Assembly: GCF_000381085.1 (NCBI RefSeq)
Contig: NZ_KB905902.1
Span: forward strand, 20,419-84,418
Source of the DNA: Thiomicrorhabdus arctica DSM 13458
GTDB taxonomy: Bacteria > Pseudomonadota > Gammaproteobacteria > Thiomicrospirales > Thiomicrospiraceae
Reading direction: 5' to 3'
DNA length: 64,000 nucleotides
A program made the position numbers and the translations under genes. This document shows, piece after piece, positions 1 through 64,000 of the stretch. The notes beneath the pieces are model-generated. The model saw only the letters and a list, made by a program, of their open reading frames with translations. It was not told the origin of the DNA and ran no database searches. Each line of letters starts with the position of its first letter. The first letter of the stretch is position 1.

Positions 1-36
1 AAGTCTGATTCCAAGTCTGATTCCAAGTCTGATTCA
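1..36 (+). repeat. 12-bp tandem repeat, three copies, coding KSDS
   Basis: The unit AAGTCTGATTCC is present twice exactly and a third time with the last base changed to A. It is in frame and encodes (Lys-Ser-Asp-Ser)x3. The array may extend to the left of the window, so copy number is a minimum. It could expand or contract by slippage without breaking the frame. Confidence 0.85.
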
Positions 37-723
37 AACTTACACTCAAACTCTGAATCGACCAAAACGGCAAAGGATTCAGCTGAAACGATAGATAGCA
101 CTGAAAATTCAAATGATTCCGTCAAAACCATAAAAGATTCATCAAATGAAACCACCTTAGAAGACCCTAGCGCAGTTATTAACCTAACCGATGAAACAAC
201 AGAAATCATCAAGGGGAAAAACCTTTATAGTTCATATGGCTACTGGTTAAATAGCACGACTGGAGAAATCTCAGACGTGTGGGTAAGTGGTTCTCCGACC
301 ACCCTACCAACGGTTCTTGACCTCGCTATTGCTAACCCTACCGCTACCGCTAAATACGCAGGATCTGTTGTCGCTTTTGATGAAAATAAAATAGGCGGGA
401 CTGGTAATGTTAAAATCAATGTCGACTTTGATGGCGGCGCTCATGCAGTGGATGGCACCTTAAACTACAGCGTTGACGACACAAAATGGAAGACAAATTT
501 CAACGGTTCTGTTAACAATACAGGCATGAGAATTAATAACTTTACTCCTAAATCAGGCTCTGATGTGAGTGGGATTAACGGTCAATTGAATGGTAAATTC
601 TACGGACTAAAGGCTGAAGACGTGGCCGGTACTTTCAACTTGTCGGGTACGGTAGACAAAACTGGGTTAAGCACTACCTCCACGGGAGCATATAGTGCAA
701 CGGGCGATGGAATTGAACCTTAA
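1..723 (+). CDS. C-terminal part of a surface protein with a TbpB-like barrel domain (5' truncated)
   Basis: The frame is open from base 1 to the TAA at 721-723, so the start lies outside the window and the ATG-like codon at 277 is not the true start. The visible 240 residues begin with a KSDS repeat and a Ser/Asp/Asn/Thr-rich linker (about residues 1-60). They end in a glycine- and asparagine-rich beta domain with alternating strands and the segment GKFYGLKAEDVAGTF. That segment resembles the C-terminal barrel of transferrin-binding-protein-B-like lipoproteins, which carry a similar FYG...GTF motif. I infer a cell-surface or secreted beta-barrel-like protein. Its ligand cannot be told, and the missing N-terminus could hold FecR or other domains. 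The CHASE2 cyclase follows after 21 nt and may be co-transcribed. Confidence 0.6.
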   Translation, partial: KSDSKSDSKSDSNLHSNSESTKTAKDSAETIDSTENSNDSVKTIKDSSNETTLEDPSAVINLTDETTEIIKGKNLYSSYGYWLNSTTGEISDVWVSGSPTTLPTVLDLAIANPTATAKYAGSVVAFDENKIGGTGNVKINVDFDGGAHAVDGTLNYSVDDTKWKTNFNGSVNNTGMRINNFTPKSGSDVSGINGQLNGKFYGLKAEDVAGTFNLSGTVDKTGLSTTSTGAYSATGDGIEP

Positions 724-744
724 ACCTCACTTTAAAGATATTGT

Positions 745-2934
745 ATGAAAACAAAGCACCTTATTAATCTGATCATAGGTTTAATCGGTGCTTTTTTTAT
801 GTCTGCTTTATTCCTATTTCCCCCTCCTCAGATGCAATCACTTGATAGTTCATTGCGAGACATATTCTTCCAAATTCGTGGTGAAATCCCAACCTCTGAT
901 CAAGTTGTCATTATTGATATCGATGAAAAAAGTCTGGCTCAGCTCGGACAATGGCCTTGGGAACGCAATCTGATTGCCCAACTGTTAGAAAAACTAGCCA
1001 AAAATGGCGCTGGAATGATTGGTATGGATATGGTGTTTGCGGAAGCGGACAAAACCTCTCCGGCTTACATTAATCAAAAACACCAATTTTCCTTAGACAA
1101 CCCTATCGATTATGATGCCATCTTGGCTGAAACGGTTGCGAATACCCCAACTATTTTGGGTTATGTGTTCAAAATGACAGACGCAACGCCTCAGACAGCA
1201 GTACCTTCTATTCCTGCAATCGTGATTGAACAAGGCGCCTCCAAAAACACTTATTTATTAACGCCTAAAGGTGTATTACCCAATATCCCAATCATCCAAA
1301 GCCGAGCCTATAGCAGTGGCTTTTTCAATAATGTCCCTGATCCGTCTGGCATGGTCAGAAGTGTACCGTTGGTAATGAAATATCAAGGGGTCGTTTATCC
1401 TTCATTAGCCCTGGAGATGTTACGTATTGGGCTAGATAGCCCTGCCATTAAAATTCGTTCTTCTGAAACAGGTGTCGATTCCATTCAATTGGCTGATGTG
1501 CACATTCCAACCGATCGCTATGGGGGACTCTTTGTCAACTATCGAGGGCCAGGGCACAGCTTCCCTTATATCAGTGCAGTCGATATTCTTAACGGTAATT
1601 TTGACCCTGAGCGCATCAAGCAAAAGTGGGTGTTAATTGGAACTTCAGCGACCGGTCTGCTCGATTTACGGGCTATGCCTTTTGATAATGTTTACCCTGG
1701 GGTTGAAGTACATGCCAATGTAATAGATAACATTCTACAAGGTGACTTTCTCTCCCAACCTGCATGGATAGATGGTATGGACTTGGCCTTGATACTAGCA
1801 GTCTTTTTAATCAGTTATCTTATCTTTAATCAGCTGTCCGTATTTTGGTTAGTGTTGGCAGCCATCATCAGCTTCAGTTTGCTTTACATTTTCTTGGATT
1901 ATATGTTGTTCAACGAAGGGCTCATCCTAAATATTCTATTGCCATTTATAGCCCTTTTACTGGCTATGTTATTAGCGACTTTATCGAGCTATTTCTTTGA
2001 AACACGTCAAAAAAACCTCGTAAAAAGTAAACTTGCCAGCAAAGTAAGCCCTTCTGTTATGAGTGAAATTCTAAAAAATGAATCACTGGATATCATGCAG
2101 GGACAAACCCGTGAAATAACTGTATTTTTCTCAGACTTAAGAGACTTTACTCGCTTATCCGAAAGCATGCCTGACCCACAAACCCTTATTGCTTTTTTGA
2201 ATGAATACACCACAGAAATGACCGATATTATTGTGAAACGCCAAGCGACGGTTGATAAATTCATTGGTGATGCAATTATGGCCTACTGGAATGCACCCAT
2301 AAGCCTACAGAACCATGCTGATCTCGCAGTGACGGCCAGCTTGGAGCAGTTACATGCTCTACCTGGACTGAATCGACGTATTAAACAAAATCCAAAATTC
2401 GAGGCCCTCACTCGATTCTGTGAAAGTCGACAGATTGAACCTATTCAAATTGGCATTGGCTTAAACACAGGGGAGGCTGTCGTTGGGGAGATGGGCAGTA
2501 CTGGACGTAGTGATTATACCGTGATTGGTGACACCGTTAATTTGGGTTCACGTATAGAATCGCTGTGTAAATATTATGGTTCAACCCTGAACATTTCGGA
2601 TCAGACCAAGCAACAGTTACAGAAAAATTATATTTTTCGATTTTTAGACACGGTGACCGTCCAGGGCAAAATACAACCCGTCGATATCTGGCAGGTGCAT
2701 GATTTTGGCCAGGCAACCGGGCGTTTCAAGATGGAATTAGACAGCTATCACAAAGCCATCGAACGCTATCAAAATGCAGACTTTCACGAAGCGCTTAAAC
2801 TTTTCACAGAGCTTGCCTTATGGCCCGATCTGAGTAATACCAAAATTTATAGTATTTACATTGAACGGTGCAGCGATTATATTGAACGCCAGCCTGAAAA
2901 TTTTAATGCGATACACGAACATACCGCAAAATAA
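745..2934 (+). CDS. CHASE2-domain class III adenylate/guanylate cyclase
   Basis: This is a 729-residue membrane receptor cyclase. An N-terminal membrane segment (about 7-27) is followed by an extracytoplasmic CHASE2 sensor domain (about 30-335, with the RGPG stretch near 270), three closely spaced membrane helices (about 345-417) and a cytoplasmic class III cyclase domain (about 455-640). Cyclase motifs are intact: FFSDLRDFTRLSE with metal-binding aspartates near 460, KFIGDAIMAYW near 504 and YTVIGDTVNLGSR near 592. Architecture and substrate-pocket motifs favour cAMP synthesis over cGMP, but this is not certain. A short tail follows the catalytic domain. The next gene, 39 nt downstream, begins with a class-II cyclic-nucleotide phosphodiesterase domain, so synthesis and breakdown appear to be paired. 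Confidence 0.9.
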   Translation: MKTKHLINLIIGLIGAFFMSALFLFPPPQMQSLDSSLRDIFFQIRGEIPTSDQVVIIDIDEKSLAQLGQWPWERNLIAQLLEKLAKNGAGMIGMDMVFAEADKTSPAYINQKHQFSLDNPIDYDAILAETVANTPTILGYVFKMTDATPQTAVPSIPAIVIEQGASKNTYLLTPKGVLPNIPIIQSRAYSSGFFNNVPDPSGMVRSVPLVMKYQGVVYPSLALEMLRIGLDSPAIKIRSSETGVDSIQLADVHIPTDRYGGLFVNYRGPGHSFPYISAVDILNGNFDPERIKQKWVLIGTSATGLLDLRAMPFDNVYPGVEVHANVIDNILQGDFLSQPAWIDGMDLALILAVFLISYLIFNQLSVFWLVLAAIISFSLLYIFLDYMLFNEGLILNILLPFIALLLAMLLATLSSYFFETRQKNLVKSKLASKVSPSVMSEILKNESLDIMQGQTREITVFFSDLRDFTRLSESMPDPQTLIAFLNEYTTEMTDIIVKRQATVDKFIGDAIMAYWNAPISLQNHADLAVTASLEQLHALPGLNRRIKQNPKFEALTRFCESRQIEPIQIGIGLNTGEAVVGEMGSTGRSDYTVIGDTVNLGSRIESLCKYYGSTLNISDQTKQQLQKNYIFRFLDTVTVQGKIQPVDIWQVHDFGQATGRFKMELDSYHKAIERYQNADFHEALKLFTELALWPDLSNTKIYSIYIERCSDYIERQPENFNAIHEHTAK

Positions 2935-2973
2935 TTCCCTGCAATGTTAGAAAAACCGTAAGAAGGCAGAAGC

Positions 2974-5364
2974 ATGATCAAGATACTTGGCGCATCCGGC
3001 AGCTTAGACAGGCACCAAGAGTGTATCTCGTTTCTTGTGGCTGATAACATCGTTATTGATGCTGGTAATATCATGCGCCCTCTCGGCGAGAAAAGTAATG
3101 CTATAGAGCATGTGTTTTTGACCCACGCCCATTTCGATCATATTCTAGATCTGCCTTTTCTAATTGAAACACATTTTGAAAAACGGACTAAACCGCTTAA
3201 AATTTATGGTTTAAAACAGACCATTAAAATCATAGAGCAGTCGCTGTTTAATGGCACCATTTGGCCAAAATTTCAGGAAATAATCCATCCAACACTGCAT
3301 AAACCGCTCCTCAGTTTTGTAGAACTTACATTTGAGCAAACGCTGCACATCGATGGTTTATCCATTACGCCTATTGAAGCCAACCACACAGTCGAAGCTT
3401 GTGGTTTTTTACTCAAAGAAAATGCCATAGGCTGCCTCATTTCTGGAGACACCTACCTCAATCCTAAATTAGCAGAACGCATCAACCAAGACTCAAGTAT
3501 TAAAAGCTTACTGATTGACGTCTCTTTTCCCTCGTCTCAAGGCGAACTCGCAAAACAAACGAAACACTTAACGCCCAGATTGTTGACCGAACTTGTCTCG
3601 GACTTCAATCGTAGCATTACACTCTATCCTTACCACTTAAAGCCCGCTTATAAAGAAGACACTCTGGCAGAGTTACGACAGCTTTCACTGCCAGGACAAC
3701 AATTGGATCAAGCCTTATCAAGTGGTGATACTTTGGATGTGTTCGCTTCCAAAATAAAGCGCTCTCATATTGAGTTTTATCCCCAGAACATTAGTGAAGA
3801 AAACCTTCAATCCCTGTTAAATATTGCATATGCTCTATCAGCGGAAACCAATCTTGATAGGTTGCTCGAGATGATTCTGAAACAAGCGATTAACTTCTCT
3901 CATGCTGATGCGGGTACGTTATACAGGGTCTCTGAAGATCAAAAAGAATTGACCTTCACTGTCATCCAAAACCAATCTTTGAACCTTAAAATGGGGGGTA
4001 CGGCTGAACCCATCAGTTGGAATAACTTACCGCTTTATCAAGAAGATGGTTCTCCCAATGAATGTATGGTCGCCGCATTATGCGCCTTGAATAAAAAGCC
4101 CATTTTGATTGAAGATGTCTATGCCGATAAAGATTTCAATTTTGAAGGCACTAAAACTTTTGATGCGGCTACAGGCTATCGTTCAACTTCAATGTTAGTG
4201 ATCCCTCTACTCGGTCAACATCAAACGCTCATTGGGGTCTTACAGCTGATTAACAAACAAGATAGCTCGGGGCACATTATCCCTTTTGGAGCTCGAGACC
4301 TAAAATACACTCAGGCTTTGGCTTCACAAGCGGCTATTTCCTTAACTAAAACGCTGCTTATAGCCGACTTGGAAAAGCTGTTTGAAGCGGTCATTAGCAC
4401 GATCACAAAAGCTTTCGATGAAAAATGTTCATATACCGGTGGGCATGTACGACAAGTCTCTGAACTCACACAACTCATTGCTCAGGGAATTCACAAAGAT
4501 GTGACGACTTATTCAGAAATTAACTATACGCCTGAACATTTTCATACCATGAAACTCGCCGCTTTACTGCATGATGTAGGCAAGATCGCAACACCTGAAT
4601 TCATTATGCAAAAGTCATCCAAGCTTGAAACCGTTCAGGATCGCATCAACAATATTGAGCAGCGTATTGAAATTTTAAAGCGAGACAACAAAATAGAGTT
4701 TTTAGAGGCTCAGCTGCAAGCCAGCTCTGCATCCCATTTAACGGATCATGAAAAACGTTATCAACAGACAGAGCAAGATTTGAATGCCATTCTACCGTTC
4801 TTAAAAGTCGTCAACTTAGGGAACCACTATTTAAGCGATCCCGAGATTGCTAAAATTAACGACTTCGCTACTCTAACTTTTGAAGTCAATGATAAATCAC
4901 AGTCTTTACTGTCTGAAGATGAGGTTTTAAACCTCTCGATTCGCACAGGCACATTGAATCAAATGGAGCGTGAAAAAATCAATGATCACGCCCGTGTCTC
5001 ATTGGAAATCTTGCAAACGTTACCTTTCCCTAAGAAATATGAACGTGTTGTAGAGATTGCCGTGAATCACCATGAAAAACTGGATGGAAGTGGTTATCCA
5101 CGCGGTTTAACCGATGAACACATTTCATTGGAGGCCAGAATTCTAATTCTGGCTGATCTGTATGAAGCACTGTCTTCTAAAGATCGTCCTTATAAAGATC
5201 CTAATCCGTTGTCTGCAATCGTCAAAACTTTATGCTCTATGGCAAATCAAGGTCTGATCGATAAGAAACTTTTACGCTTCTTCTTTGAAAGTGGTCTTTA
5301 CAAAGCCTTTAATAAAAATCTACAACCTAGCCAAATTGATGAATTTCAACTGTACATTGAGTAA
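2974..5364 (+). CDS. Class-II cAMP phosphodiesterase / GAF / HD-GYP fusion protein
   Basis: This soluble 796-residue protein has three parts. Residues 1-260 form a metallo-beta-lactamase-fold domain with THAHFDH (about 50-56), NGTIWPKF (about 92), an EANHTVEACG stretch and GDTYL (about 158-162). The NG.IWP.F element and the following pattern are typical of class-II 3',5'-cyclic-nucleotide phosphodiesterases. A GAF domain spans about 275-465. An HD-GYP domain runs from about 475 to 770, with LLHDVGKI near 530 and HHEKLDGSGYPRGL near 700. A charged, coiled-coil-like insertion of roughly 120 residues separates the two halves of the HD-GYP signature. All metal ligands expected for HD-GYP activity on c-di-GMP appear present. 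The partner gene upstream is a cyclase. RBS GAAGG lies just before the ATG. Confidence 0.88.
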   Translation: MIKILGASGSLDRHQECISFLVADNIVIDAGNIMRPLGEKSNAIEHVFLTHAHFDHILDLPFLIETHFEKRTKPLKIYGLKQTIKIIEQSLFNGTIWPKFQEIIHPTLHKPLLSFVELTFEQTLHIDGLSITPIEANHTVEACGFLLKENAIGCLISGDTYLNPKLAERINQDSSIKSLLIDVSFPSSQGELAKQTKHLTPRLLTELVSDFNRSITLYPYHLKPAYKEDTLAELRQLSLPGQQLDQALSSGDTLDVFASKIKRSHIEFYPQNISEENLQSLLNIAYALSAETNLDRLLEMILKQAINFSHADAGTLYRVSEDQKELTFTVIQNQSLNLKMGGTAEPISWNNLPLYQEDGSPNECMVAALCALNKKPILIEDVYADKDFNFEGTKTFDAATGYRSTSMLVIPLLGQHQTLIGVLQLINKQDSSGHIIPFGARDLKYTQALASQAAISLTKTLLIADLEKLFEAVISTITKAFDEKCSYTGGHVRQVSELTQLIAQGIHKDVTTYSEINYTPEHFHTMKLAALLHDVGKIATPEFIMQKSSKLETVQDRINNIEQRIEILKRDNKIEFLEAQLQASSASHLTDHEKRYQQTEQDLNAILPFLKVVNLGNHYLSDPEIAKINDFATLTFEVNDKSQSLLSEDEVLNLSIRTGTLNQMEREKINDHARVSLEILQTLPFPKKYERVVEIAVNHHEKLDGSGYPRGLTDEHISLEARILILADLYEALSSKDRPYKDPNPLSAIVKTLCSMANQGLIDKKLLRFFFESGLYKAFNKNLQPSQIDEFQLYIE

Positions 5365-5465
5365 CTAAGTGTGAATGTGACTCACCCCCCGTAAAGGGAC
5401 ATGAATGTTAGAAGCAACCTTTTGAACCACCCACTTTCTCAACTTTTCTACCGCGATTCAAAAAT

Positions 5466-5479
5466 GACCAGGCCTGGTC
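5466..5479. repeat. Iterated palindrome GACCAGGCCTGGTC (intergenic)
   Basis: Perfect 14-bp palindrome with core CCAGGCCTGG, lying between the HD-GYP gene and selD. It is flanked by an A-run on the left and a T-run on the right, so it could also act as a transcription terminator here. Confidence 0.8.
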
Positions 5480-5652
5480 TCTTTTTAAAGCATGATGAAC
5501 ATCAAGCGATCTCTACTGATTCACCTCTTTAGGTCTCTTTACCATTCCCACCTTGGACTTATTTCGTTAAACTCTCTTTTATTGAGTCCATTTTAACGGT
5601 GGCTTCGATTACTTCTTCACGCCCCCTGACTGATTGCATAGGAACTCCATCA

Positions 5653-6729
5653 ATGCCCCTTACTGAAAAAACTTCAATTAATACTGTTTATAAACTGACA
5701 GAATACAGTCATGGTGCGGGATGCGGTTGTAAAATCTCTCCCAAGCTACTCGACAGTATTCTCAAGACTCAGTTAGAAATTGCTCCCCACCCGCAATTGT
5801 TAGTGGGTAATAGCACTAAAGATGATGCGGCCGCTTTTGATTTAGGCAATGGGTCCTCTATTTTGAGCACAACCGATTTTTTCATGCCGATAGTTGATGA
5901 CCCTTTTACCTTTGGCCAAATTGCAGCCACCAATGCCATCAGTGATATTTACGCAATGGGCGGTAAGCCATTAATGGCCATCGCTATCTTTGGTTGGCCC
6001 ATTGATATTCTGCCGGTAGAGGTCGGTCAGCAAGTCATTGAGGGTGGTCGGTCAGTATGTGAGGCGGCAGGCATTCCGCTAGCAGGCGGGCACTCTATTG
6101 ACGCCCCTGAACCGATTTTTGGCTTGGCCGTCACCGGCATCGTCGATAATGTTCATTTAAAACGCAATGCCTCTGCCGAAGCAGGCTGTGAACTGTTTTT
6201 AACCAAACCTGTGGGCATCGGTATTTTAACAACGGCACAAAAGCAGAAGAAGATACATCCAGACCATATGGCCATCGCGATTGAAGCCATGACGACCTTA
6301 AACCGTGCAGGGACAGATTTCGCTAAAATCGAGGGTGTTACCGCGCTAACCGATATTACTGGATTTGGCATACTAGGTCACCTAATCGAAATCTGCGAAG
6401 GCAGTGGTATCCACGCCCAAATCAATTTTGATGCGGTGCCGATTTTACCGCATGTATTAGAGTACTTAGCTTTGGGTTGTACTCCAGGAGGTACTGGCCG
6501 TAACTTTGAAAGCTACGGTCATAAAGTGAAAGGCCAAAATGGCGAACTCTCTGAAACCCAGAAGATGATTCTCTGTGACCCACAAACTTCAGGTGGCTTG
6601 CTGGCGGCTGTACGCCCTGATTCAGTCGCTGAGTTTAAGGCGGTCGCTGCACAACACGGTCTTACTTTAGAATCCATTGGCCATACGACAATCGCCAAGC
6701 CGACAAATACTTGCGTTGAGGTCATTTAA
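5653..6729 (+). CDS. selD: Selenide, water dikinase (selenophosphate synthetase)
   Basis: SelD makes selenophosphate from selenide and ATP, the selenium donor for selenoprotein and tRNA selenouridine synthesis. The N-terminus carries the active-site segment [10 protein letters not shown] with Cys24 at the Cys/Sec position and Lys27, so this is the cysteine form. DPQTSGGLL near the C-terminus and the ATP-binding AIRS-like fold are present. I chose the ATG at 5653 (358 residues) because AGGA lies 9-10 nt upstream and the protein then starts close to the family N-terminus. A GTG start at 5599 would add 18 unconserved residues. The stop overlaps the selU start (TAATG), so the two are translationally coupled. 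No selA or selB is visible, so the local use of selenium is tRNA modification. Confidence 0.93.
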
Positions 6730-7910
6730 TGTCCTCACCTAAAATGGCATCCACTAGCGTAATGACCCCTGATGACTTATCAAAGGACCTACCCGTTCAA
6801 TTAACGCAATATTCGGATGATCTACCGCAAATGGATGACTTTAAATCCATTATATTAAATAAAACACCGTTATTAGATGTCAGAGCGCCGCTTGAGTTTG
6901 ATCAGGGCGCATTCGAGACCGCTTTTAATATTCCGTTGATGAACGATCAGGAACGCCACAATATCGGTCTCTGTTATAAACAAAAGGGTCATGATGCCGC
7001 AGTTGAGTTGGGGCATATACTGGTGAATGAAAATGCCCGTGCACCTCGCATAAAAGCTTGGGCCGCTTTTATCGATAGTCATCCAGGTGCTTTACTCTAC
7101 TGCTTTAGAGGTGGACAACGCTCTAAAATTTCCCAACAGTGGTTGGCAGACAGTGGTTACCAGATCACCCGTTTAAAAGGCGGTTACAAAGCATTTAGAC
7201 GCTTTTTAATCGACTATCTCGACAAAATACCGCACCTATTCCTTGAAAAAAACATTCAACCGATTGTGCTCGCCGGACGCACAGGTGCAGGTAAAACCAT
7301 TGTACTGCAGCAACTCGATAACGCCATTGACCTAGAAGGCCTCGCAAACCACCGCGGTTCGGCTTTTGGGCGCCATGCAAGCCCACAACCGACACAAATC
7401 AACTTCGAAAATCAGCTTTCCATGGCATTAATGCGCTTTATTGAAACCCCTCATAGAAGCCTTATTGTTGAAGATGAAGGTCGAAATATTGGTTCAGTTT
7501 CTATGAATCTAGAGATCTTTACCGCTCTAAAGTCGGGGGCTAGAATCGTAGTCGAAACCCCACTTGCAGAACGCATTGAAATTACCCAACAAGAGTACGT
7601 TTTACAAGCCCAAGCCGAATATTCAAACCTAACGGAGTGGGTAGAGTTTATGCAGGGTGCCTTTGGGCGTATCCATAAACGTCTAGGCGGAGAAAGACAC
7701 CAACGTGTATTAAAAGCCTTTGAGGATGCCTTACAAAGGCAACAAGAAACAGGTATAACAGATGGCCATCGTGGCTGGATAGAAATTTTGTTAAGCGAAT
7801 ATTATGATCCAATGTATGACTATCAAATGACCAAAAATGATTACCCGATTATTTTTCAAGGCAGTATTGATGAGGTTGTTAGCTTCTTAAAAACCTATCA
7901 GCCACAATAG
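6729..7910 (+). CDS. selU: tRNA 2-selenouridine (geranyl-thiouridine) synthase
   Basis: SelU (YbbB, MnmH) converts 2-thiouridine at wobble position 34 of certain tRNAs to 2-selenouridine through a geranylated intermediate, using selenophosphate from SelD. The N-terminal rhodanese domain (about 35-160) holds the active cysteine in YCFRGGQRSK near residue 124. The C-terminal half has a P-loop, AGRTGAGKT, near residue 181. Length (393) is slightly longer than the E. coli protein because of an N-terminal extension of about 25 residues; a later start is possible but lacks a better ribosome site. The ATG overlaps the selD stop codon. Confidence 0.93.
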   Translation: MSSPKMASTSVMTPDDLSKDLPVQLTQYSDDLPQMDDFKSIILNKTPLLDVRAPLEFDQGAFETAFNIPLMNDQERHNIGLCYKQKGHDAAVELGHILVNENARAPRIKAWAAFIDSHPGALLYCFRGGQRSKISQQWLADSGYQITRLKGGYKAFRRFLIDYLDKIPHLFLEKNIQPIVLAGRTGAGKTIVLQQLDNAIDLEGLANHRGSAFGRHASPQPTQINFENQLSMALMRFIETPHRSLIVEDEGRNIGSVSMNLEIFTALKSGARIVVETPLAERIEITQQEYVLQAQAEYSNLTEWVEFMQGAFGRIHKRLGGERHQRVLKAFEDALQRQQETGITDGHRGWIEILLSEYYDPMYDYQMTKNDYPIIFQGSIDEVVSFLKTYQPQ

Positions 7911-7951
7911 AGAGCTCATCACCTAAGCCCATAACCCTTTAGGGATATTCT

Positions 7952-8074
7952 ATGAAGCAACTCCGTCATGAGACACTCCAATTTGAGCACCGGCCAGAAG
8001 CTATTGCCAAACGATTGCAAATCCCTCCTCAATCACAAAACATCTCTGATGCGGTATTGGGCGGCATTGCTTAA
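7952..8074 (+). pseudogene. N-terminal remnant resembling a VIT/CCC1-family metal transporter
   Basis: A 40-codon frame starts at an ATG preceded by AGGGA and ends at TAA. Its product contains HRPEAIAKRLQ and then ISDAVLGGI, which resembles the conserved start of bacterial VIT (Fe/Mn vacuolar-transporter-like) proteins. In that family an acidic DG and the first membrane helix follow at once. Here the frame stops exactly at that point and no transporter sequence follows in any frame I could see. I read this as the 5' stub of a deleted gene. It could instead be a short unrelated peptide. Confidence 0.4.
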
Positions 8075-8150
8075 AAAGCGTTCTATACGATGCATTTAAC
8101 TGCAGATAAGCACTTAACAGAACATTTTACAAGCTGACCGGAGCATCCCG

Positions 8151-8180
8151 AACAAAACAACCAGGCCTGGTTATTTTGTT
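8151..8180. repeat. 30-bp near-perfect palindrome around CCAGGCCTGG
   Basis: The core CCAGGCCTGG at 8161-8170 is extended on both sides by AACAAAACAA and TTATTTTGTT, which pair at 9 of 10 positions. It sits between the convergent selU side and the mtfA-like gene and ends 15 bases before the latter's stop. The AT-rich arms and T-run would make a plausible bidirectional terminator, in addition to whatever role the core has. Confidence 0.75.
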
Positions 8181-8195
8181 TTGATGCACCCTTGC

Positions 8196-9011
8196 CTAAG
8201 ACTTCTGCAAAGCAGAAACCCTTATTAAAGGATCTTGTCGATAGAAAAGCGTTAATTGTTGATAGACCTTAGGGAAAAGTCTGTTTAGAACGTTAGGGGA
8301 CTCAAAAAAATATTCAGTTGAAACGGCAAAAAATTCGGCTGGATTGGTGGCTGCATAAGGATTAAAAGCGGTAAATTTACCGTGTTGAAGTTGTCGATTT
8401 AAGGTGTCAAACGCCGTTTCAAATGCCTCATACCAGGCCTGGTGACTCATATTGGAATGCAAGGGAGGGTGGCCATTGGTATCGCCATCTAACATATCCA
8501 GTTTATGTGCCATCTCATGCAGTAGGACTTGATTTGCATGCTTACGTAAAGGATGCGGTTGATCATCTTCCCAATCGATAATAATCCCCCCTTGATAGTG
8601 CGTCTCACCCGATTCAAAACCAGCCAAACTCTGTATCTGACCTAGTGCATTAAACACCGTATCTCGTCCATTGTGAAAAGGCGCGGGATAAACCAGAATT
8701 TGATTCCAGTTATGAATCCAACTCAAGTTAGGCTCTGTTTCTGGCTCCGCTAAACCGAACAGCATGAGTGCGACTTGAGCGGCAATCATAACCCGCATCT
8801 CATCGGTTAGTTCAAAGTCTTTCACCGGAATAATTCTCTTATCCCATAATACTTGACTAGCAAGCAAACGTAACTGCATTTTTTCACGCCCGCTATAACG
8901 CGATAGCAATGGCATTTGGGCACAGCTTCGATGCCAAAGCTTTAAGGGAATCTTATCTTTGCGTAGTCTGCGCTGGACGATGAAACGCCGTATTCTAGTG
9001 GTAACCCTCAT
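8196..9011 (-). CDS. Zinc-dependent peptidase of the MtfA family (M90)
   Basis: The 271-residue protein carries the metallopeptidase motif HEMAHKLD at about residues 163-170, with the downstream GDTNGHPP stretch typical of MtfA. Total length is close to E. coli MtfA (265). In E. coli, MtfA binds the glucose-PTS repressor Mlc and has aminopeptidase activity; with no PTS context here the local role is unknown. The N-terminus (about 1-20) is very rich in arginine and lysine and has no signal peptide, so it is cytoplasmic. An iterated palindrome (8433-8442) falls inside the gene and encodes Gln-Ala-Trp. The next gene on this strand is 31 nt upstream. Confidence 0.85.
   Translation of the reverse strand: MRVTTRIRRFIVQRRLRKDKIPLKLWHRSCAQMPLLSRYSGREKMQLRLLASQVLWDKRIIPVKDFELTDEMRVMIAAQVALMLFGLAEPETEPNLSWIHNWNQILVYPAPFHNGRDTVFNALGQIQSLAGFESGETHYQGGIIIDWEDDQPHPLRKHANQVLLHEMAHKLDMLDGDTNGHPPLHSNMSHQAWYEAFETAFDTLNRQLQHGKFTAFNPYAATNPAEFFAVSTEYFFESPNVLNRLFPKVYQQLTLFYRQDPLIRVSALQKS
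8433..8442. repeat. Iterated palindrome CCAGGCCTGG inside the mtfA-like gene
   Basis: Exact core flanked by A and T (ACCAGGCCTGGT). On the coding (minus) strand it reads as CAG GCC TGG, Gln-Ala-Trp. Confidence 0.8.
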
Positions 9012-9042
9012 CTATCCTCACTTGTACTAAAACGATTAAACA

Positions 9043-9579
9043 CTATAAGCCTTTTTGCAGATATTTTAAATCCACTAAGACTTGTTGCACATGCTTTTCA
9101 GGATCCACATCTCTATAAATTTTAGCGATTTTACCGCTGGGATCAATGATAAAAGTATGGCGCTTGGTAAACTTTACAATCCCTAAGTTCAGTAAAGTCC
9201 CATAGCGTCTGGAGACAGTGGCTTTTTTGTCTGCCAAGAGTGAAAAAGGCAGCTTAAATTTTGTCGCGAAGTCTTGATGACTTTCAAGGCTATCAATCGA
9301 TACACCCAGTATCACAGCATGCTGGTTAATCAGATGGTTAATGTTATCTCTGAAACTACAAGCTTCCTTAGTGCAACCCGGGGTATCGTCTTTAGGATAA
9401 AAGTACAGCACCACCCATTGGCCCTTATATTGGCTTAAGCTAATGGCGTTAGAGTGTTGATCAGTTAATGTAAACTCTGGCGCGACGTCACCAATATGCA
9501 GTGGTTCAGCAAAGACTTGCGGTGAGAAGCTGACGGATACAAATAGTGTAAAAGCCTTAATCAAGACGGACAGTTTCAT
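9043..9579 (-). CDS. Exported Bcp-type peroxiredoxin
   Basis: This thiol peroxidase of 178 residues has a signal peptide (about 1-24, ending VFA) and a thioredoxin-fold domain. The peroxidatic Cys69 lies in DDTPGCTKEAC and a second cysteine, Cys74, sits five residues later, the arrangement of two-cysteine Bcp/PrxQ proteins. It should reduce hydrogen peroxide or alkyl hydroperoxides. The signal peptide places it in the periplasm, whereas most Bcp proteins are cytoplasmic. The ATG is followed by the signal sequence at once, supporting the start. The 290-bp upstream space is shared divergently with the histidine kinase gene. Confidence 0.88.
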   Translation of the reverse strand: MKLSVLIKAFTLFVSVSFSPQVFAEPLHIGDVAPEFTLTDQHSNAISLSQYKGQWVVLYFYPKDDTPGCTKEACSFRDNINHLINQHAVILGVSIDSLESHQDFATKFKLPFSLLADKKATVSRRYGTLLNLGIVKFTKRHTFIIDPSGKIAKIYRDVDPEKHVQQVLVDLKYLQKGL

Positions 9580-9869
9580 GAGACTTTTAACCTTTTTTCA
9601 TTTTAAAATGAGAAAACACATCATAGCATGCTCTTGAAACCTTTGAGTGTCCTAAACCCTAACATTAAACAGCCTATTTAAGGCCATATCCACTGTATAA
9701 ATAATCAACCATTCCCATATCAAACTATAAAAACGAAAGCTTTAGCCTTGTCCTGATGTATCCAAAAAAGCTGGCTATTTAAGCAGGCCTTCTACCAAAA
9801 AATATATTAAACTGCTCAAGTCATAGCTGATGAATAACCCTCAACTTTACTCGATGAAAGGCTATCTGT

Positions 9870-11810
9870 ATGCAATACCCTGTTACTGAACCTGTTAACC
9901 ACATAAACCAAACGTTAAAAAGAGTTCAACATTTCAGTATTATTACCGCGGGTTTGATTGCGACAACGATCTTATTGGGCTGGCTAATATCCAGCATAGG
10001 GTTGTTACTGCCTGACGGGTGGTCATTCATGAAAGCCAATACGGCATTGGTCATTTTGTTCAGTATTGGCAGTCTGCTCTTGGCACAATCAGAAAGCTCG
10101 CTTAAAAAATGGGTTAGCAAACTATTCGCCCTTGGTGTCATACTTCTCTCAGCCATTGCGCTTCTGGGACACATGACGGGGACGATTTTTGAGGTAGACA
10201 CCTTATTAGCGTCTGATATGCATTCAGATATGCCTGGACGAATGTCAATCCAGACGGCAATTTTTTACTTTATATTAGGCATCAGCTTAATACTACTAGA
10301 CACATCCCACAAACGAATACATCAACTCATAGATATCTTATGCCTTCTCCTGCTGGCAATTGTTTTAGTGATCCTAGCAGGTTACAGCTTTCAAGCTTCA
10401 AACTTATTCAGTCAATCTACCCAGACCTTAACCTCACCACAAACCTTAATCAGCTCAGCCCTCTTAGTATTTTCTGTCATGATCACTCGAATGCAGTATG
10501 GGTTTTTTGCCATTTTCATTGGTGACGGCATTGGCAGCAAGCTGGCAAGAGCCGCCATACCTTTTGTCATCTTGATTCCGTTTGCGACGATTAGTCTGAG
10601 TGCCTATGCAAGCCGTACGGGGTGGATAGATCCCGCTTTCGCCAGCGCATTAAGCACAACAGCGATTGTGATTATTTTGTTATTATTTGTGGTTTTTATG
10701 GCGAAAACAATTAACTTAGCCATGGATAAATTAGCAGATGCCCAACAACAAAATAGCTTGTTACTCAATTCCGCGGGTGAAGGTATATTAGGCATGGACG
10801 CGCAAGGCAGTGCGACCTTTATCAATACGGCCGCCTGTGAAATGTTAGGGTATAAGGAGGAAGAACTGATTGGGAAACAACTCCACCCGCTTATTCATCA
10901 CACTCGCGCAGATGGCACGATTTATCCTTCTGAAGAGTGTCAGATGGCTTTGGCGTTTAAGAGCAGTCAAATCCAACGGGTTGCAGATGAAGTCTTATGG
11001 CGAAAAGATGGCACAAGTTTCCCCGTACAATACACTAGCACCCCCTTGAAGAAAAATGCACAAGACATCGGTTACGTAGTGATCTTCGATGATGTTACTG
11101 AACGCCGTAAATTAGATCATTTAAAAGATGAGTTTGTCTCAGTTGTTAGTCATGAATTACGCACACCCTTAACGTCTATTAAAGGTGCGTTACTTATGGT
11201 GCTTTCCGGTAAAATTTGCGCCATTCCAGAAAAAGCTCTGGACATGCTGACCATCGCAGCCAATAACAGCGAACGTTTAGAGCTATTGATTAATGACTTG
11301 TTGGATATCAATAAACTGCAGCTGTCCGCCTCAACATTTAAACCCATCCTCCTAAATGAATTAGTCAGTCAAGCGATAAACTCTAACCAGGGTTATGCAG
11401 ACAAATATGGTGTGGCATGTATTTGGCAACCGACAGCAGAGGACAGCGTAATGGTCATGGGGGATGAACTCAGGCTGATACAGGCATTATTAAACCTACT
11501 CTCTAATGCTATCAAATATTCACCGCACGATAAACCTGTCATCATTTCAACCGAAAGTGACGAGACAACCATTCAGATTTTAGTCGCAGATAGTGGGCCA
11601 GGTATTCCGCTAAATTATCAAGAAAAAGTCTTTGAGAAATTCTCTCAAGCCGACTCTTCAGATACGCGTCAGAAAGGGGGGACGGGACTAGGGCTTGCCA
11701 TCACCAAAGAAATCATTGAAAAACATTCTGGCCAAATTAACTTTATCACGAAACCAGAGCAAGGCACGACTTTTTGTATTGCTCTGCCAATAAAACCATT
11801 AAGCCCGTGA
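9870..11810 (+). CDS. Membrane histidine kinase with PAS domain
   Basis: This 646-residue kinase has a multi-helix N-terminal membrane domain (about 20-285, about eight hydrophobic segments, unassigned family), a PAS domain (about 290-405), a HisKA dimerisation domain with phospho-acceptor histidine in VVSHELRTPLTS (near 427) and a HATPase domain (LLSNAIKYSP, DSGPGIP, GGTGLGLAI). There is no receiver domain. GAAAGG lies upstream of the ATG. The response regulator with an HD-GYP output (11862-12941) is convergent and only about 50 bp away; they may be a cognate pair, but the orientation does not prove it. Confidence 0.88.
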   Translation: MQYPVTEPVNHINQTLKRVQHFSIITAGLIATTILLGWLISSIGLLLPDGWSFMKANTALVILFSIGSLLLAQSESSLKKWVSKLFALGVILLSAIALLGHMTGTIFEVDTLLASDMHSDMPGRMSIQTAIFYFILGISLILLDTSHKRIHQLIDILCLLLLAIVLVILAGYSFQASNLFSQSTQTLTSPQTLISSALLVFSVMITRMQYGFFAIFIGDGIGSKLARAAIPFVILIPFATISLSAYASRTGWIDPAFASALSTTAIVIILLLFVVFMAKTINLAMDKLADAQQQNSLLLNSAGEGILGMDAQGSATFINTAACEMLGYKEEELIGKQLHPLIHHTRADGTIYPSEECQMALAFKSSQIQRVADEVLWRKDGTSFPVQYTSTPLKKNAQDIGYVVIFDDVTERRKLDHLKDEFVSVVSHELRTPLTSIKGALLMVLSGKICAIPEKALDMLTIAANNSERLELLINDLLDINKLQLSASTFKPILLNELVSQAINSNQGYADKYGVACIWQPTAEDSVMVMGDELRLIQALLNLLSNAIKYSPHDKPVIISTESDETTIQILVADSGPGIPLNYQEKVFEKFSQADSSDTRQKGGTGLGLAITKEIIEKHSGQINFITKPEQGTTFCIALPIKPLSP

Positions 11811-11861
11811 AATATTGGCTTGATAGAGGTGTTGAAAACAAAGTGAGCAGGCCTCTGGTAA

Positions 11862-12941
11862 CTATTCCTTCAAAAGACGATCTTCACAAATTTTAATCAT
11901 CTCATCGGCATGCGCTAAAAACAATGCAACCACAATGGGATCAAACTGCGTCCCGCTGCGCTCTTCGATATATTCTAAGGCCTTTTTTGTTGGCCAAGCT
12001 TCTTTATATTCACGTTTATGCGTTAAGGCATCAAACACATCTGAAACTGCGACAATCCGTGCATAAATATGTATATCCTCGCCAACTAATCCTTGAGGAT
12101 ACCCTTTACCATTCCAAAACTCATGATGCTGACTCGCAATCACATCAGCCGCTTTCATCAATCGACGATTAGAGGTCATAAAAAAGTTATGCGCTTGGGT
12201 CGTGTGCGTTTTAATGATTTCGAACTCTTCATCGGTCAAAGCACCCTTTTTTTGAAGTATCTCAACAGGCACACACACCTTGCCAATGTCATGCATGGGT
12301 GCAACGTGCCTAATAATCTCCTCATCCTCCAAATGTAAGCTGGGATGATAGCGTGCTAATAACCGAGAGTATTGACCTACTCGACGGATATGATTCCCTG
12401 TTTCATCAGAATTGCGCGCAACCCATTCCGTCAGAATAAGAATCATCTCTTTCTGACCCTCTTCAATTTCAGAGACCAATCGACGTTCTTTAAGCTCTAA
12501 TTTACTGTGTAATGCCTCATTTGCAAACTGTAAACTTTTTTTAGTGTTATGAAGTTCAATGTGAGTTTTGACACGAGCCAGAAGTTCGGCTGAATTAAAA
12601 GGTTTAATGATGTAGTCCACCGCCCCCAAGCCAAACCCATGAGTAATCGCATCAATATCCGTTCGAGCGGTTAGAAAAACAACAGGAATATCTTGAATAC
12701 GGGGGGTCTCTTTGAGGATTCGACACACTTCGAAGCCGTCAATACCCGGCATCATCAAATCCAATAGAATTAAATCAAAGCTCTGGTCCTCTAATAACTC
12801 TAACGCCTGCTCACCACTGTTCGCTTTACTAAAACAATAACCATCCTCACTTAAAACAAGCTCGATATACTCAATATTTTCAGGTGCGTCATCGACGATT
12901 AATATTTTATTTTCGTAGTTCACATTGATATTCCTAGCCAT
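11862..12941 (-). CDS. Response regulator with HD-GYP output
   Basis: The 359-residue protein starts with a receiver domain (about 10-130, phospho-acceptor Asp61 in LLDLMMPGID), then a short helical linker rich in Glu/Lys (about 135-170), then an HD-GYP domain with MHDIGKV near 216 and HHEFWNGKGYPQGL. The GYP loop reads NGKGYP where many family members have DGSGYP, but the metal-binding histidines and aspartate are present. The expected activity is phosphorylation-controlled c-di-GMP hydrolysis, as in RpfG-like proteins. The neighbouring convergent kinase is the best candidate partner. Confidence 0.88.
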   Translation of the reverse strand: MARNINVNYENKILIVDDAPENIEYIELVLSEDGYCFSKANSGEQALELLEDQSFDLILLDLMMPGIDGFEVCRILKETPRIQDIPVVFLTARTDIDAITHGFGLGAVDYIIKPFNSAELLARVKTHIELHNTKKSLQFANEALHSKLELKERRLVSEIEEGQKEMILILTEWVARNSDETGNHIRRVGQYSRLLARYHPSLHLEDEEIIRHVAPMHDIGKVCVPVEILQKKGALTDEEFEIIKTHTTQAHNFFMTSNRRLMKAADVIASQHHEFWNGKGYPQGLVGEDIHIYARIVAVSDVFDALTHKREYKEAWPTKKALEYIEERSGTQFDPIVVALFLAHADEMIKICEDRLLKE

Positions 12942-13200
12942 TAAAGGATGGTGCTTGCTTATTAGCCTACAAATCGTATTTGCTTGCTCTCAAAATAAAC
13001 TCGTTGCAAGAAACCGAGAACTTACGCACTTAATACGAGTTAATTCTAAACGGTTCGCCCTCAAATCACAAGAACGTAATAGACAATTAACTCATTGAAA
13101 TATTTCATGTTTGATGGAAACTTAACGTCTTGACCTGATTGGATAATACCTACAATTTATGAGGCACTTTACACACCAAATTTGAATCGTATAAGCACGT

Positions 13201-13554
13201 TTAAGAGGTTAATAACGGCGCATCATAATTTTGAGGTTGATCACTATAAACACAGACATTCCACTCTGCAGCTAACCCTGTTTCAGCTAAACAGTAGGTC
13301 TCAAAAAAATCGATAATCTCTTTGCGCTGACAATGGGCTTCAAATGCAGCCATATCTTTCCAAATCTCGTTAAAAACAATCGATAGACTTTTTCCTTCAG
13401 CAAATCGATTTTGGATCTGACGCGTTACCCGGTACTGTATGCAGCCATCTTCACGTAAAGTGTTCGATTCTAGGCTTTGTAAAACCTTGAACAGTTTGGC
13501 TTCTTTGCCTAGTTTCGGTTGAAATTGTGCTAAGCAATAGACTTTTGAGGACAT
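13201..13554 (-). CDS. ABM-domain protein (putative quinol/antibiotic biosynthesis monooxygenase family)
   Basis: The protein resembles the small dimeric ferredoxin-like ABM family (YgiN-like): residues such as EDGCIQYRV and a central FNEIWKDMAAFEAHCQ stretch fit the family. I placed the start at 13554 (117 residues) because GGAA lies six bases upstream and this matches the usual size of about 100 residues. The frame stays open to 13689, but the extra 45 residues are basic, unlike the family, and contain a decayed copy of the iterated palindrome, so I regard them as untranslated. The substrate is unknown; many members lack a demonstrated reaction. Confidence 0.7.
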   Translation of the reverse strand: MSSKVYCLAQFQPKLGKEAKLFKVLQSLESNTLREDGCIQYRVTRQIQNRFAEGKSLSIVFNEIWKDMAAFEAHCQRKEIIDFFETYCLAETGLAAEWNVCVYSDQPQNYDAPLLTS

Positions 13555-13837
13555 AATATTTCCATAATTTTTCCATAAGAGATGCGTTAAAAAACGTTTA
13601 AACCGCATGTGTTTTAAATTAAATTTAAGTTTATGCCAGGCCTGACATTCAATCAAGCTTTGCCTAGGCACGGCAACCGATTTAATCATGACTGGTATTT
13701 ATCGTTCTGTAAGGTAGTACAAGCACTGCGTCAATTTTTCTACCCCTGCTTTTAATCCTATTTCGATCGCTTTTCTTAGTAAATCGCTGACAAGCTACTA
13801 TAATTGACGTTTTTCAAGATAAAACCGCTGTCTCATC

Positions 13838-14713
13838 ATGCCAAAATACCGATTGTTACGTTTACTAGAATCCGTTTTTAAAATCTTACCCGGCTATCTT
13901 AAGTATTTTATATTGGTTATTTTGATGGGCGGACTCTGGTTTACTTACGAATCCCTAATTGCTCGTCCAGCAATGAGTTATATGGGACTTCCTAAGGTAG
14001 AATCTGGCATTGCTGCAAATGGTTGGTCACATGTTTTGCGAAACGAAGGTTATCTGCTTGAGTACTCAGAAACGTTGGCAAACCCGTTGTGGGTGTCCTA
14101 TAAGGTCACTGCACGACAGTTTAAAATGGGTAAACGCCCGAATCGATTTAAAGCCGATTGGCGTAGTATTGCAGGCATTCATCATAGCGATTACACACGC
14201 TCTGGTTATGATCGCGGCCATATGGCGCCTAACTATGTGATTGCCAGCCGCTATGGTAAATCTGCGCAGCAAGAAACCTTTTTAATGACCAATATTACCC
14301 CACAAAAATCTAACCTTAATCAGAAGTCTTGGCAGCGTTTGGAAGAGATTATTGGCAATGATTTTTCAAAATGGTATGGTGATTTCTGGGTGGTGACAGG
14401 GCCTATCTTTTCCGACACCCCTCAAACCATGAAAAACACCCAGGTTGCGATTCCTAAGGCTTTTTACAAAATATTGGTCAAAGCTTCCACCCCTGAACAA
14501 CCACCGATTGCATTGGCTTTTATCTTTCCACAAAATGCTAAAGCGAATGCTGACTTAATGACCTTTGTCACATCCATTGATGAGATTGAAGTTCAAACTG
14601 GAATCGATTTTTTTTCTAAATTAGAAGATGATGTTGAAGATGTTCTGGAAGCGAGCCAAACACCAGAGGCCTGGCGGCTACAGAACGTCTCAAAGCGACC
14701 TTCCCGTTATTAA
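13838..14713 (+). CDS. DNA/RNA non-specific endonuclease, membrane anchored or secreted
   Basis: A beta-beta-alpha metal nuclease of 291 residues. A basic N-terminus and one hydrophobic helix (about 21-38) act as signal anchor. The active-site segment is SGYDRGHMAP with general-base His128, and the metal-binding asparagine lies in MTNITPQKSNLNQKSW (about 149-165). All hallmark residues of the NUC1/EndA family are present, so the enzyme should be active outside the cytoplasm. Roles in other bacteria include extracellular DNA degradation and DNA uptake. No competence gene is next to it. The following transporter gene is 40 nt downstream. Confidence 0.88.
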   Translation: MPKYRLLRLLESVFKILPGYLKYFILVILMGGLWFTYESLIARPAMSYMGLPKVESGIAANGWSHVLRNEGYLLEYSETLANPLWVSYKVTARQFKMGKRPNRFKADWRSIAGIHHSDYTRSGYDRGHMAPNYVIASRYGKSAQQETFLMTNITPQKSNLNQKSWQRLEEIIGNDFSKWYGDFWVVTGPIFSDTPQTMKNTQVAIPKAFYKILVKASTPEQPPIALAFIFPQNAKANADLMTFVTSIDEIEVQTGIDFFSKLEDDVEDVLEASQTPEAWRLQNVSKRPSRY

Positions 14714-14753
14714 TTGAGGGCAACAACCTAAGTGATTATTATGGAATATAAAT

Positions 14754-15410
14754 ATGGCTTGTGAATGTGATATTGAAATTACGGATGCCTCTCAAAAAGG
14801 CTTATTAATGACCTTACTCATGATTAACGCTCTATTATTTGTCATTGAATTTACAGTAGGCTGGTACGCCCAATCAACTGGATTAACCGCAGATGCCTTG
14901 GATATGTTGGCCGATGCCATTGTCTATGCCATTGGTTTTTATGCGATTGGAAAAGCCATGCAAACTAAGGCTAAAGCAGCTTTAGTCAGTGGCTATTTTC
15001 AAATGATGTTGGCCGTATTAATTGGCTTAGATATACTCAGACGTGCTTTGTATGGCAGTGAACCCATTTCTGAATTAATGATATTGATGGGATTGATCGC
15101 ACTGATTGCTAATACCTACTGCTTAAAATTAATCTATTCTCATCGCAATGGCGAAGTCCATATGCGCGCAAGTTGGATTTTTTCGGCGAATGACGTCTTA
15201 GCGAATCTGGGCGTTATTTTGAGTGGTTTATTGGTATGGTGGCTGGGTTCTAGATTGCCCGATTTAATCATCGGTTCACTTATTACTGGCTTGGTTTTGT
15301 GGGGTGCCATCCGCATATTAAAGGATGCTAGAAATGAACTAAAGCTGTTGAAAATAAGCTCACCAATCTGTACGGATAATGCCACGGTTTGCAATGAGAC
15401 AAAGGTTTAA
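14754..15410 (+). CDS. CDF-like cation transporter
   Basis: A 218-residue inner-membrane protein with about six helices. Metal-site-like motifs sit where cation diffusion facilitators have them: LTADALDMLADA in the second helix and HMRASWIFSANDVLAN in the fifth. The usual C-terminal cytoplasmic domain of CDF proteins is missing. Cysteines near the N-terminus (MACECD) and the C-terminus (two in the last 15 residues) could bind metal. The substrate (Zn, Co, Fe or other) cannot be told. The upstream in-frame-looking ATG at 14742 runs into a stop, supporting the start used here. The mltC-like gene begins 3 nt after the stop. Confidence 0.75.
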   Translation: MACECDIEITDASQKGLLMTLLMINALLFVIEFTVGWYAQSTGLTADALDMLADAIVYAIGFYAIGKAMQTKAKAALVSGYFQMMLAVLIGLDILRRALYGSEPISELMILMGLIALIANTYCLKLIYSHRNGEVHMRASWIFSANDVLANLGVILSGLLVWWLGSRLPDLIIGSLITGLVLWGAIRILKDARNELKLLKISSPICTDNATVCNETKV

Positions 15411-15413
15411 AAG

Positions 15414-16631
15414 ATGCGTAAAAAACCACTGATTGAAAACTCAGTAAGTCGCCCAATTGAACCGACACACACTTCTCGAAGATTTTTTCTCAAAGCCGGC
15501 TTATCTACATTGGCTGGACTTTCCCTCGTGGGTTGTACTGCCACCCAAATTCGTCGAAGTATAAATACCAGCCATCAACTCTTTAAAGGCAATGTATCTC
15601 AAGCGCTTGCGTCACAAGTTCCAGGTTTGGGTATTCCCGAAGTGGATGGTTTAGTCAGGAATCAAATTGCCAGCTTATTGGATGAACTGGTGCAGACTTG
15701 GGGTGAAAAACGCATTGCCAGCCCTAAAGAGTATGTAAAGTACACTGATCACTACCAAAGTCGAGCTTTAATAGACTTTACAACCGGGCGGATTCAAGTT
15801 GAAACGCTCATTAATAAAAACCCAAAATCTGCACTCAAAAAAGCCATTGTGAGCACCTTATTAACGCCCAATGACCCCTCTCAGGTGGATTTACTCAGCG
15901 CAAAACCGATTCAAGCAGGGCAAACACCTTTTTTAGTGGACTTAGTGCGCGATCACCAGAACCAAGCCATACGCTATGCATGGCGTGCTAAGCGTTTTGC
16001 AGACTACTTAATTAAAAAGGGTTATAAAACCCGTAGAGCAGTCCTACATGGTCAGAGCAAAGTAAGACATTATGTTACTTTTGATATGCGTAAAGATTAC
16101 CAAGGTCAGCAACAGCATCGCTACCAAATGGATGTCCTTCGACAAGCTAAACGGTTTGCAGTGGAACCCGCTCTCGTTTATGGCATTATCGAGACGGAAA
16201 GTGCCTTTAACCCGTTTGCAATCAGTTCTGCTCCCGCGTATGGACTCATGCAAATTGTACCGACTACGGCCGGCAGAGACGCGTATCAACTGATACATAA
16301 TCGACCCGGCACACCCAGTAAACAAACCCTTTTTACCCCTTCGCACAATATTGAGTATGGCGTAGCCTATTTGTCTATTTTATCCAACCGTTATCTCAGT
16401 GGAATCCACCATTTTAAGTCTCGGGAATATTGCGTGATTGCGGCCTATAACACAGGGGCGGGAAATGTTTTAAAAGCCTTTTCTGTCAATAAAGAGCATG
16501 CAATTCGAAAAATTAATTCGATGCATCCTCAATACGTTTATCAGTATCTGACTCAACACTTAGCGTATGCGGAAGCACGTCGATACGTGGTTAAGGTGAC
16601 TGAAAATAAGCGTAAATACCAAGGGGTTTAA
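15414..16631 (+). CDS. mltC: Membrane-bound lytic murein transglycosylase C-like lipoprotein
   Basis: The 405-residue protein has an N-terminal RRFFLKAG twin-arginine-like stretch followed by a lipobox, LVGC, with Cys41 as lipidation site. A DUF3393-type domain (about 60-215) precedes the SLT domain, where the catalytic glutamate is in IIETESAFNP near 261, followed by AYGLMQIVPTTAG and a conserved AAYNTGAGNV. It cleaves the peptidoglycan glycan strand with formation of 1,6-anhydro-muropeptides. The domain order matches MltC. The twin-arginine signal on a lipoprotein is noteworthy but known in this family's neighbours. AAGG precedes the start. Confidence 0.87.
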   Translation: MRKKPLIENSVSRPIEPTHTSRRFFLKAGLSTLAGLSLVGCTATQIRRSINTSHQLFKGNVSQALASQVPGLGIPEVDGLVRNQIASLLDELVQTWGEKRIASPKEYVKYTDHYQSRALIDFTTGRIQVETLINKNPKSALKKAIVSTLLTPNDPSQVDLLSAKPIQAGQTPFLVDLVRDHQNQAIRYAWRAKRFADYLIKKGYKTRRAVLHGQSKVRHYVTFDMRKDYQGQQQHRYQMDVLRQAKRFAVEPALVYGIIETESAFNPFAISSAPAYGLMQIVPTTAGRDAYQLIHNRPGTPSKQTLFTPSHNIEYGVAYLSILSNRYLSGIHHFKSREYCVIAAYNTGAGNVLKAFSVNKEHAIRKINSMHPQYVYQYLTQHLAYAEARRYVVKVTENKRKYQGV

Positions 16632-16680
16632 AAGGATAGGCTGATTTCAGGTCTCAGGGTGCTTTAAAAAAGAACCTGAC

Positions 16681-16690
16681 CCAGGCCTGG
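16681..16690. repeat. Iterated palindrome CCAGGCCTGG (convergent intergenic)
   Basis: Exact core between the stops of the convergent mltC-like and GGDEF-EAL genes. The outer bases (C and T) do not pair, so only the 10-bp core is palindromic. Confidence 0.75.
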
Positions 16691-16781
16691 TCAAATTCAA
16701 ATCTTAAGCCGTGAAATACGGGTAAATAATTTACGCTTCATGACTTCAGTCTCGCCAAGGTAAACACACTCTACGTGGATA

Positions 16782-19511
16782 TTAAGTCACTCGCAGATGC
16801 CGTAACAGCCTCTCAATATCGCCTTTAGGTTTTGGCTTACTGAACAAGAAACCTTGCACTTTATGACAGCCCTCTTTCTGCAAGAATTGTGATTGCTCTA
16901 TCAACTCAACCCCTTCCGCTAAGAGATCGATATTCAAACTCTTGCTCATCGCAATAATGGCTTTTGCAATGGCTGCATTTTCGTCATTTTCAAGCAATGT
17001 TGTCATAAAAGATTGGTCTATTTTTAATTTATCAATGGGCAGTTTTTTAAGTTTAGAAAGTGATGAGTAGCCTGTGCCAAAATCATCGATGGATACTGTA
17101 ATACCCATATTTTTGAGCTGATTAAGCACCTTAACGGCATAGTCTTCATTGTCCATCACTGAGCTTTCAGTAATCTCTAACTCTAACCATTTAGGAGAGC
17201 ACTGCGTCCGTTGCAATGCGCTCTTAACGGTTTCCAAAAAGTCTTTATCAATAAACTGCCTTGGAGAAACATTAATGGCCATTCTCTGAGAGGTTAAGTC
17301 TTTTCTGTGCCACTCGGAAATGGTGGCTGTAGCCATCTCTAACACTAATTTTCCAATGGGGATAATCAATCCAGTCTCTTCAGCGATCGGTATAAAATCA
17401 TTAGGTTGAATATCACCCAATTTAGCATGCTTCCAACGAATCAGCGCTTCAAATCCTGTGACTTCATTCGTCATAATATCGTACTGCGGTTGATATGCCA
17501 TCGTAAAGTCTTGATTGCGAGTTGCTTGACGTAGATTACTCTCCATTATTGATCTTTCGACCGCTTCTTCCGTCATCGCTTTAGTATAAAATTGATAGCT
17601 GTTCTTACCAAGATCCTTAGCACGGTACATCGCTGTGTCTGCATTTTTTAGCAATTCATGCTTGTCCATTCCATCATTTGGATAAACGCTAATACCGACA
17701 CTGGCGGTCAGATAAAATTGATGATCTTTAACGGTAATGGGGTCGGCTAACGCTTTAATTAAACTACTCGCAACCGTAATCAAGTCCGTTTCTGAAACAA
17801 AACCGTCCATAATCACGGTAAACTCATCTCCGCCTAATCTGGACACCGTATCGGTCTCACGAACACTGTGCTCTAAACGCTTCGCGCACTCAATCAAAAC
17901 CGCATCGCCCGCTTTATGGCCAAAGGTATCATTCACCATCTTAAACCGATCCAAGTCAATAAACAGCAACGCTACTTCCGTTTTTTGGCGTGCAGCACGC
18001 TGAATACTTTGGTCTAAACGATCCAAAAATAAGGTACGGTTTGGCAGATTGGTCAAAGAATCATGATAGGCCAAAAAATCAAGTTCCGTTTTTTGAAGCT
18101 CTAACTGCTGCTTGGCTTCAACATAGGGTGTTATATCATGTCCCAATTCAATGACATGCTCAACCACGCCACTCAAATTTTTCAGAGGCATCGCAATTAA
18201 TTCAAAATAGTGTGAAACACCTTGTTCATCAATATTGCGCTGAACCATAATCTCCTTCTTACCAGAAGCTAAACAATCTGACAAAAGATGGTACTGAATA
18301 TCACTAATGAGGTTAGAGGTAGATTGACTCCTGAATGCGGTTAGTGGATTAGCGACTGTCCATTGTTTGTCTAAAAATGAGACTTTCTGAGTTTTAGCTG
18401 CGGTATTCATTAAAGCAACGTTATGGCTTTTATCAAAGACCATAACGGTATCACTTAGACCATCAATGATCGTTTGTAAAAAATCTTTTTGTTGCTGTAC
18501 GGCTTTAATTTGTTGAGAGGTTTCAATCTCGAGCGGGTCCTCATAGGAAGTCATCCTTTTGGACTCTCGTTTATAAATCCAACCAATGTACAATAAAATC
18601 AGTAATAAATACAAAGCGACCAAATAAGTTAGAATTAAATGGGAAGAGAGTCCTTCGTTATGGCTCTCCTCTAAAGCTTTAAACAAAAGCAGTTTGCCCA
18701 TCGACTCTCCAGACGATTCTGGTAAGACAGACAACGTAACAAACTCCTGGGTTTCCTTGTCAATAGCATACCCCTGCGTGTTCAGTACTTTGATTAAATT
18801 TTTGGCTTGAATGACGTTTGGATAATTAGACATAGTGCTTAAATTAATCAGATTATTCTTGCCTGCAAAAGAAGCTCTAAAATCACTTGTTGAATCTTTT
18901 TGCAGTGCATCACTGACGAGCAAAATGGGAGAGATGCCACGTGCTCTAAGGTTGTCTACAATTGATTTAAAGTCTGTAATCACTTCTAATACTCCAATCA
19001 ACTCACCTTCAGAATAGACAGGAACGAGCGTATTAAGGCTTAAACCAAATTCATCAGCATGAATAGATTGCATCATTTTTGGTTCTGCAAACAGTGCCTG
19101 CAAGTCTGTGCGATTAACGAACATTGAATCCATCGAGTCCGTGGTCCAACTACGATAAAAAGATTTTCCTGATTTATCGGTGACCTGAATTCTAATGTTT
19201 TTTAAATCCGCCTTATTGGACAAAGATTGCAACAAAGACTTAAATGAAAGTTGATTAGTCGTTTTATCTAAAAGTGAGGCTAGTAACACATGATTCTGTG
19301 CGAGTGATATGGCGATCAAAGCGGCTTTTTCTTGTTTAAGATCAATCAATGATTGCACACTAAGTTGCGTTTCAAGTGCACGTTTCGAATACGTTTGCGA
19401 GAGGTGATTTTCAGAATCGCGATCGAGGTACAGCTTGGTCGTCAGAAGAACGACCATAAAGAGTAGCAGAGAGAACAACAGGCGTTGTATGTAATGGTTT
19501 CTGCTGAGCAC
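16782..19511 (-). CDS. Membrane GGDEF-EAL protein with extracytoplasmic sensor and PAS domain
   Basis: This 909-residue protein has a first membrane helix (about 9-27), a periplasmic sensory region (about 30-290, Cache-like in position and size), a second helix (about 294-314), a PAS domain (about 340-465), a GGDEF domain with RLGGDEF near 557 and an EAL domain with GFEALIRW near 690. Further EAL markers are NVSPRQF, DDFGTGYSSLSKLK and KIDQSF. Both the cyclase and the phosphodiesterase signatures look intact, so it could make or degrade c-di-GMP depending on signal. The next gene upstream is about 100 nt away and also acts in c-di-GMP signalling. Confidence 0.9.
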   Translation of the reverse strand: MLSRNHYIQRLLFSLLLFMVVLLTTKLYLDRDSENHLSQTYSKRALETQLSVQSLIDLKQEKAALIAISLAQNHVLLASLLDKTTNQLSFKSLLQSLSNKADLKNIRIQVTDKSGKSFYRSWTTDSMDSMFVNRTDLQALFAEPKMMQSIHADEFGLSLNTLVPVYSEGELIGVLEVITDFKSIVDNLRARGISPILLVSDALQKDSTSDFRASFAGKNNLINLSTMSNYPNVIQAKNLIKVLNTQGYAIDKETQEFVTLSVLPESSGESMGKLLLFKALEESHNEGLSSHLILTYLVALYLLLILLYIGWIYKRESKRMTSYEDPLEIETSQQIKAVQQQKDFLQTIIDGLSDTVMVFDKSHNVALMNTAAKTQKVSFLDKQWTVANPLTAFRSQSTSNLISDIQYHLLSDCLASGKKEIMVQRNIDEQGVSHYFELIAMPLKNLSGVVEHVIELGHDITPYVEAKQQLELQKTELDFLAYHDSLTNLPNRTLFLDRLDQSIQRAARQKTEVALLFIDLDRFKMVNDTFGHKAGDAVLIECAKRLEHSVRETDTVSRLGGDEFTVIMDGFVSETDLITVASSLIKALADPITVKDHQFYLTASVGISVYPNDGMDKHELLKNADTAMYRAKDLGKNSYQFYTKAMTEEAVERSIMESNLRQATRNQDFTMAYQPQYDIMTNEVTGFEALIRWKHAKLGDIQPNDFIPIAEETGLIIPIGKLVLEMATATISEWHRKDLTSQRMAINVSPRQFIDKDFLETVKSALQRTQCSPKWLELEITESSVMDNEDYAVKVLNQLKNMGITVSIDDFGTGYSSLSKLKKLPIDKLKIDQSFMTTLLENDENAAIAKAIIAMSKSLNIDLLAEGVELIEQSQFLQKEGCHKVQGFLFSKPKPKGDIERLLRHLRVT

Positions 19512-19614
19512 GTAATTTCCTGAGTAATATTAAAACAAAACAGGTGCCATTATATACTTATTGATTACGTAATTTTATTAATTAATTAAAATACTCAGTA
19601 TTACCTATAAATGA

Positions 19615-21336
19615 TTATAAAACATGCTCAATGGCTGTCACTTGATTTCGACCATTATGCTTAGCTTTATATAACCCTTTATCTACGCTTTCCAGCATCA
19701 TAGCCACCTCCTGAGTCACGCGACTTGAAATAACGCCAGCACTAAACGTCACATGAAAATCCTTTTCTGCAGCATGATGAACCACTTCGCCAAAATTTTC
19801 CAAAATGGCCCTTATGACTGACACCGCATCTTCAAGAGACGTATCAGGTAAGACGACCATAAATTCTTCACCACCATATCGCCCTACCTTGTCGGTTTTT
19901 CTCAAGTGCTGTACTAAGAAATGCGATAGGCCTCTTAGCACCTGATCGCCGATAGTGTGGCCATAGGTATCATTGACCTTTTTGAAAAAATCTACATCCA
20001 GCATGACCACACTAAATTCATTGCCCGTGCGCTCTGAACGATTCATTTCCGTCTCAACTGCATCCTTAATATAAGTGTGATTAAACAGCCCTGTTAAACC
20101 ATCCCGAATCATCAATGAGCTTAGACTGCGTGCTCGCTGTGCCCTGGATTGAATAAATTTTGGTAATTTATTGACATCAATCGGCTTACTTAAAAAATCA
20201 TCCCCCCCTTTTAAAACGGCCTGAAATTGAACTTCTTCATCCATTTCTGATGACAAAAAGATAATTGGAATTCTTGACAAATTATTATGTTGACGTATCA
20301 CCTGTGCCAACTCAATGCCACTACACCAAGGCATGTGAACATCCATCAAGATCAAGTCTGGTTTATGCCGGTTGATGACATCTAACGCCAATTTAGGGTC
20401 GGTAACAGTGGCAACATGCATACCATAGTCTTCCAATATAAAGGTAATCAAACTCACCAATGCGGGATCATCATCGATGACTACGACTTGATAAGGCTCG
20501 CTTTCAAAGCGATTCGTCATCTCTCGTATTTGGTTCAATAACGCAGAAATATTAATCGGTTTTGGAAAATAAGCTTGGCCTTTAGCGCGCACGGCTTGTA
20601 AGCGTGCTTCTATGTCCTGACGTGCCGAAATAAAAACAACAGGCAGATCATCAGAGACATTAGTCCGCTTTTCCAAAACGCTCTTTACTGCTTGTATACC
20701 CGCGAAATCACCTTCGGGAAAGGTAATATCCGCTAAAATAAGGTCTGGATGAAATGATTCAATTGATGTCGTTAAATCCTCTAACGTCTCAACTGAAGCT
20801 ACCTCATAACCAAAGTGATGCAACTGTAGCGTTAGCAACTGATTCAACTCTTTATCGTCTTCTAAGATTAGAATATGATTCTTACTTTCCGTTATATCTA
20901 ATTTGCTAACCAACTGTTGGCTTAAAGCACTTTCGGCTCCGCTTCTTGCGACTTCGACTAGGCTATAAATCATCTCTTGAATCTGTCGGCTACTCTCATC
21001 AAAATTGGCACCTTCATGGCCAATCAGACCCTTTAATAAAATCTCTAACGCACGTGAATCATGACTTAACTGTTGGTATCCAAACGTACCTGCTGACCCT
21101 GTTAACGTATGCACTAAACGGTGCAAAATGACTAAACTTTCACTTGCGTCAGCTCCGGTTTGTACATCATCCCAAATTTGCTGGATCTCGATAAGACGTG
21201 CAGGCAAGCCGACTTTGAAAGTCTCCTGCATGGCATTCAATTTTGCTTGAAACAGAGCCTTAGCATCATTTTTATCAGGCATGTTTGGCACAGTGTTAGA
21301 AGGATCATTTGGCATAGTTGGTCTCTCAATAGTCAT
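19615..21336 (-). CDS. Hpt-REC-REC-GGDEF phosphorelay diguanylate cyclase
   Basis: A soluble 573-residue protein with an N-terminal histidine phosphotransfer domain (phospho-histidine in VHTLTGSAGTFGY), a first receiver (ILILEDD ... LILADITFPEG), a second receiver (VVVIDDD ... LILMDVHMPW) and a GGDEF domain whose active site reads YGGEEF near residue 485. It can both relay phosphate and make c-di-GMP. I chose the ATG at 21336, just after the stop of the upstream REC gene; an ATG at 21372 would overlap that gene, and one at 21315 has a better purine tract (GAGAGA). The upstream single receiver and hybrid kinase lie on the same strand and probably form one operon. Confidence 0.86.
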   Translation of the reverse strand: MTIERPTMPNDPSNTVPNMPDKNDAKALFQAKLNAMQETFKVGLPARLIEIQQIWDDVQTGADASESLVILHRLVHTLTGSAGTFGYQQLSHDSRALEILLKGLIGHEGANFDESSRQIQEMIYSLVEVARSGAESALSQQLVSKLDITESKNHILILEDDKELNQLLTLQLHHFGYEVASVETLEDLTTSIESFHPDLILADITFPEGDFAGIQAVKSVLEKRTNVSDDLPVVFISARQDIEARLQAVRAKGQAYFPKPINISALLNQIREMTNRFESEPYQVVVIDDDPALVSLITFILEDYGMHVATVTDPKLALDVINRHKPDLILMDVHMPWCSGIELAQVIRQHNNLSRIPIIFLSSEMDEEVQFQAVLKGGDDFLSKPIDVNKLPKFIQSRAQRARSLSSLMIRDGLTGLFNHTYIKDAVETEMNRSERTGNEFSVVMLDVDFFKKVNDTYGHTIGDQVLRGLSHFLVQHLRKTDKVGRYGGEEFMVVLPDTSLEDAVSVIRAILENFGEVVHHAAEKDFHVTFSAGVISSRVTQEVAMMLESVDKGLYKAKHNGRNQVTAIEHVL

Positions 21337-21350
21337 TAGTTTTCGACGGT

Positions 21351-21743
21351 TTAACCAACCGCCCGCTCCCATAGGGTTTGAATGGTTTCGGAAAGGGTCA
21401 TTGGGTCGAACGGTTTGGCAATGACATCAATAGCCCCCATTGCTTTATATCCTTCAACTTCCTGATTCTGTACCTTAGCGGTCATAAAAATAACTGGCAC
21501 GTTCGCCAAAGCTGGAATTGCCCGCATTTCTTGCAAGGCCGTTGGCCCGTCCATAGAAGGCATCATGACGTCGAGTAAAATTAAATCGGGAGCGAAAGCT
21601 TCTGCGGCTTCCAGGGCTTCTTGTCCGTTATTACAAACTTTAAGGGTATAGCCTCCCATCATCTCCAACGCCATTTGAGCAATTGACTGAATATCGGGTT
21701 CATCTTCAGCGTATAAAATTTTTGTAAGGCTTGATGCTGACAT
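21351..21743 (-). CDS. Single-domain response regulator (CheY-like)
   Basis: The 130 residues are one receiver domain with acidic pocket EDE (13-15), phospho-acceptor Asp58 in LILLDVMMPS, a Thr in FMTAK and the conserved Lys in AKPFDP. It has no output domain, so it must act by protein contact or phosphate transfer. It lies between the hybrid kinase (about 67 nt upstream) and the Hpt-REC-REC-GGDEF gene, and AAAGG lies upstream of its ATG. The arrangement suggests a component of the same phosphorelay. Confidence 0.9.
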   Translation of the reverse strand: MSASSLTKILYAEDEPDIQSIAQMALEMMGGYTLKVCNNGQEALEAAEAFAPDLILLDVMMPSMDGPTALQEMRAIPALANVPVIFMTAKVQNQEVEGYKAMGAIDVIAKPFDPMTLSETIQTLWERAVG

Positions 21744-21809
21744 AGTAGTATCCTTTCATTTTTAAGGTTTAATCTTGGCTCAAAACATTCCAGTCGAACC
21801 GTTTGAAAA

Positions 21810-24440
21810 CTAACTACCAACCAGTTTTTTGATCGTAGCGATTAACTCGTCATTGGTCGTTTTTGACTTAACCAAAGCTTCTGCCACAATGCGGCTTTGT
21901 GAAATTTTAATATCGTCTGCTGAAAAAATCATTATTTGAGGTGCACAAGGTAATTTACGAATGTTTTCAATCAGATCTAAACCCGATCCATCTGGCAAGC
22001 CAATATCCAGTAAGACCAAATCATAGTCTTCACGGGTTAATGCTATTCGGGCAGCTTGTAAGGTAGCGGTCTGGGTAATTTCAAATGAGTCATCCAATAA
22101 CATCTTCACCAAGTTACGAATATCTGCGTCGTCTTCAACGTGCAAGATTCGTTTAGTGGCTTGAGTATTGAATTTGACAATAACAGCTTCCACAGCCCTA
22201 ATAAGATGCTCTTCGTCAATGGGTTTATTAATCCACTTCACCGAACCATTAAAACTGATTCCCTCGGGCGTATTTTTGGTGATATCCGCTTTAGCTGAGA
22301 CAAATATAATCGGGACATTTTTAGTCACTGAGTTTTCACGTAATTCCTTATATAGAGTCACGCCATCTTTATCCGGTAACATGATGTCCAAAGTCATAGC
22401 GACATAATGATTCTTAAGCAGTAACTCTTTAGCTGCTTGAGCGGTCGTGGCGATATCTGAGTCAAAACCAGATTGTGCCAACATCAACCTCAATAAGGAC
22501 CCAATGTCGGGCTCATCTTCGCAAATGAGTATGCGTTGCGCAGTATGTTTATTCATCGCGCTTAGTGCTTGTGGGGTCTGATTAGTGACCAGTTCAGGAA
22601 TATCAAAATAAAAGGTGCTACCCACCCCTAACTCTGTTACAAATGAGATTCGTCCGTTATGCTTTTCAACCATCGCCTTACTGATGTTTAACCCTAAACC
22701 TGTCCCTCCTACTTGACGTGTATCAGAGGAATCGGCCTGAGTAAACTTATCAAATATTCTGCCTTCTAATGCTTTAGGAATTCCGGGACCATGATCTGTA
22801 ACAGAGATGCGTATTTGCTGATGATGACGTGTCGCACTGATTTTTATCTTATCGCCTTTGGGTGCGAATTTAGCCGCGTTTGACATTAAATTATTCATGA
22901 CCTGCATCAACCGATTTGAATCCGCCAATAGCTTAGAACTCTTTATATTACACTCTAAAATAAACTCAACGCCATGTTGCTCTGCGTACCCATGATTCGA
23001 TTCGATGGCCTCTTTTAAAAATGGCAAAACTTCGATCTCTTCAAAATTAAAATCCATCTGGCCCGATTCAATTTTAGACAAATCTAAAATATCATTTATG
23101 AGCATTAAGAGACGTTCGGTATTATTATGAGCGATGCCCAGCAACTGCTTGGCTTTGTCACTAAATTCTCCCGCAAGTCCACCCGTTAGCAGGCCAATTG
23201 AACCTCGGATAGAGGTTAAGGGTGTCCTTAATTCATGACTGACGGTAGAAATAAACTCTTCTTTAAGTTTATCGGCTTGTTTTCGCTCAGTAATGTCTCG
23301 GACAATCCCGGTAAAGTGTTTTTTACCATTAATGATCATTTCATTGACGGCTAATTCAAGCGGAAAAATCGAGCCATCTTTGCGTTGACCTTCGACCTCT
23401 CTTCCGATGCCAATAACTCTTTTCTCACCCGTTTCATTATGATGTTTTAAATAACCATCATGTTCGTCTTTATAAGGATTAGGCATCAGCATTTTAATAT
23501 TCTGGCCGACCATCTCCATTTTAGTGTAACCAAAAATATTAAGCGTTGCTGGATTGACGGTTTCAATGATGCCAACCTTATCAATGGTAATAATGCCATC
23601 CACCACCGTATTTAAAATTGCTTTATTGCGGCTTTCAACATCTTTACGACGGTTTTCTGCTTCAACGCGTTCGCTTATATCTCGCACCACGCCGGCAAAC
23701 ATTTTTACACCACCCATCACCATCTCATTGACAGCGAGATCAATTGGAAAAATAGTACCGTCTTGTCGTTGGCCCTGCACTTCACGACCAATCCCAATGA
23801 CTTTCTTTTCACCGGTCTCACGATGGTGTTTTAAATAACCATCATGTTCTTCTTTATAAGGATTCGGCATTAACATCTTGACATTTTGACCCACCATCTC
23901 GGCTTCAGTGTAACCAAACATCCGAGTTACAGCAGGATTGACGGTTTCCATAAGACCAACCTGACTGATCGTAATGATGCCATCCGCCACTGTTTCTACA
24001 ATGACTTTGGTACGATTTTCCATGTCTTTACGTTGGCGGTCAGCTTCAATGCGTTGGCTCACATCACGCACCACACAAGTAAATACTTTAACCCCATCAA
24101 TCACCATATCTGTCACGATCAATTCTATTGGAAATATTGATCCATCTTTACGCTGCCCTTCTAACTCAAGAGTACCAGCCCCTGTGATTTTTTTCACTCC
24201 TGTATCTCGATAACTTTGTAAATAACCTGCATATTCAACACGGTATTTGTTCGAGATCAGTAAAATCGCCGATTGGTTAATCAGCGCCTCTTTAGAATAT
24301 CCAAACATGCGTAAAACAGCAGGGTTAACCGTCTCTATAATGCCAAGTTCGCTTGTGGTAATAATACCATCCAAAATAGTCTCAACAATTGCACGCATGC
24401 GTGCTTCGTTATTTTTTATTGTTTGTATGGAATCATTCAT
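21810..24440 (-). CDS. Cytoplasmic hybrid histidine kinase: PAS-PAS-PAS-HisKA-HATPase-REC-REC
   Basis: The 876-residue protein has no membrane segment. Three PAS domains (about 8-130, 133-255, 258-380) are close relatives: each has IIETVNPA or METVNPA, an MFGY or IFGY element, then GYL and a FPIEL-like stretch. The second and third are nearly identical in parts, pointing to a recent internal duplication. HisKA has its histidine in TVSHELRTPLTS (near 398), and HATPase ends with GGTGLGLNI. Two receivers follow (LTLDIMLPDKDG and LVLLDIGLPDGSG, both with acceptor Asp). Soluble PAS kinases usually sense redox, oxygen or small ligands. Output is probably passed to the Hpt protein two genes downstream. 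Confidence 0.9.
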   Translation of the reverse strand: MNDSIQTIKNNEARMRAIVETILDGIITTSELGIIETVNPAVLRMFGYSKEALINQSAILLISNKYRVEYAGYLQSYRDTGVKKITGAGTLELEGQRKDGSIFPIELIVTDMVIDGVKVFTCVVRDVSQRIEADRQRKDMENRTKVIVETVADGIITISQVGLMETVNPAVTRMFGYTEAEMVGQNVKMLMPNPYKEEHDGYLKHHRETGEKKVIGIGREVQGQRQDGTIFPIDLAVNEMVMGGVKMFAGVVRDISERVEAENRRKDVESRNKAILNTVVDGIITIDKVGIIETVNPATLNIFGYTKMEMVGQNIKMLMPNPYKDEHDGYLKHHNETGEKRVIGIGREVEGQRKDGSIFPLELAVNEMIINGKKHFTGIVRDITERKQADKLKEEFISTVSHELRTPLTSIRGSIGLLTGGLAGEFSDKAKQLLGIAHNNTERLLMLINDILDLSKIESGQMDFNFEEIEVLPFLKEAIESNHGYAEQHGVEFILECNIKSSKLLADSNRLMQVMNNLMSNAAKFAPKGDKIKISATRHHQQIRISVTDHGPGIPKALEGRIFDKFTQADSSDTRQVGGTGLGLNISKAMVEKHNGRISFVTELGVGSTFYFDIPELVTNQTPQALSAMNKHTAQRILICEDEPDIGSLLRLMLAQSGFDSDIATTAQAAKELLLKNHYVAMTLDIMLPDKDGVTLYKELRENSVTKNVPIIFVSAKADITKNTPEGISFNGSVKWINKPIDEEHLIRAVEAVIVKFNTQATKRILHVEDDADIRNLVKMLLDDSFEITQTATLQAARIALTREDYDLVLLDIGLPDGSGLDLIENIRKLPCAPQIMIFSADDIKISQSRIVAEALVKSKTTNDELIATIKKLVGS

Positions 24441-24772
24441 AAATAGGGAGTTCTTAGTGAGTGGTAAGACTACAAAGTGAATATGTAAGTTTTATTCTAT
24501 AACAAAATCGCCAAACATGAACTTTTAACATTCTCATGCTTAGTTAATATCTCATCTAGCTCTATGGAAGATTATTAAGATGATCAATCTACCTACCAGA
24601 AATTTAATCTTAAACGACTGGACCAAAACGGCTTAGGCCAATTTCAGATAATCACAAAATACTTAAAACAGTCTTTAATTTTAAACAGGCTTTTTTAAAG
24701 TCGAAATTCAAGCCGTTATCCCATAAAATAAACATTTATCTTAATGTACGTTTTATCAAGAGCACTGAATCC
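24441..24772. other. Intergenic region, 332 bp, divergent promoters
   Basis: The region separates the divergent hybrid-kinase and cmoA genes. It is AT-rich and must hold both promoters, but I see no gene, clear terminator or repeat in it. Confidence 0.5.
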
Positions 24773-25525
24773 ATGAATACCTTGAGCCATTTAACCCAGC
24801 AGCAAAAAGACACCCTTTATGCGCAAGCGCATGAAGCGGTGGGTGCATTCCAGTTTGATGAATCTGTAGTGGCCGTGTTCCCAGATATGATTCAACGTTC
24901 TGTTCCTGGATATCAAACAATCCTTACAGGGATTGGTGAGCTTACGAAAAAATATGCTCAAAACAGTACTAAACTGTATGATCTGGGCTGCTCTTTGGGG
25001 GCTGCAACCTTGACGATGCGGCGCAGCATTGAAAGTAAAAGCTGCGAAATCATTGCGATTGATAATTCGGAGGCCATGATTCAACGGGCCCAAGAGTACT
25101 TACATGCCTATCACTCTGAGATTCCAGTTCACTTACACTGTGCCGATATGACCAAGGTGCCTATCGAAAATGCTTCGGTCGTCGTGATTAACTTTACTCT
25201 GCAATTTATCGATCCAGAGCAACGTGAACAATTGCTAACGACAATTTACCAAGGCCTAAATCCAGGTGGAATTTTGATTCTTTCAGAAAAAATTCATTTT
25301 GAAGATAAAGCCTTGCAAGAGAGCATTGAGTATATGCATCTGCAATTTAAACGTGCCAATGGCTATTCGGAGTTGGAAATCAGTCAAAAACGAAGTTCTT
25401 TAGAGAATGTTTTAATCAGTGATACTGAACATACGCATTTAGAGCGTTTCAAAAAAGTAGGTTTCAAAACGTCAGGCATTTGGTTTCAAGCCTACAATTT
25501 TTCCTCTTTCATCGCCATTAAATAA
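24773..25525 (+). CDS. cmoA: Carboxy-S-adenosyl-L-methionine synthase
   Basis: CmoA converts SAM and prephenate to carboxy-SAM, the donor for CmoB. The 250-residue protein has the class I methyltransferase fold with motif I LYDLGCSLGAATL near 66-78, the acidic IDNSEAMI (about 100) and family-typical YMHLQFKRANGYSELEI near the C-terminus. Length is close to E. coli CmoA. cmoB follows 91 nt downstream, with a decayed palindrome (ACCAGGCTTGGT at 25542-25553) between them. Confidence 0.94.
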   Translation: MNTLSHLTQQQKDTLYAQAHEAVGAFQFDESVVAVFPDMIQRSVPGYQTILTGIGELTKKYAQNSTKLYDLGCSLGAATLTMRRSIESKSCEIIAIDNSEAMIQRAQEYLHAYHSEIPVHLHCADMTKVPIENASVVVINFTLQFIDPEQREQLLTTIYQGLNPGGILILSEKIHFEDKALQESIEYMHLQFKRANGYSELEISQKRSSLENVLISDTEHTHLERFKKVGFKTSGIWFQAYNFSSFIAIK

Positions 25526-25616
25526 GTCCTCGAGCAATCCGACCAGGCTTGGTTATCTTTTCTATGCACCTTCAAAGTCTGATCTTAAAACCTTATAATG
25601 CCCACACTTAATTCAG

Positions 25617-26633
25617 ATGCTGGGCAGGTTTCACGTGAAACAACACTACGATACATTTTGGGCACGTCTAGAGGAGACAAAATTAGAATCTTGGCAACAA
25701 GCCCTGCTGCCTATTCTTGATATAGCTCTCAACCCTGAAAGCAACGGCAACTTGCACCGTTGGTTAACCGCGATGAAAGCCATTAAAACCTACCCAAGCA
25801 ATGTACCTTATGACATCAACCATTCTGTCCTTAGAGCCAGTGATGCTCAAGCGCTCTCCCCTGATGAAAGAATCCTGCTGGAAGAGACTCTTAGACTCTT
25901 TCAGCCGTGGCGCAAAGGCCCTTTTAGCATTCACGGCATTCACATTGATACCGAATGGCACTCCGACTGGAAATGGGACAGAGTACGCCCCCACCTTTCG
26001 CCCTTAGCGGGCAAAAAGGTATTAGATATTGGTTGTGGCAGTGGTTACCACCTGTGGCGTATGGCGGGCGAAGGCACGGAACTTGCCGTGGGAGTGGATC
26101 CAAGCCTACTCTCTATGAGCCAGTTTTTAGTCTTAAAGCATTTCATTGGCGAATCCGTACCCGCCTATTTTTTACCACTGACGTTAGAGCAACTCCCCAC
26201 CTCCACGCGAGGCGGCGCTTTTGATACCGTCTTCTCAATGGGCGTTTTATATCACCGTCGCTCTCCTATTGACCATATCTACGATCTCAAGAAACACCTC
26301 GTTCCTGGTGGCGAATTGGTGTTAGAAACCCTGGTCATTCCTGATGATTATGGCCAATTATTACTCCCTGAAGACCGTTATGCGCAAATGCGGAATGTTT
26401 GGTTTTTACCCTCGGTGTTAGAGCTGACCCACTGGTTAAAACGGTGTGGGTTTGAAAATGTACGTTGTGTCGATGAAAATCAAACGTCAATAGAAGAGCA
26501 GCGCAGCACCGATTGGATGCAGTGGAACTCTTTAGAAAGCTTTTTAGACCCTGAAGACCATAATAAAACTATTGAAGGTTACCCAGCGCCATTACGTGCG
26601 GTAATGGTATGTAACACCCCAAAATCCCAATAA
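25617..26633 (+). CDS. cmoB: tRNA uridine-34 5-oxyacetic acid synthase (carboxymethyltransferase)
   Basis: CmoB transfers the carboxymethyl group of carboxy-SAM to 5-hydroxyuridine at tRNA position 34, producing cmo5U so that wobble reading is widened. Strong family blocks are visible: PWRKGPFSIHGIHIDTEW (about 98-115), motif I VLDIGCGSGYHLWRM (about 138), FSMGVLYHRRSP, ETLVIPDDYG and ETIEGYPAPLRAV-like KTIEGYPAPLRAV at the end. A parS-like site lies over codons 4-9, which is why the N-terminus reads FHVKQ; the exact start (ATG 25617 or GTG 25634) is therefore uncertain. Confidence 0.93.
   Translation: MLGRFHVKQHYDTFWARLEETKLESWQQALLPILDIALNPESNGNLHRWLTAMKAIKTYPSNVPYDINHSVLRASDAQALSPDERILLEETLRLFQPWRKGPFSIHGIHIDTEWHSDWKWDRVRPHLSPLAGKKVLDIGCGSGYHLWRMAGEGTELAVGVDPSLLSMSQFLVLKHFIGESVPAYFLPLTLEQLPTSTRGGAFDTVFSMGVLYHRRSPIDHIYDLKKHLVPGGELVLETLVIPDDYGQLLLPEDRYAQMRNVWFLPSVLELTHWLKRCGFENVRCVDENQTSIEEQRSTDWMQWNSLESFLDPEDHNKTIEGYPAPLRAVMVCNTPKSQ
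25628..25641. promoter_or_regulatory. parS-like ParB-binding site 1
   Basis: GTTTCACGTGAAAC, the palindromic core of the bacterial parS consensus TGTTTCACGTGAAACA, with the right outer A also present (15 of 16). It overlaps the first codons of cmoB. Confidence 0.75.
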
Positions 26634-26856
26634 ATGGCCATTTTTCATAATCTTAGCGTTGTAGATTTGCTCGTGTACAGATGTACACTTTACCAATCAC
26701 CGCCTTGACCTTAAGCAAAAATTCTCATTTATTATACCTAGGCCTTGAGTCTAAATTTTGTCCCGTTTTGCATTCACTCTAAAAGTGACCAAGCCTGGCA
26801 TGTCCTGCGGCTTTACAAAATCATGTGAGCGCAGGGTTACTTTTATTCTGATATAA

Positions 26857-26895
26857 AAAAACCCGCCATGCTCAACAGAACATGACGGGGTTTTT
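26857..26895. terminator. Bidirectional rho-independent terminator
   Basis: An A-run and CCCGCCATG pair with CATGACGGGG and a T-run around a 10-nt loop, with one mismatch and one bulge. It lies between the convergent cmoB and aminotransferase genes and has U-tracts in both directions. Confidence 0.85.
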
Positions 26896-26926
26896 GTTAG
26901 AACTTAGGGCTTTGGACTATAAAGCC

Positions 26927-28042
26927 TTACTTTCCAAGCACTTCTTTAAGGGCGGCTAAACAGAAAAGAACTTTTTCACGTTTAGAACTTTCGCCCATCA
27001 AACCAATACGCCAAACCTTACCAGCTAAAGCGCCAAGACCTGCACCGATTTCTAGGTTGTAATCGTTTAGTAAAGTAGTACGAACAGCTGCTTCGTCAAC
27101 GCCTTCTGGCACCCAGATAGTGTTTAACTGAGGCAGGCGATCTTTTTCGTCAACAACAAACTTAATGCCCATTGCTTCCAGACCCGTTTTTAACTGCTGA
27201 TGGTTAGTGGCATGACGCGCCCATGCGTTTTCTAGACCTTCGTCCGTTAACATGACCAATGATTCATGCAGCGCATACAACGTATTGACTGGCGCAGTGT
27301 GGTGATAGGCACGTTTCGCACCTGCTCCCCAATACCCCATCACTAAGTTTAAATCCAAGAACCAACTTGGTACCTTAGTCGCGCGGTTACGCACCTTGTC
27401 TAAAGCGCGCTCATTAAAACTAATAGGTGAAAGACCTGGTACACATGACATACATTTCTGAGTACCAGAATAAATGGCATCAATGCCCCATTCATCTACA
27501 CGTAACTCAATGCCACCAAGAGAGGTCACGGCATCAACAATCGTTAAACAGCCATGATCTTGTGCGATTTTACAAATTGTTTTCGCATCAGATGCCGCAC
27601 CCGTTGAAGTTTCAGCATGAACAAATGCAACAATTTTAGCATCAGGATGTGCTTTACAAGCCGCTTCTACTTTAGACGTTGTGACCGCAGTGCCCCACTC
27701 ATCAGAAACGATAATTGCTTCGCCGCCAAAACGTTCTACGTTCTCTTGCATACGCATACCAAATACACCATTGATACATACGATGACTTTATCGCCTGGC
27801 TCAACTAAGTTAACAAAACACGCTTCCATACCGGCTGAACCCGGTGCAGAAATAGGCATAGTGAGCGCGTTTTCAGTTTGAAATGCATATTTCAGCATCT
27901 CTTTTACTTCATCCATCATGCCAACAAAGGCTGGATCTAAGTGACCAATGGTTGGGCGAGCCATAGCGGACAAGACACGTGGGTGGATATCAGAAGGACC
28001 TGGGCCCATTAAAGTACGTAGTGGTGGGTTAAAAGAGTGCAT
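26927..28042 (-). CDS. Alanine/serine--glyoxylate aminotransferase family protein
   Basis: A class V PLP aminotransferase of 371 residues. The Schiff-base lysine is Lys196 in SGTQKCMSC, and the cofactor-binding region VDAVTSLGG (169-177) and PGPSDIHPRV at the N-terminus are typical for the SgaA/AGXT family. The expected reaction is transamination of glyoxylate to glycine with serine or alanine as donor. The gene is divergent from glcDEF, whose product makes glyoxylate, which strongly supports this role. The intergenic space of 87 bp must hold both promoters. Confidence 0.9.
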   Translation of the reverse strand: MHSFNPPLRTLMGPGPSDIHPRVLSAMARPTIGHLDPAFVGMMDEVKEMLKYAFQTENALTMPISAPGSAGMEACFVNLVEPGDKVIVCINGVFGMRMQENVERFGGEAIIVSDEWGTAVTTSKVEAACKAHPDAKIVAFVHAETSTGAASDAKTICKIAQDHGCLTIVDAVTSLGGIELRVDEWGIDAIYSGTQKCMSCVPGLSPISFNERALDKVRNRATKVPSWFLDLNLVMGYWGAGAKRAYHHTAPVNTLYALHESLVMLTDEGLENAWARHATNHQQLKTGLEAMGIKFVVDEKDRLPQLNTIWVPEGVDEAAVRTTLLNDYNLEIGAGLGALAGKVWRIGLMGESSKREKVLFCLAALKEVLGK

Positions 28043-28129
28043 AAGATTTCCTTTAAATTAAAATATGACTAGAAAATTGATTTGGCTCAATTATAATGGC
28101 AGTTAACTATGATATACAAGAGTTAAAAA

Positions 28130-29566
28130 ATGGATGTTATTCAAGCACTAAAAGAAGCCATCTCCGCTAAAAACGTTTTAGACTCGGTAGAGTCTTGCCG
28201 ACCTTACGAATGCGATGGCCTTTCCGCATACCGAGAAAAACCACTTGCCGTTGCGCTGCCAGATGATGTAGAGCAGGTTAAAGCTGTATTGCGCATTTGT
28301 AAACAATATAAGGTACCTGTCATCACTCGTGGCTCAGGAACGGGACTCGCAGGGGGCACCTTACCGTTGAAAGACGGTATTGTTTTAGGGCTTTCTAAAC
28401 TCAGTGATATTATCAAAATTGATCCATTGCAGCGTATTGCCGTCGTTCAACCAGGGGTTAGAAATATCTCTGTCAGTCAAGCCGTAGAGAAATATGGCCT
28501 TTATTATGCACCAGATCCTTCCTCACAAATTGCCTGTTCGATTGGTGGGAATGTTGCCGAAAACTCTGGTGGCGTTCACTGTCTAAAATATGGTCTAACC
28601 GTTCACAATGTCCTTTCTATCAAAGTGCTTGATATGGATGGTGAAGAGAGCGTTTTTGATGAAAAAGATGATGGCATTGATCTATTAGCGTTATTAAATG
28701 GATCAGAAGGTCTATTGGGCGTGATTGTGGAAATCAAACTCAAACTTTTACCCAAACCGGAGTCTGCGCAATTGGTGATGGCCGCTTTTCACTCGGTCAG
28801 TGATTGTGCTGATGCAGTGACAAGCGTGCTTGAACAAGGCATTATCCCAGCCGGTCTAGAGATGATGGATAAGTTCTCTTTAATGGCCGCCGAAGAATTT
28901 GCCAAAGTCGGCTATCCAACAGATGCTGAAGCCTTATTGCTTTGCGAAGTGGATGGTAGCCATGCACAAGTGCAAACCGATGCCAAACGTGTGGCGGATA
29001 TTCTGACCCAAAAGGGCGCCTATAAAATCACCGTCTCGCAAAGTGAAAAAGAACGAATCGCTTTATGGCAAGGCCGTAAAAATGCCTTCCCAGCCGTTGG
29101 GCGTTTTTCACCGGATTATTATTGTATGGATGGTACCATTCCACGTAACAAACTGGCGTTTGTATTAGAAGAGATTGATCGCATGTCCGGTATTTATGGA
29201 CTTAAAGTCGCCAATGTCTTCCATGCAGGTGACGGCAACTTGCACCCTTTGATTCTCTACGATGCGAATAAACCCGGTGAGTTAGAGTTGACCGAAAAAT
29301 TCGGTACTGAAATTCTAAACCTATGTGTTGATGTCGGTGGAACCATTACTGGCGAACATGGCGTGGGTGTAGAGAAACTCAACTCAATGTGTCACCAATA
29401 CAATACCCCCGAACTGGAAATTTTCCACGGCATTAAAGCCGTATTTGATAAGACAGGCCTGCTAAACCCTGGTAAAGCGGTGCCAACCTTGCATCGTTGT
29501 GCCGAAGTCGGTCAGATGCACGTGCATAATAATCAATTACCTCATCCACATTTGGAGCGTTTTTAA
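28130..29566 (+). CDS. glcD: Glycolate oxidase subunit GlcD (FAD-linked)
   Basis: GlcD is the main flavin subunit of the membrane-associated glycolate dehydrogenase that oxidises glycolate to glyoxylate. The 478-residue protein has the PCMH-type FAD domain (RGSGTGLAGGTLP near 64-76, IGGNVAENSGGVHCLKYG near 142) and the C-terminal cap with NVFHAGDGNLHP and GEHGVGVEKL. Its TAA overlaps the ATG of glcE, consistent with translational coupling. Length is close to E. coli GlcD (499). Confidence 0.94.
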   Translation: MDVIQALKEAISAKNVLDSVESCRPYECDGLSAYREKPLAVALPDDVEQVKAVLRICKQYKVPVITRGSGTGLAGGTLPLKDGIVLGLSKLSDIIKIDPLQRIAVVQPGVRNISVSQAVEKYGLYYAPDPSSQIACSIGGNVAENSGGVHCLKYGLTVHNVLSIKVLDMDGEESVFDEKDDGIDLLALLNGSEGLLGVIVEIKLKLLPKPESAQLVMAAFHSVSDCADAVTSVLEQGIIPAGLEMMDKFSLMAAEEFAKVGYPTDAEALLLCEVDGSHAQVQTDAKRVADILTQKGAYKITVSQSEKERIALWQGRKNAFPAVGRFSPDYYCMDGTIPRNKLAFVLEEIDRMSGIYGLKVANVFHAGDGNLHPLILYDANKPGELELTEKFGTEILNLCVDVGGTITGEHGVGVEKLNSMCHQYNTPELEIFHGIKAVFDKTGLLNPGKAVPTLHRCAEVGQMHVHNNQLPHPHLERF

Positions 29567-30570
29567 TGTCTACCTTTTCAACGCCCAATCAAGTTATCGA
29601 GCAGTTTGCCGAGCAAATCAAACAAGCTAATATAGACAAACAAACGATCCAAATTACTGGCAATCAAAGTAAAGTGCCGTTAGGCATTGAAGATTTTAAT
29701 GGTCTGCCCGTACAGGAACTTAATATCTCAAACTACAGCGGAATCATTGAGTATGAACCCGCAGAATTAGTGGTTACCGTCAAAGCTGGCACCCCTTTAA
29801 CCGAACTGCAAGCAGCGCTAGCAGAGCGCAATCAAATGTTGGCCTTTGAGCCGCCTGATTATGGCAATTCGACCATTGGCGGCACCTATGCTGTTGGCTT
29901 AACCGGTCCTTCAAAGCCCTTTAGAGGGATATTGAGAGACTTTGTTTTAGGCACCAAACTAATTGATGGTCAAGGTCGTCAGCTTGGGTTTGGCGGCAAA
30001 ATGATTAAAAACGTCGCCGGTTATGATGTCTCTCGCATGCTGGTGGGTTCAAAAGGCTCCATGGCCTTAATTACTGAAATGAGTCTAAAAGTAATTCCGC
30101 TAGCTGTCGAAGTAACCTATTGCATTGAAATGCCAGAAAATGAGGCTATTTTATTAATGAATAAAATGGCAGGTACGGCACTGCCAATGACTGGTGGAGC
30201 TTATTACCAAGGGCGTTTTTATTATCGCGTGGCCGGTGAACATCCCCTGCAAACCAATCAAGTTGGCGTAAGAGAGTGTGATAACAGTGTTTGGGTTACG
30301 CTTAATCCCTTTAGACCCGAACTCGAATCGGGTGAGAAACTATGGCGAGTTGATGTTGAAAGCACCAACCCAGCGATTGAAAATACCATAGCCGTGGGCA
30401 TGGGCGGCACACGTCGTTGGGTTGCCAGCCCAAATAAACCCAATCACCCCTATGTGACATTATGGCAAACACGTTTTGCCCCAAGGCATAACGACACGCC
30501 TTGTGTGCAGAAAATAAAATTGGGTTTAAGAGATGTATTTGATCCGAACCACATTTTTAAACAGCTTTAA
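29566..30570 (+). CDS. glcE: Glycolate oxidase subunit GlcE (FAD-binding)
   Basis: The 334-residue protein is a second FAD-binding subunit, with TVKAGTPLTELQAAL near 85, EPPDYGNSTIGGTYAVGLTGP-like blocks near 107 and GGKMIKNVAGYDVSRML near 145. It matches GlcE in size and order and is translated from an ATG overlapping the glcD stop. It is required together with GlcD and GlcF for activity in E. coli. Confidence 0.93.
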   Translation: MSTFSTPNQVIEQFAEQIKQANIDKQTIQITGNQSKVPLGIEDFNGLPVQELNISNYSGIIEYEPAELVVTVKAGTPLTELQAALAERNQMLAFEPPDYGNSTIGGTYAVGLTGPSKPFRGILRDFVLGTKLIDGQGRQLGFGGKMIKNVAGYDVSRMLVGSKGSMALITEMSLKVIPLAVEVTYCIEMPENEAILLMNKMAGTALPMTGGAYYQGRFYYRVAGEHPLQTNQVGVRECDNSVWVTLNPFRPELESGEKLWRVDVESTNPAIENTIAVGMGGTRRWVASPNKPNHPYVTLWQTRFAPRHNDTPCVQKIKLGLRDVFDPNHIFKQL

Positions 30571-30633
30571 ACAGCAGACTCTATGACCCATAACAGAGCC
30601 TTTAAATACTTAAAAAGATAAATAGACACTATT

Positions 30634-31833
30634 ATGCAGACAAATTTACCTACTGATCTACTTGCAACGGAGCAAGGCAAAACAGCCGATAAGATTTTAC
30701 GTTCTTGCGTACACTGTGGTTTCTGCCTTTCGACTTGTCCCACTTACGGCATCCTAGGCGATGAACTTGACTCCCCACGTGGGCGAATCTATTTAATCAA
30801 AAGTGTTTTAGAAGGCAATGACGTCTCTAAAGACACCTTAGGCCACTTAGACCGCTGTTTAACCTGCCGTTCTTGTGAAACGACCTGCCCTTCTGGGGTG
30901 GAATACGGTCATTTATTGGATATTGGACGTGAAGTTGTAGAAGAACTCAGTCCGCGCAATCCACTGCAAAGACTCAGCCGTTATGCGGTGCGTAAAAGCT
31001 TAACAACCCCCTGGTTCTTTAATTTAACCATCCGCTTAATGCCATTCTTAAAACACTCTAAAGCCATTCAATTCACCGTTGACGAGTTAGCACTGCAGCA
31101 ATCCCTCAAGGATCAAGAAGATGCACTTAAATCGAGCGTACTGTTGCTATCAGGTTGCGTTCAGCCGACTTTAGCGCCGAACATTAACCAATCAAGCATT
31201 AAAGTCCTAAACCGCTTAGGCCTGAATGTTATTGAAACCCCACAAGATCAGTGTTGTGGTGCAGTTGATCATCACCTGTCAGGCACACAAGATGCCATGC
31301 ATAAAATTAAGGCCAATATTGATGCCTGGTTACCGTACTTAGATCAAGGCGTCAAAGCGATTATCTCAAATGCCAGTGGTTGCGGAGTGATGGTTAAAGA
31401 CTATCCGCACTTGCTGAGAGAAGATGCCGAATATTCAGCCAAAGCGTTGCGTATTGCCGAACATACTAAAGACATTTCAGAGTTTTTACTTTCACAAGAT
31501 CTGTCGATTTTCACCCATTTTGATAACCAAAAAATAACTTTTCACTCACCTTGCACCTTGCAACACGGTCAAAAACTTCAAGGTGTGGTTGAAGAGGCAC
31601 TTGGTAAATTGGGTTATCGCGTTAACCCCGTTAAGGATGCCCACCTATGCTGTGGATCCGCTGGAACCTATTCGATTTTTCAGCCAAAATTATCTAAACA
31701 ACTCAGAGATAACAAGCTGGCAAATCTACTCGAAGTCAAAACCCCGATTATTGTTACCGCGAATATCGGTTGTTTAATGCATTTACAAAAAGGCACTAAA
31801 ACACCGGTTAAGCATTGGATAGAACTCCTCTAG
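30634..31833 (+). CDS. glcF: Glycolate oxidase iron-sulfur subunit GlcF
   Basis: The 399-residue subunit passes electrons from the flavin subunits to the quinone pool. Two 4Fe-4S motifs are complete: CVHCGFCLSTCP (about 26-37) and CLTCRSCETTCP (about 77-88). Two CCG-type cysteine-rich domains follow (SGCVQP...QCCGA and SPCTLQHGQ...LCCGSAGTYS). The gene is 63 nt after glcE and ends 141 nt before fhs. Confidence 0.94.
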   Translation: MQTNLPTDLLATEQGKTADKILRSCVHCGFCLSTCPTYGILGDELDSPRGRIYLIKSVLEGNDVSKDTLGHLDRCLTCRSCETTCPSGVEYGHLLDIGREVVEELSPRNPLQRLSRYAVRKSLTTPWFFNLTIRLMPFLKHSKAIQFTVDELALQQSLKDQEDALKSSVLLLSGCVQPTLAPNINQSSIKVLNRLGLNVIETPQDQCCGAVDHHLSGTQDAMHKIKANIDAWLPYLDQGVKAIISNASGCGVMVKDYPHLLREDAEYSAKALRIAEHTKDISEFLLSQDLSIFTHFDNQKITFHSPCTLQHGQKLQGVVEEALGKLGYRVNPVKDAHLCCGSAGTYSIFQPKLSKQLRDNKLANLLEVKTPIIVTANIGCLMHLQKGTKTPVKHWIELL

Positions 31834-31974
31834 AAGATCGAATCAAAACAGTCTTTTACCCAATTCCTGTTTTGAATATTGCTGCACTTGACCAAAAATC
31901 CAAGCGTCACTCACGACTCTAGAATCATTAAAATTAAACATAAGCTAACGCTTTATAAGAATTGAGGAACACCC

Positions 31975-33675
31975 ATGTCAGATATCGAAATCGCTCAAAA
32001 AGCCAAGATGAAGCCTATTATTGGTCTAGCAGAAGAAATTTTTGGAATCCCTGCGGAGCATTTAGATCCTTACGGTCACTACAAAGCCAAACTGTCTTTG
32101 GAATACGTTGACCAAGTTTCACACAACAAGGCGCAAGGTAAATTAATCCTAGTCACGGCGATTAGCCCAACGCCTGCCGGGGAAGGTAAAACCACCACCA
32201 CCGTAGGTTTAGGCGATGCGATGAACCGTCTAGGCAAAAAAGAGGGTAAACACGCAGGTAAAAAAACCATTATGTGTCTACGTGAACCCTCTTTAGGACC
32301 TTGTTTTGGCATGAAAGGAGGCGCCGCTGGAGGCGGTTACTCGCAAGTTGTACCGATGGAAGACATCAACCTACACTTTACCGGTGATTTTCATGCCATT
32401 GGCGTCGCACACAATTTATTGTCAGCAATGATTGATAATCACATTAACCACGGCAACGCCCTAGGTATTGATCCACGTCGTATTAAGTGGAAACGTGTGG
32501 TGGATATGAATGACCGTGCATTGCGCTCAATCACCGTCGGACAAGGAGGCCCTGCTAACGGTTACTTACGCGAAGATGGTTTTGATATCGTGGTTGCCTC
32601 TGAAGTGATGGCCATTTTATGCCTAGCGACCAACCGCGCGGATCTGAAAGAACGTTTAGGCCGTATTGTGGTCGCCTATAAAGCTGACAGAGTGACTCCT
32701 ATTTACGCCAGCGATATTAAAGCGCATGGTGCTATGGCCGCTTTATTAAAAGACGCCATTAAACCGAATATCGTACAAACCTTAGAAAACAACATTGCCA
32801 TTGTTCACGGCGGCCCTTTTGCCAATATCGCTCACGGTTGTAACTCGGTAACAGCCACGCAAACTGCGTTAAAACTGGCTGATTACGCCATCACCGAAGC
32901 TGGTTTTGGAGCTGATTTAGGCGCCGAGAAGTTTCTAAATATCAAATGTCGCTCAGCGAAACTCGCACCTTCTGCTGTGGTATTAGTCGCCACGGTTCGT
33001 GCACTTAAATATCACGGTGGCATCGAAAAAGATCACCTTAACCAAGAGAACCTAAGCGCGCTAGAGAGCGGTTTTGTTAACCTTGAGCGCCACCTACACA
33101 ACATCACTGTCAACTACGGCCTACCTGCTATTGTGTGTATTAACCACTTCACTTTCGATTCAGATGCTGAAACCGCACTGCTGCAAGCGAAGTGTGAAGC
33201 CTTAGGCGTTAAATGCATTATTTCGAAACACTGGGCAGAAGGTGGTGCAGGTGCCGAAGAACTCGCCGAAGCGGTATTCGATATTGTCGATCACCGCGAG
33301 CCTGGTTTTGATTACCTGTATGAAGATGAGCTGCCTTTGTGGGAGAAGATGGAAACCATTGCCACTAAATTATATGGTGCTAAAGAAATTACCGCCAGCG
33401 CTAAAGTACGTGATGAGATTGCCAGACTCCAAGAACACTATGGCACCTTGCCAATCTGTATGGCCAAGACGCAAATGTCTTTCTCTACAGACCCAACTGC
33501 CAAAGGCGCACCCAGTGGGCATATCGTTGAAATCAGCGATGTTAAACTTGAGAATGGCGCCGGTTTCATTGTCGCCATTGCGGGCAATATGATGACCATG
33601 CCAGGCCTACCAAAAGTGCCAACGGCCGAACGTATCGATATTGATGATGACGGTGTTATTACGGGCTTGTTCTAA
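31975..33675 (+). CDS. fhs: Formate--tetrahydrofolate ligase
   Basis: Fhs makes 10-formyl-THF from formate, THF and ATP. The 566-residue protein has the P-loop-like [16 protein letters not shown] (about 62-77), [21 protein letters not shown]-type block near 105 and [12 protein letters not shown] near 127, all hallmarks of the family. GAGGAA precedes the ATG. It lies directly downstream of glcDEF. I infer that it feeds C1 units into the same serine/glycine/glyoxylate metabolism, though its own promoter is possible because of the 141-bp gap. Confidence 0.95.
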
Positions 33676-33722
33676 GCCAAACACCTCTTTTAAAATCGTT
33701 AATTAACTTTTAAGAACTTCTA

Positions 33723-33754
33723 AACGCACTAGCCACCTTAATGGCTAGTGCGTT
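33723..33754 (+). terminator. Rho-independent terminator after fhs
   Basis: A perfect 13-bp stem, AACGCACTAGCCA with TGGCTAGTGCGTT, encloses a six-base loop (CCTTAA). It lies about 47 bp after the fhs stop. A short T-run follows, broken by GGG. Confidence 0.9.
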
Positions 33755-33901
33755 TTGGGTTTATAAGAGTCTGTTTATAATGTGTACAGACCCACTTAAC
33801 ATCCACTTTTTCTCAATGAAATCTCAATTATCCCGCCCCATATCCGCTATACAACCCTGTTTTTGATTCAGTATAATGTCAGCACCTTAACGATTATGTA
33901 A

Positions 33902-34894
33902 ATGGATGGTTCTACGGTGTCGGAAACTTTGAATACAACGCTGGCTGCACGTTTTCAGTCTCTACAAACTTATGTAAATTCTCAAATTATTGGTCAACCG
34001 CATTTAACACAGCGCTTATTGATTGCCCTTCTTTCGGACGGTCATCTGTTGGTAGAAGGTCCACCAGGCCTGGCGAAAACCAAGGCGATAAAAACCCTCT
34101 CTGAATTAATAGAAGGCAGTTTTCACCGTATTCAGTTCACCCCAGATTTATTGCCTTCGGATATCACCGGTACAGACATCTATCGTCCAGAAACAGGCGT
34201 ATTTGAATTTCAGGCTGGGCCCATTTTCCATAACTTGGTCTTGGCAGATGAAATCAACCGTGCACCCGCCAAGGTACAAGCCGCGTTGCTTGAAGCCATG
34301 GGTGAGGGTCAAGTGAGTGTCGGTCAACGAAGCCTGCCGATGGAAAAGTTTTTTATGGTGATGGCGACTCAAAACCCGTTGGAACAAGAAGGCACCTATC
34401 CTTTACCAGAAGCCCAGCTAGACCGCTTTATGATGCATGTAAATGTGGATTATCCAAATGCAGAAAGTGAACTGCAGATTTTGGAACTGGTTGAGAGTGA
34501 AGCGCGGGATATGAACAAAACTGGTTTTCCACCACTTTCACAAGTGGATCTATTCCAAGCACGTGATGACATTTTAAAACTCCATATGGCCGATGCTATT
34601 AAGCATTATATTGTGCAACTGGTGATGGCGACACGCCAACCTCAAACTTACAGCGCGGACCTCGCCGAACTCATCGCAGTTGGTGTTAGTCCACGAGCCA
34701 CCATTGCAATTTCTCGCTGTGCACGTGCCCATGCTTGGTTGCAAGGAAAAGACTTTGTCAGCCCGGACGATGTACAGGCGGTAGTGCATGACGTATTCCG
34801 CCATAGAATCCTGCTGAATTTTGAAGCGGATGCGAAAAACATCACACCGGATGACATTACGGATCAAATCCTTAGTTTTGTCCCGGTGACTTAA
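33902..34894 (+). CDS. MoxR-family AAA+ ATPase (Bat operon)
   Basis: The 330-residue protein is an AAA+ chaperone-like ATPase with Walker A GPPGLAKTK near 53, Walker B LADEINRAP near 115 and sensor 1 ATQNPLEQEGTYPLPEAQLDRF, the MoxR signature. In known MoxR/Bat systems it works with VWA-domain proteins in the assembly or activation of envelope complexes. It heads a seven-kilobase run of Bat genes. The ATG at 33902 lacks a good ribosome site; a GTG at 33917 preceded by GGATGG is a plausible alternative. An iterated palindrome falls on the Walker A region and encodes Pro-Gly-Leu. Confidence 0.92.
   Translation: MDGSTVSETLNTTLAARFQSLQTYVNSQIIGQPHLTQRLLIALLSDGHLLVEGPPGLAKTKAIKTLSELIEGSFHRIQFTPDLLPSDITGTDIYRPETGVFEFQAGPIFHNLVLADEINRAPAKVQAALLEAMGEGQVSVGQRSLPMEKFFMVMATQNPLEQEGTYPLPEAQLDRFMMHVNVDYPNAESELQILELVESEARDMNKTGFPPLSQVDLFQARDDILKLHMADAIKHYIVQLVMATRQPQTYSADLAELIAVGVSPRATIAISRCARAHAWLQGKDFVSPDDVQAVVHDVFRHRILLNFEADAKNITPDDITDQILSFVPVT
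34064..34073. repeat. Iterated palindrome CCAGGCCTGG in the MoxR Walker A region
   Basis: Exact core, read here as CCA GGC CTG G (Pro-Gly-Leu), a different frame from the Gln-Ala-Trp copies. Confidence 0.8.
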
Positions 34895-34962
34895 TTGAAC
34901 ATATTCAGTTTTGCAGCGAACAAATCAATACATATTAGCATCATCCAGGAAGCTCAAACCTA

Positions 34963-35898
34963 ATGTCACAAACGGTTGAACAGGCCACATCACTTTACAG
35001 CCAATTAGAAGCCTTGGTGGCGTTTCGGTTTCACGTGAAACAAAAGAAACTGTCCCAACAAAACAACCTGATGGCGACCAGTGGAGGCAATCACCATGCT
35101 CAACGCAAAGGTCACGGCATGACCTTTAGCGAAGTACGCCAGTATCAACCTGGGGATGATATTCGACATATTGATTGGCGCGTGACGGCGCGAACCCAAA
35201 AAGCCCATACTAAAGTCTTTATTGAAGAACACGAACGCCCGGTGATTTTAGTTACCGAGCAAACCCCTGCTCTATTTTTTGGCTCTCAAGTACGTTTAAA
35301 AGCAGCTCAAGCTCTAAACCTGTCTGCCATTCTAGCGTGGACGGCACTTCACCAGAATGAACGTGTTGGTGGGTTTAGCTTTAATGAAACCCACCAGGCC
35401 TGGGTAAAGCCTAAACGCAGCCAACAAACCGTACTGCAGACATTACAACAGGCGATACAGATGCAAAACCAACTGACCAGGCCTGGTCAGTCTAATCCGT
35501 TGACATGGCAGAGTCATTTGAAACACCTGACCCAAGTCGTTAAACCAGGCAGTAAATTGTTTTTAATTGGCGACTTGCTACAACTCACTGATCAAAGTAT
35601 GGCTTATATTCGCAAATTATCACGGCATAACGACGTGGTCGCGATTCACCTATTTGATCCATTAGAGAAGCAGTTACCCAAACTCGGGTGGCTGAGTTTA
35701 ACGCTCGGCGTTAAAGCAGACAAACTATTAAAGCTCGATAGCTTTCGCTCTGAAACACGCGATAGCTATGCCCAGTTATATGCGACTCAATGGCAAGCGG
35801 CGCAAACCCAATTTAAACAAATCAAACTGCCTTTAATTGAGATTGGTTGCCACGAAAACCCATTAGAAAGCTTATTACGTCATAAGGTCATTGTGTAA
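34963..35898 (+). CDS. DUF58 protein of the MoxR/Bat operon
   Basis: The 311-residue protein carries the DUF58 signature FSEVRQYQPGDDIRHIDWRVTART (about 52-75) and a VWA-like C-terminal half. DUF58 proteins are constant partners of MoxR ATPases, function unproven. A parS-like site lies within codons 22-27 (FHVKQ) and two copies of the iterated palindrome lie further down (35394, 35477), so this gene has an unusual load of DNA motifs. The start is 68 nt after the moxR stop; CAGGA lies upstream. Confidence 0.88.
   Translation: MSQTVEQATSLYSQLEALVAFRFHVKQKKLSQQNNLMATSGGNHHAQRKGHGMTFSEVRQYQPGDDIRHIDWRVTARTQKAHTKVFIEEHERPVILVTEQTPALFFGSQVRLKAAQALNLSAILAWTALHQNERVGGFSFNETHQAWVKPKRSQQTVLQTLQQAIQMQNQLTRPGQSNPLTWQSHLKHLTQVVKPGSKLFLIGDLLQLTDQSMAYIRKLSRHNDVVAIHLFDPLEKQLPKLGWLSLTLGVKADKLLKLDSFRSETRDSYAQLYATQWQAAQTQFKQIKLPLIEIGCHENPLESLLRHKVIV
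35027..35042. promoter_or_regulatory. parS-like ParB-binding site 2
   Basis: GGTTTCACGTGAAACA, matching 15 of 16 positions of the parS consensus. It lies inside the DUF58 gene and is read as Phe-His-Val-Lys-Gln. Confidence 0.75.
35394..35403. repeat. Iterated palindrome CCAGGCCTGG in the DUF58 gene (copy 1)
   Basis: Exact core read as CAG GCC TGG (Gln-Ala-Trp). Confidence 0.8.
35472..35491. repeat. 20-bp perfect palindrome in the DUF58 gene (copy 2)
   Basis: ACTGACCAGGCCTGGTCAGT is a perfect palindrome. It is in frame ACC AGG CCT GGT (Thr-Arg-Pro-Gly), the third possible reading frame of the motif, 83 bp after the previous copy. Confidence 0.85.
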
Positions 35899-35942
35899 TC
35901 TATGTGTACTCTTAAAAATCGTCTTCTGGATACCTTATTGCA

Positions 35943-36455
35943 ATGAAACTCACTGAAGAGCAACAAGCTGTATTGAATCAACTTCAAGACATTCAGTTAC
36001 CGGAACCCATCAGTTGGTGGCCGTTAGCGTTCTCCTGGTGGGTTTTGATTTTAAGCGTCACCTCTATCTTGATTGGTTTAATCTGGTACTTTCGTGAACA
36101 ACGCAAACGCAATGCCTATCGTAGGGAAGCTCAAGAGACCTTGAGCCTTATAATGCATCCAAAAGAGTCATACGCCAGCATTAATGAACAAGTCTTAGCG
36201 ATTAACAGCTTATTAAAGCAAGTTGCCTTAACCACTTATGGTCGCGTAAATGTCGCTAAATTAAATGACCAGGCCTGGTTAGATTTTTTAAAGCAAAATG
36301 CCAGTTTTATTGAACAACCGAAGGTTTTGAAAGCGCTCTTTAAAGTCGCCTACCAAGCCCCCACGACGGATGAAGCACAATTAAAAAACAACCAAGAACT
36401 CTTAACGGCTTGGCAAACTTATGCTCAGAAATGGATTAAAGGGCATCATCAATAA
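35943..36455 (+). CDS. DUF4381 membrane protein of the Bat operon
   Basis: The 170-residue protein has one membrane helix (about 29-48) after a short N-terminal segment ending LPEPISWWPLAFSWW, which is the DUF4381 hallmark, then a helical cytoplasmic domain. Proteins of this family sit between DUF58 and BatA genes and are thought to belong to the same complex. Its stop overlaps the ATG of the batA gene. An iterated palindrome (36269-36278) encodes DQAWL. Confidence 0.85.
   Translation: MKLTEEQQAVLNQLQDIQLPEPISWWPLAFSWWVLILSVTSILIGLIWYFREQRKRNAYRREAQETLSLIMHPKESYASINEQVLAINSLLKQVALTTYGRVNVAKLNDQAWLDFLKQNASFIEQPKVLKALFKVAYQAPTTDEAQLKNNQELLTAWQTYAQKWIKGHHQ
36269..36278. repeat. Iterated palindrome CCAGGCCTGG in the DUF4381 gene
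   Basis: Exact core with outer A and T, read as Gln-Ala-Trp. Confidence 0.8.
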
Positions 36456-37486
36456 TGGATATTTTAACGCTATTAGCAAATCTCACTGAAATTGAATTTC
36501 TATCGGCTTGGATGCTGGTCTTTTTGCCATTGCCGTGGATTATTCGACGCTTCAGTAAACCGGTAGCACAACAACAAAATCCCTTATTAGCACCGCAAAT
36601 CATGGCACGTATTTCTGAAAATATGCCACAGAACAAACTCGTTGCCGCTCACCCGCAAAAGGCACGCATTCCTCTGTTGTTTATTTTGTTGTGGGGCTTA
36701 TTAATTTTAGCGGCGATGCGTCCGATCTGGTATTTAAATCCGACACCGTTTGAGGTCAGTGGTAAAGAGCTGATGTTGGCGGTTGATCTCTCGGGCAGCA
36801 TGCGAAAAGAAGATATGTATTTGAATGGTCATGATGTCAACCGTTTAGTGGCCGTGAAGTCCGTGGTCTCTTCGTTTATCGAGCAACGAAAAGGTGATCG
36901 CATCGGTTTGATTGTGTTTGGCACACAGGCTTTCTTACAAAGTCCATTAACCTATGACCTACACACGGTAAAGACCCTTTTAAATGAAACTGAGATTGGA
37001 ATGGCCGGTAACAATACCGCTATTGGTGATGCAATTGGTTTAACGTTAAAACACCTTGAAAAAACCCAAAAAAACCAACACTCTAAAGCGGTATTGATTT
37101 TATTGACGGATGGCTCCAATACAGCAGGCCAGGTAGATCCGATTAAAGCCGCTGAAAAGGCCAAACAATTGGGTTTAAAGATCTATACGGTGGGTGTCGG
37201 TCGTGTGCAAGATAGAAACGGACTTGATATTTTTCTGGCTGGGAAATCCGAGATGGATATCACGTCATTGAAACGTATTTCTAAAATTACGCATGGCCAA
37301 TTTTTTCAAGCCAATGACACGCAACAACTCAGTAAAATATACCAATACATTAACCAGTTAGAGTCTAGCGATCATGAGGTCAATAATTACCGGCATCGTT
37401 CGGAACTTTACGTGTGGCCATTAGGTGCTGCTTTTATACTCAGTTTAGGCCTGGCCCTGTTACATCTTAAAAGACGGGGGCAGTAG
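36455..37486 (+). CDS. batA: BatA-type VWA-domain membrane protein
   Basis: The 343-residue protein has N-terminal membrane helices (about 18-32 and 72-90), a von Willebrand A domain (about 100-305) with MIDAS motif DLSGSMRKEDM near 108 and a conserved LLTDGSNTAG, and a C-terminal helix (about 318-336). Bat proteins (Bacteroides aerotolerance) assemble membrane complexes with MoxR; the client is unknown. The gene overlaps both neighbours by one base. Confidence 0.88.
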   Translation: MDILTLLANLTEIEFLSAWMLVFLPLPWIIRRFSKPVAQQQNPLLAPQIMARISENMPQNKLVAAHPQKARIPLLFILLWGLLILAAMRPIWYLNPTPFEVSGKELMLAVDLSGSMRKEDMYLNGHDVNRLVAVKSVVSSFIEQRKGDRIGLIVFGTQAFLQSPLTYDLHTVKTLLNETEIGMAGNNTAIGDAIGLTLKHLEKTQKNQHSKAVLILLTDGSNTAGQVDPIKAAEKAKQLGLKIYTVGVGRVQDRNGLDIFLAGKSEMDITSLKRISKITHGQFFQANDTQQLSKIYQYINQLESSDHEVNNYRHRSELYVWPLGAAFILSLGLALLHLKRRGQ

Positions 37487-39624
37487 TGATGCATGAGATT
37501 TTGCAATTCCAATTTTTACGTCCATGGTGGTTTTTAGGCTTATTACCGGTAATTTGGCTACTGTGGAACGTTTGGCAACTCAAACACCAAAAAGATGCTT
37601 GGTATCAGGTCATAGCTCCGCAATTTAGAAGCTTACTGCTAGGCGAGAATAAGCTCGGTGAAGTCTCTATTTTAAACAAATTGTCCATTTGGGTACTTGG
37701 TTTCATTTGGCTTATAGCGATTTTGGCGCTCTCTGGCCCTTCGCTTAAATCGGTGCAGATGCCGGCCGAAAAGAACCAACAAGGCACGGTTATTTTGCTC
37801 GACCTGTCACTCTCAATGTTAGCAGATGATCTGGCGCCGAACCGCTTGAGCCGGGTCAAATACAAAATTACGGATTTAGTGAAACAGCACCCAGAACTGT
37901 CAATTGGCCTAGTCGGATATGCAGGCAGTGCGCATAGCATCTCGCCTATTTCAGAAGATAATCAAACACTTTTAGGGCTATTGCCCGCTTTAAATCCTTT
38001 GATTATGCCAAGTTATGGTTCAAACCCATTATTAGGATTTGAGCAGGCCAAAAAATTGTTGGACGGTGCTTTTATTAATCACGGTCACATCATTTGGATG
38101 ACCGATGATTTGGAAGCAACACAACAACCGGCCATCAGGAAGTGGATTAAATCACATGACTACACTGTCAGTATTATGCCGGTCGGCACGGTTACGGGAG
38201 GTGTCGTACAGATTCCAAATTATGGTTTATTGAAAGATGAAAACGGAAAAATCGTTTTACCGCCGTTACCGATGGAACGCTTTGTTCAATTGAATGATTT
38301 AAGAGGGGTCAGCGTCACGCCCCTGCGTATTGGTGATAATTCTGTTGAGGCTTTACTGCCACCCATATCGGCTCGGCGAAGTCAGAAAGAGAGTGATGAA
38401 AACCCTGAACATAAAACCACCGACGGCACCATTGTGAATGCACTGGATGATGGGGCTTTGTTATTAATTCTTTTAGTGCCATTAGTTGCGTTGATTTATC
38501 GCCGTGGCTGGATTTTTAGTCTGTCATTTACGCTGATTCTACCGTTAGGATTGGCCGGATCACTCATGCCTACACCCAGTGTTGCAGGCAGTGAGTTGCC
38601 TAATTTTTCCTATGCCTTTAAATCACAAAATCAACAAGGCTACCAGGCCTGGTCAGATCAAAATTACAAGGCGGCCGAAGCTCTGTTTGAAGACAGTCAA
38701 TGGCGCGCCAGTGCTCTCTATCGTTTAGGAAAATATGCTGAAGCCGCCCCGCTATTTGCGAAAGACAAATCCGCCAATGGTGTTTACAATCAGGGGAATG
38801 CGTTCGCCAAATCTGGCCAGTTGAAACAAGCCAAACAAGCTTATGAAAAGGCTTTAAAAAAGCAGCCTAATTTTGCAGCTGCTCAGAAAAACTTAAAGTT
38901 AGTCAACCAACTATTGCAACAGCAGAAAGAAGAAAAGTCACAAAAAAAGCCACCAGAATCACACTCTAAAAAGAGTGACTCTAAGCAAGATGACTCCTCT
39001 TCTGAAGGCAAGAATAACAAAGATACCAAACCAGAAAATTCTGGTTCTGAAGAAAACTCTAATAAAAATGGCAGCCAAAACAGTGGTCAAGACGACTCCC
39101 CAGAGCACAGCAAGCAAGGTGGGGATGCCTCTAAAGGGTCTGACTCAGATTTATCGGACACCTCCGATATCGCAAAGTCTAAAAAAGCCAATGAAGCATT
39201 AAATCAACCTACACCAAAAAACCCGACGCCAGAAGATTCAAAAAAGGGAGAAAACCCTTCTCATCCGTTAGCTGATTCGACCGCTAAAGAGCCTAATGAC
39301 CCAGGCAAACCGAGTCGTGGAACCGCTGACTCGGCGAGTGACATTAAAAACGACAAGGCCTTACCAGGCCTGGCGGATTCCAAGCTTTCGGAACAGACAA
39401 TGAACGGGCGAGAACAAGGTGACGCCGCTCAAGCGACTCAAACTAAACGCCCGCCAACTGAAGAGCAACAAGCGACTCGTAATTGGTTAAAACAGATTCC
39501 TGACGAGCCGGGTGTCTTTTTAAAACGTAAATTCGAATACCAGTACCAACAACAATCGGCGCAGCCTACGGGTCAGACATCACCCGCTCACTCAACACCA
39601 AAATCGTCAAATAAGCAGTGGTAA
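37486..39624 (+). CDS. BatB/BatC fusion: VWA domain plus TPR and low-complexity tail
   Basis: This 712-residue protein joins two usual Bat components. The N-terminal half has membrane helices (about 13-30, 62-80), a VWA domain with MIDAS DLSLSMLADD near 105 and two helices near 325-365. The second half, after a signal-like junction, has TPR repeats (about 410-485, including YNQGNAFAKSGQLKQAKQAYEKAL). It ends with about 220 residues of Ser/Lys/Asp/Asn/Pro-rich disordered sequence. Fusion of batB with batC is common in Gammaproteobacteria. Two iterated palindromes fall within it. Confidence 0.87.
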   Translation: MMHEILQFQFLRPWWFLGLLPVIWLLWNVWQLKHQKDAWYQVIAPQFRSLLLGENKLGEVSILNKLSIWVLGFIWLIAILALSGPSLKSVQMPAEKNQQGTVILLDLSLSMLADDLAPNRLSRVKYKITDLVKQHPELSIGLVGYAGSAHSISPISEDNQTLLGLLPALNPLIMPSYGSNPLLGFEQAKKLLDGAFINHGHIIWMTDDLEATQQPAIRKWIKSHDYTVSIMPVGTVTGGVVQIPNYGLLKDENGKIVLPPLPMERFVQLNDLRGVSVTPLRIGDNSVEALLPPISARRSQKESDENPEHKTTDGTIVNALDDGALLLILLVPLVALIYRRGWIFSLSFTLILPLGLAGSLMPTPSVAGSELPNFSYAFKSQNQQGYQAWSDQNYKAAEALFEDSQWRASALYRLGKYAEAAPLFAKDKSANGVYNQGNAFAKSGQLKQAKQAYEKALKKQPNFAAAQKNLKLVNQLLQQQKEEKSQKKPPESHSKKSDSKQDDSSSEGKNNKDTKPENSGSEENSNKNGSQNSGQDDSPEHSKQGGDASKGSDSDLSDTSDIAKSKKANEALNQPTPKNPTPEDSKKGENPSHPLADSTAKEPNDPGKPSRGTADSASDIKNDKALPGLADSKLSEQTMNGREQGDAAQATQTKRPPTEEQQATRNWLKQIPDEPGVFLKRKFEYQYQQQSAQPTGQTSPAHSTPKSSNKQW
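38643..38652. repeat. Iterated palindrome CCAGGCCTGG in the batBC gene (copy 1)
   Basis: Exact core with outer A and T, read as Gln-Ala-Trp at the start of the TPR half. Confidence 0.8.
39364..39373. repeat. Iterated palindrome CCAGGCCTGG in the batBC gene (copy 2)
   Basis: Exact core read as CCA GGC CTG G (Pro-Gly-Leu) inside the otherwise Ser/Asp/Lys-rich tail, where there is little reason for protein-level conservation. Confidence 0.8.
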
Positions 39625-39629
39625 AGATA

Positions 39630-41351
39630 ATGCAAAAGAGACTCAAATCATTCCATAAAGGCCTTCTGTTCGCTTTTTTATTGGCAATACCGGTATTATC
39701 ATGGGCTCAGACCTTAACGGTGCAAACAGCTAGGCAAACGGTTGAATTAGGCGATGTGATTAGCTTAGTCATTCAAACCGACTTCCAAACAAGTGGGAAA
39801 CAGCTGGATTTGACCGTTTTGGAAGACCAATTTGACGTATTGGGAAAACAGCAAAGTAATAACCTTGAATTTATCAATGGTAACTTCAGCTCGCGTACTC
39901 GCTGGCAGATTCAGATGGTGGCAAAACACGTCGGTGAATTAGTCATTCCGCCGCTGCAAATTGAAGGCGCTAAAAGCCAGTCCTTAACCATTACGGTTGT
40001 ACCCGCAAAAAAAGCCAGTAAAGGTGACTTAGGTCCCTACTTTTTGGAATCCTCACTTAGCAAGCAAAATGTGATGGTTCAAGAAGAGGTCATATATACA
40101 CTGCGTCTATACTTCTTAGGCAGTGTTTCAGGTAATATCCGCCCTCCTCAATTTGGTCAAGCACTCTCTGAACCGCTCAAAGTACAATCCGTCTATGGTA
40201 AAGAACTCAATGGCAAAAACTATACGGTGTATGAATGGGTATACGCTTTATATCCGCAGAAAAGTGGCCAACTGGACATCCCTGGGGCGCAATTTTCGGG
40301 TCTCATTCAATATCAAGGCCGACAGAAAGGCGTCAGTGAAATCGCCGATACACAGACTTTGACGGTCTTGCCAGAAGTCGCTCAATTCAAAAGCCAGTCT
40401 AAAAACCCTTGGTTACCGGCTAGCGATTTACAATTGAAAGAGCAGTGGATCAGCTCTTTAGACAAAGTACGCGTCGGCGACAGTTTGACGCGAACCCTGA
40501 CCTTACAAGTGGTCGGCTTAAAGGCCAGTCAACTGCCTGTTCTGACCACAGAAAATGGTAAAGGGTATAAAATATACGCCGATCAACCCGTGACGAATCA
40601 AACCATTGTTAAATCGGGTCTACAAAGCCAAATTCAGGTTAAACAAGCCATTATTCCAACACAAGAAGGCCTACTCACACTGCCTGAACAAAGCATCACT
40701 TGGTGGAATACCACAACCCAAAAAATTGAGATGAGTTCAGTACCCGCCCGCAGTATAACCGTTCTGCCGGCTCTTGTTAGTCAAGGGCCTTTAAATAACA
40801 ATGGCCAAGTGTTGAATCCCGATGTTTTGAAAAACCAACATGCAAAAACCGCTTCAGCGAGTCAACAAATCAATGCCATGGTTTCACGTGAAACGACAAG
40901 CATCTGGCAAATCATCAGTTTACTGATGACTCTAGTTTGGGTAGCTACGTTGTTATTGTGGCGTAGAAAACATAAACAGATGCAGTCTAAAATCAGCGCC
41001 TTAACACCACAAGAATCAACCCCCGCCGACAGTCAGCAGGTCAGGTTAGCAACAGAGATGGGGTTATGCCAAACAGATGAGCAAGGCGGCCTTAAACTAA
41101 GTCCGCAACAGTTCTATAATAAATTGAGATTACAACTAGCTGATACTCACAATATTCATCATTTTGACGCACTTGAACACTCAGATCTACAAACCGAAAT
41201 TGCTCATTTGGAAGCTCATCTCTTTAACCAAGAACTTTTAAACCCAGACACGCTTTCAAATATCTGTCGGTTACTCAATAGCTGGTCAACAAAACCAGGT
41301 CAAGCTCAGTCCACCCCCGACAGTAAACTCAGTTCACTCTATGGTCGTTGA
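39630..41351 (+). CDS. batD: BatD (oxygen tolerance family) protein
   Basis: The protein (573 residues from ATG 39630; a GTG at 39618 would add four) has a signal peptide (about 1-27, ending SWA), long beta-rich periplasmic BatD domains (about 28-380) and one membrane helix near 435-455 (IWQIISLLMTLVWVATLLLW), then a cytoplasmic tail with helices. BatD is the periplasmic part of the Bat complex. It overlaps or abuts the batBC stop. A parS-like site lies within it just before the membrane helix. Confidence 0.87.
   Translation: MQKRLKSFHKGLLFAFLLAIPVLSWAQTLTVQTARQTVELGDVISLVIQTDFQTSGKQLDLTVLEDQFDVLGKQQSNNLEFINGNFSSRTRWQIQMVAKHVGELVIPPLQIEGAKSQSLTITVVPAKKASKGDLGPYFLESSLSKQNVMVQEEVIYTLRLYFLGSVSGNIRPPQFGQALSEPLKVQSVYGKELNGKNYTVYEWVYALYPQKSGQLDIPGAQFSGLIQYQGRQKGVSEIADTQTLTVLPEVAQFKSQSKNPWLPASDLQLKEQWISSLDKVRVGDSLTRTLTLQVVGLKASQLPVLTTENGKGYKIYADQPVTNQTIVKSGLQSQIQVKQAIIPTQEGLLTLPEQSITWWNTTTQKIEMSSVPARSITVLPALVSQGPLNNNGQVLNPDVLKNQHAKTASASQQINAMVSRETTSIWQIISLLMTLVWVATLLLWRRKHKQMQSKISALTPQESTPADSQQVRLATEMGLCQTDEQGGLKLSPQQFYNKLRLQLADTHNIHHFDALEHSDLQTEIAHLEAHLFNQELLNPDTLSNICRLLNSWSTKPGQAQSTPDSKLSSLYGR
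40880..40895. promoter_or_regulatory. parS-like ParB-binding site 3
   Basis: GGTTTCACGTGAAACG: the 14-bp palindromic core is exact and both outer bases differ from the consensus. It lies in batD and is read as Val-Ser-Arg-Glu-Thr, a different frame from the FHVK sites. Confidence 0.65.
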
Positions 41352-41353
41352 TA

Positions 41354-41826
41354 AGACCCCCTGTTTTGGGTGACATAAAAAGTATTCAAATAAATAAGCT
41401 GTAGGGTTTGATGGTTGAAAATAATACTTAACTAAAGTCTTGTGCTTTATGCTGGTTCAACATTGCTTAACTTATCTATCACCCTGTGGCAGTGTTAGTG
41501 GGGCATGAGAGATGAGCGATATGCCAACCTATTAAATTCACTTTTTCCAGAAAAATATCTAAAAATTTCCGTTCCATTAAAGGTGACAAGGTTACCGTTT
41601 CTTGGCTAGAAAAATAATACGCGACTAGACTCTCTAATGGCTAAGACGTAAAATTCTACCTCATTTTTGTTGCTAGAGACCCCATTTAAAATTAAAGTCC
41701 CTGTGGATTTAAAAGAACATCTTTTGACATGCCTTTTGGAGTAGGCTGTAGCTGGCCTGGAAATGCTTGAAACAGAAGGATTTTTACCCTTAAATATCAA
41801 TTACAAATAAAAATATAGAGAGAATA
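41354..41826. other. Gene-free region of about 470 bp after the Bat operon
   Basis: No convincing gene is seen; the short open frames have no recognisable features. It contains the first copy of an imperfect direct repeat (41395-41447) that recurs after the dsrE-like gene, and probably a promoter for that gene near its right end. Confidence 0.5.
41395..41447 (+). repeat. Imperfect direct repeat, copy A (upstream of dsrE-like gene)
   Basis: Begins TAAGCTGTAGGG and continues to CTAAAGTCTTGTGCTTT. It aligns with 42325-42377 with about three quarters identity by eye and one indel. The terminator hairpin seen in copy B is decayed here. Confidence 0.55.
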
Positions 41827-42282
41827 ATGCTTAAATCTTTAATGAAATCAATTGTAGTTTTAGCTGGCGTGGCGGCTGCCTTTTCAGTCATGGCCGAAGT
41901 GGCTAAACCTGAAGTTCCTGATACTTTTGCGGAGAGAAAATTCGTACTCCAGATTAGCGATCGTGACCCTTCCAAGCAAGTTTTGACACTCAATGTGGTC
42001 GGTAACCTTCTTACGTACTATCAAGGGGAGGAGGTTGATATTGAGGTTGTCGCCTTTGGCCCTGGAATTAATTTTCTAAAAGCAAGCAACAAGAATGCAG
42101 AGCGAGTGAAAATTTATATGGATGCTGGAGTTCGATTTAGTGCATGTGAAAAAACGTTAAATAGTTTGGCCGCAAAGCTTGGGGAAAAAATTGAACTTCA
42201 AGATGGGGTGACCGTGGTTCCTGCTGGTGCTCCGCGTATCTTTCAGTTACAAGATGCTGGATGGAAGCTTCTAAAGCCCTAA
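41827..42282 (+). CDS. Periplasmic DsrE-family protein (paralogue 1)
   Basis: This 151-residue protein has a signal peptide (about 1-23, ending VMA) and a DsrE/DsrF-fold domain with FVLQISDRDP, VDIEVVAFGPGINFL, the single conserved cysteine Cys107 in GVRFSACEKTL, and a C-terminal IFQLQDAGWKLLKP. It is a close relative of the proteins at 47662 and 48151. Cytoplasmic DsrE/TusD proteins carry persulfide on a comparable cysteine; the exported type (COG1416-like) has no proven reaction. AGAGAG precedes the ATG. It stands alone, followed by its own terminator and convergent with aas. Confidence 0.82.
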   Translation: MLKSLMKSIVVLAGVAAAFSVMAEVAKPEVPDTFAERKFVLQISDRDPSKQVLTLNVVGNLLTYYQGEEVDIEVVAFGPGINFLKASNKNAERVKIYMDAGVRFSACEKTLNSLAAKLGEKIELQDGVTVVPAGAPRIFQLQDAGWKLLKP

Positions 42283-42324
42283 ACCTACCCACGGTAAGGC
42301 GAAATACGAAATTCAGGAATTTGC

Positions 42325-42377
42325 TAAGCCGTAGGGCTCAATGGATGTCAAATCATACTTGACTAAAGCCTCGTACT
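42325..42377 (+). repeat. Imperfect direct repeat, copy B (downstream of dsrE-like gene)
   Basis: Begins TAAGCCGTAGGG and runs into the terminator hairpin after the dsrE-like gene. It matches copy A, so the gene lies between two related segments about 930 bp apart. Confidence 0.55.
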
Positions 42378-42391
42378 AACGGGGCTTTTTT
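42365..42391 (+). terminator. Rho-independent terminator of the lone dsrE-like gene
   Basis: AAAGCCTCG pairs with CGGGGCTTT around the loop TACTAA and is followed by a T-run. Confidence 0.85.
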
Positions 42392-42444
42392 ATGTCTGGA
42401 ATAAAACAAGCAGCATTGCTGAATCTAACCCTAATCAAAAACCG

Positions 42445-42480
42445 TAAAAACCCGTTGTAGCACACTTATAAGGGTTTTTA
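42445..42480 (-). terminator. Probable terminator downstream of aas
   Basis: TAAAAACCC and GGGTTTTTA are inverted repeats separated by 18 bases. It has U-tracts on both strands and lies about 90 bp beyond the aas stop. Confidence 0.6.
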
Positions 42481-42570
42481 ACCGAATTTATTGCTAAAGC
42501 ACTTAAATCCCGTCAAGAAGCACCTAACTTGTCAAATGAATGCCTTTTTTGATTTTCGTTTGCGAAATAA

Positions 42571-44733
42571 TTAACTGGTAAAATGTCTTTCTGCAATATT
42601 TTGCACTTCAGGATAGTTTGTTTTCCCCGTGCCTAAGACGGGAATAGATTCGACCAAAATAACTGTTTTTGGAATCATTAGTTCAGTCACTTGGGTTGCT
42701 TTCGCGGCATCGAGTACCGTACTGCGGCTTAAGGTTGAGTCATTTGTCACTAAGACTAATTGCTCTCCCTTACGCTCGTCAGGTACAGCAACGACAACGT
42801 GATGGGCATCTGGACTCGCTTCATTGATATAGTTCTCAACGGCTGTCAATGAGACCATCTCGCCACCAATTTTAGCAAATCGTTTAGCGCGCCCTTTAAT
42901 CCAGACATAACCGTCCGTATCAACCTCAACGATATCACCCGTGTCATGCCAACCCTCTTTGGGTGGGAGTAGGACTCCTGGATTATCTGGCATGAGGTAA
43001 CCCAACATAATATTTGGACCCTTAACGAACAAACGGCCTCCTTCTTGAATGCCTGGCACACTTTCTAAACGATGCTCAACGCCTGCTACAAATTGACCCA
43101 CAGAACCATGTTTATAAGCGGTCGGAATATTGACGGCTAATACTGGTGTCGTTTCCGTGACCCCATAACCTTCGTAGATAGGCTGGTGAAATTTTTCAGC
43201 ATATACCTGACGCGTTTCAGGGCTTAATCTTTCCGCGCCTGCGATTAAAGCGGTGATGCTGTAAAAATCAAAAGGATCTGCTTTTCGTGCATAACCTCCA
43301 AAAAAGGTATCCGTACCAAAAATGAAACGGGCATTGGTTTGATAAACCATTTCAGGGACAACGGCATAATGTAAAGGCGAAGGGTACATAAACACCTTAG
43401 CCCCTTTAATAATCGGCCATAACATTCCGGCAGTAAGGCCGAAACAATGGAAAGTCGGTAAGGCACTTAAAATTTGCTGGCCAGGTAATAAGGTCAACAT
43501 GGAATGAATTTGTTCAATATTACTTACTAAATTTTGATGAGAAAGCACCACCCCTTTTGGCACGCCTTCTGATCCAGAAGTAAACAAAACCACCGCCTCA
43601 TCTAACGGATCTTTATGATGACCAAGCAGTGATTTAGGGGAAGTCATTAACCCCATTAACTTATCCAATCTACCGATATGTGCACGAATATCTTCTAAAT
43701 AGATAAATTGAATTTCTGAAGAAAGTTCATCGACGAGTGGTTGCAATGCAAATGCGTCGACAAATTTTTGCGAGGTAATAATGCTCTTTAACTCCGCTGT
43801 TTGACAGGCGGAACGAATGGCGGAAACCCCTGATGTAAAGTTAATCATAGCCGGTACATGGCCGTAAGCAAGTAGTGCAAAAAAAGTAGCTGGCATACCA
43901 GAGACATTAGGTAACATCAAACCGATACGTGTTTCATCGCTCAACACTTTGTGTAACTGTTTACCTAATATAATGGATGCTAAGGTCAGTTTTTTAAGGT
44001 TTAAAGATTGTTTATTAATGTCTTCAACACAATTTTCCTTCTGATTGTAAGTCGACTTTGCCTGCAACAAAGCTGTAAATACCGTTTGTGTTTTGACAGA
44101 ACCGTAATAACCTCCATCGCGTAAGAGTCGGAAAACTTGCTGGTTTAAGAACTGGTGTTTTGCATGCCCTTTAAGAACTTCAGCTGGTTTTATTTTCTGT
44201 GCGGGTTGTAGGTTGATGGTAATTTTAGGAAACCAAAACTGCTTCATAAATGCGAATTTAGTGCCGTCAAGATAAGAGAACTTACTATAAACCGCGCCAC
44301 CAATATGAACCGCCAATACCGCAGCATCGCTTTTTTGAGCAACCATTGCGGTTCCTTGATACACCTTCATCAGGCTGCCGGTTGTGGTAATACGACCCTC
44401 AGGGAAGATCATGCACTGTTTGCCTTTTTTGAGCTCTTCAATCATATGTTTGGCAGCATAAGGATTGTGTAAATCCACCGTAAAGAAGCAACACATACTT
44501 AAGATAAATCGCTCATGCCATTTTTCAGTATGTGCAGTATCCACCATAAACGTGGTTTCACCAGGAATAAAAAGATCCAGTAAAGGTCCGTCTAAAGTCG
44601 ACACATGGTTAGAAATAATCAGCAATGGTTGTTCAGTTTGATCCACGGCATGAAAGTGTTCTAGTCCATTGACTTCGACACGATAAAATAGCTTGAATAA
44701 GCCCTTAGCAACTAACTTAAATAACCACTTCAT
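42571..44733 (-). CDS. aas: Bifunctional acyltransferase / acyl-ACP (acyl-CoA) synthetase, Aas type
   Basis: The 720-residue protein joins a PlsC-type acyltransferase (NHVSTLDGP near 42-50, FPEGRITTTG near 112) to an AMP-forming acyl-activating enzyme (TSGSEGVPKGVVLSHQN near 390, YEGYGVTETTPV near 525, WHDTGD near 605). In E. coli Aas re-acylates lyso-phosphatidylethanolamine imported by LplT, repairing membrane phospholipids. The lplT-like gene is 49 nt upstream on the same strand, confirming the pairing. Confidence 0.92.
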   Translation of the reverse strand: MKWLFKLVAKGLFKLFYRVEVNGLEHFHAVDQTEQPLLIISNHVSTLDGPLLDLFIPGETTFMVDTAHTEKWHERFILSMCCFFTVDLHNPYAAKHMIEELKKGKQCMIFPEGRITTTGSLMKVYQGTAMVAQKSDAAVLAVHIGGAVYSKFSYLDGTKFAFMKQFWFPKITINLQPAQKIKPAEVLKGHAKHQFLNQQVFRLLRDGGYYGSVKTQTVFTALLQAKSTYNQKENCVEDINKQSLNLKKLTLASIILGKQLHKVLSDETRIGLMLPNVSGMPATFFALLAYGHVPAMINFTSGVSAIRSACQTAELKSIITSQKFVDAFALQPLVDELSSEIQFIYLEDIRAHIGRLDKLMGLMTSPKSLLGHHKDPLDEAVVLFTSGSEGVPKGVVLSHQNLVSNIEQIHSMLTLLPGQQILSALPTFHCFGLTAGMLWPIIKGAKVFMYPSPLHYAVVPEMVYQTNARFIFGTDTFFGGYARKADPFDFYSITALIAGAERLSPETRQVYAEKFHQPIYEGYGVTETTPVLAVNIPTAYKHGSVGQFVAGVEHRLESVPGIQEGGRLFVKGPNIMLGYLMPDNPGVLLPPKEGWHDTGDIVEVDTDGYVWIKGRAKRFAKIGGEMVSLTAVENYINEASPDAHHVVVAVPDERKGEQLVLVTNDSTLSRSTVLDAAKATQVTELMIPKTVILVESIPVLGTGKTNYPEVQNIAERHFTS

Positions 44734-44782
44734 TGTGATCCTTTATAAAAAAATTAACGGAAGGATGATGCAACTCATCCAT

Positions 44783-46105
44783 TTAAACGATTTTGAGTCT
44801 GTTTTGCCGAACTTGTATCCACCATGCAATGCTTAAATTTAATACGGCTAAACATAATAAGATATTCAATAAACTGAGCGATAATGCGAAACCAATCATC
44901 ACTAAAACGGCAGACATCACCATCAAAAATGCATTGAGTATATTATTAACCGCGACCATTCTAGCACGGACGTTTACTGGGGTTTGCGTTTGTAATAGTG
45001 TGTAAAGGGGCACGATATAAGCCCCTCCCAACAATGCAATCAATAACAATAAAATAAATAGAGTGTTGAGCGGCCAAGTCGTTATAAATTCATTAAAACT
45101 GATTCGACCAGCTGATTGACTCTGCAGGAATAGAAATTGTGTGCTCTGCTCAATCACTCCAAGCATCGCGAACAACAATATTGAGATCAAACCAAGCATT
45201 AAGCCATGCCATTTGAAATTCAAGTGATTTTTAAAAGAGTGACTCGCGAAAACAGACCCCAATGCGATACCAACTGAAAAGACTGATAAGAATGCCGTTG
45301 CTACGCCTTCATTTGCCCACAACACATACTTTGTAAGTATGGGAATCTGACTGAGCATGACCGCCCCTAAAAACCAAAACCAAGAGATGGCCAACACCGA
45401 AAAAAATGAGGTGTGATATCCCTTACAAAGTTTAATCAGTTGCCAACTACTTTTGAGTAGATTGCCTTCAATCAATAACTCTTTATTTTGTACTGTCGAA
45501 GGTTTTAGCCATAAACTCACAGCGTATCCACTTAATGCAACGCCAATAATGGCCATTGACATCACTTCAATTCCATTTGGCATCAATACACCAATCCCGC
45601 CTAATATTGTCCCGAATAAAATGGCAATGAATGTTGATCCACTGAACAATGCATTACCTTGCATTAAACTTTTATCCATTAATATTTCAGGCAGTACGGA
45701 ATATTTAATGGGGCCAAAAAAGGCCGATTGTGTGCCCATTAAAAAGAGCGTCACAAACAATAATTCGAGCTGCAGGGTTAACAAAGCGAAGGCGCCAAAC
45801 AGCATAATAAACACTTCCGCTAATTTTATTTTTTGGATTAGAAATGACTTAGGATAATGATCAGCAAGTTGACCTGCAAGACCAGAAAAAAGGAAAAATG
45901 GTAGGATAAATAGGCCTGCGGCTAGGGTAATTAATAAACCAGTCTCGCCGTTGGATTGACTCAATCTAAAAGTGATTAGCATCACCAAGGAGTTTTTAAA
46001 CAAGTTATCGTTGAATGCCCCTAAAAACTGAACCCAAAAAAGTGTAAAAAAGGGTCTTTTACACAGTGGGGATTTCGAATATAAGTACTTTGAAATAAAA
46101 TTCAT
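44783..46105 (-). CDS. lplT: LplT-like lysophospholipid transporter (MFS)
   Basis: A major-facilitator protein with about 12 helices; FFTLFWVQFLGAFNDNLFKN near the start is the family signature. It should flip lysophospholipids to the cytoplasmic face for Aas. I chose the ATG at 46105 (440 residues), just before the conserved region. An ATG at 46174 would add 23 residues and overlap the anti-sigma gene. The gap of 40 nt to the anti-sigma factor gene suggests that sigma factor, anti-sigma factor, lplT and aas form one transcript. Symbol by similarity and context. Confidence 0.85.
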   Translation of the reverse strand: MNFISKYLYSKSPLCKRPFFTLFWVQFLGAFNDNLFKNSLVMLITFRLSQSNGETGLLITLAAGLFILPFFLFSGLAGQLADHYPKSFLIQKIKLAEVFIMLFGAFALLTLQLELLFVTLFLMGTQSAFFGPIKYSVLPEILMDKSLMQGNALFSGSTFIAILFGTILGGIGVLMPNGIEVMSMAIIGVALSGYAVSLWLKPSTVQNKELLIEGNLLKSSWQLIKLCKGYHTSFFSVLAISWFWFLGAVMLSQIPILTKYVLWANEGVATAFLSVFSVGIALGSVFASHSFKNHLNFKWHGLMLGLISILLFAMLGVIEQSTQFLFLQSQSAGRISFNEFITTWPLNTLFILLLLIALLGGAYIVPLYTLLQTQTPVNVRARMVAVNNILNAFLMVMSAVLVMIGFALSLSLLNILLCLAVLNLSIAWWIQVRQNRLKIV

Positions 46106-46145
46106 AGGCAAGACATAATAAAAATATAACACTCTAGAAGATATT

Positions 46146-46835
46146 TTATATTTTAATGTATTTCCACCCTTCACTCAATCGTTCAACCACTTGATCAAGA
46201 GCGGGCTTATCATGCTTTACTTGTGGCAATAATTGCAATCTTGCATCCTTCTCCATTGCCCTTTGTAAGGCTCTTTTACAAGCATATAAGGTTAAATTAT
46301 CAAAGCGGTTTAATAGACCTTCCAGCTGCGCTCTATTAGAGTTATTAACATCAAACAACCCCACTCCTTCATAGTTGGTAATAAAATCTACTTTGATACC
46401 CGGTCCACCATTCACTAATAATTTCTCAGTTTGATCTAAAGCAGCAGCTAATTTTTTAGGGTCGGCAGAATCTAAGTGAATGAGATATTTTTGTTCCGCC
46501 ATTTGATGCTGGTCTGCGGCTGACAAGAAAGCCTGATTAAAAGGCATATTGACAGATAAGTATCCTATTAAAACCCCAATAAAAAGTGCGGCAACCGCAG
46601 CTTTAGGTAGCTGCCAACCCGCCTTTTCTCTATCAACCACAGGTTGATAGGATGGGATATTCACCAGTTGATAAGAATCTTTTATCTGTCTTTTTAATGC
46701 ACTGAATTGAATAATTTCGTTACGAAGACTCTCATCTGTCTCCATAAGCTGTTCAATTTCCTTATTTTCTGGAGGTGCTAATTCCCCATCGATATAAGCA
46801 TGAATTTGATATTTTTCAATGGCAGCACTCATCAA
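46146..46835 (-). CDS. Transmembrane anti-sigma factor with a DsrE-like periplasmic domain
   Basis: The 229-residue protein has a cytoplasmic N-terminus (IHAYIDGELAPPENKEIE at 11-28, anti-sigma-like but without the HxxxCxxC zinc site), one membrane helix (about 78-98) and a predicted periplasmic domain (about 115-229). That domain follows the DsrE-family proteins next door block by block: KYLIHLDSADPKK, VDFITNYEGVGLF, NLTLYACKRAL with Cys186, and a final LSEGWKYIKI. The matching blocks in the 47662 product are VVLQLSDYNPAK, VDMEIVTFGPGVRLL, VRFSVCGNTL and LQRAGWQVLKP. The homology is my reading by eye. The ATG overlaps the sigma factor stop (ATGA). Sensing through the DsrE fold is inference. 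Confidence 0.8.
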   Translation of the reverse strand: MMSAAIEKYQIHAYIDGELAPPENKEIEQLMETDESLRNEIIQFSALKRQIKDSYQLVNIPSYQPVVDREKAGWQLPKAAVAALFIGVLIGYLSVNMPFNQAFLSAADQHQMAEQKYLIHLDSADPKKLAAALDQTEKLLVNGGPGIKVDFITNYEGVGLFDVNNSNRAQLEGLLNRFDNLTLYACKRALQRAMEKDARLQLLPQVKHDKPALDQVVERLSEGWKYIKI

Positions 46836-47407
46836 CGTCCCCTCAATGGAACGACTTTTCTTTGTCCAGAATGGGATTTTTCTAATAAAAACCGGAGTTT
46901 TTCTCTTCCTCTTGAAATTCGGCTCATCACCGTACCAATAGGGGTTGAGGTGATTTCAGAAATTTCTTGGTAGGAAAAGCCTTGAATGTCTGACAGGGAA
47001 ATGGCTTGACGGTGCTCAAAAGACAGTTTGCCCATTGCAAGATGCAAAGCATCTTGGGTTTGTTTTTCTATTAATTTACTTTCATTGCACGCTTCTGCTA
47101 AACAGTAATCGACTTCAGTTTCATCTGCCCATTCCCAGCGACGATTATATCTTAAATTATCAATAAATTTATTATGCATAATCTTGCTTAACCAAGCACC
47201 AAACTGGTCGAAATTATCTAAGTCACCTTGTTTCTCAAGGGCCTTTAACATGGTTTCTTGCACTAAATCTTGTGCCAGGCAGGCTTGATGAGTCCACGCA
47301 TAGGCAAGACGATAGAGCCGATCATACTGGGCTTCAAGAGCCTGGTTAAATCGTTCTTTTTGTTGCACTGAACATAAAAAAGTAACAATCTTTTTTGTTA
47401 ATTTCAT
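46832..47407 (-). CDS. ECF-family RNA polymerase sigma factor
   Basis: The 191-residue protein has sigma-2 (RLYRLAYAWTHQACLAQDLVQETMLKAL, about 31-58) and sigma-4 regions (LSDIQGFSYQEISEITSTPIGTVMSRISRGREKLR, about 138-172) separated by a short linker, the ECF layout. It is translationally coupled to its anti-sigma factor. It is divergent from the dsrE-dsrE-porin genes, whose common promoter lies in the 254 bp between, so these are likely targets together with its own operon. Confidence 0.92.
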   Translation of the reverse strand: MKLTKKIVTFLCSVQQKERFNQALEAQYDRLYRLAYAWTHQACLAQDLVQETMLKALEKQGDLDNFDQFGAWLSKIMHNKFIDNLRYNRRWEWADETEVDYCLAEACNESKLIEKQTQDALHLAMGKLSFEHRQAISLSDIQGFSYQEISEITSTPIGTVMSRISRGREKLRFLLEKSHSGQRKVVPLRGR

Positions 47408-47604
47408 TGTTAATCACTTTCTGAATAATTTGGTGTGTAAAGCAAGCTTATTTTGCTTAATTGAGATCGTAAATTACGCTAACAATAGAATAAAAGCAAT
47501 CATATTACCGTTTAATTAAATAAACAAAACTAGTACAGGTATAGAAAAGTTTGGTTCAAAATAATGGAATAAAACACCGCCCACAAGCGTTTAATAGAAG
47601 ACAC

Positions 47605-47630
47605 ATCTCGATTTACAATTTCCACGAGAT
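47605..47630. promoter_or_regulatory. Inverted repeat ATCTCG-N14-CGAGAT upstream of the dsrE-dsrE-porin genes
   Basis: Six-base arms separated by 14 bases, about 32 bp before the ATG at 47662. It could be an operator or a leader-RNA hairpin. Only the symmetry supports it. Confidence 0.35.
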
Positions 47631-47661
47631 ATACACTAAAAACCAAAGAGGAAGATATTAC

Positions 47662-48120
47662 ATGTTTAAAAAAACAGCTCTCAAACTAATGTGGTTATTT
47701 GCAGGTATCACCATTTCAATGTCTGCTTTTTCAGCCGCGAACGATTCACCCCTTCCAGAGACTTTTGCTGACAATAAGGTTGTCTTGCAATTGAGCGATT
47801 ACAATCCTGCTAAACAGCAACTCGTTTTAAATGTTGCTGGGAATCTACTTAAGTACTTTGGTGGTAAAGAAGTCGATATGGAGATCGTTACGTTTGGTCC
47901 GGGTGTACGCTTACTTATGGAAGGCAACCCTCATGCACAACGTATTCAAACACTTATGGACGCAGGTGTTCGTTTCTCTGTTTGTGGTAACACTTTAACC
48001 AATATGACAAAGAAACTGGGTTATAGACCAATTGTAAGAGGTGGTGTTATGGAAGTTAAAGCCGGTGCGGGTCGTATCTTGCAGTTACAAAGAGCAGGTT
48101 GGCAGGTTCTTAAACCTTAA
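47662..48120 (+). CDS. Periplasmic DsrE-family protein (paralogue 2)
   Basis: From ATG 47662 (AGAGGAAG upstream) the product is 152 residues with a signal peptide (about 1-26). The frame is open from 47551, but that extension precedes the signal peptide and is not plausible. The domain shows VVLQLSDYNPAK, VDMEIVTFGPGVRLL, conserved Cys108 in GVRFSVCGNTL and LQLQRAGWQVLKP, closest to the 41827 product. First gene of a three-gene unit with a second dsrE-like gene (30 nt) and a porin gene, divergent from the sigma factor. A sulfur-carrier or sulfur-binding role is inferred only from the family. Confidence 0.85.
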   Translation: MFKKTALKLMWLFAGITISMSAFSAANDSPLPETFADNKVVLQLSDYNPAKQQLVLNVAGNLLKYFGGKEVDMEIVTFGPGVRLLMEGNPHAQRIQTLMDAGVRFSVCGNTLTNMTKKLGYRPIVRGGVMEVKAGAGRILQLQRAGWQVLKP

Positions 48121-48150
48121 AAAACGGTCAATGACAAAAGGAAATCACAC

Positions 48151-48639
48151 ATGAAAATAGTTCAAAAAATATTCAAATTGTTCCTAATGGTACTGGTAAC
48201 GAGTTTATCGTTCTCAGCAATGGCTGCCAGCGATCGTTATGGTAAACAAAAAGTGGTTTATCACGTGAATTACGACAATGCCAAAAAACAGTCTGGTACT
48301 TTAAGAAATATTCAAAACCACATCAATGCAGTGGGTGCTGAGAATCTGGATGTCAGAGTCGTAATGCATGGAAATGGTTTATCTTTAATCCTAAAACCTG
48401 AGGCATTAAAAGACGTACCTAAATTCAAGTCGGCTAATGCCACACATGTAATGACACAAAAAATAGATAAGTTGAAGCTGCAAGGTGTCAGTTTTAATGT
48501 CTGCGCAAATACCCTTAAGGGTAGAAAAGTCGATGTTGAAAAACACCTATATGATGCTTCTCAGTCGGACATTGTGCCAAGTGGTGTTGCAGAACTCGCA
48601 TACTTACAAGATCAAGGCTTCAGATACCTTCGCCCTTAA
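48151..48639 (+). CDS. Periplasmic DsrE-family protein (paralogue 3)
   Basis: The 162-residue protein has a signal peptide (about 1-26, ending AMA) and a more diverged DsrE-fold domain: KVVYHVNYDNAKK, LDVRVVMHGNGLSLI, Cys118 in GVSFNVCANTL and YLQDQGFRYLRP. The pattern VxFxxCxNTL is shared with its neighbour, and the VVMHGNG segment is common in COG1416-type proteins. It sits 30 nt behind paralogue 2 and 58 nt before the porin gene, so the two may form a heteromer as DsrE and DsrF do in the cytoplasm. Confidence 0.85.
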   Translation: MKIVQKIFKLFLMVLVTSLSFSAMAASDRYGKQKVVYHVNYDNAKKQSGTLRNIQNHINAVGAENLDVRVVMHGNGLSLILKPEALKDVPKFKSANATHVMTQKIDKLKLQGVSFNVCANTLKGRKVDVEKHLYDASQSDIVPSGVAELAYLQDQGFRYLRP

Positions 48640-48697
48640 ATGTCGAAGATTTCTACAGAAATATAAATCTATAAAATAAAGAATAACGAGGATACAC

Positions 48698-50008
48698 ATG
48701 CTAAACAAAAAATATGCATTCAAAAAAACCGCAATCTTATTGGCTCTAACAGGCGCATTTGCTTCACAAGGCGCACAAGCAAGTAACTGGTTAATGCTGC
48801 AAGGTACAGAAGCTGACCACCAGGCACCACGTGCTAAGGTTTGGGGTTTTGTGCAAGGTGAATATCAATCCACAGATAACACAAAACTAAAAGCCGGCCC
48901 TGGGAAAGGACAAGAAGCTGCATTTAACCAAATTGCACCTCAATTATCATCATCTCAAAGTTTTAATATCCGTCGTGCCCGTATTGGTGTTCGTGGGGCG
49001 AACTTCCCACTGGATCCTAAAACGAATTACTTTATGTTAGCTGAGTTTGGTAATAATGGTATCACTACAGGTGGTAAGGGTTCACAAGGACAGTTAACCG
49101 ATGCCAGTGTTACGTTTAACCATATTCCTGGAGCACGTGTCCGTGCCGGTCTATTTAAAACACCGGGTTCAGAGGAGTCCTTTCAGGGAATTGCAACCTT
49201 CAACTACATTAACTTCACCAGTGCGACAGACCGTTTATTAATTGAGCGTACTTTTGATAACTCAACTGGCGACACATCACGTAATGGTCCGGTAGGCGCT
49301 GTCAGAGATACAGGTATTCAGGTCTTTGATGCATTCCGTAGAGGTGATTGGGAACACTCTTATGCAGTCATGATAGGTAATGGTGGGGGCTTGGCGACTA
49401 CCAATAAAGATAACGATCTAGATACCTATGTTTATCTTTCAACTGAAAAAGTATTTGGGGAATCAAAAGGTCCTAGAAGAAAAGGCCTGAAATTCTTCGC
49501 ATGGCAACAAGATGGTAAAAGAACCATTGACGGTACCTCTGGTCACAACCGTACTCGTAGTGGTTTAGGGACAACCTTTTTCAATGGTAAATACCGTTTG
49601 GCTGCTGAATATATTCAAGCCGATGGTATGATTTACGGCGGAACAACAGGTGCGCGTACCCCTGCAAATGGTGGTACATTCGTCGTCCAAAAAGACCAGA
49701 AAGCCGATGGTTATTATGTTGATTTTGGTTACCGTGCTCTGCCTAACCTAGAGTTAAATGCTCGTTATGATGTACTTAATAGCGGCACAGCAACAGACGC
49801 TCAATCAGGCACAGGTAATGATAAAGAACGCCTGTTTACAACCACAACATTGGGTGCTCAGTACTTCTTTAACAAGAAGACATCTGTTCGTTTGAACTAT
49901 GAAATTCGTTCAATCGAGGCACCTAATGCACCTGCAGCAGCTGGCGTACATAAAATTCTAGATGGAGTAGATAATCGCTTAGCCGCTGGATTCACGATGG
50001 TTTTCTAA
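48698..50008 (+). CDS. OprO/OprP-type outer membrane porin
   Basis: The 436-residue protein has a signal peptide (about 1-28, ending AQA) and a porin barrel rich in alternating strands, ending in a terminal aromatic residue (AAGFTMVF). Segments SFNIRRARIGVRG (near 85), GARVRAGLFKTPGSEE (near 147) and YVDFGYRALPNLELNARYD fit the phosphate/pyrophosphate-selective porin family. The real solute is not determined; polyphosphate, sulfate, thiosulfate or others are possible. Its place behind two periplasmic DsrE-like genes makes it part of the ECF-linked unit. GAGGA precedes the ATG. Confidence 0.85.
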   Translation: MLNKKYAFKKTAILLALTGAFASQGAQASNWLMLQGTEADHQAPRAKVWGFVQGEYQSTDNTKLKAGPGKGQEAAFNQIAPQLSSSQSFNIRRARIGVRGANFPLDPKTNYFMLAEFGNNGITTGGKGSQGQLTDASVTFNHIPGARVRAGLFKTPGSEESFQGIATFNYINFTSATDRLLIERTFDNSTGDTSRNGPVGAVRDTGIQVFDAFRRGDWEHSYAVMIGNGGGLATTNKDNDLDTYVYLSTEKVFGESKGPRRKGLKFFAWQQDGKRTIDGTSGHNRTRSGLGTTFFNGKYRLAAEYIQADGMIYGGTTGARTPANGGTFVVQKDQKADGYYVDFGYRALPNLELNARYDVLNSGTATDAQSGTGNDKERLFTTTTLGAQYFFNKKTSVRLNYEIRSIEAPNAPAAAGVHKILDGVDNRLAAGFTMVF

Positions 50009-50051
50009 GAAGAAATTAGATTAATTTTTAGTCTGTTGGTTTACGACCAAC

Positions 50052-50092
50052 AAAAAGCCCTTATTATTTTCACAATAATAGGGGTTTTTTTT
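50052..50092. terminator. Bidirectional terminator between porin and prlC
   Basis: CCCTTATTAT pairs with ATAATAGGGG around a seven-base loop; an A-run before and a T-run after give U-tracts for both directions. Confidence 0.88.
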
Positions 50093-50113
50093 GTAAAAAT
50101 ATTAAGGCTGGGT

Positions 50114-52174
50114 TTAAACAGTAATACCACTGTGTCGTAACAAGGCATCAATATTCGGTTCACGGCCTCTAAACGCTTTAAACAATACCATTGGATCAAT
50201 CGATCCGCCCGCGGCTAAAATAATATTTTTAAACTTAGCACCCGTTTCTGGATTCAATATACCCTCCTCTTCAAATAAACCAAACGCATCTGCTGACAAC
50301 ACTTCTGCCCACTTATAACTAAAATATCCGGCTGCATAACCGCCCGCAAAGATATGACTGAAACTATGCATAGAGCGACTGTATTCTGGAGGCATAATGA
50401 CAGCCACCTCTTGACGAATACGTTGTGATAAATCGGCAACCGCTTCGACCCGTTCCGGATTGTAATAAGCGTGCATTTCAAAATCAGTCAGTGAAAATTC
50501 TATTTGACGTAACATCATCATCGCCGACTGAAATCCGCGGCTTTTCTTTAGCGCTTCAAACAAATCATCAGGTAAGGTTTCTCCGGTTTCAATATGACTT
50601 GAAATCAAGGCTAAGCCCTCTCTTTCCCAACAGAAATTTTCCATAAACTGTGAAGGCAGTTCAACCGCATCCCAAGGGACCCCACTGATGCCTGAGATAT
50701 CCAATTGCTCCATTTCGGTCATTAAGTGATGTATGCCGTGTCCAAATTCATGGAATAGGGTTGTTAGTTCATCATGTGTTAAACAAGCAACTTGACCCTC
50801 TAAAGGCGGTGTAAAGTTACAGACTAGGTAAGCGACAGGTTTTTGTAGCTTACCGTTTGGATGTCGCCAACGGCTGATCGCTGAATCCATCCAGGCGCCT
50901 CCACGTTTATTATCACGTGCGTACAAATCTAAATAGAATTGGCCAACAACGTCATCATTCTCAGCAATCAACTCAAAAAATCGTACATCAGGATGCCAGA
51001 CAGGTACCTCTGTTTTGGCTTGGATTCGAATACCAAACAGTCTTTGAGTAATATCAAACAAACCTTTAAGAGCGGATTCAACCGGAAAGTATGGACGTAA
51101 TAATTCTTGAGAGAGCGATAAGGTTTTGCTTTTAAGTTTTTCAGACGCGAAGGTTACATCCCAAGGCTGAAAGTCATCAATGCCTAATTCCCTTTTGGCA
51201 AATTCGGTTAAGGTCTTCAACTCTTGTACGGCCTGAGGTTTTGACTTTGTTGCCAGATCCCGTAAAAAACCCAATACCTGCTCACTACTTTCCGCCATTT
51301 TGGTGGCTAAAGAGTAATCCGCGTACTGATCAAACCCAAGCAAATTAGCTTTCTGGTGACGTAGTGAACGAATTTTATGCATATTATCAGTGTTATCAAA
51401 GGCTGTATTCAGCGCTTGATCTGATGAACGAGTTCCAAAGGCTCGATAAATTTCAGCTCTTAATTCCCGGTTATCTGCATGGGTCATTACCGCCAAATAG
51501 GAGGGGAAATCTAAAGTCACACACCACCCCGTTAACTCTCTATTTTCAGCAAGTTGTTTGAGTAACCCTTTTGCAGAATCAGGCAACCCTTTTAACAAGG
51601 ATTCATCCGTGATTTGTTTAGACCAGGCCTGGCTAGATTTCAAGACATTATTTGCAAAAAGACTACTCAGCTGTGATAATTGTTGAGTAATTTCTTGATA
51701 CTCCGACTGTTGCTCAGCGGGTAGTGCTATGCCACTGAGACGGAAATTGCGTAACGCATTTTCAATGACTTTTTTCTGAGCCAGTGAATAGTCTAAAAAT
51801 TCTAAACTGTCGGCTATTGCATTGAATTTGGTATACAAACCGGTATTCTGACCCACTTCCGTATAGTAAGCAGTGACCTTTCCTAAACAATCCGTATAAA
51901 CTTCATGCCATTCATCGCTGTTTTTAACAGCGTCTAAATGACCAATAGGCCCCCAAACACGTTCAAATCGATTATCAATTACCTCCAGAGGTTCAATGAA
52001 ATTCTGCCAACTAGGTGTTTCTGTCATTGCGACCAAACGGGCAATTTCGGCACGATTTTCCGCCAATAACTGGGTGATTGCAGGTTTTATATGTTTCACG
52101 TGAAACAACTCAAAATTAGGGAGTGATGAAACATTGAGTAATGGATTGTCTAGAGTTTTAGTCGACTTGGTCAT
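50114..52174 (-). CDS. prlC: Oligopeptidase A (M3 metallopeptidase)
   Basis: The 686-residue protein has the M3 zinc motif HEFGHGIHH near 477 with the downstream glutamate region, and family blocks such as FENFCWEREGL-like MENFCWE near 512. It is a cytoplasmic enzyme that degrades signal peptides and oligopeptides. The gene holds a full parS consensus over codons 23-28 (read as FHVKH) and an iterated palindrome (51623-51632) read as Gln-Ala-Trp. Both are DNA-level signals that the protein accommodates. Confidence 0.93.
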   Translation of the reverse strand: MTKSTKTLDNPLLNVSSLPNFELFHVKHIKPAITQLLAENRAEIARLVAMTETPSWQNFIEPLEVIDNRFERVWGPIGHLDAVKNSDEWHEVYTDCLGKVTAYYTEVGQNTGLYTKFNAIADSLEFLDYSLAQKKVIENALRNFRLSGIALPAEQQSEYQEITQQLSQLSSLFANNVLKSSQAWSKQITDESLLKGLPDSAKGLLKQLAENRELTGWCVTLDFPSYLAVMTHADNRELRAEIYRAFGTRSSDQALNTAFDNTDNMHKIRSLRHQKANLLGFDQYADYSLATKMAESSEQVLGFLRDLATKSKPQAVQELKTLTEFAKRELGIDDFQPWDVTFASEKLKSKTLSLSQELLRPYFPVESALKGLFDITQRLFGIRIQAKTEVPVWHPDVRFFELIAENDDVVGQFYLDLYARDNKRGGAWMDSAISRWRHPNGKLQKPVAYLVCNFTPPLEGQVACLTHDELTTLFHEFGHGIHHLMTEMEQLDISGISGVPWDAVELPSQFMENFCWEREGLALISSHIETGETLPDDLFEALKKSRGFQSAMMMLRQIEFSLTDFEMHAYYNPERVEAVADLSQRIRQEVAVIMPPEYSRSMHSFSHIFAGGYAAGYFSYKWAEVLSADAFGLFEEEGILNPETGAKFKNIILAAGGSIDPMVLFKAFRGREPNIDALLRHSGITV
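51623..51632. repeat. Iterated palindrome CCAGGCCTGG in prlC
   Basis: Exact core read as Gln-Ala-Trp on the minus strand. Confidence 0.8.
52092..52107. promoter_or_regulatory. parS-like ParB-binding site 4 (full consensus)
   Basis: TGTTTCACGTGAAACA, identical to the 16-bp parS consensus, inside the 5' part of prlC. Confidence 0.88.
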
Positions 52175-52289
52175 ATTAATTTCTTATTTTTACTCTTTTA
52201 AATGAAATATAAATCTAAAAAATTGGAGTATTCTTTAAACATTATTGACTTAGAATGTATTTATTATAACGTAATGAGGCACCGGTAAA

Positions 52290-52709
52290 ATGAAACACTT
52301 TCAGTCTGAAATGGTTTTTCAGAGCCCCAATAGGGGGACTTACAATATAACAGACGAGATGAATAAAACTATCATAGAGTCCGAGATACAATCTGGAATA
52401 TGCCATGTATTTATTCAGCACACTTCAGCTTCCTTGATTATCACTGAAAATGCCGACCCTACAGTAAGGCAGGACATAGAAAATTGGTTGCAGAGGACCG
52501 TTTTGGATGGAGATATAAACTACCAACATAATGACGAAGGTGATGACGACATGAGCGGTCACCTTCGTTGTTTAATAACGGATACCAGCCAAACCATACC
52601 AGTGACTAATGGACGACTTAATTTAGGCACGTGGCAAGGCTTGTTTTTATATGAACATCGGACCAGTCGATTTAAACGAAAACTCATTATTAGCATTCAA
52701 GGCAATTAG
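52290..52709 (+). CDS. YjbQ-family protein (UPF0047)
   Basis: The 139-residue protein is a complete YjbQ protein: FIQHTSASLIITENADP (about 43-59), DDDMSGHLRCLI (about 89-100) and LGTWQGLFLYEHR (about 112-124) hold the conserved His, Asn, Asp and Glu residues. Some members show weak thiamine-phosphate synthase activity; the true role is unknown. It is divergent from prlC and has no operon partner. Confidence 0.9.
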   Translation: MKHFQSEMVFQSPNRGTYNITDEMNKTIIESEIQSGICHVFIQHTSASLIITENADPTVRQDIENWLQRTVLDGDINYQHNDEGDDDMSGHLRCLITDTSQTIPVTNGRLNLGTWQGLFLYEHRTSRFKRKLIISIQGN

Positions 52710-52956
52710 AAGATTAAATATAAATATGGAATCCAAATTTGAACTTTGAATTAACGCTAAAATGGATGATTTAACAACTTCTGACCCATTTATCAAAAAA
52801 TTCTTAGTGAGAGGCTCTGTATAAGGTTTTATTATCTAACCCTAATCTAACCTTAATAACATCCCAAAAGGGGTCTAAGGAGTTGTCTAACGAAGCCAAA
52901 TTTCTGCACCGAATCCTAAATTAAGTTGATTAGAACAACTGCGAGAATGACTTATC

Positions 52957-54753
52957 CTAAGTTTCACTGGCCGTATCCGTTTTGTGCTCATTCATATCGT
53001 TGTCACTGACAAGTTGTAAACGAGCAATTCGTTTCGATAAAGTGTGCAATTGTTTAAAGCCATCAATTAATTGCATTTCATACCGGAAAACGACTAAGCG
53101 CTCTTCATTGGGTTTAAAGTGCTTTACTTGATGCGTTAACGCATCTTGAATCAAATGATCAATAGTTTGTTTTATGGCCAAAACAGACAGTGCCGCTTCA
53201 CTGTCTCTGGCATAAATACTTTGTAAGGCATTCTCCATAGATTTACCCACCTCTGTTGTTAATTGACCTACTAGAGTGAGCATCGTCTCACTGGGCTTGA
53301 TATTTTCCTGAATCATTTCATGTAAAACTTGTTGTAAATTAGAATGGATCGCTTCCAACATTGCCTCTAAACTATTGACGACATTCATGAGCTTCATATA
53401 CTCTTTTTGCTCGCCAGAAGTCAATTCAGATTGACCCGCTTGACCAAGATAACTCACGATCTGCCCTTGGTAAGATCTTAATCTCTGTAACGTCATATCC
53501 TCTCGTGCCAAGCGATCAATATTGGGATTGGCAATCATGGAGACCAACCTTCTATAAAAAAGTCCGACTTGTTTTTGGTAGTGCTCCAACTCTATATTAA
53601 TGGCCTTCATAGCTAACGAGGGTGTATCCAATAAAGCCTTATCTAAAAATACATTCTGGAATTCACCCAGTGATTTTTCCTCTGGCAAAACAGGAAATAA
53701 TTTATAGACGCTCCATAAGAAAATAGGAATCAACGGTAAAAAGAGGATAACAGCCGTTAATTTAAAAAGGGTATTGGCATTGGCAATTTCACGTGGGGTA
53801 TTGGCTGCCAAAACATCCATTGTTTGAACATTTAGCACATCATGAGCTGAGATAAATATTGCCAAACTACTCAGTTCCGGTATAAAAGGCAACCAAATCA
53901 AAACACCCAATATGTTAAATTGGACATGAATCATGGCCGTGCGTAATGCTTCTCGTGACTTGCCTATAGAGGCTAGCATTGCCGTCACAGTAGTCCCTAT
54001 ATCGGCTCCTAGCGAGAGAGCAATTCCTGCAGGTAGGGTCAAAAATCCATTACTTGCCATCACAATAACGATAGCAATGGTGGCAGATGATGATTGCACC
54101 AATGCAGTAAAGATCAAACCCACCAAAATGCCCAAAAAAGGATTACGCATCTCAATCATTAAATCTAAAAAGGGCTGATAGGATTTTAATGGCTCCATGC
54201 CCTCACTCATGATATTCATGCCAAAAAAGATCAACCCTAAACCCATAAGCAAATCACCGATGGCTTTTTTCTTACGCAACTTTGCAATGAATTGAAAAAG
54301 AAAGCCGACGGCAACCATCAATAACGCAAAATTTGTCACCTTAAAGGCCACAATTTGAGCGGTCATAGTGGTTCCTAGGTTTGCCCCCATAATAACGCCC
54401 GCGGCCTGACCCACTGTCATCAATCCTGCAGAAACAAATCCGACGACCAAGACACTCGTGACTGAAGAGGATTGAATAACGGCTGTAACACCTGCTCCAG
54501 TAATAGCACCCATCACTCTGTTTGTTGTTAATCGGGCCAACATGCTTTTCATTTTATCGCCGGCAACCACTAACAACCCTTTGACCATCTGCTCCATTCC
54601 GAACAGAAACAAAGCAAGGCCGCCAGACAACCACATAAACATGGTAAACCAATCTAATGCCGGTGTATTAGGCGACTGAGAAAATGCAAAAGAACTGTAT
54701 AGAATTGTGAAGACTGCAAAGATACGAATAATGGTTTGTAAGTTAATATACAT
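52957..54753 (-). CDS. Na/Pi-cotransporter family protein with PhoU-like domain
   Basis: The 598-residue protein has an inner-membrane part with two inverted repeats, each with the family signature (AVIQSSSVTSVL near 85 and ALVQSSSATIAI near 217), and a C-terminal helical PhoU-like region (about 370-590). Members of the NptA/YjbB type move phosphate with sodium, in some cases outward. An N-terminal signal-like helix (about 8-26) precedes. The 250 bp downstream up to yjbQ hold no recognised feature. The OprO/P-type porin a few kb away could be related by substrate. Confidence 0.88.
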   Translation of the reverse strand: MYINLQTIIRIFAVFTILYSSFAFSQSPNTPALDWFTMFMWLSGGLALFLFGMEQMVKGLLVVAGDKMKSMLARLTTNRVMGAITGAGVTAVIQSSSVTSVLVVGFVSAGLMTVGQAAGVIMGANLGTTMTAQIVAFKVTNFALLMVAVGFLFQFIAKLRKKKAIGDLLMGLGLIFFGMNIMSEGMEPLKSYQPFLDLMIEMRNPFLGILVGLIFTALVQSSSATIAIVIVMASNGFLTLPAGIALSLGADIGTTVTAMLASIGKSREALRTAMIHVQFNILGVLIWLPFIPELSSLAIFISAHDVLNVQTMDVLAANTPREIANANTLFKLTAVILFLPLIPIFLWSVYKLFPVLPEEKSLGEFQNVFLDKALLDTPSLAMKAINIELEHYQKQVGLFYRRLVSMIANPNIDRLAREDMTLQRLRSYQGQIVSYLGQAGQSELTSGEQKEYMKLMNVVNSLEAMLEAIHSNLQQVLHEMIQENIKPSETMLTLVGQLTTEVGKSMENALQSIYARDSEAALSVLAIKQTIDHLIQDALTHQVKHFKPNEERLVVFRYEMQLIDGFKQLHTLSKRIARLQLVSDNDMNEHKTDTASET

Positions 54754-54939
54754 CTTGAATTAACCTGTTGTTGACTGGAAATACTTTTATATTAACCCCA
54801 TTGAATCACAGGGTTAGGATTTATAGCTTCTTATTGTAGAAATATATTGTTACTCGATTTTATGAATATTGAATAAATTGCCTTTTGAAATACCTACAAA
54901 ACAGTTGTTTATTAAAAACTTAAGTATCGTGTAAACAAT

Positions 54940-54967
54940 CCATTATGTTTCACGTGAAACATAATGG
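54940..54967. promoter_or_regulatory. parS-like ParB-binding site 5 (28-bp perfect palindrome, intergenic)
   Basis: The consensus TGTTTCACGTGAAACA (54946-54961) is extended by six more paired bases on each side (CCATTA...TAATGG). It is the only one of the five sites that lies between genes and is the strongest candidate for primary ParB loading in this window. Confidence 0.88.
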
Positions 54968-55032
54968 GGTTATATAAGTTAATCAGATCAGTTAACTGCC
55001 ATTAAATATCATAAAAAGGCTCTCTATTTTGG

Positions 55033-55641
55033 TTATAGTGATGGGCGTTGTAAACTAAATGAATCTACCGTTTTAACATAATCATTGCCGCCTAATTTAC
55101 CAATCGCATTTAATAAATTTGCATTGATATACCCCTCTTTATAAACTTCCTCATCAACATAAATTTCGATGACATCCAATAGAATCAAAGTGCCGCCTGC
55201 AGGTAAATCAGAGAGGGTAATCGATTCACGTAAACGACATTCATAACGTACTTTTGAGTTTTTAACACTCAAAGAATCCACTGATGCACTATGAGTAGAC
55301 TCGATACCCAGCATAGAAAATTCACTGACATCTGCAGGATAAGCAGCGCATGAGCCATTCATCTCATCAGCCTGATTGGCACTGATGATATTAACGACAC
55401 AGTTTTTGGTTTGTTGCAAATTATCCAACGTATCTTTGGCTTGTTTATTAGCTTGATTGATATGGGTAATGGCCAAAATAGGAGGATTACAACTGGCAAC
55501 GGTAAAAAATGAGTAAGGGGCAAGATTATCAATACCATCAGAACTTTGGGTGCTGATCCATGCGATTGGACGAGGAATAATTCCTTCAACTAGCAATGGG
55601 TATAGCTCTTTGGTGCTGATATCAGCCGTTTTAAAATACAT
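55033..55641 (-). CDS. Flavin reductase-like (FMN-binding split barrel) protein
   Basis: From ATG 55641 the product is 202 residues; an upstream ATG at 55698 would add 19 mainly hydrophobic residues not expected in the family. The domain shows LLVEGIIPRPIAWISTQS (about 15-32) and NLAPYSFFTVASCNPP (about 38-53), the FMN-binding signature of the DIM6/NTAB group. Possible roles are flavin reduction for an oxygenase or an FMN-dependent redox step; substrate unknown. The 20-bp palindrome at 55720 lies in its promoter region. Confidence 0.87.
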   Translation of the reverse strand: MYFKTADISTKELYPLLVEGIIPRPIAWISTQSSDGIDNLAPYSFFTVASCNPPILAITHINQANKQAKDTLDNLQQTKNCVVNIISANQADEMNGSCAAYPADVSEFSMLGIESTHSASVDSLSVKNSKVRYECRLRESITLSDLPAGGTLILLDVIEIYVDEEVYKEGYINANLLNAIGKLGGNDYVKTVDSFSLQRPSL

Positions 55642-55719
55642 ACAATATAACCTTATATAAAGAAGTAAAAAGATGAAACATTCAGACGTACTGTTCAATC
55701 GTTGATTTAATTATGTACC

Positions 55720-55739
55720 AATGACCAGGCCTGGTCATT
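55720..55739. repeat. 20-bp perfect palindrome around CCAGGCCTGG (intergenic)
   Basis: AATGACCAGGCCTGGTCATT is perfectly palindromic. It lies between leuA and the flavin reductase-like gene, both on the minus strand, about 80 bp before the chosen start of the latter. Confidence 0.87.
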
Positions 55740-55774
55740 TATATTTAAAGACTAAATAGTCTATTTTTTCCTGT

Positions 55775-57457
55775 CTATTTTAAGACAGAATAAAGCCCTT
55801 TTATAACGGCCAGAACCATTGCTCTGACTGAATCTTTTTCGAGCGCAACTCCGACTGATTTGATGCCCCCTACTTGCAGATAAACATAAGCCATCGCGTT
55901 GGCATTTTTACCTTCTTTGCCATTAGAGGTAATATGCATAGCATGTTCTGCATAGTCAATTACATCCACCACTTGCCCTGTGCGTTGCTGCCAAGCATCA
56001 CATAAAGCACTGATCGTCCCCGAGCCGACCCCCTGCCAAGTTTCACCATTAACGTCAAGCGACAATTTCTCTACATCACCCTCTCTATCCAACTGATAGT
56101 GATTCAACACAATCCCATCGTCTTCAATGCAATAATGTTTTGCAAATGCCGAATAAAGCTCCTTGTGATTAATCACGCCGCCCTGTTTTTCAGCTAACTG
56201 TTGTGCAATAGGTGCAAAGTCTAATTGCATCCATTTAGGGAGACTTAAACCATACTCTTGGGCCAAGACAAACGCAGAACCCGCTTTACCAGATTGACTG
56301 TTGACTCGAATAATCGCTTCATAATCACGACCAATATCTTTAGGGTCGATGGGTAAATAAGCAACATTCCATGGTTGATCGGATTGCTGCTTTATTAAAC
56401 ACTTACGAATCGCATCCTGATGACTTCCCGAATAGGCGGTATACACATCTTCCCCTACCCAAGGATGACGTGGATGTGTTTTAATTTGTGTGACCGCCTC
56501 AACTACAGGAATCCAATCATTGGGCTGAGAGAGGTCCAACAATGGATCAATGCCTTCACTAAATAGGTTCATCGCCAAGGTGACGATATCCATATTGCCC
56601 GTGCGTTCGCCATTCCCTAACAAGGTGCCCTCTATACGATCTGCTCCCGCCAACAAAGACAACTCTGCCGCTGCAACAGCACAGCCACGATCATTATGGG
56701 TATGTATGGAGATTAAAACGGATTCACGATTTGATAAATGGTTGATAAAGTACTCAACCTGATCTGCAAAACGGTTCGGTGAACTACTTTCAACGGTTGC
56801 CGGTAAATTTAAAATACACTTATTATTCGGTGTCGGCTGCCAGACATCCATGACCGCTTGACAGACTGAAACCGCATAATCGGTTTCAGTTTGTGAAAAA
56901 CTCTCAGGCGAATATTGGAAGATCCACTTGGAATGTGGATTTATTTCGGACGCCTTAAGGGCATACTCCTGCACCCATCTCGCACCCTGTACGGCCATAG
57001 CCCTAATTTCATCTTTACTCTTCTCAAAGACGTTCTCACGCTGCACAATGCTAGTCGTGTTATAAACATGCACGACCGCTTGCTTAACACCAGACAAGGC
57101 TTCATAAGTGCGCTGTATCAAATGCTCACGCGCTTGCACTAAAACCTGAATCGTCACGTCATCGGGAATCAAATTATCATCAATCAAACGGCGAATAAAA
57201 TCAAACTCTATCTGACTGGCAGAAGGGAATCCGACTTCAATCGTCTTAAACCCCAACGCGACCAACTGCTTCCATAAAGTCAGTTTTTGCTCAATTGTCA
57301 TTGGGTTTGCTAAAGCTTGGTTGCCGTCGCGTAAATCCACACTCGCCCAAATAGGTGCTTTGGTTAATACATTATTTGGCCACTGGCGATTTGGCATATT
57401 AGGCGTGGAAGTACGTTGATATTTGTGTGACCGAATAGTTTGGTTCATCTGCTTCAT
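55775..57457 (-). CDS. leuA: 2-isopropylmalate synthase (LeuA, type 2)
   Basis: The 560-residue enzyme condenses acetyl-CoA with 2-oxoisovalerate in leucine synthesis. It has [14 protein letters not shown] (about 41-54), [23 protein letters not shown] (about 247-269) with the metal-binding histidines, [10 protein letters not shown], and a C-terminal allosteric LeuA dimer domain (about 435-555). Sequence type and length match the fungal/actinobacterial-like form rather than E. coli LeuA. The divergent Lrp-type gene suggests leucine-responsive control. Confidence 0.94.
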
Positions 57458-57625
57458 CTCGTTAAACTCTTATTCTCAATGTTGAGTGGAATGTTTTGAT
57501 AGACTCTATTTTACAGAGTTAACGGTCGAATTTTGTTGCAAACAATTTACTATATTAGACAAATATAACAATTTAATGCTAAAATTCTTATAAAAAACAC
57601 AACTTTAGTTCAGTAAAGGTGCAAT

Positions 57626-58108
57626 ATGACATCAAAAGAGTTAACTGTTCTCGATTATTACGATAAAGCCATATTAAATACCTTGCAGAACAATGGTCGT
57701 TTAAGTAATTTAGAAATTGCCGATAAAATAGGTCTATCGCCTTCAGCCTGCTTACGTCGATTTAAAGCATTAGAAACCTCTGGTGTCATTTTAGGGTATC
57801 GCACACTGTTGGATGCAAAGCAATTAGGCTTAGACTTGATGGCGCTGATCCATATCTCTATGGACAAGCACACCAAGGAACGTTTTCAAGAGTTTGAATC
57901 AAGTGTGGAAGCTCTTCCTAATGTGTTGGAATGTTTATTGCTAACAGGTCAGTCCGCTGACTATCAATTAAAAGTAGTGGTCAAAGATTTGGACGCTTAT
58001 CAAGACTTGCTCCTAAATCATGTCACTCAAATTGCTGGAGTAAGCGGGGTGCATACGAGTTTTGTGCTCAGAAAGGTGGTCGATAAAACATCGTTTCCTA
58101 TTCTCTAA
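57626..58108 (+). CDS. Lrp/AsnC-family transcriptional regulator
   Basis: The 160-residue protein has an N-terminal winged HTH (LDYYDKAILNTLQNNGRLSNLEIADKIGLSPSACLRRFKALE, given here as its span at residues 8-49) and a C-terminal RAM ligand domain. It is divergent from leuA with 168 bp between, the usual layout of a local amino-acid-responsive regulator. GTGCAA rather than a strong purine tract precedes the ATG, with AAAGG slightly further upstream. Ligand (leucine or other amino acid) is inferred. Confidence 0.9.
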   Translation: MTSKELTVLDYYDKAILNTLQNNGRLSNLEIADKIGLSPSACLRRFKALETSGVILGYRTLLDAKQLGLDLMALIHISMDKHTKERFQEFESSVEALPNVLECLLLTGQSADYQLKVVVKDLDAYQDLLLNHVTQIAGVSGVHTSFVLRKVVDKTSFPIL

Positions 58109-58225
58109 TAGGAAACGTTAGGTTTACTCAACGGGTTATTTCAAAAAATTAGAGGTAATTCTTTCCTTTTATTAGACTGTAAATTTATAATGAACAAATT
58201 CACTTAAATAAATTGGCAAATAAAA

Positions 58226-58768
58226 ATGGCTATTGATAAAGATATAAATATTTTAGTGGTAGACGATTTTTCCACCATGATTCGAATTGTTACCAACTTA
58301 CTGAAAGAACTTGGTTTCTTGAATATTGACAGCGCTTTGGATGGTTCAAAAGCATGGCCGATGATTCAAACTGGAAAATATGACTTTATTGTCAGTGACT
58401 GGAATATGCCAGAAATGACTGGAATTGAATTACTAAAATTGGTGCGTGCCGATCCAAATTTGAAAGATATGCCCTTTATGCTAATCACCGCCGAACAGAA
58501 GCGGAGTCAAATCTTAGCGGCAGCACAAGCTGGCGTTGATGGTTATATCGTTAAACCTTTTACCGCGGCAACCATGAAAGAAAAAATCGATAAAATTGCC
58601 GAGCGCAAAAGCTTAGAAAAACGCGGTGTAAAGTTGGCGCCAAACAAGAGTAGCCAAGAGTTTGCCGCACAACAGAAAGCTAAATTACAGCAAATGTTAG
58701 CCTCAATGCCGCCTGAAAAACGTGCGGCCTATCTTGCTAAATTAAAACGTGAGCAGTACACAGGTTAA
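58226..58768 (+). CDS. CheY-like response regulator with helical C-terminal extension
   Basis: The 180-residue protein starts with a receiver domain very like CheY (VVDDFSTMIRIVTNLLKELGF near 11-31, acceptor Asp in FIVSDWNMPEMTG near 59, TAEQK, VKPFTA). The last 55 residues are an added Lys/Ala/Gln-rich helix (QQKAKLQQMLASMPPEKR). No chemotaxis genes are adjacent. The extension may mediate dimerisation or a contact with another protein. Confidence 0.88.
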   Translation: MAIDKDINILVVDDFSTMIRIVTNLLKELGFLNIDSALDGSKAWPMIQTGKYDFIVSDWNMPEMTGIELLKLVRADPNLKDMPFMLITAEQKRSQILAAAQAGVDGYIVKPFTAATMKEKIDKIAERKSLEKRGVKLAPNKSSQEFAAQQKAKLQQMLASMPPEKRAAYLAKLKREQYTG

Positions 58769-58865
58769 CCTAAGCCCGTCTTCTTTTGACCGTCAGGAAT
58801 CCATTATCACTGGAGTCAATTCAACTACTCTGGTGATTTTATCCATATTCAAACCATCCGCTTGA

Positions 58866-59462
58866 TCAGTACGTTATTCCTGCCTCTATTTCCACAGTCA
58901 CGACAGCCTAAATTTAAGTCAATCCATCACCAGCTCAGGCATATCGAAACAATGGTATTTCAAACTTAAACGTCATCAACTGACAATTGGCACCGTATTT
59001 TTGCTAAAAATAAACAAAGTTCCACTGTGGGAATTGGTACATCTCATTAACTTTGGCGGCGGACGCACCCCTTCCATGACAGGAATGTATATCCCCTCTC
59101 TTAATCTACTGTTTACAGGTTATTTAGGCTTTAATGAGCGCCTTCCAGGTTTATTACATGACAGTAATTTTAGAGAGTGGATTACCTCATTTGATAAAAT
59201 GGTTGCCAGTGTCCCGGTCGATATCACCGTGATTCCAGGTCATGGTACACCTACTAATTTAGCCACTTCAAAACGACAAACTTATGATTATTTTGTAGAT
59301 TTAATCAATGCCGTTGAAGTCATCGTTGCTCGGAGCGGAACAATAGAAGAAGTCGATGGTATAGACCAGTCAAAACACAAAAATCGGCCTGTTTTTAACC
59401 AGCCGGCTAATGCCAATGTTCGGCACATCTACAAAGCGTTAATGGCTCAAAAAAATAAGTAA
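58866..59462 (+). pseudogene. C-terminal fragment of an MBL-fold metallo-hydrolase
   Basis: From about 58980 the frame encodes a sequence like the C-terminal half of MBL-fold hydrolases: VHLINFGGGRTPSMTGMYIP, LLFTGYLGFNERLPGLL and VTVIPGHGTPT-like ITVIPGHGTPT. The N-terminal half with the HxHxDH zinc motif is missing. The TTG at 59001 is the first usable start but leaves an incomplete fold, and GYLG stands where families have GDLG. The upstream 120 bases in frame look non-coding. I read this as a decayed gene, less likely a short functional protein. Confidence 0.65.
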
Positions 59463-59559
59463 TAAAACCCTTTGTAATATGGGTCAACTCATCGTCTTTG
59501 TGAGGAGTGTATCTATTCAAAAACTAACCGGCCTGATGGTTGAACGCTATTAATTATAT

Positions 59560-60054
59560 TTAAGGGGTATTTTCTTTTTTTGAAGGTTCTTCAGAATTTT
59601 CCACTGAAAGGCTCAATTTCTGAAAAAGCCCCAAGCCCACAATTAATAAAACTGAAACCAACAATAGTGCGGCTGGATAAAGCAATAAGGTAATATCTTG
59701 CATACCTGCCTTAAAGATATAAACCAACCCTTCAATACCCACTGCTATAGAAATAATGACAATAATTTTAGTCATGGTTTGTCGAGCTTCAACGGCTGAA
59801 CGAAGTTCTTTATTTCGATAAACTTCCTCTTCAATCATATATTTGGCAACATCGATAATGGCGACGGCAATCACAATAGCACCGACGGACTGCAACATGA
59901 TGGCAATAAACTCTCCCTCAGCTAAACTGCCTCTGTTGAAGTGCATCACCACTTCATAAACAGACCACACCATAATCATTAAAGCCATTCCAAAAAGAAT
60001 GATTGCTGAAAACAGATAACTCATTGAGGTAATTAATCCAAAAACCTTTCTCAT
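59560..60054 (-). CDS. Small integral membrane protein, function unknown
   Basis: The 164-residue protein has four predicted membrane helices (about 10-32, 45-68, 93-112, 120-143) and a charged C-terminal tail. A helical cytoplasmic loop with EEEVYRNKELRSAVEARQ lies between helices 2 and 3. I do not recognise the family with certainty; the helix pattern is reminiscent of PsiE-like or general glycosylation-pathway membrane proteins. It stands alone. Confidence 0.7.
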   Translation of the reverse strand: MRKVFGLITSMSYLFSAIILFGMALMIMVWSVYEVVMHFNRGSLAEGEFIAIMLQSVGAIVIAVAIIDVAKYMIEEEVYRNKELRSAVEARQTMTKIIVIISIAVGIEGLVYIFKAGMQDITLLLYPAALLLVSVLLIVGLGLFQKLSLSVENSEEPSKKENTP

Positions 60055-60363
60055 AAATGTCCCTTTATTTTAAAAAATTATTTAGCGATTACATGAACGT
60101 TAGGCTTAAGATTGGAGCTTTAAAGGCCATCCTAATAACGTGTGCAATGACGAGAGTAACGGGTGCTGAAATTAGTAACAATTATGCTATTACTATGCCT
60201 ATCTAAAATTAAGTTATTTATTTAAAACGACTCTCTTTTAAAAGTCTCTTAGGCAGACGTTAAAGGCCAAAATAAGTGTTATACCCTAGCCATCTCTTTC
60301 GTATTAATAGGCTCGAGTTAGGATTAGGAAATAACATAATAACCTACCGTACGCTTATCACCA
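60055..60363. other. Intergenic region, 309 bp
   Basis: I see no gene, terminator or clear repeat here, only AT-rich sequence that must hold the promoter of the membrane protein gene. Confidence 0.45.
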
Positions 60364-60570
60364 TTATGATTCTATTCGTTTAATTTTAAAATGACTGTGA
60401 AGAAACCAACCGATAATGATTCCAATCACCAATAGAACAAACATCAGTACAGAACGTGGCATTTGGATCGACCAAAAAAGAAATTGAATCTCTGCCACAA
60501 CAACATTTTGCAAAATAAATAAAACGACTAAACCGACCAAAATCGAAATGGAAACAAGCTTTACATTCAT
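60364..60570 (-). CDS. LapA-domain (DUF1049) membrane protein
   Basis: The 68-residue protein has two hydrophobic helices (about 6-25 and 39-60) separated by a short loop with QNVVVAEIQFLFWSIQMPRS, the LapA/DUF1049 pattern (NxxxV...F......P). It ends in a short basic tail. In E. coli LapA works with LapB in LPS assembly control, but small DUF1049 proteins are also found alone and their job is then unknown. No lapB is present here. Confidence 0.75.
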   Translation of the reverse strand: MNVKLVSISILVGLVVLFILQNVVVAEIQFLFWSIQMPRSVLMFVLLVIGIIIGWFLHSHFKIKRIES

Positions 60571-60657
60571 TTAAGAATTCCTTATTTTTTGTTTAAAATT
60601 AATTGTAACGGACCTCTTTTTATCAACTATTACACTCCAATTTTTTAAAAGATAATC

Positions 60658-61146
60658 TCAATTTTTCTTTGGCTGACAACTCATATCACGCGTTAATTGG
60701 GTTTGGGTTGGATCAATAACAAAGCCAGAAAGTGCTGAACGACCGATTAAAAAAGGTTTGGTAAAATGCTCTCTATTGATTAAATTAACCTCAATTTTTT
60801 TTGCAATGCCCCCTAAACAAATATCCATCAGAATCACCGGTCGCTTATTAAAACCGACTAACTTAGTTTTAATTTTAGTTTCACGAACAATCGGCGTTTC
60901 TATTACAAATCCATTAACTGTGGTAAATTTCACCCAAGGTTCATCGTTTTTTTCGAAACGTTTAATCTTGATAGCATGAATAGAAGAGTTATCAGCACCA
61001 CTGTCTATTTTTGCCTGAATAGACAATTCTCTTGAATCAAGGATAATCGTTACAGGTTCTAGCCAACCAAGCGTTATTTGGGCATATGAGACCGGCAAAT
61101 ATAAAGCAAAACTTACACTAATGAAAAAGGTAATCAGTAATTTCAT
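60658..61146 (-). CDS. Exported retropepsin-like aspartic peptidase ('ATP-dependent zinc protease' family)
   Basis: From ATG 61146 the product is 162 residues with a signal peptide (about 1-22, ending SYA). The domain has LGWLEPVTI, the aspartic active-site-like IDSGADNSSI (about 48-57) and FLIGRSALSG, matching PF05618, a family named 'ATP-dependent zinc protease' but structurally retropepsin-like. Such genes often sit with RimK-like ligases and transglutaminase/7TM proteins. The start codon overlaps the start of the divergent gene in the shared tetranucleotide CATG. Confidence 0.82.
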   Translation of the reverse strand: MKLLITFFISVSFALYLPVSYAQITLGWLEPVTIILDSRELSIQAKIDSGADNSSIHAIKIKRFEKNDEPWVKFTTVNGFVIETPIVRETKIKTKLVGFNKRPVILMDICLGGIAKKIEVNLINREHFTKPFLIGRSALSGFVIDPTQTQLTRDMSCQPKKN

Positions 61147-62638
61147 GTTGCACCCATCTAATAAAAAAGTCGTTATTGGATTAATTGGCATCGCCACGTT
61201 AATCTTCATATTGAAGCTTATTTGGTTACCGACGTCAGAGACTCAATCCCATTTAAAAAGTAAATTATTGCTACAGTATGAAGTCAAAAAAACCATTAAT
61301 CAACAAACTGAAATACAACTACCAATTCCTTATTCTACTCAAGAAAACCGGGTCATTTCACAATCTTTAAATTATAACGGTTGGCGTATTGTTAAAAGAA
61401 ACGATAAAGACAGTGAAGAAAGAGGCATTACTTTTAAAGCAATTGATGATAAACCGGGCATTATTCAATTAGAGTATTTCTTTAGCCACCAAAATCAATC
61501 GATTTATTCACCAAAAGCCCTCTTACCAGACAAATATGAGAAATTTACGGCCTTAAGCGTTTCTGAGCAAAATAGAATGCTTAAATTTAAAGATTTTTTA
61601 GATAAATACCGATCACAAGGGAGTAAGCCTACTTTAGACATCACTGAATTTTTAACGGCTTATCAAAAATATTGGGGCAAATTTCCGGCTTATAAAACCC
61701 TCAAAAATAAAACTTGTGCTGATTGGTTAAACGTTCATAAAAATCTCAAAATTGCCCTACGAAGTATCGGCATCCCAGCACGTTTGGTATGTGGAATTGG
61801 TGTAGATATTCAGGGTAAAAGTTATAAACGAGGTTGGTTACAAATACACCATGAAGGTTACTGGAAACCTTTGGATTTATGGCCTGAACATAATATAAAG
61901 TTGTTCGCTTTATCAAAAGATAATTTAGACTATATTACGCTTAAAAATGGTTCTAATCTCCTTGAGAGCATTCAATTTGATGAAGTTCAATATGAATCTG
62001 ATGGAACGTTTAATTTTGAGAAACTTTATAACTTACATTTATTGCCTTTAGAAATGCAATCGTTGCTTAAAACGCTACTGACTCTGCCATTTGCCATTTT
62101 AATTATCGCCTACTTGAAAACTATTTTTCGTATTGAAGCTTATGGCAACCTCACTCCTGCCCTATTAGGTTTTGCACTGGCTTTTAACGAACTTTTAGTC
62201 AGTTTAACCATTATGTTTCTATTATTTATTCCTACTATTTTTGTCAGAAAAATAGTCAGTAATAAAAATAAAATTGTAGAGCATACCGTCACATTAACAT
62301 TCTTAATTTTAACCCTAATTCTAATCATAACCATTGCGGATATGATGGACTGGTTAGAAAACCCTGTGGATGCTCTGCTACCGGTTGTAATACTTGCATT
62401 ATTGATTGATAAATATTTCATAAACCTCAAAAAGCAAGGGGTTCATCAATCCAATATAAAAATGTTAAATACTCTCTTTCTCTCTTTTATTGTGATTGTC
62501 GTTTTACAGTTTTCTATCGTTGGTGATTGGTTATTAGCACATCCAGAGCTCCATTTTGTCACCATTGCGTTAGCCATACTGTTATGTAAACCTTATGATA
62601 AAAAAGAAGACACCCTTCCTGAACATAAAATTGAGTGA
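61145..62638 (+). CDS. Transglutaminase-like domain fused to a 7TM domain (UUP1-like)
   Basis: The 497-residue protein has an N-terminal membrane helix (about 10-28), a periplasmic transglutaminase-like domain (about 125-270) and seven C-terminal helices (about 305-485). The transglutaminase core shows KTCADWLNVHKNLKIALRSIGIPARLV and WLQIHHEGYWKPLDLWP, with Cys, His and Asp in plausible catalytic positions. Relatives are called inactive transglutaminases, so activity must be checked. An ATG at 61121 would add eight residues. The gene is divergent from the retropepsin-like gene, a known pairing that normally includes an ATP-grasp ligase not seen here. Confidence 0.8.
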   Translation: MLHPSNKKVVIGLIGIATLIFILKLIWLPTSETQSHLKSKLLLQYEVKKTINQQTEIQLPIPYSTQENRVISQSLNYNGWRIVKRNDKDSEERGITFKAIDDKPGIIQLEYFFSHQNQSIYSPKALLPDKYEKFTALSVSEQNRMLKFKDFLDKYRSQGSKPTLDITEFLTAYQKYWGKFPAYKTLKNKTCADWLNVHKNLKIALRSIGIPARLVCGIGVDIQGKSYKRGWLQIHHEGYWKPLDLWPEHNIKLFALSKDNLDYITLKNGSNLLESIQFDEVQYESDGTFNFEKLYNLHLLPLEMQSLLKTLLTLPFAILIIAYLKTIFRIEAYGNLTPALLGFALAFNELLVSLTIMFLLFIPTIFVRKIVSNKNKIVEHTVTLTFLILTLILIITIADMMDWLENPVDALLPVVILALLIDKYFINLKKQGVHQSNIKMLNTLFLSFIVIVVLQFSIVGDWLLAHPELHFVTIALAILLCKPYDKKEDTLPEHKIE

Positions 62639-62720
62639 GCTTAATCTTGAGTTCAATTAAAAAGACATCTGAGAGATCTTTAAAGTTTATTGTTTGAGTT
62701 TATAGGCTGTTTACTGGATA

Positions 62721-62990
62721 TTATTTTGAAGTAGTCTCTATCTTTTTAGCAAATCCCGCGCCTTTTTTGGTTTTAGCCTCAAGCTCTAATCCATCAATAA
62801 TCTCTCTGTAATTTAATCCATATTTTGTCATTTGAACGAAGCAGACCACGATGACGGCAATCGTGTTAGGCACTTCACCTTTCTTTTTATAAGACTGTAT
62901 GTTTTTTTCACTGACCTTAATTAATTTACTAAATTTAGGCAGCGAAATATCTGCATCTAATAAGTGTTTTTTAAATTCTATAAATGTCAT
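62721..62990 (-). CDS. Small XRE-like helix-turn-helix protein
   Basis: The 89-residue protein has a helix-turn-helix-like core (LPKFSKLIKVSEKNIQSYKKKG, residues about 17-38) as in phage-type or XRE regulators, followed by a hydrophobic helix (about 42-55) and a basic tail with KTKKGAGFAKK. The family is not recognised with certainty. GGAG lies about 10 nt upstream of the ATG. It is divergent from the Lys/Ala-rich protein gene 160 bp away and may regulate it. Confidence 0.65.
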   Translation of the reverse strand: MTFIEFKKHLLDADISLPKFSKLIKVSEKNIQSYKKKGEVPNTIAVIVVCFVQMTKYGLNYREIIDGLELEAKTKKGAGFAKKIETTSK

Positions 62991-63151
62991 AAAGGCGTTA
63001 CTCCACGCTTAAAATGTTTGCTGATTATATAGAATAGATAAATTCTATTGTCATTTATCTCATAAAAAAGTTACTATTAGTAATAATTTATTACCATTGG
63101 TAATTTATATATACTAATATTCATCTTTATACTTAAACCAAGGGGAACATC

Positions 63152-63355
63152 ATGGCAAAAGCCGTTAAAAAGAACGTTGTAAAAAAAGCCGCTACTAAAG
63201 CAACAATGAAAGCCGTTTCTAAAAATGACGTTAAAAAGAAAAATGCTAAAAGTGTGATTAAATCCGCAACTAAAAGCGTTATGAAAAAAGAACTTTCAAG
63301 CAAAAGCAAAGCCAAATCAGCCGCTAAAAAAGCGGTAAAAAAAGCCGTTAAATAA
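63152..63355 (+). CDS. Lys/Ala-rich histone H1-like small protein
   Basis: The 67-residue product is about one third lysine and one quarter alanine, with repeated AxKKAxxK-type units (KAVKKNVVKKAA, KSAAKKAVKKAVK). Composition matches bacterial H1-like DNA-binding proteins and the tails of histone-like proteins. A strong ribosome site (AAGGGGAA) precedes the ATG and a strong terminator follows, so it looks like a well-expressed, independent gene. Binding to DNA or RNA is inferred from composition only. Confidence 0.75.
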   Translation: MAKAVKKNVVKKAATKATMKAVSKNDVKKKNAKSVIKSATKSVMKKELSSKSKAKSAAKKAVKKAVK

Positions 63356-63382
63356 TCTGTCTTTGACATTTTCAACGGCAAT

Positions 63383-63421
63383 AAAAAAGCGGCTGAGGAT
63401 TTTATCCAAGCCGCTTTTTAA
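63383..63421 (+). terminator. Rho-independent terminator after the H1-like gene
   Basis: AAAAGCGGCT pairs with AGCCGCTTTT, with an inner GGAT/ATCC stem and a T-run. The A-run on the other side would also allow termination from the right. Confidence 0.9.
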
Positions 63422-63626
63422 CTTTTGAAAGAGTCCTTTTTAGGGAGAAAACCTTAAACCAACATAATTTTGTACAAAGGTATCTGTGTGCGTCTACATA
63501 GTTTAATTATAGGGGCTAAAAGTTAATTAAAGGGCTCGTTAAACTTTACTACTTACTTATATAAACTGTTATTAATATGGTAACCTTACGGTTTTAACTA
63601 TAGTTAATTCTAAAATTGCGCTAATT

Positions 63627-64000
63627 ATGTCTTCACTCCTTGATATTAACCTCCCTATTATTGCCTTACTGCCTTTTTTTGGGGCTATTTTTGTTGCTTG
63701 GGTCGCCAAATTTAATCGTTACGCTTCGGCTTGGTCTGCAGCAGGTATTACGGTATTAGCATTGCTCTTTTTATACCCAAATCTCTCAGTTATTTTTGGT
63801 GGTGAAACAATTGTTCAGTCATGGTCTTGGATTCCCGCAATTGGATTAGAGTTTGCCTTTCGTCTTGATGGTTTAGCGCTGCTGTTTGCATTGCTAATTT
63901 TGATCATTGGCTTATTAGTCATCATATATGCACGTTATTACTTATCATCAAAAGATTCTATGGGCCGGTTTTTTGCCTATTTATTGATGTTTATGGGCTC
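63627..64000 (+). CDS. mrpA: Mrp/Mnh-type Na+/H+ antiporter subunit A (3' truncated)
   Basis: The 124 visible residues after ATG 63627 are hydrophobic helices with IIALLPFFGAIFVAWVAKF near the start, SWSWIPAIGLEFAFRLDGLALLFALLILIIGLLVIIYARYYL-type sequence (residues about 72-113) and a following SMGRFFAYLLMFMG. This is the start of the NuoL/MrpA proton-pumping family; the order IP..GL.FAFRLDGL.LLF fits MrpA. It probably begins an mrp operon that continues outside the window. NuoL-like alternatives such as the DAB carbon-uptake subunit cannot be excluded. Confidence 0.75.
   Translation, partial: MSSLLDINLPIIALLPFFGAIFVAWVAKFNRYASAWSAAGITVLALLFLYPNLSVIFGGETIVQSWSWIPAIGLEFAFRLDGLALLFALLILIIGLLVIIYARYYLSSKDSMGRFFAYLLMFMG

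Follow-up and report, generated by a model that had tools for sequence, protein, structure and literature searches.

A candidate ECF sigma/anti-sigma switch with a DsrE-fold sensor domain, divergent from exported-looking DsrE proteins and a porin, in sulfur-oxidizing Gammaproteobacteria

Organization of the locus

We analyzed a 64,000-nt stretch of Thiomicrorhabdus arctica DSM 13458 (NZ_KB905902.1, positions 20,419 to 84,418), referred to here as the window; all coordinates are window positions (Table 1). Genes for a sigma factor and an anti-sigma factor lie divergent from genes for two DsrE-family proteins and a porin, and every gene is located where a sequence-only reading of this DNA had placed it. 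That reading also described a 4-bp overlap between the sigma and anti-sigma genes, which requires initiation at a TTG; if the ATG at 46832 is used, the two genes share a single base. The listed GTG start of lplT overlaps the anti-sigma gene; initiation at the ATG at 46105 would yield a protein of 440 aa and leave 40 bp between the genes. For DsrE1, the longest open reading frame begins at 47551 (TTG), and the ATG at 47662, preceded by GAGGAAG, is the likelier start. A third DsrE gene falls just outside the range covered by the sequence-only reading (44783 to 50008).

TABLE 1 Features of the locus in window coordinates
Feature	Position	Strand	Basis
ECF sigma factor (regions 2 and 4)	46832-47407	-	Pfam Sigma70_r2 5.3e-13, Sigma70_r4_2 2.5e-14
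Membrane anti-sigma factor with DsrE-fold periplasmic domain (predicted)	46146-46835	-	AlphaFold model, structure and profile matches
Codon of sole periplasmic Cys of anti-sigma factor (residue 185 from ATG)	46278-46280	-	Alignment of relatives
DsrE1, exported-looking DsrE-family protein, one Cys (residue 108)	47662-48120	+	Pfam DsrE 21.2 bits, under cut-off
DsrE2, exported-looking DsrE-family protein, one Cys (residue 118)	48151-48639	+	Pfam DsrE 41.9 bits, over cut-off
OprO/OprP-like outer-membrane porin	48698-50008	+	Porin_O_P 32.8 bits, cut-off 20.9
lplT, LplT-like MFS transporter (neighbor, not core)	44783-46174	-	Listed ORF
aas, Aas-like acyltransferase/acyl-ACP synthetase (neighbor, not core)	42571-44733	-	Neighborhood comparison
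Third DsrE paralogue (outside the system)	41827-42282	+	Pfam DsrE 28.4 bits
Promoter element GGAATAA-N15-CGTTTA before DsrE1	47566-47593	+	PWM score 26.3, best in window
Tandem near-match AGAATAA-N15-CGTTTA, same gap, one mismatch	47487-47514	+	PWM score 21.2, second best in window

The anti-sigma factor has a predicted periplasmic DsrE-fold domain

Both sigma factor domains scored above the Pfam cut-offs, which places the protein among ECF sigma factors; a Pfam search for region 3 at an E value of 0.1 gave no match. The AlphaFold model of the anti-sigma factor (pLDDT, 87.9) has a cytoplasmic helical domain, a transmembrane helix assigned from that model (residues 77 to 95), and a periplasmic DsrE-fold domain (residues 113 to 228). 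RseA and MucA likewise have a cytoplasmic helical domain, one transmembrane helix, and a periplasmic part. However, the sequence match to MucA/RseA structures was weak (profile E values of 0.28 for 6in7 and 0.53 for 8z6g), and the DsrE domain takes the place of their periplasmic part. In Pfam searches at an E value of 0.01, the cytoplasmic part gave weak matches to zf-HC2 in 25 of 61 relatives and to RseA_N in 2; the zf-HC2 match of the window's own protein was also weak. The HxxxCxxC motif, the hallmark of zinc-binding anti-sigma (ZAS) factors, was absent from all 61.

The modeled periplasmic domain matched solved DsrE-like structures with Z scores of 17.3 (ST0148, 2pd2) and 17.1 (MTH1491, 1l1s), and the anti-sigma profile matched 1l1s with an E value of 3.4e-21, in agreement with the earlier description of this protein as a DsrE-domain anti-sigma factor. 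Pfam DsrE itself matched 9 of the 61 relatives at an E value of 0.01, the window's protein not among them. The periplasmic cysteine is invariant (61/61) and is the only one in the periplasmic part of 60 of these proteins; in the window's protein, it is Cys185, which aligns with the cysteine of MTH1491 and ST0148. From the modeled fold and the aligned cysteine, we assign the C-terminal domain to the DsrE/DsrF-like superfamily. MTH1491 and ST0148, the closest solved relatives, are stand-alone proteins of unknown function according to their entry titles, whereas the domain described here is fused to an anti-sigma factor.

Two exported-looking DsrE proteins and an OprO/OprP-family porin

DsrE1 and DsrE2 have hydrophobic, signal-peptide-like N termini, judged by eye, and are therefore described as exported-looking. 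DsrE1 scored just below the Pfam DsrE cut-off of 22.7 bits and matched 1l1s in a phmmer search (8e-8), and DsrE2 scored well above the cut-off. DsrEFH and TusBCD are heterohexamers of three kinds of subunit that act in the cytoplasm. The proteins encoded at the locus have the fold and aligned cysteine of the DsrE/TusD/YchN superfamily, including DsrEFH and DsrE3A, but they differ in that two have an exported appearance and another is joined by a transmembrane helix to an anti-sigma domain. Groups of this superfamily run from DsrE to DsrE5, with no exported or anti-sigma member named in the portion of the source cited here, which also describes the binding of thiosulfate from tetrathionate to the cysteines of DsrE3A (PMC4175335).

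The porin passed the Pfam cut-off for Porin_O_P (PF07396), and its model was nearest to the solved structures of OprO (Z score of 27.0 across 312 residues; rmsd, 3.1) and OprP (Z score of 26.9), with the next porin at 24.3; a search of PDB sequences with the family profile gave no match at an E value of 0.001. Based on the Pfam match and the OprO/P-like barrel of the model, we assign the porin to the OprO/OprP family. Part of one study reports that, of all symbiont proteins, the Endoriftia porin EGV52132.1 is the most abundant (PMC7787665); whether or not it corresponds to the porin described here, either is possible.

The sigma, anti-sigma, DsrE, and porin genes co-occur in many families

We compared gene neighborhoods across genomes, as the sequence-only reading had proposed. 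Among 38 anti-sigma loci from the same family, the sigma gene was adjacent in 36, a divergent DsrE gene was present in 30, and the porin gene was present in 29; the corresponding numbers for 41 class-level loci were 38, 21, and 20. Overall, the anti-sigma gene adjoined a sigma gene in 74 of 79 loci. When loci were instead anchored on DsrE1, the porin gene was next in all 67 that had room, 57 of which also had the sigma and anti-sigma genes in the locus (directly divergent in 41); no sigma gene was found within the fetched stretch for the other 10. We concluded that the proposed co-occurrence with exported-looking DsrE proteins and a porin holds in many families.

Thirteen of the 41 class-level loci, including one located where its contig ends, had neither a DsrE nor a porin neighbor. 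Ten proteins encoded by divergent genes at class loci lacking DsrE were scanned: two matched GlnE, one each matched MetW, adenylate kinase, alpha/beta hydrolase, TPR, a nucleotidase-like protein, and DUF3859, and two had no match. These genes look like unrelated neighbors, possibly with the exception of the nucleotidase-like gene of locus L114, which bears the promoter element described below.

One alternative is a homeostatic titration mechanism, in which exported DsrE proteins would bind the anti-sigma DsrE domain and their sulfur-loaded or free state, rather than a small molecule, would decide sigma release; carrier loading would then be sensed rather than outside sulfur. Sensor and product have a common fold and an aligned cysteine, they are encoded together in most loci, and solved DsrE-fold relatives include the multisubunit DsrEFH and TusBCD (PDB entry titles). 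However, the anti-sigma DsrE domains formed one group in a tree (support, 100/99), with the exported DsrE domains grouped separately, and the 13 loci without DsrE or porin neighbors also argue against titration. We consider this mechanism unlikely.

lplT and aas are neighbors within one genus

The sequence-only reading had included membrane repair by LplT-Aas among the outputs, and in the window the lplT and aas genes do lie head to tail with the sigma and anti-sigma genes, an arrangement shared by 12 other loci. Those 12, of the 38 same-family loci, are all within the window's genus. In contrast, lplT-aas was adjacent in none of the 41 class-level loci and was missing from the flanks of all 80 DsrE1-anchored loci, and a PWM scan of the window locus revealed neither a promoter element upstream of lplT nor one directed toward the sigma gene in the intergenic gap. 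We therefore excluded phospholipid repair from the system, the wider version being most improbable; judged by its distribution, lplT-aas is a genus-level neighbor and not an output.

A conserved promoter element precedes the DsrE gene

Most loci have the consensus GGAATAA-N14/15-CGT ahead of their DsrE gene. Among 48 gaps, GGAATA preceded the divergent gene in 47 (4.0 in shuffles) and was accompanied by CGTNT in 25 (0.06 in shuffles); in the sigma-ward direction of the same gaps, the numbers were 16 and 9. For 57 DsrE1-anchored gaps, GGAATA was found in 44 in the divergent direction and in 40 in the sigma-ward direction (compared with 4.5), and GGAATA with CGTCT was found in 15 and 16, respectively (compared with 0). 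Of the 10 DsrE1 loci in which a local sigma gene was missing, 7 kept GGAATA before DsrE1 and 3 lacked the element. The motif that had been predicted to be shared by the regions upstream of 47407 and 47662 is thus present on both sides in many other loci; in the window it occurs before 47662 only, both PWM matches in the gap facing DsrE1. Since the window's gap has no sigma-ward element, autoregulation of the sigma factor is not general.

The element before DsrE1 was the sole exact match in the window's own genome. Allowing up to one mismatch gave 10 sites (control, 5); two of these lie in the gap before DsrE1, and the remaining 8 fall within open reading frames (mechanically called, over 120 aa). 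Across the genus, a hand count gave 29 exact sites in 22 of 32 genomes, with 16 at the locus, 1 at a contig edge, and 12 elsewhere, the last number being below the 23 in a reversed control. A wider regulon in the window's own genome was rejected on these grounds. The third DsrE gene was likewise ruled out as a regulon member, since the PWM scan of the window locus found no promoter element before it. We concluded from the genome comparisons and structural models that an ECF sigma factor is paired with a predicted membrane anti-sigma factor and that a divergent, operon-like DsrE/porin run lies behind a conserved element.

The anti-sigma gene is associated with sulfur oxidation

Of 369 genomes sampled from the class, 67 gave strong anti-sigma matches. 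As expected from the sequence-only reading, these were associated with sulfur oxidizers: soxB was present in 65 of the 67 genomes and in 87 of the 302 others (P = 4e-27), and soxB or dsrA was present in all 67 versus 98 of the 302. With one genome per family, soxB was found in 30 of 31 genomes with the anti-sigma gene and 37 of 126 without it. This association concerns the anti-sigma gene rather than the whole system and may partly reflect shared ancestry. The gene occurs in more than 30 families: the one-per-family draw placed it in 31 of 157, to which the family of the window is added. Carriers include the culturable Thiohalobacter thiocyanaticus. It had no match in 24 of 62 genomes of the same family and is therefore dispensable. 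In a draw of 398 genomes from the phylum, 18 matches were obtained at an E value of 1e-20; the 3 from the window's class were full-length and the 15 from other classes lacked the N-terminal part, although rare exceptions could escape such a draw.

These distributions bear on two other explanations. The first is a general sensor of periplasmic thiol or metalloid stress, whose cysteine would report oxidants, disulfide stress, or thiol poisons, with DsrE and TlpA-like proteins repairing or buffering thiols. A one-cysteine sensor domain would suit such a role, as would the TlpA-like protein with a CPPC motif that is added in six loci (two scanned with Pfam). Moreover, an excerpt from a study of two Thioalkalivibrio strains reports DsrE/F-like genes up or down and a porin gene down in one strain with arsenite, although these may be other genes (PMC6620896). 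Nevertheless, a stress system should not track sulfur oxidation as closely as the soxB/dsrA counts indicate, and we consider this explanation quite improbable. The second, a module for phosphate or polyphosphate acquisition, follows from the similarity of the porin to OprO and OprP, its nearest solved structures; the tight linkage to soxB and DsrE makes it very unlikely.

A proposed transmembrane switch

We propose, with a probability of about 0.6, that the locus encodes a dedicated transmembrane switch of sulfur-oxidizing Gammaproteobacteria: reactions of sulfur species with the cysteine of the sensor would release the sigma factor, which would then raise expression of the DsrE carriers and the porin; we infer the signal, the release, and the regulation. 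Without a signal, the anti-sigma factor would hold the sigma factor. A periplasmic sulfur species, derived from thiosulfate or polysulfide or handed over by an exported DsrE protein, would react with the anti-sigma cysteine, and the reacted anti-sigma factor would be altered or cut, freeing the sigma factor. In the window's genome, free sigma factor would transcribe essentially only the DsrE-porin operon, so that DsrE carriers would increase in the periplasm, as would the pores through which sulfur oxyanions or polysulfide could cross the outer membrane. One form of this switch, possible but doubtful, is a covalent cysteine relay: exported DsrE proteins would pass sulfane sulfur or thiosulfonate to the matching anti-sigma cysteine, so that periplasmic sulfur flux would be read across the membrane and answered with more carriers and more pores. 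If so, this would be a transmembrane signaling system whose receptor is paralogous to its own cargo carrier.

Sulfur-responsive ECF sigma factors have been described. According to the portions of two studies cited here, they include the ECF26 factors RpoE1/RpoE4 of Sinorhizobium meliloti and ECF sigma factors of Starkeya novella that respond to sulfite and tetrathionate; the signals are sulfite and, for RpoE1-like factors, taurine or tetrathionate (PMC3511301, PMC6527743). As proposed for the present system, these are sulfur-responsive pairs of an ECF sigma and an anti-sigma factor, and they are encoded beside a gene for a sulfite-oxidizing enzyme; they differ in that this enzyme is the output, and those portions mention no DsrE sensor domain. 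No sulfite-oxidizing enzyme gene, the ECF26 hallmark beside the sigma operon, was found among the eight proteins scanned from 41827 to 50008. Consistent with the sequence-only reading, we found no described system of this composition in the literature searched, and no description of a DsrE-domain anti-sigma factor in that literature, which did not cover the main ECF catalogue (2021 reclassification). The literature examined likewise yielded no role for exported DsrE proteins.

To our knowledge, the sensing of periplasmic reduced sulfur and the control of outer-membrane import are poorly known in sulfur oxidizers. The proposed switch would be widespread and self-contained, combining a candidate residue for sensing with a defined promoter element and nearly a single target, and it could be tested at once. 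It also points to a possible function for DsrE proteins that are exported.

Proposed sensor domain of the anti-sigma factor

The locus is organized as a sigma/anti-sigma switch whose sensor lies outside the cytoplasm. Pfam called no DsrE match on the window's anti-sigma protein. With a profile of 61 relatives, its C-terminal part matched the solved DsrE-like protein MTH1491 (E value, 3.4e-21). The AlphaFold model (mean pLDDT, 87.9) has a helical N terminus and a single helix (residues 77 to 95), followed after a weak linker by a C-terminal domain of compact shape, which superposed on ST0148 (Z, 17.3), MTH1491 (Z, 17.1), E. coli YchN (Z, 14.5), and DsrEFH chain A (Z, 12.7). We conclude from the profile match and the model that a DsrE domain forms the C-terminal part of this anti-sigma factor. 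The cytoplasmic part matched known anti-sigma domains weakly. In a 114-row tree, with few columns and the bootstrap not settled, the anti-sigma DsrE domains formed one group (support, 100/99).

Cys185 is invariant (61/61 members), and 60 of the 61 have no other cysteine in the periplasmic part. It aligns with the cysteine of MTH1491 and that of ST0148, and also with cysteines of the window's three DsrE proteins. The third DsrE gene (41827-42282) stands alone, flanked by aas and by a 577-amino-acid open reading frame (ORF) (39618-41351). The genome gave six DsrE matches. In the closest relative (L047), stops break the anti-sigma frame, which may reflect genuine loss of the gene or a fault in the assembly. 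A literature search covering mostly openly readable papers, but not the 2021 ECF reclassification, found no DsrE-type anti-sigma factor; the group might be catalogued in that reclassification.

Features of the locus in window coordinates
Feature	Position	Strand or direction	Remark
ECF sigma gene	46832-47407	minus	
Anti-sigma gene	46146-46835	minus	overlaps end of sigma gene
lplT, then aas		minus	beyond anti-sigma gene
Two DsrE-family genes (DsrE1, DsrE2)	47662-48120, 48151-48639	divergent from sigma	
Porin gene	48698-50008	divergent from sigma	after DsrE genes
Promoter element	47566-47593	toward DsrE1	68 bases ahead of DsrE1 start
Tandem near-copy of element	47487-47514		one mismatch; 79 bases upstream of main copy

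Conservation of the neighborhood

An anti-sigma match was present in 38 of 62 genomes of the window's family. The 38 regions fetched gave 38 anti-sigma rows, an interrupted gene supplying two of them and one region none. Sigma lay next to the anti-sigma gene in 36 rows, a DsrE gene was divergent in 30, a porin was present in 29, and 27 had both DsrE and porin; in four rows DsrE lay downstream on the same strand instead. Forty chosen class-level regions gave 41 rows, two regions contributing a pair of rows each and one contributing none. Of these 41 rows, 38 had sigma, 21 a divergent DsrE gene, 20 a porin, 19 both, and 6 a same-strand DsrE gene; DsrE and porin were both missing from 13. A reverse search with the DsrE1 alignment yielded 279 named loci, of which the best 80, nearly all from metagenome assemblies, were fetched; 77 were used, three lacking a usable anchor. 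Among these best 80, the porin came next in 67/67 loci with at least 1,500 bases downstream. Sigma and anti-sigma were directly divergent from DsrE1 in 41 of the 67 with at least 1,700 bases upstream and present with another reading frame or gene intervening in 16 more; sigma was not found in the fetched stretch of the other 10. The whole core was carried by Thiohalobacter thiocyanaticus Hrh1 (L236) and by assemblies titled Thiolapillus brandeum (L189), Sedimenticola (L172), and Thiogranum (L227). Judging by gene order, the neighborhood is kept far outside the window's genus, and the conserved co-occurrence of sigma, anti-sigma, DsrE, and porin genes, which the sequence-only reading had set as a check, was supported.

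That reading had also counted lplT and aas into the system. lplT followed the anti-sigma gene in 12 of the 38 family rows, every one in the window's genus, and in none of the 41 class rows, and neither gene turned up in the flanking sequence, at most 7 kb and in many cases shorter, around the best 80 of 279 DsrE1 loci; the pair is therefore left out.

Six loci encode, ahead of DsrE2 and DsrE1, a TlpA-like protein that has a CPPC motif and an N terminus resembling an export signal; those of L176 and L183 were scanned with Pfam. Two loci (L101 and L117) have two sigma/anti-sigma pairs back to back. DsrE2 follows one pair, and the other is divergent from DsrE1 and the porin, which suggests two subtypes. 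At L114:5286-7460, a sigma/anti-sigma pair has promoter elements on both sides, and a 5'-nucleotidase/metallophosphoesterase-like gene replaces DsrE and porin. Outside the class, 15 genomes of the phylum (G434, G453, G576, and 12 more; loci L246-L248) carry closely related DsrE proteins that lack the anti-sigma part. Because some of these matches begin at profile positions 56 to 75, before the transmembrane region ends, membrane-anchored DsrE proteins may exist.

Pfam grouped the porin with OprO/OprP. Its model (pLDDT, 80; first 34 residues poor) was nearest to OprO (Z, 27.0) and OprP (Z, 26.9), the next porin having a Z of 24.3; the family profile matched no PDB sequence at an E value of 0.001. 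Arginines kept in at least 20 of 22 members sit in i, i+2 pairs (93/95, 147/149, and 285/287), an arrangement that may recall the arginine ladder mentioned in the title of the OprP entry. The members do not consistently carry a positive net charge, so selectivity for anions is a guess.

A promoter element between the sigma and DsrE genes

The sigma-DsrE gap contains a motif consisting of GGAATAA, 14 to 15 bases, and CGT(T/C)T. In a first set of 48 gaps, each of at least 100 bases, GGAATA preceded the divergent gene in 47 (dinucleotide shuffles averaged 4.0) and the two-part element did so in 25 (0.06 in shuffles); toward sigma, the numbers were 16 and 9. In 57 gaps of DsrE1-anchored loci, GGAATA was found in 44 toward the divergent gene and 40 toward sigma (4.5 in shuffles), and GGAATA with CGTCT in 15 and 16 (0 in shuffles). 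The counts of the two sets are not independent, because the gaps are related and at least eight contigs, matched by length, are common to both (e.g., L163/L094). Judged by eye in the 57-gap set, the second-box variant was often common to both promoters of a locus, which would be the expectation for a single sigma acting on the two. From position and conservation, we infer that the element is read by this sigma.

A motif had been predicted before both 47407 and 47662. The element does stand ahead of DsrE1 at 47662, whereas none pointing to sigma was found in the window's gap. The exact pattern occurred once in the whole genome (2.55 Mb, six contigs). With one mismatch allowed there were ten sites, versus five for a reversed control; two lie in this gap and the remaining eight inside ORFs. 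Because the near-sites elsewhere all fall inside ORFs, sigma seems dedicated to the DsrE-porin operon in this genome. Among the best 80 of 279 DsrE1 loci, seven of the ten without sigma keep GGAATA ahead of DsrE1 (L173, L196, L202, L205, L209, L210, and L211), and five of these seven also have a CGTCT or CATCT box; a sigma encoded elsewhere in the genome might serve them in trans.

TTCGATA (often TTTTTTCGATA[CG]TAAT) lies near the sigma start in 13 of 16 own-genus gaps (among L037-L054), the window not among them. It was found in gaps where the sigma-ward GGAATAA element is absent and might be the promoter of the sigma gene itself or a site for a regulator.

Link to sulfur oxidation and proposed mechanism

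Among 369 genomes of the class, the anti-sigma profile had some match in 124 and a strong match (E value of 1e-20 or better) in 67, two of which span part of the profile only. SoxB (E value threshold, 1e-50; 148/152 such genomes also exceed the family cutoff) was present in 65/67 genomes with a strong match versus 87/302 others (Fisher P = 4e-27), DsrA in 53/67 versus 64/302, and either one in 67/67 versus 98/302. With one genome from each of 157 families, SoxB was present in 30/31 with the anti-sigma factor versus 37/126 without it (P = 1.5e-12). The SoxB and DsrA associations are correlations across species with common ancestry above the family level. Because many SoxB carriers are without the anti-sigma factor, it is accessory. 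The window's genome has a SoxB match and no DsrA match, which fits a Sox-type sulfur oxidizer.

Five features point to sulfur or thiol chemistry, which would act on Cys185 of the DsrE domain: the fold of the sensor, its single conserved cysteine, the cysteines in the DsrE products, the additional TlpA-like gene, and this link to sulfur oxidizers. Sigma would then be freed by proteolysis or by a conformational change. The exported-looking DsrE proteins, themselves cysteine bearing, could instead be the ligand of the sensor, a less likely but more novel reading. Sulfur chemistry on a DsrE fold is documented, since cysteines of Metallosphaera DsrE3A accept thiosulfate from tetrathionate (PMC4175335). 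Some ECF systems of Alphaproteobacteria answer sulfite or tetrathionate (PMC3511301, PMC6527743). The ECF-type switch is of a known kind, and what appears to be new is its sensor domain and its target set.
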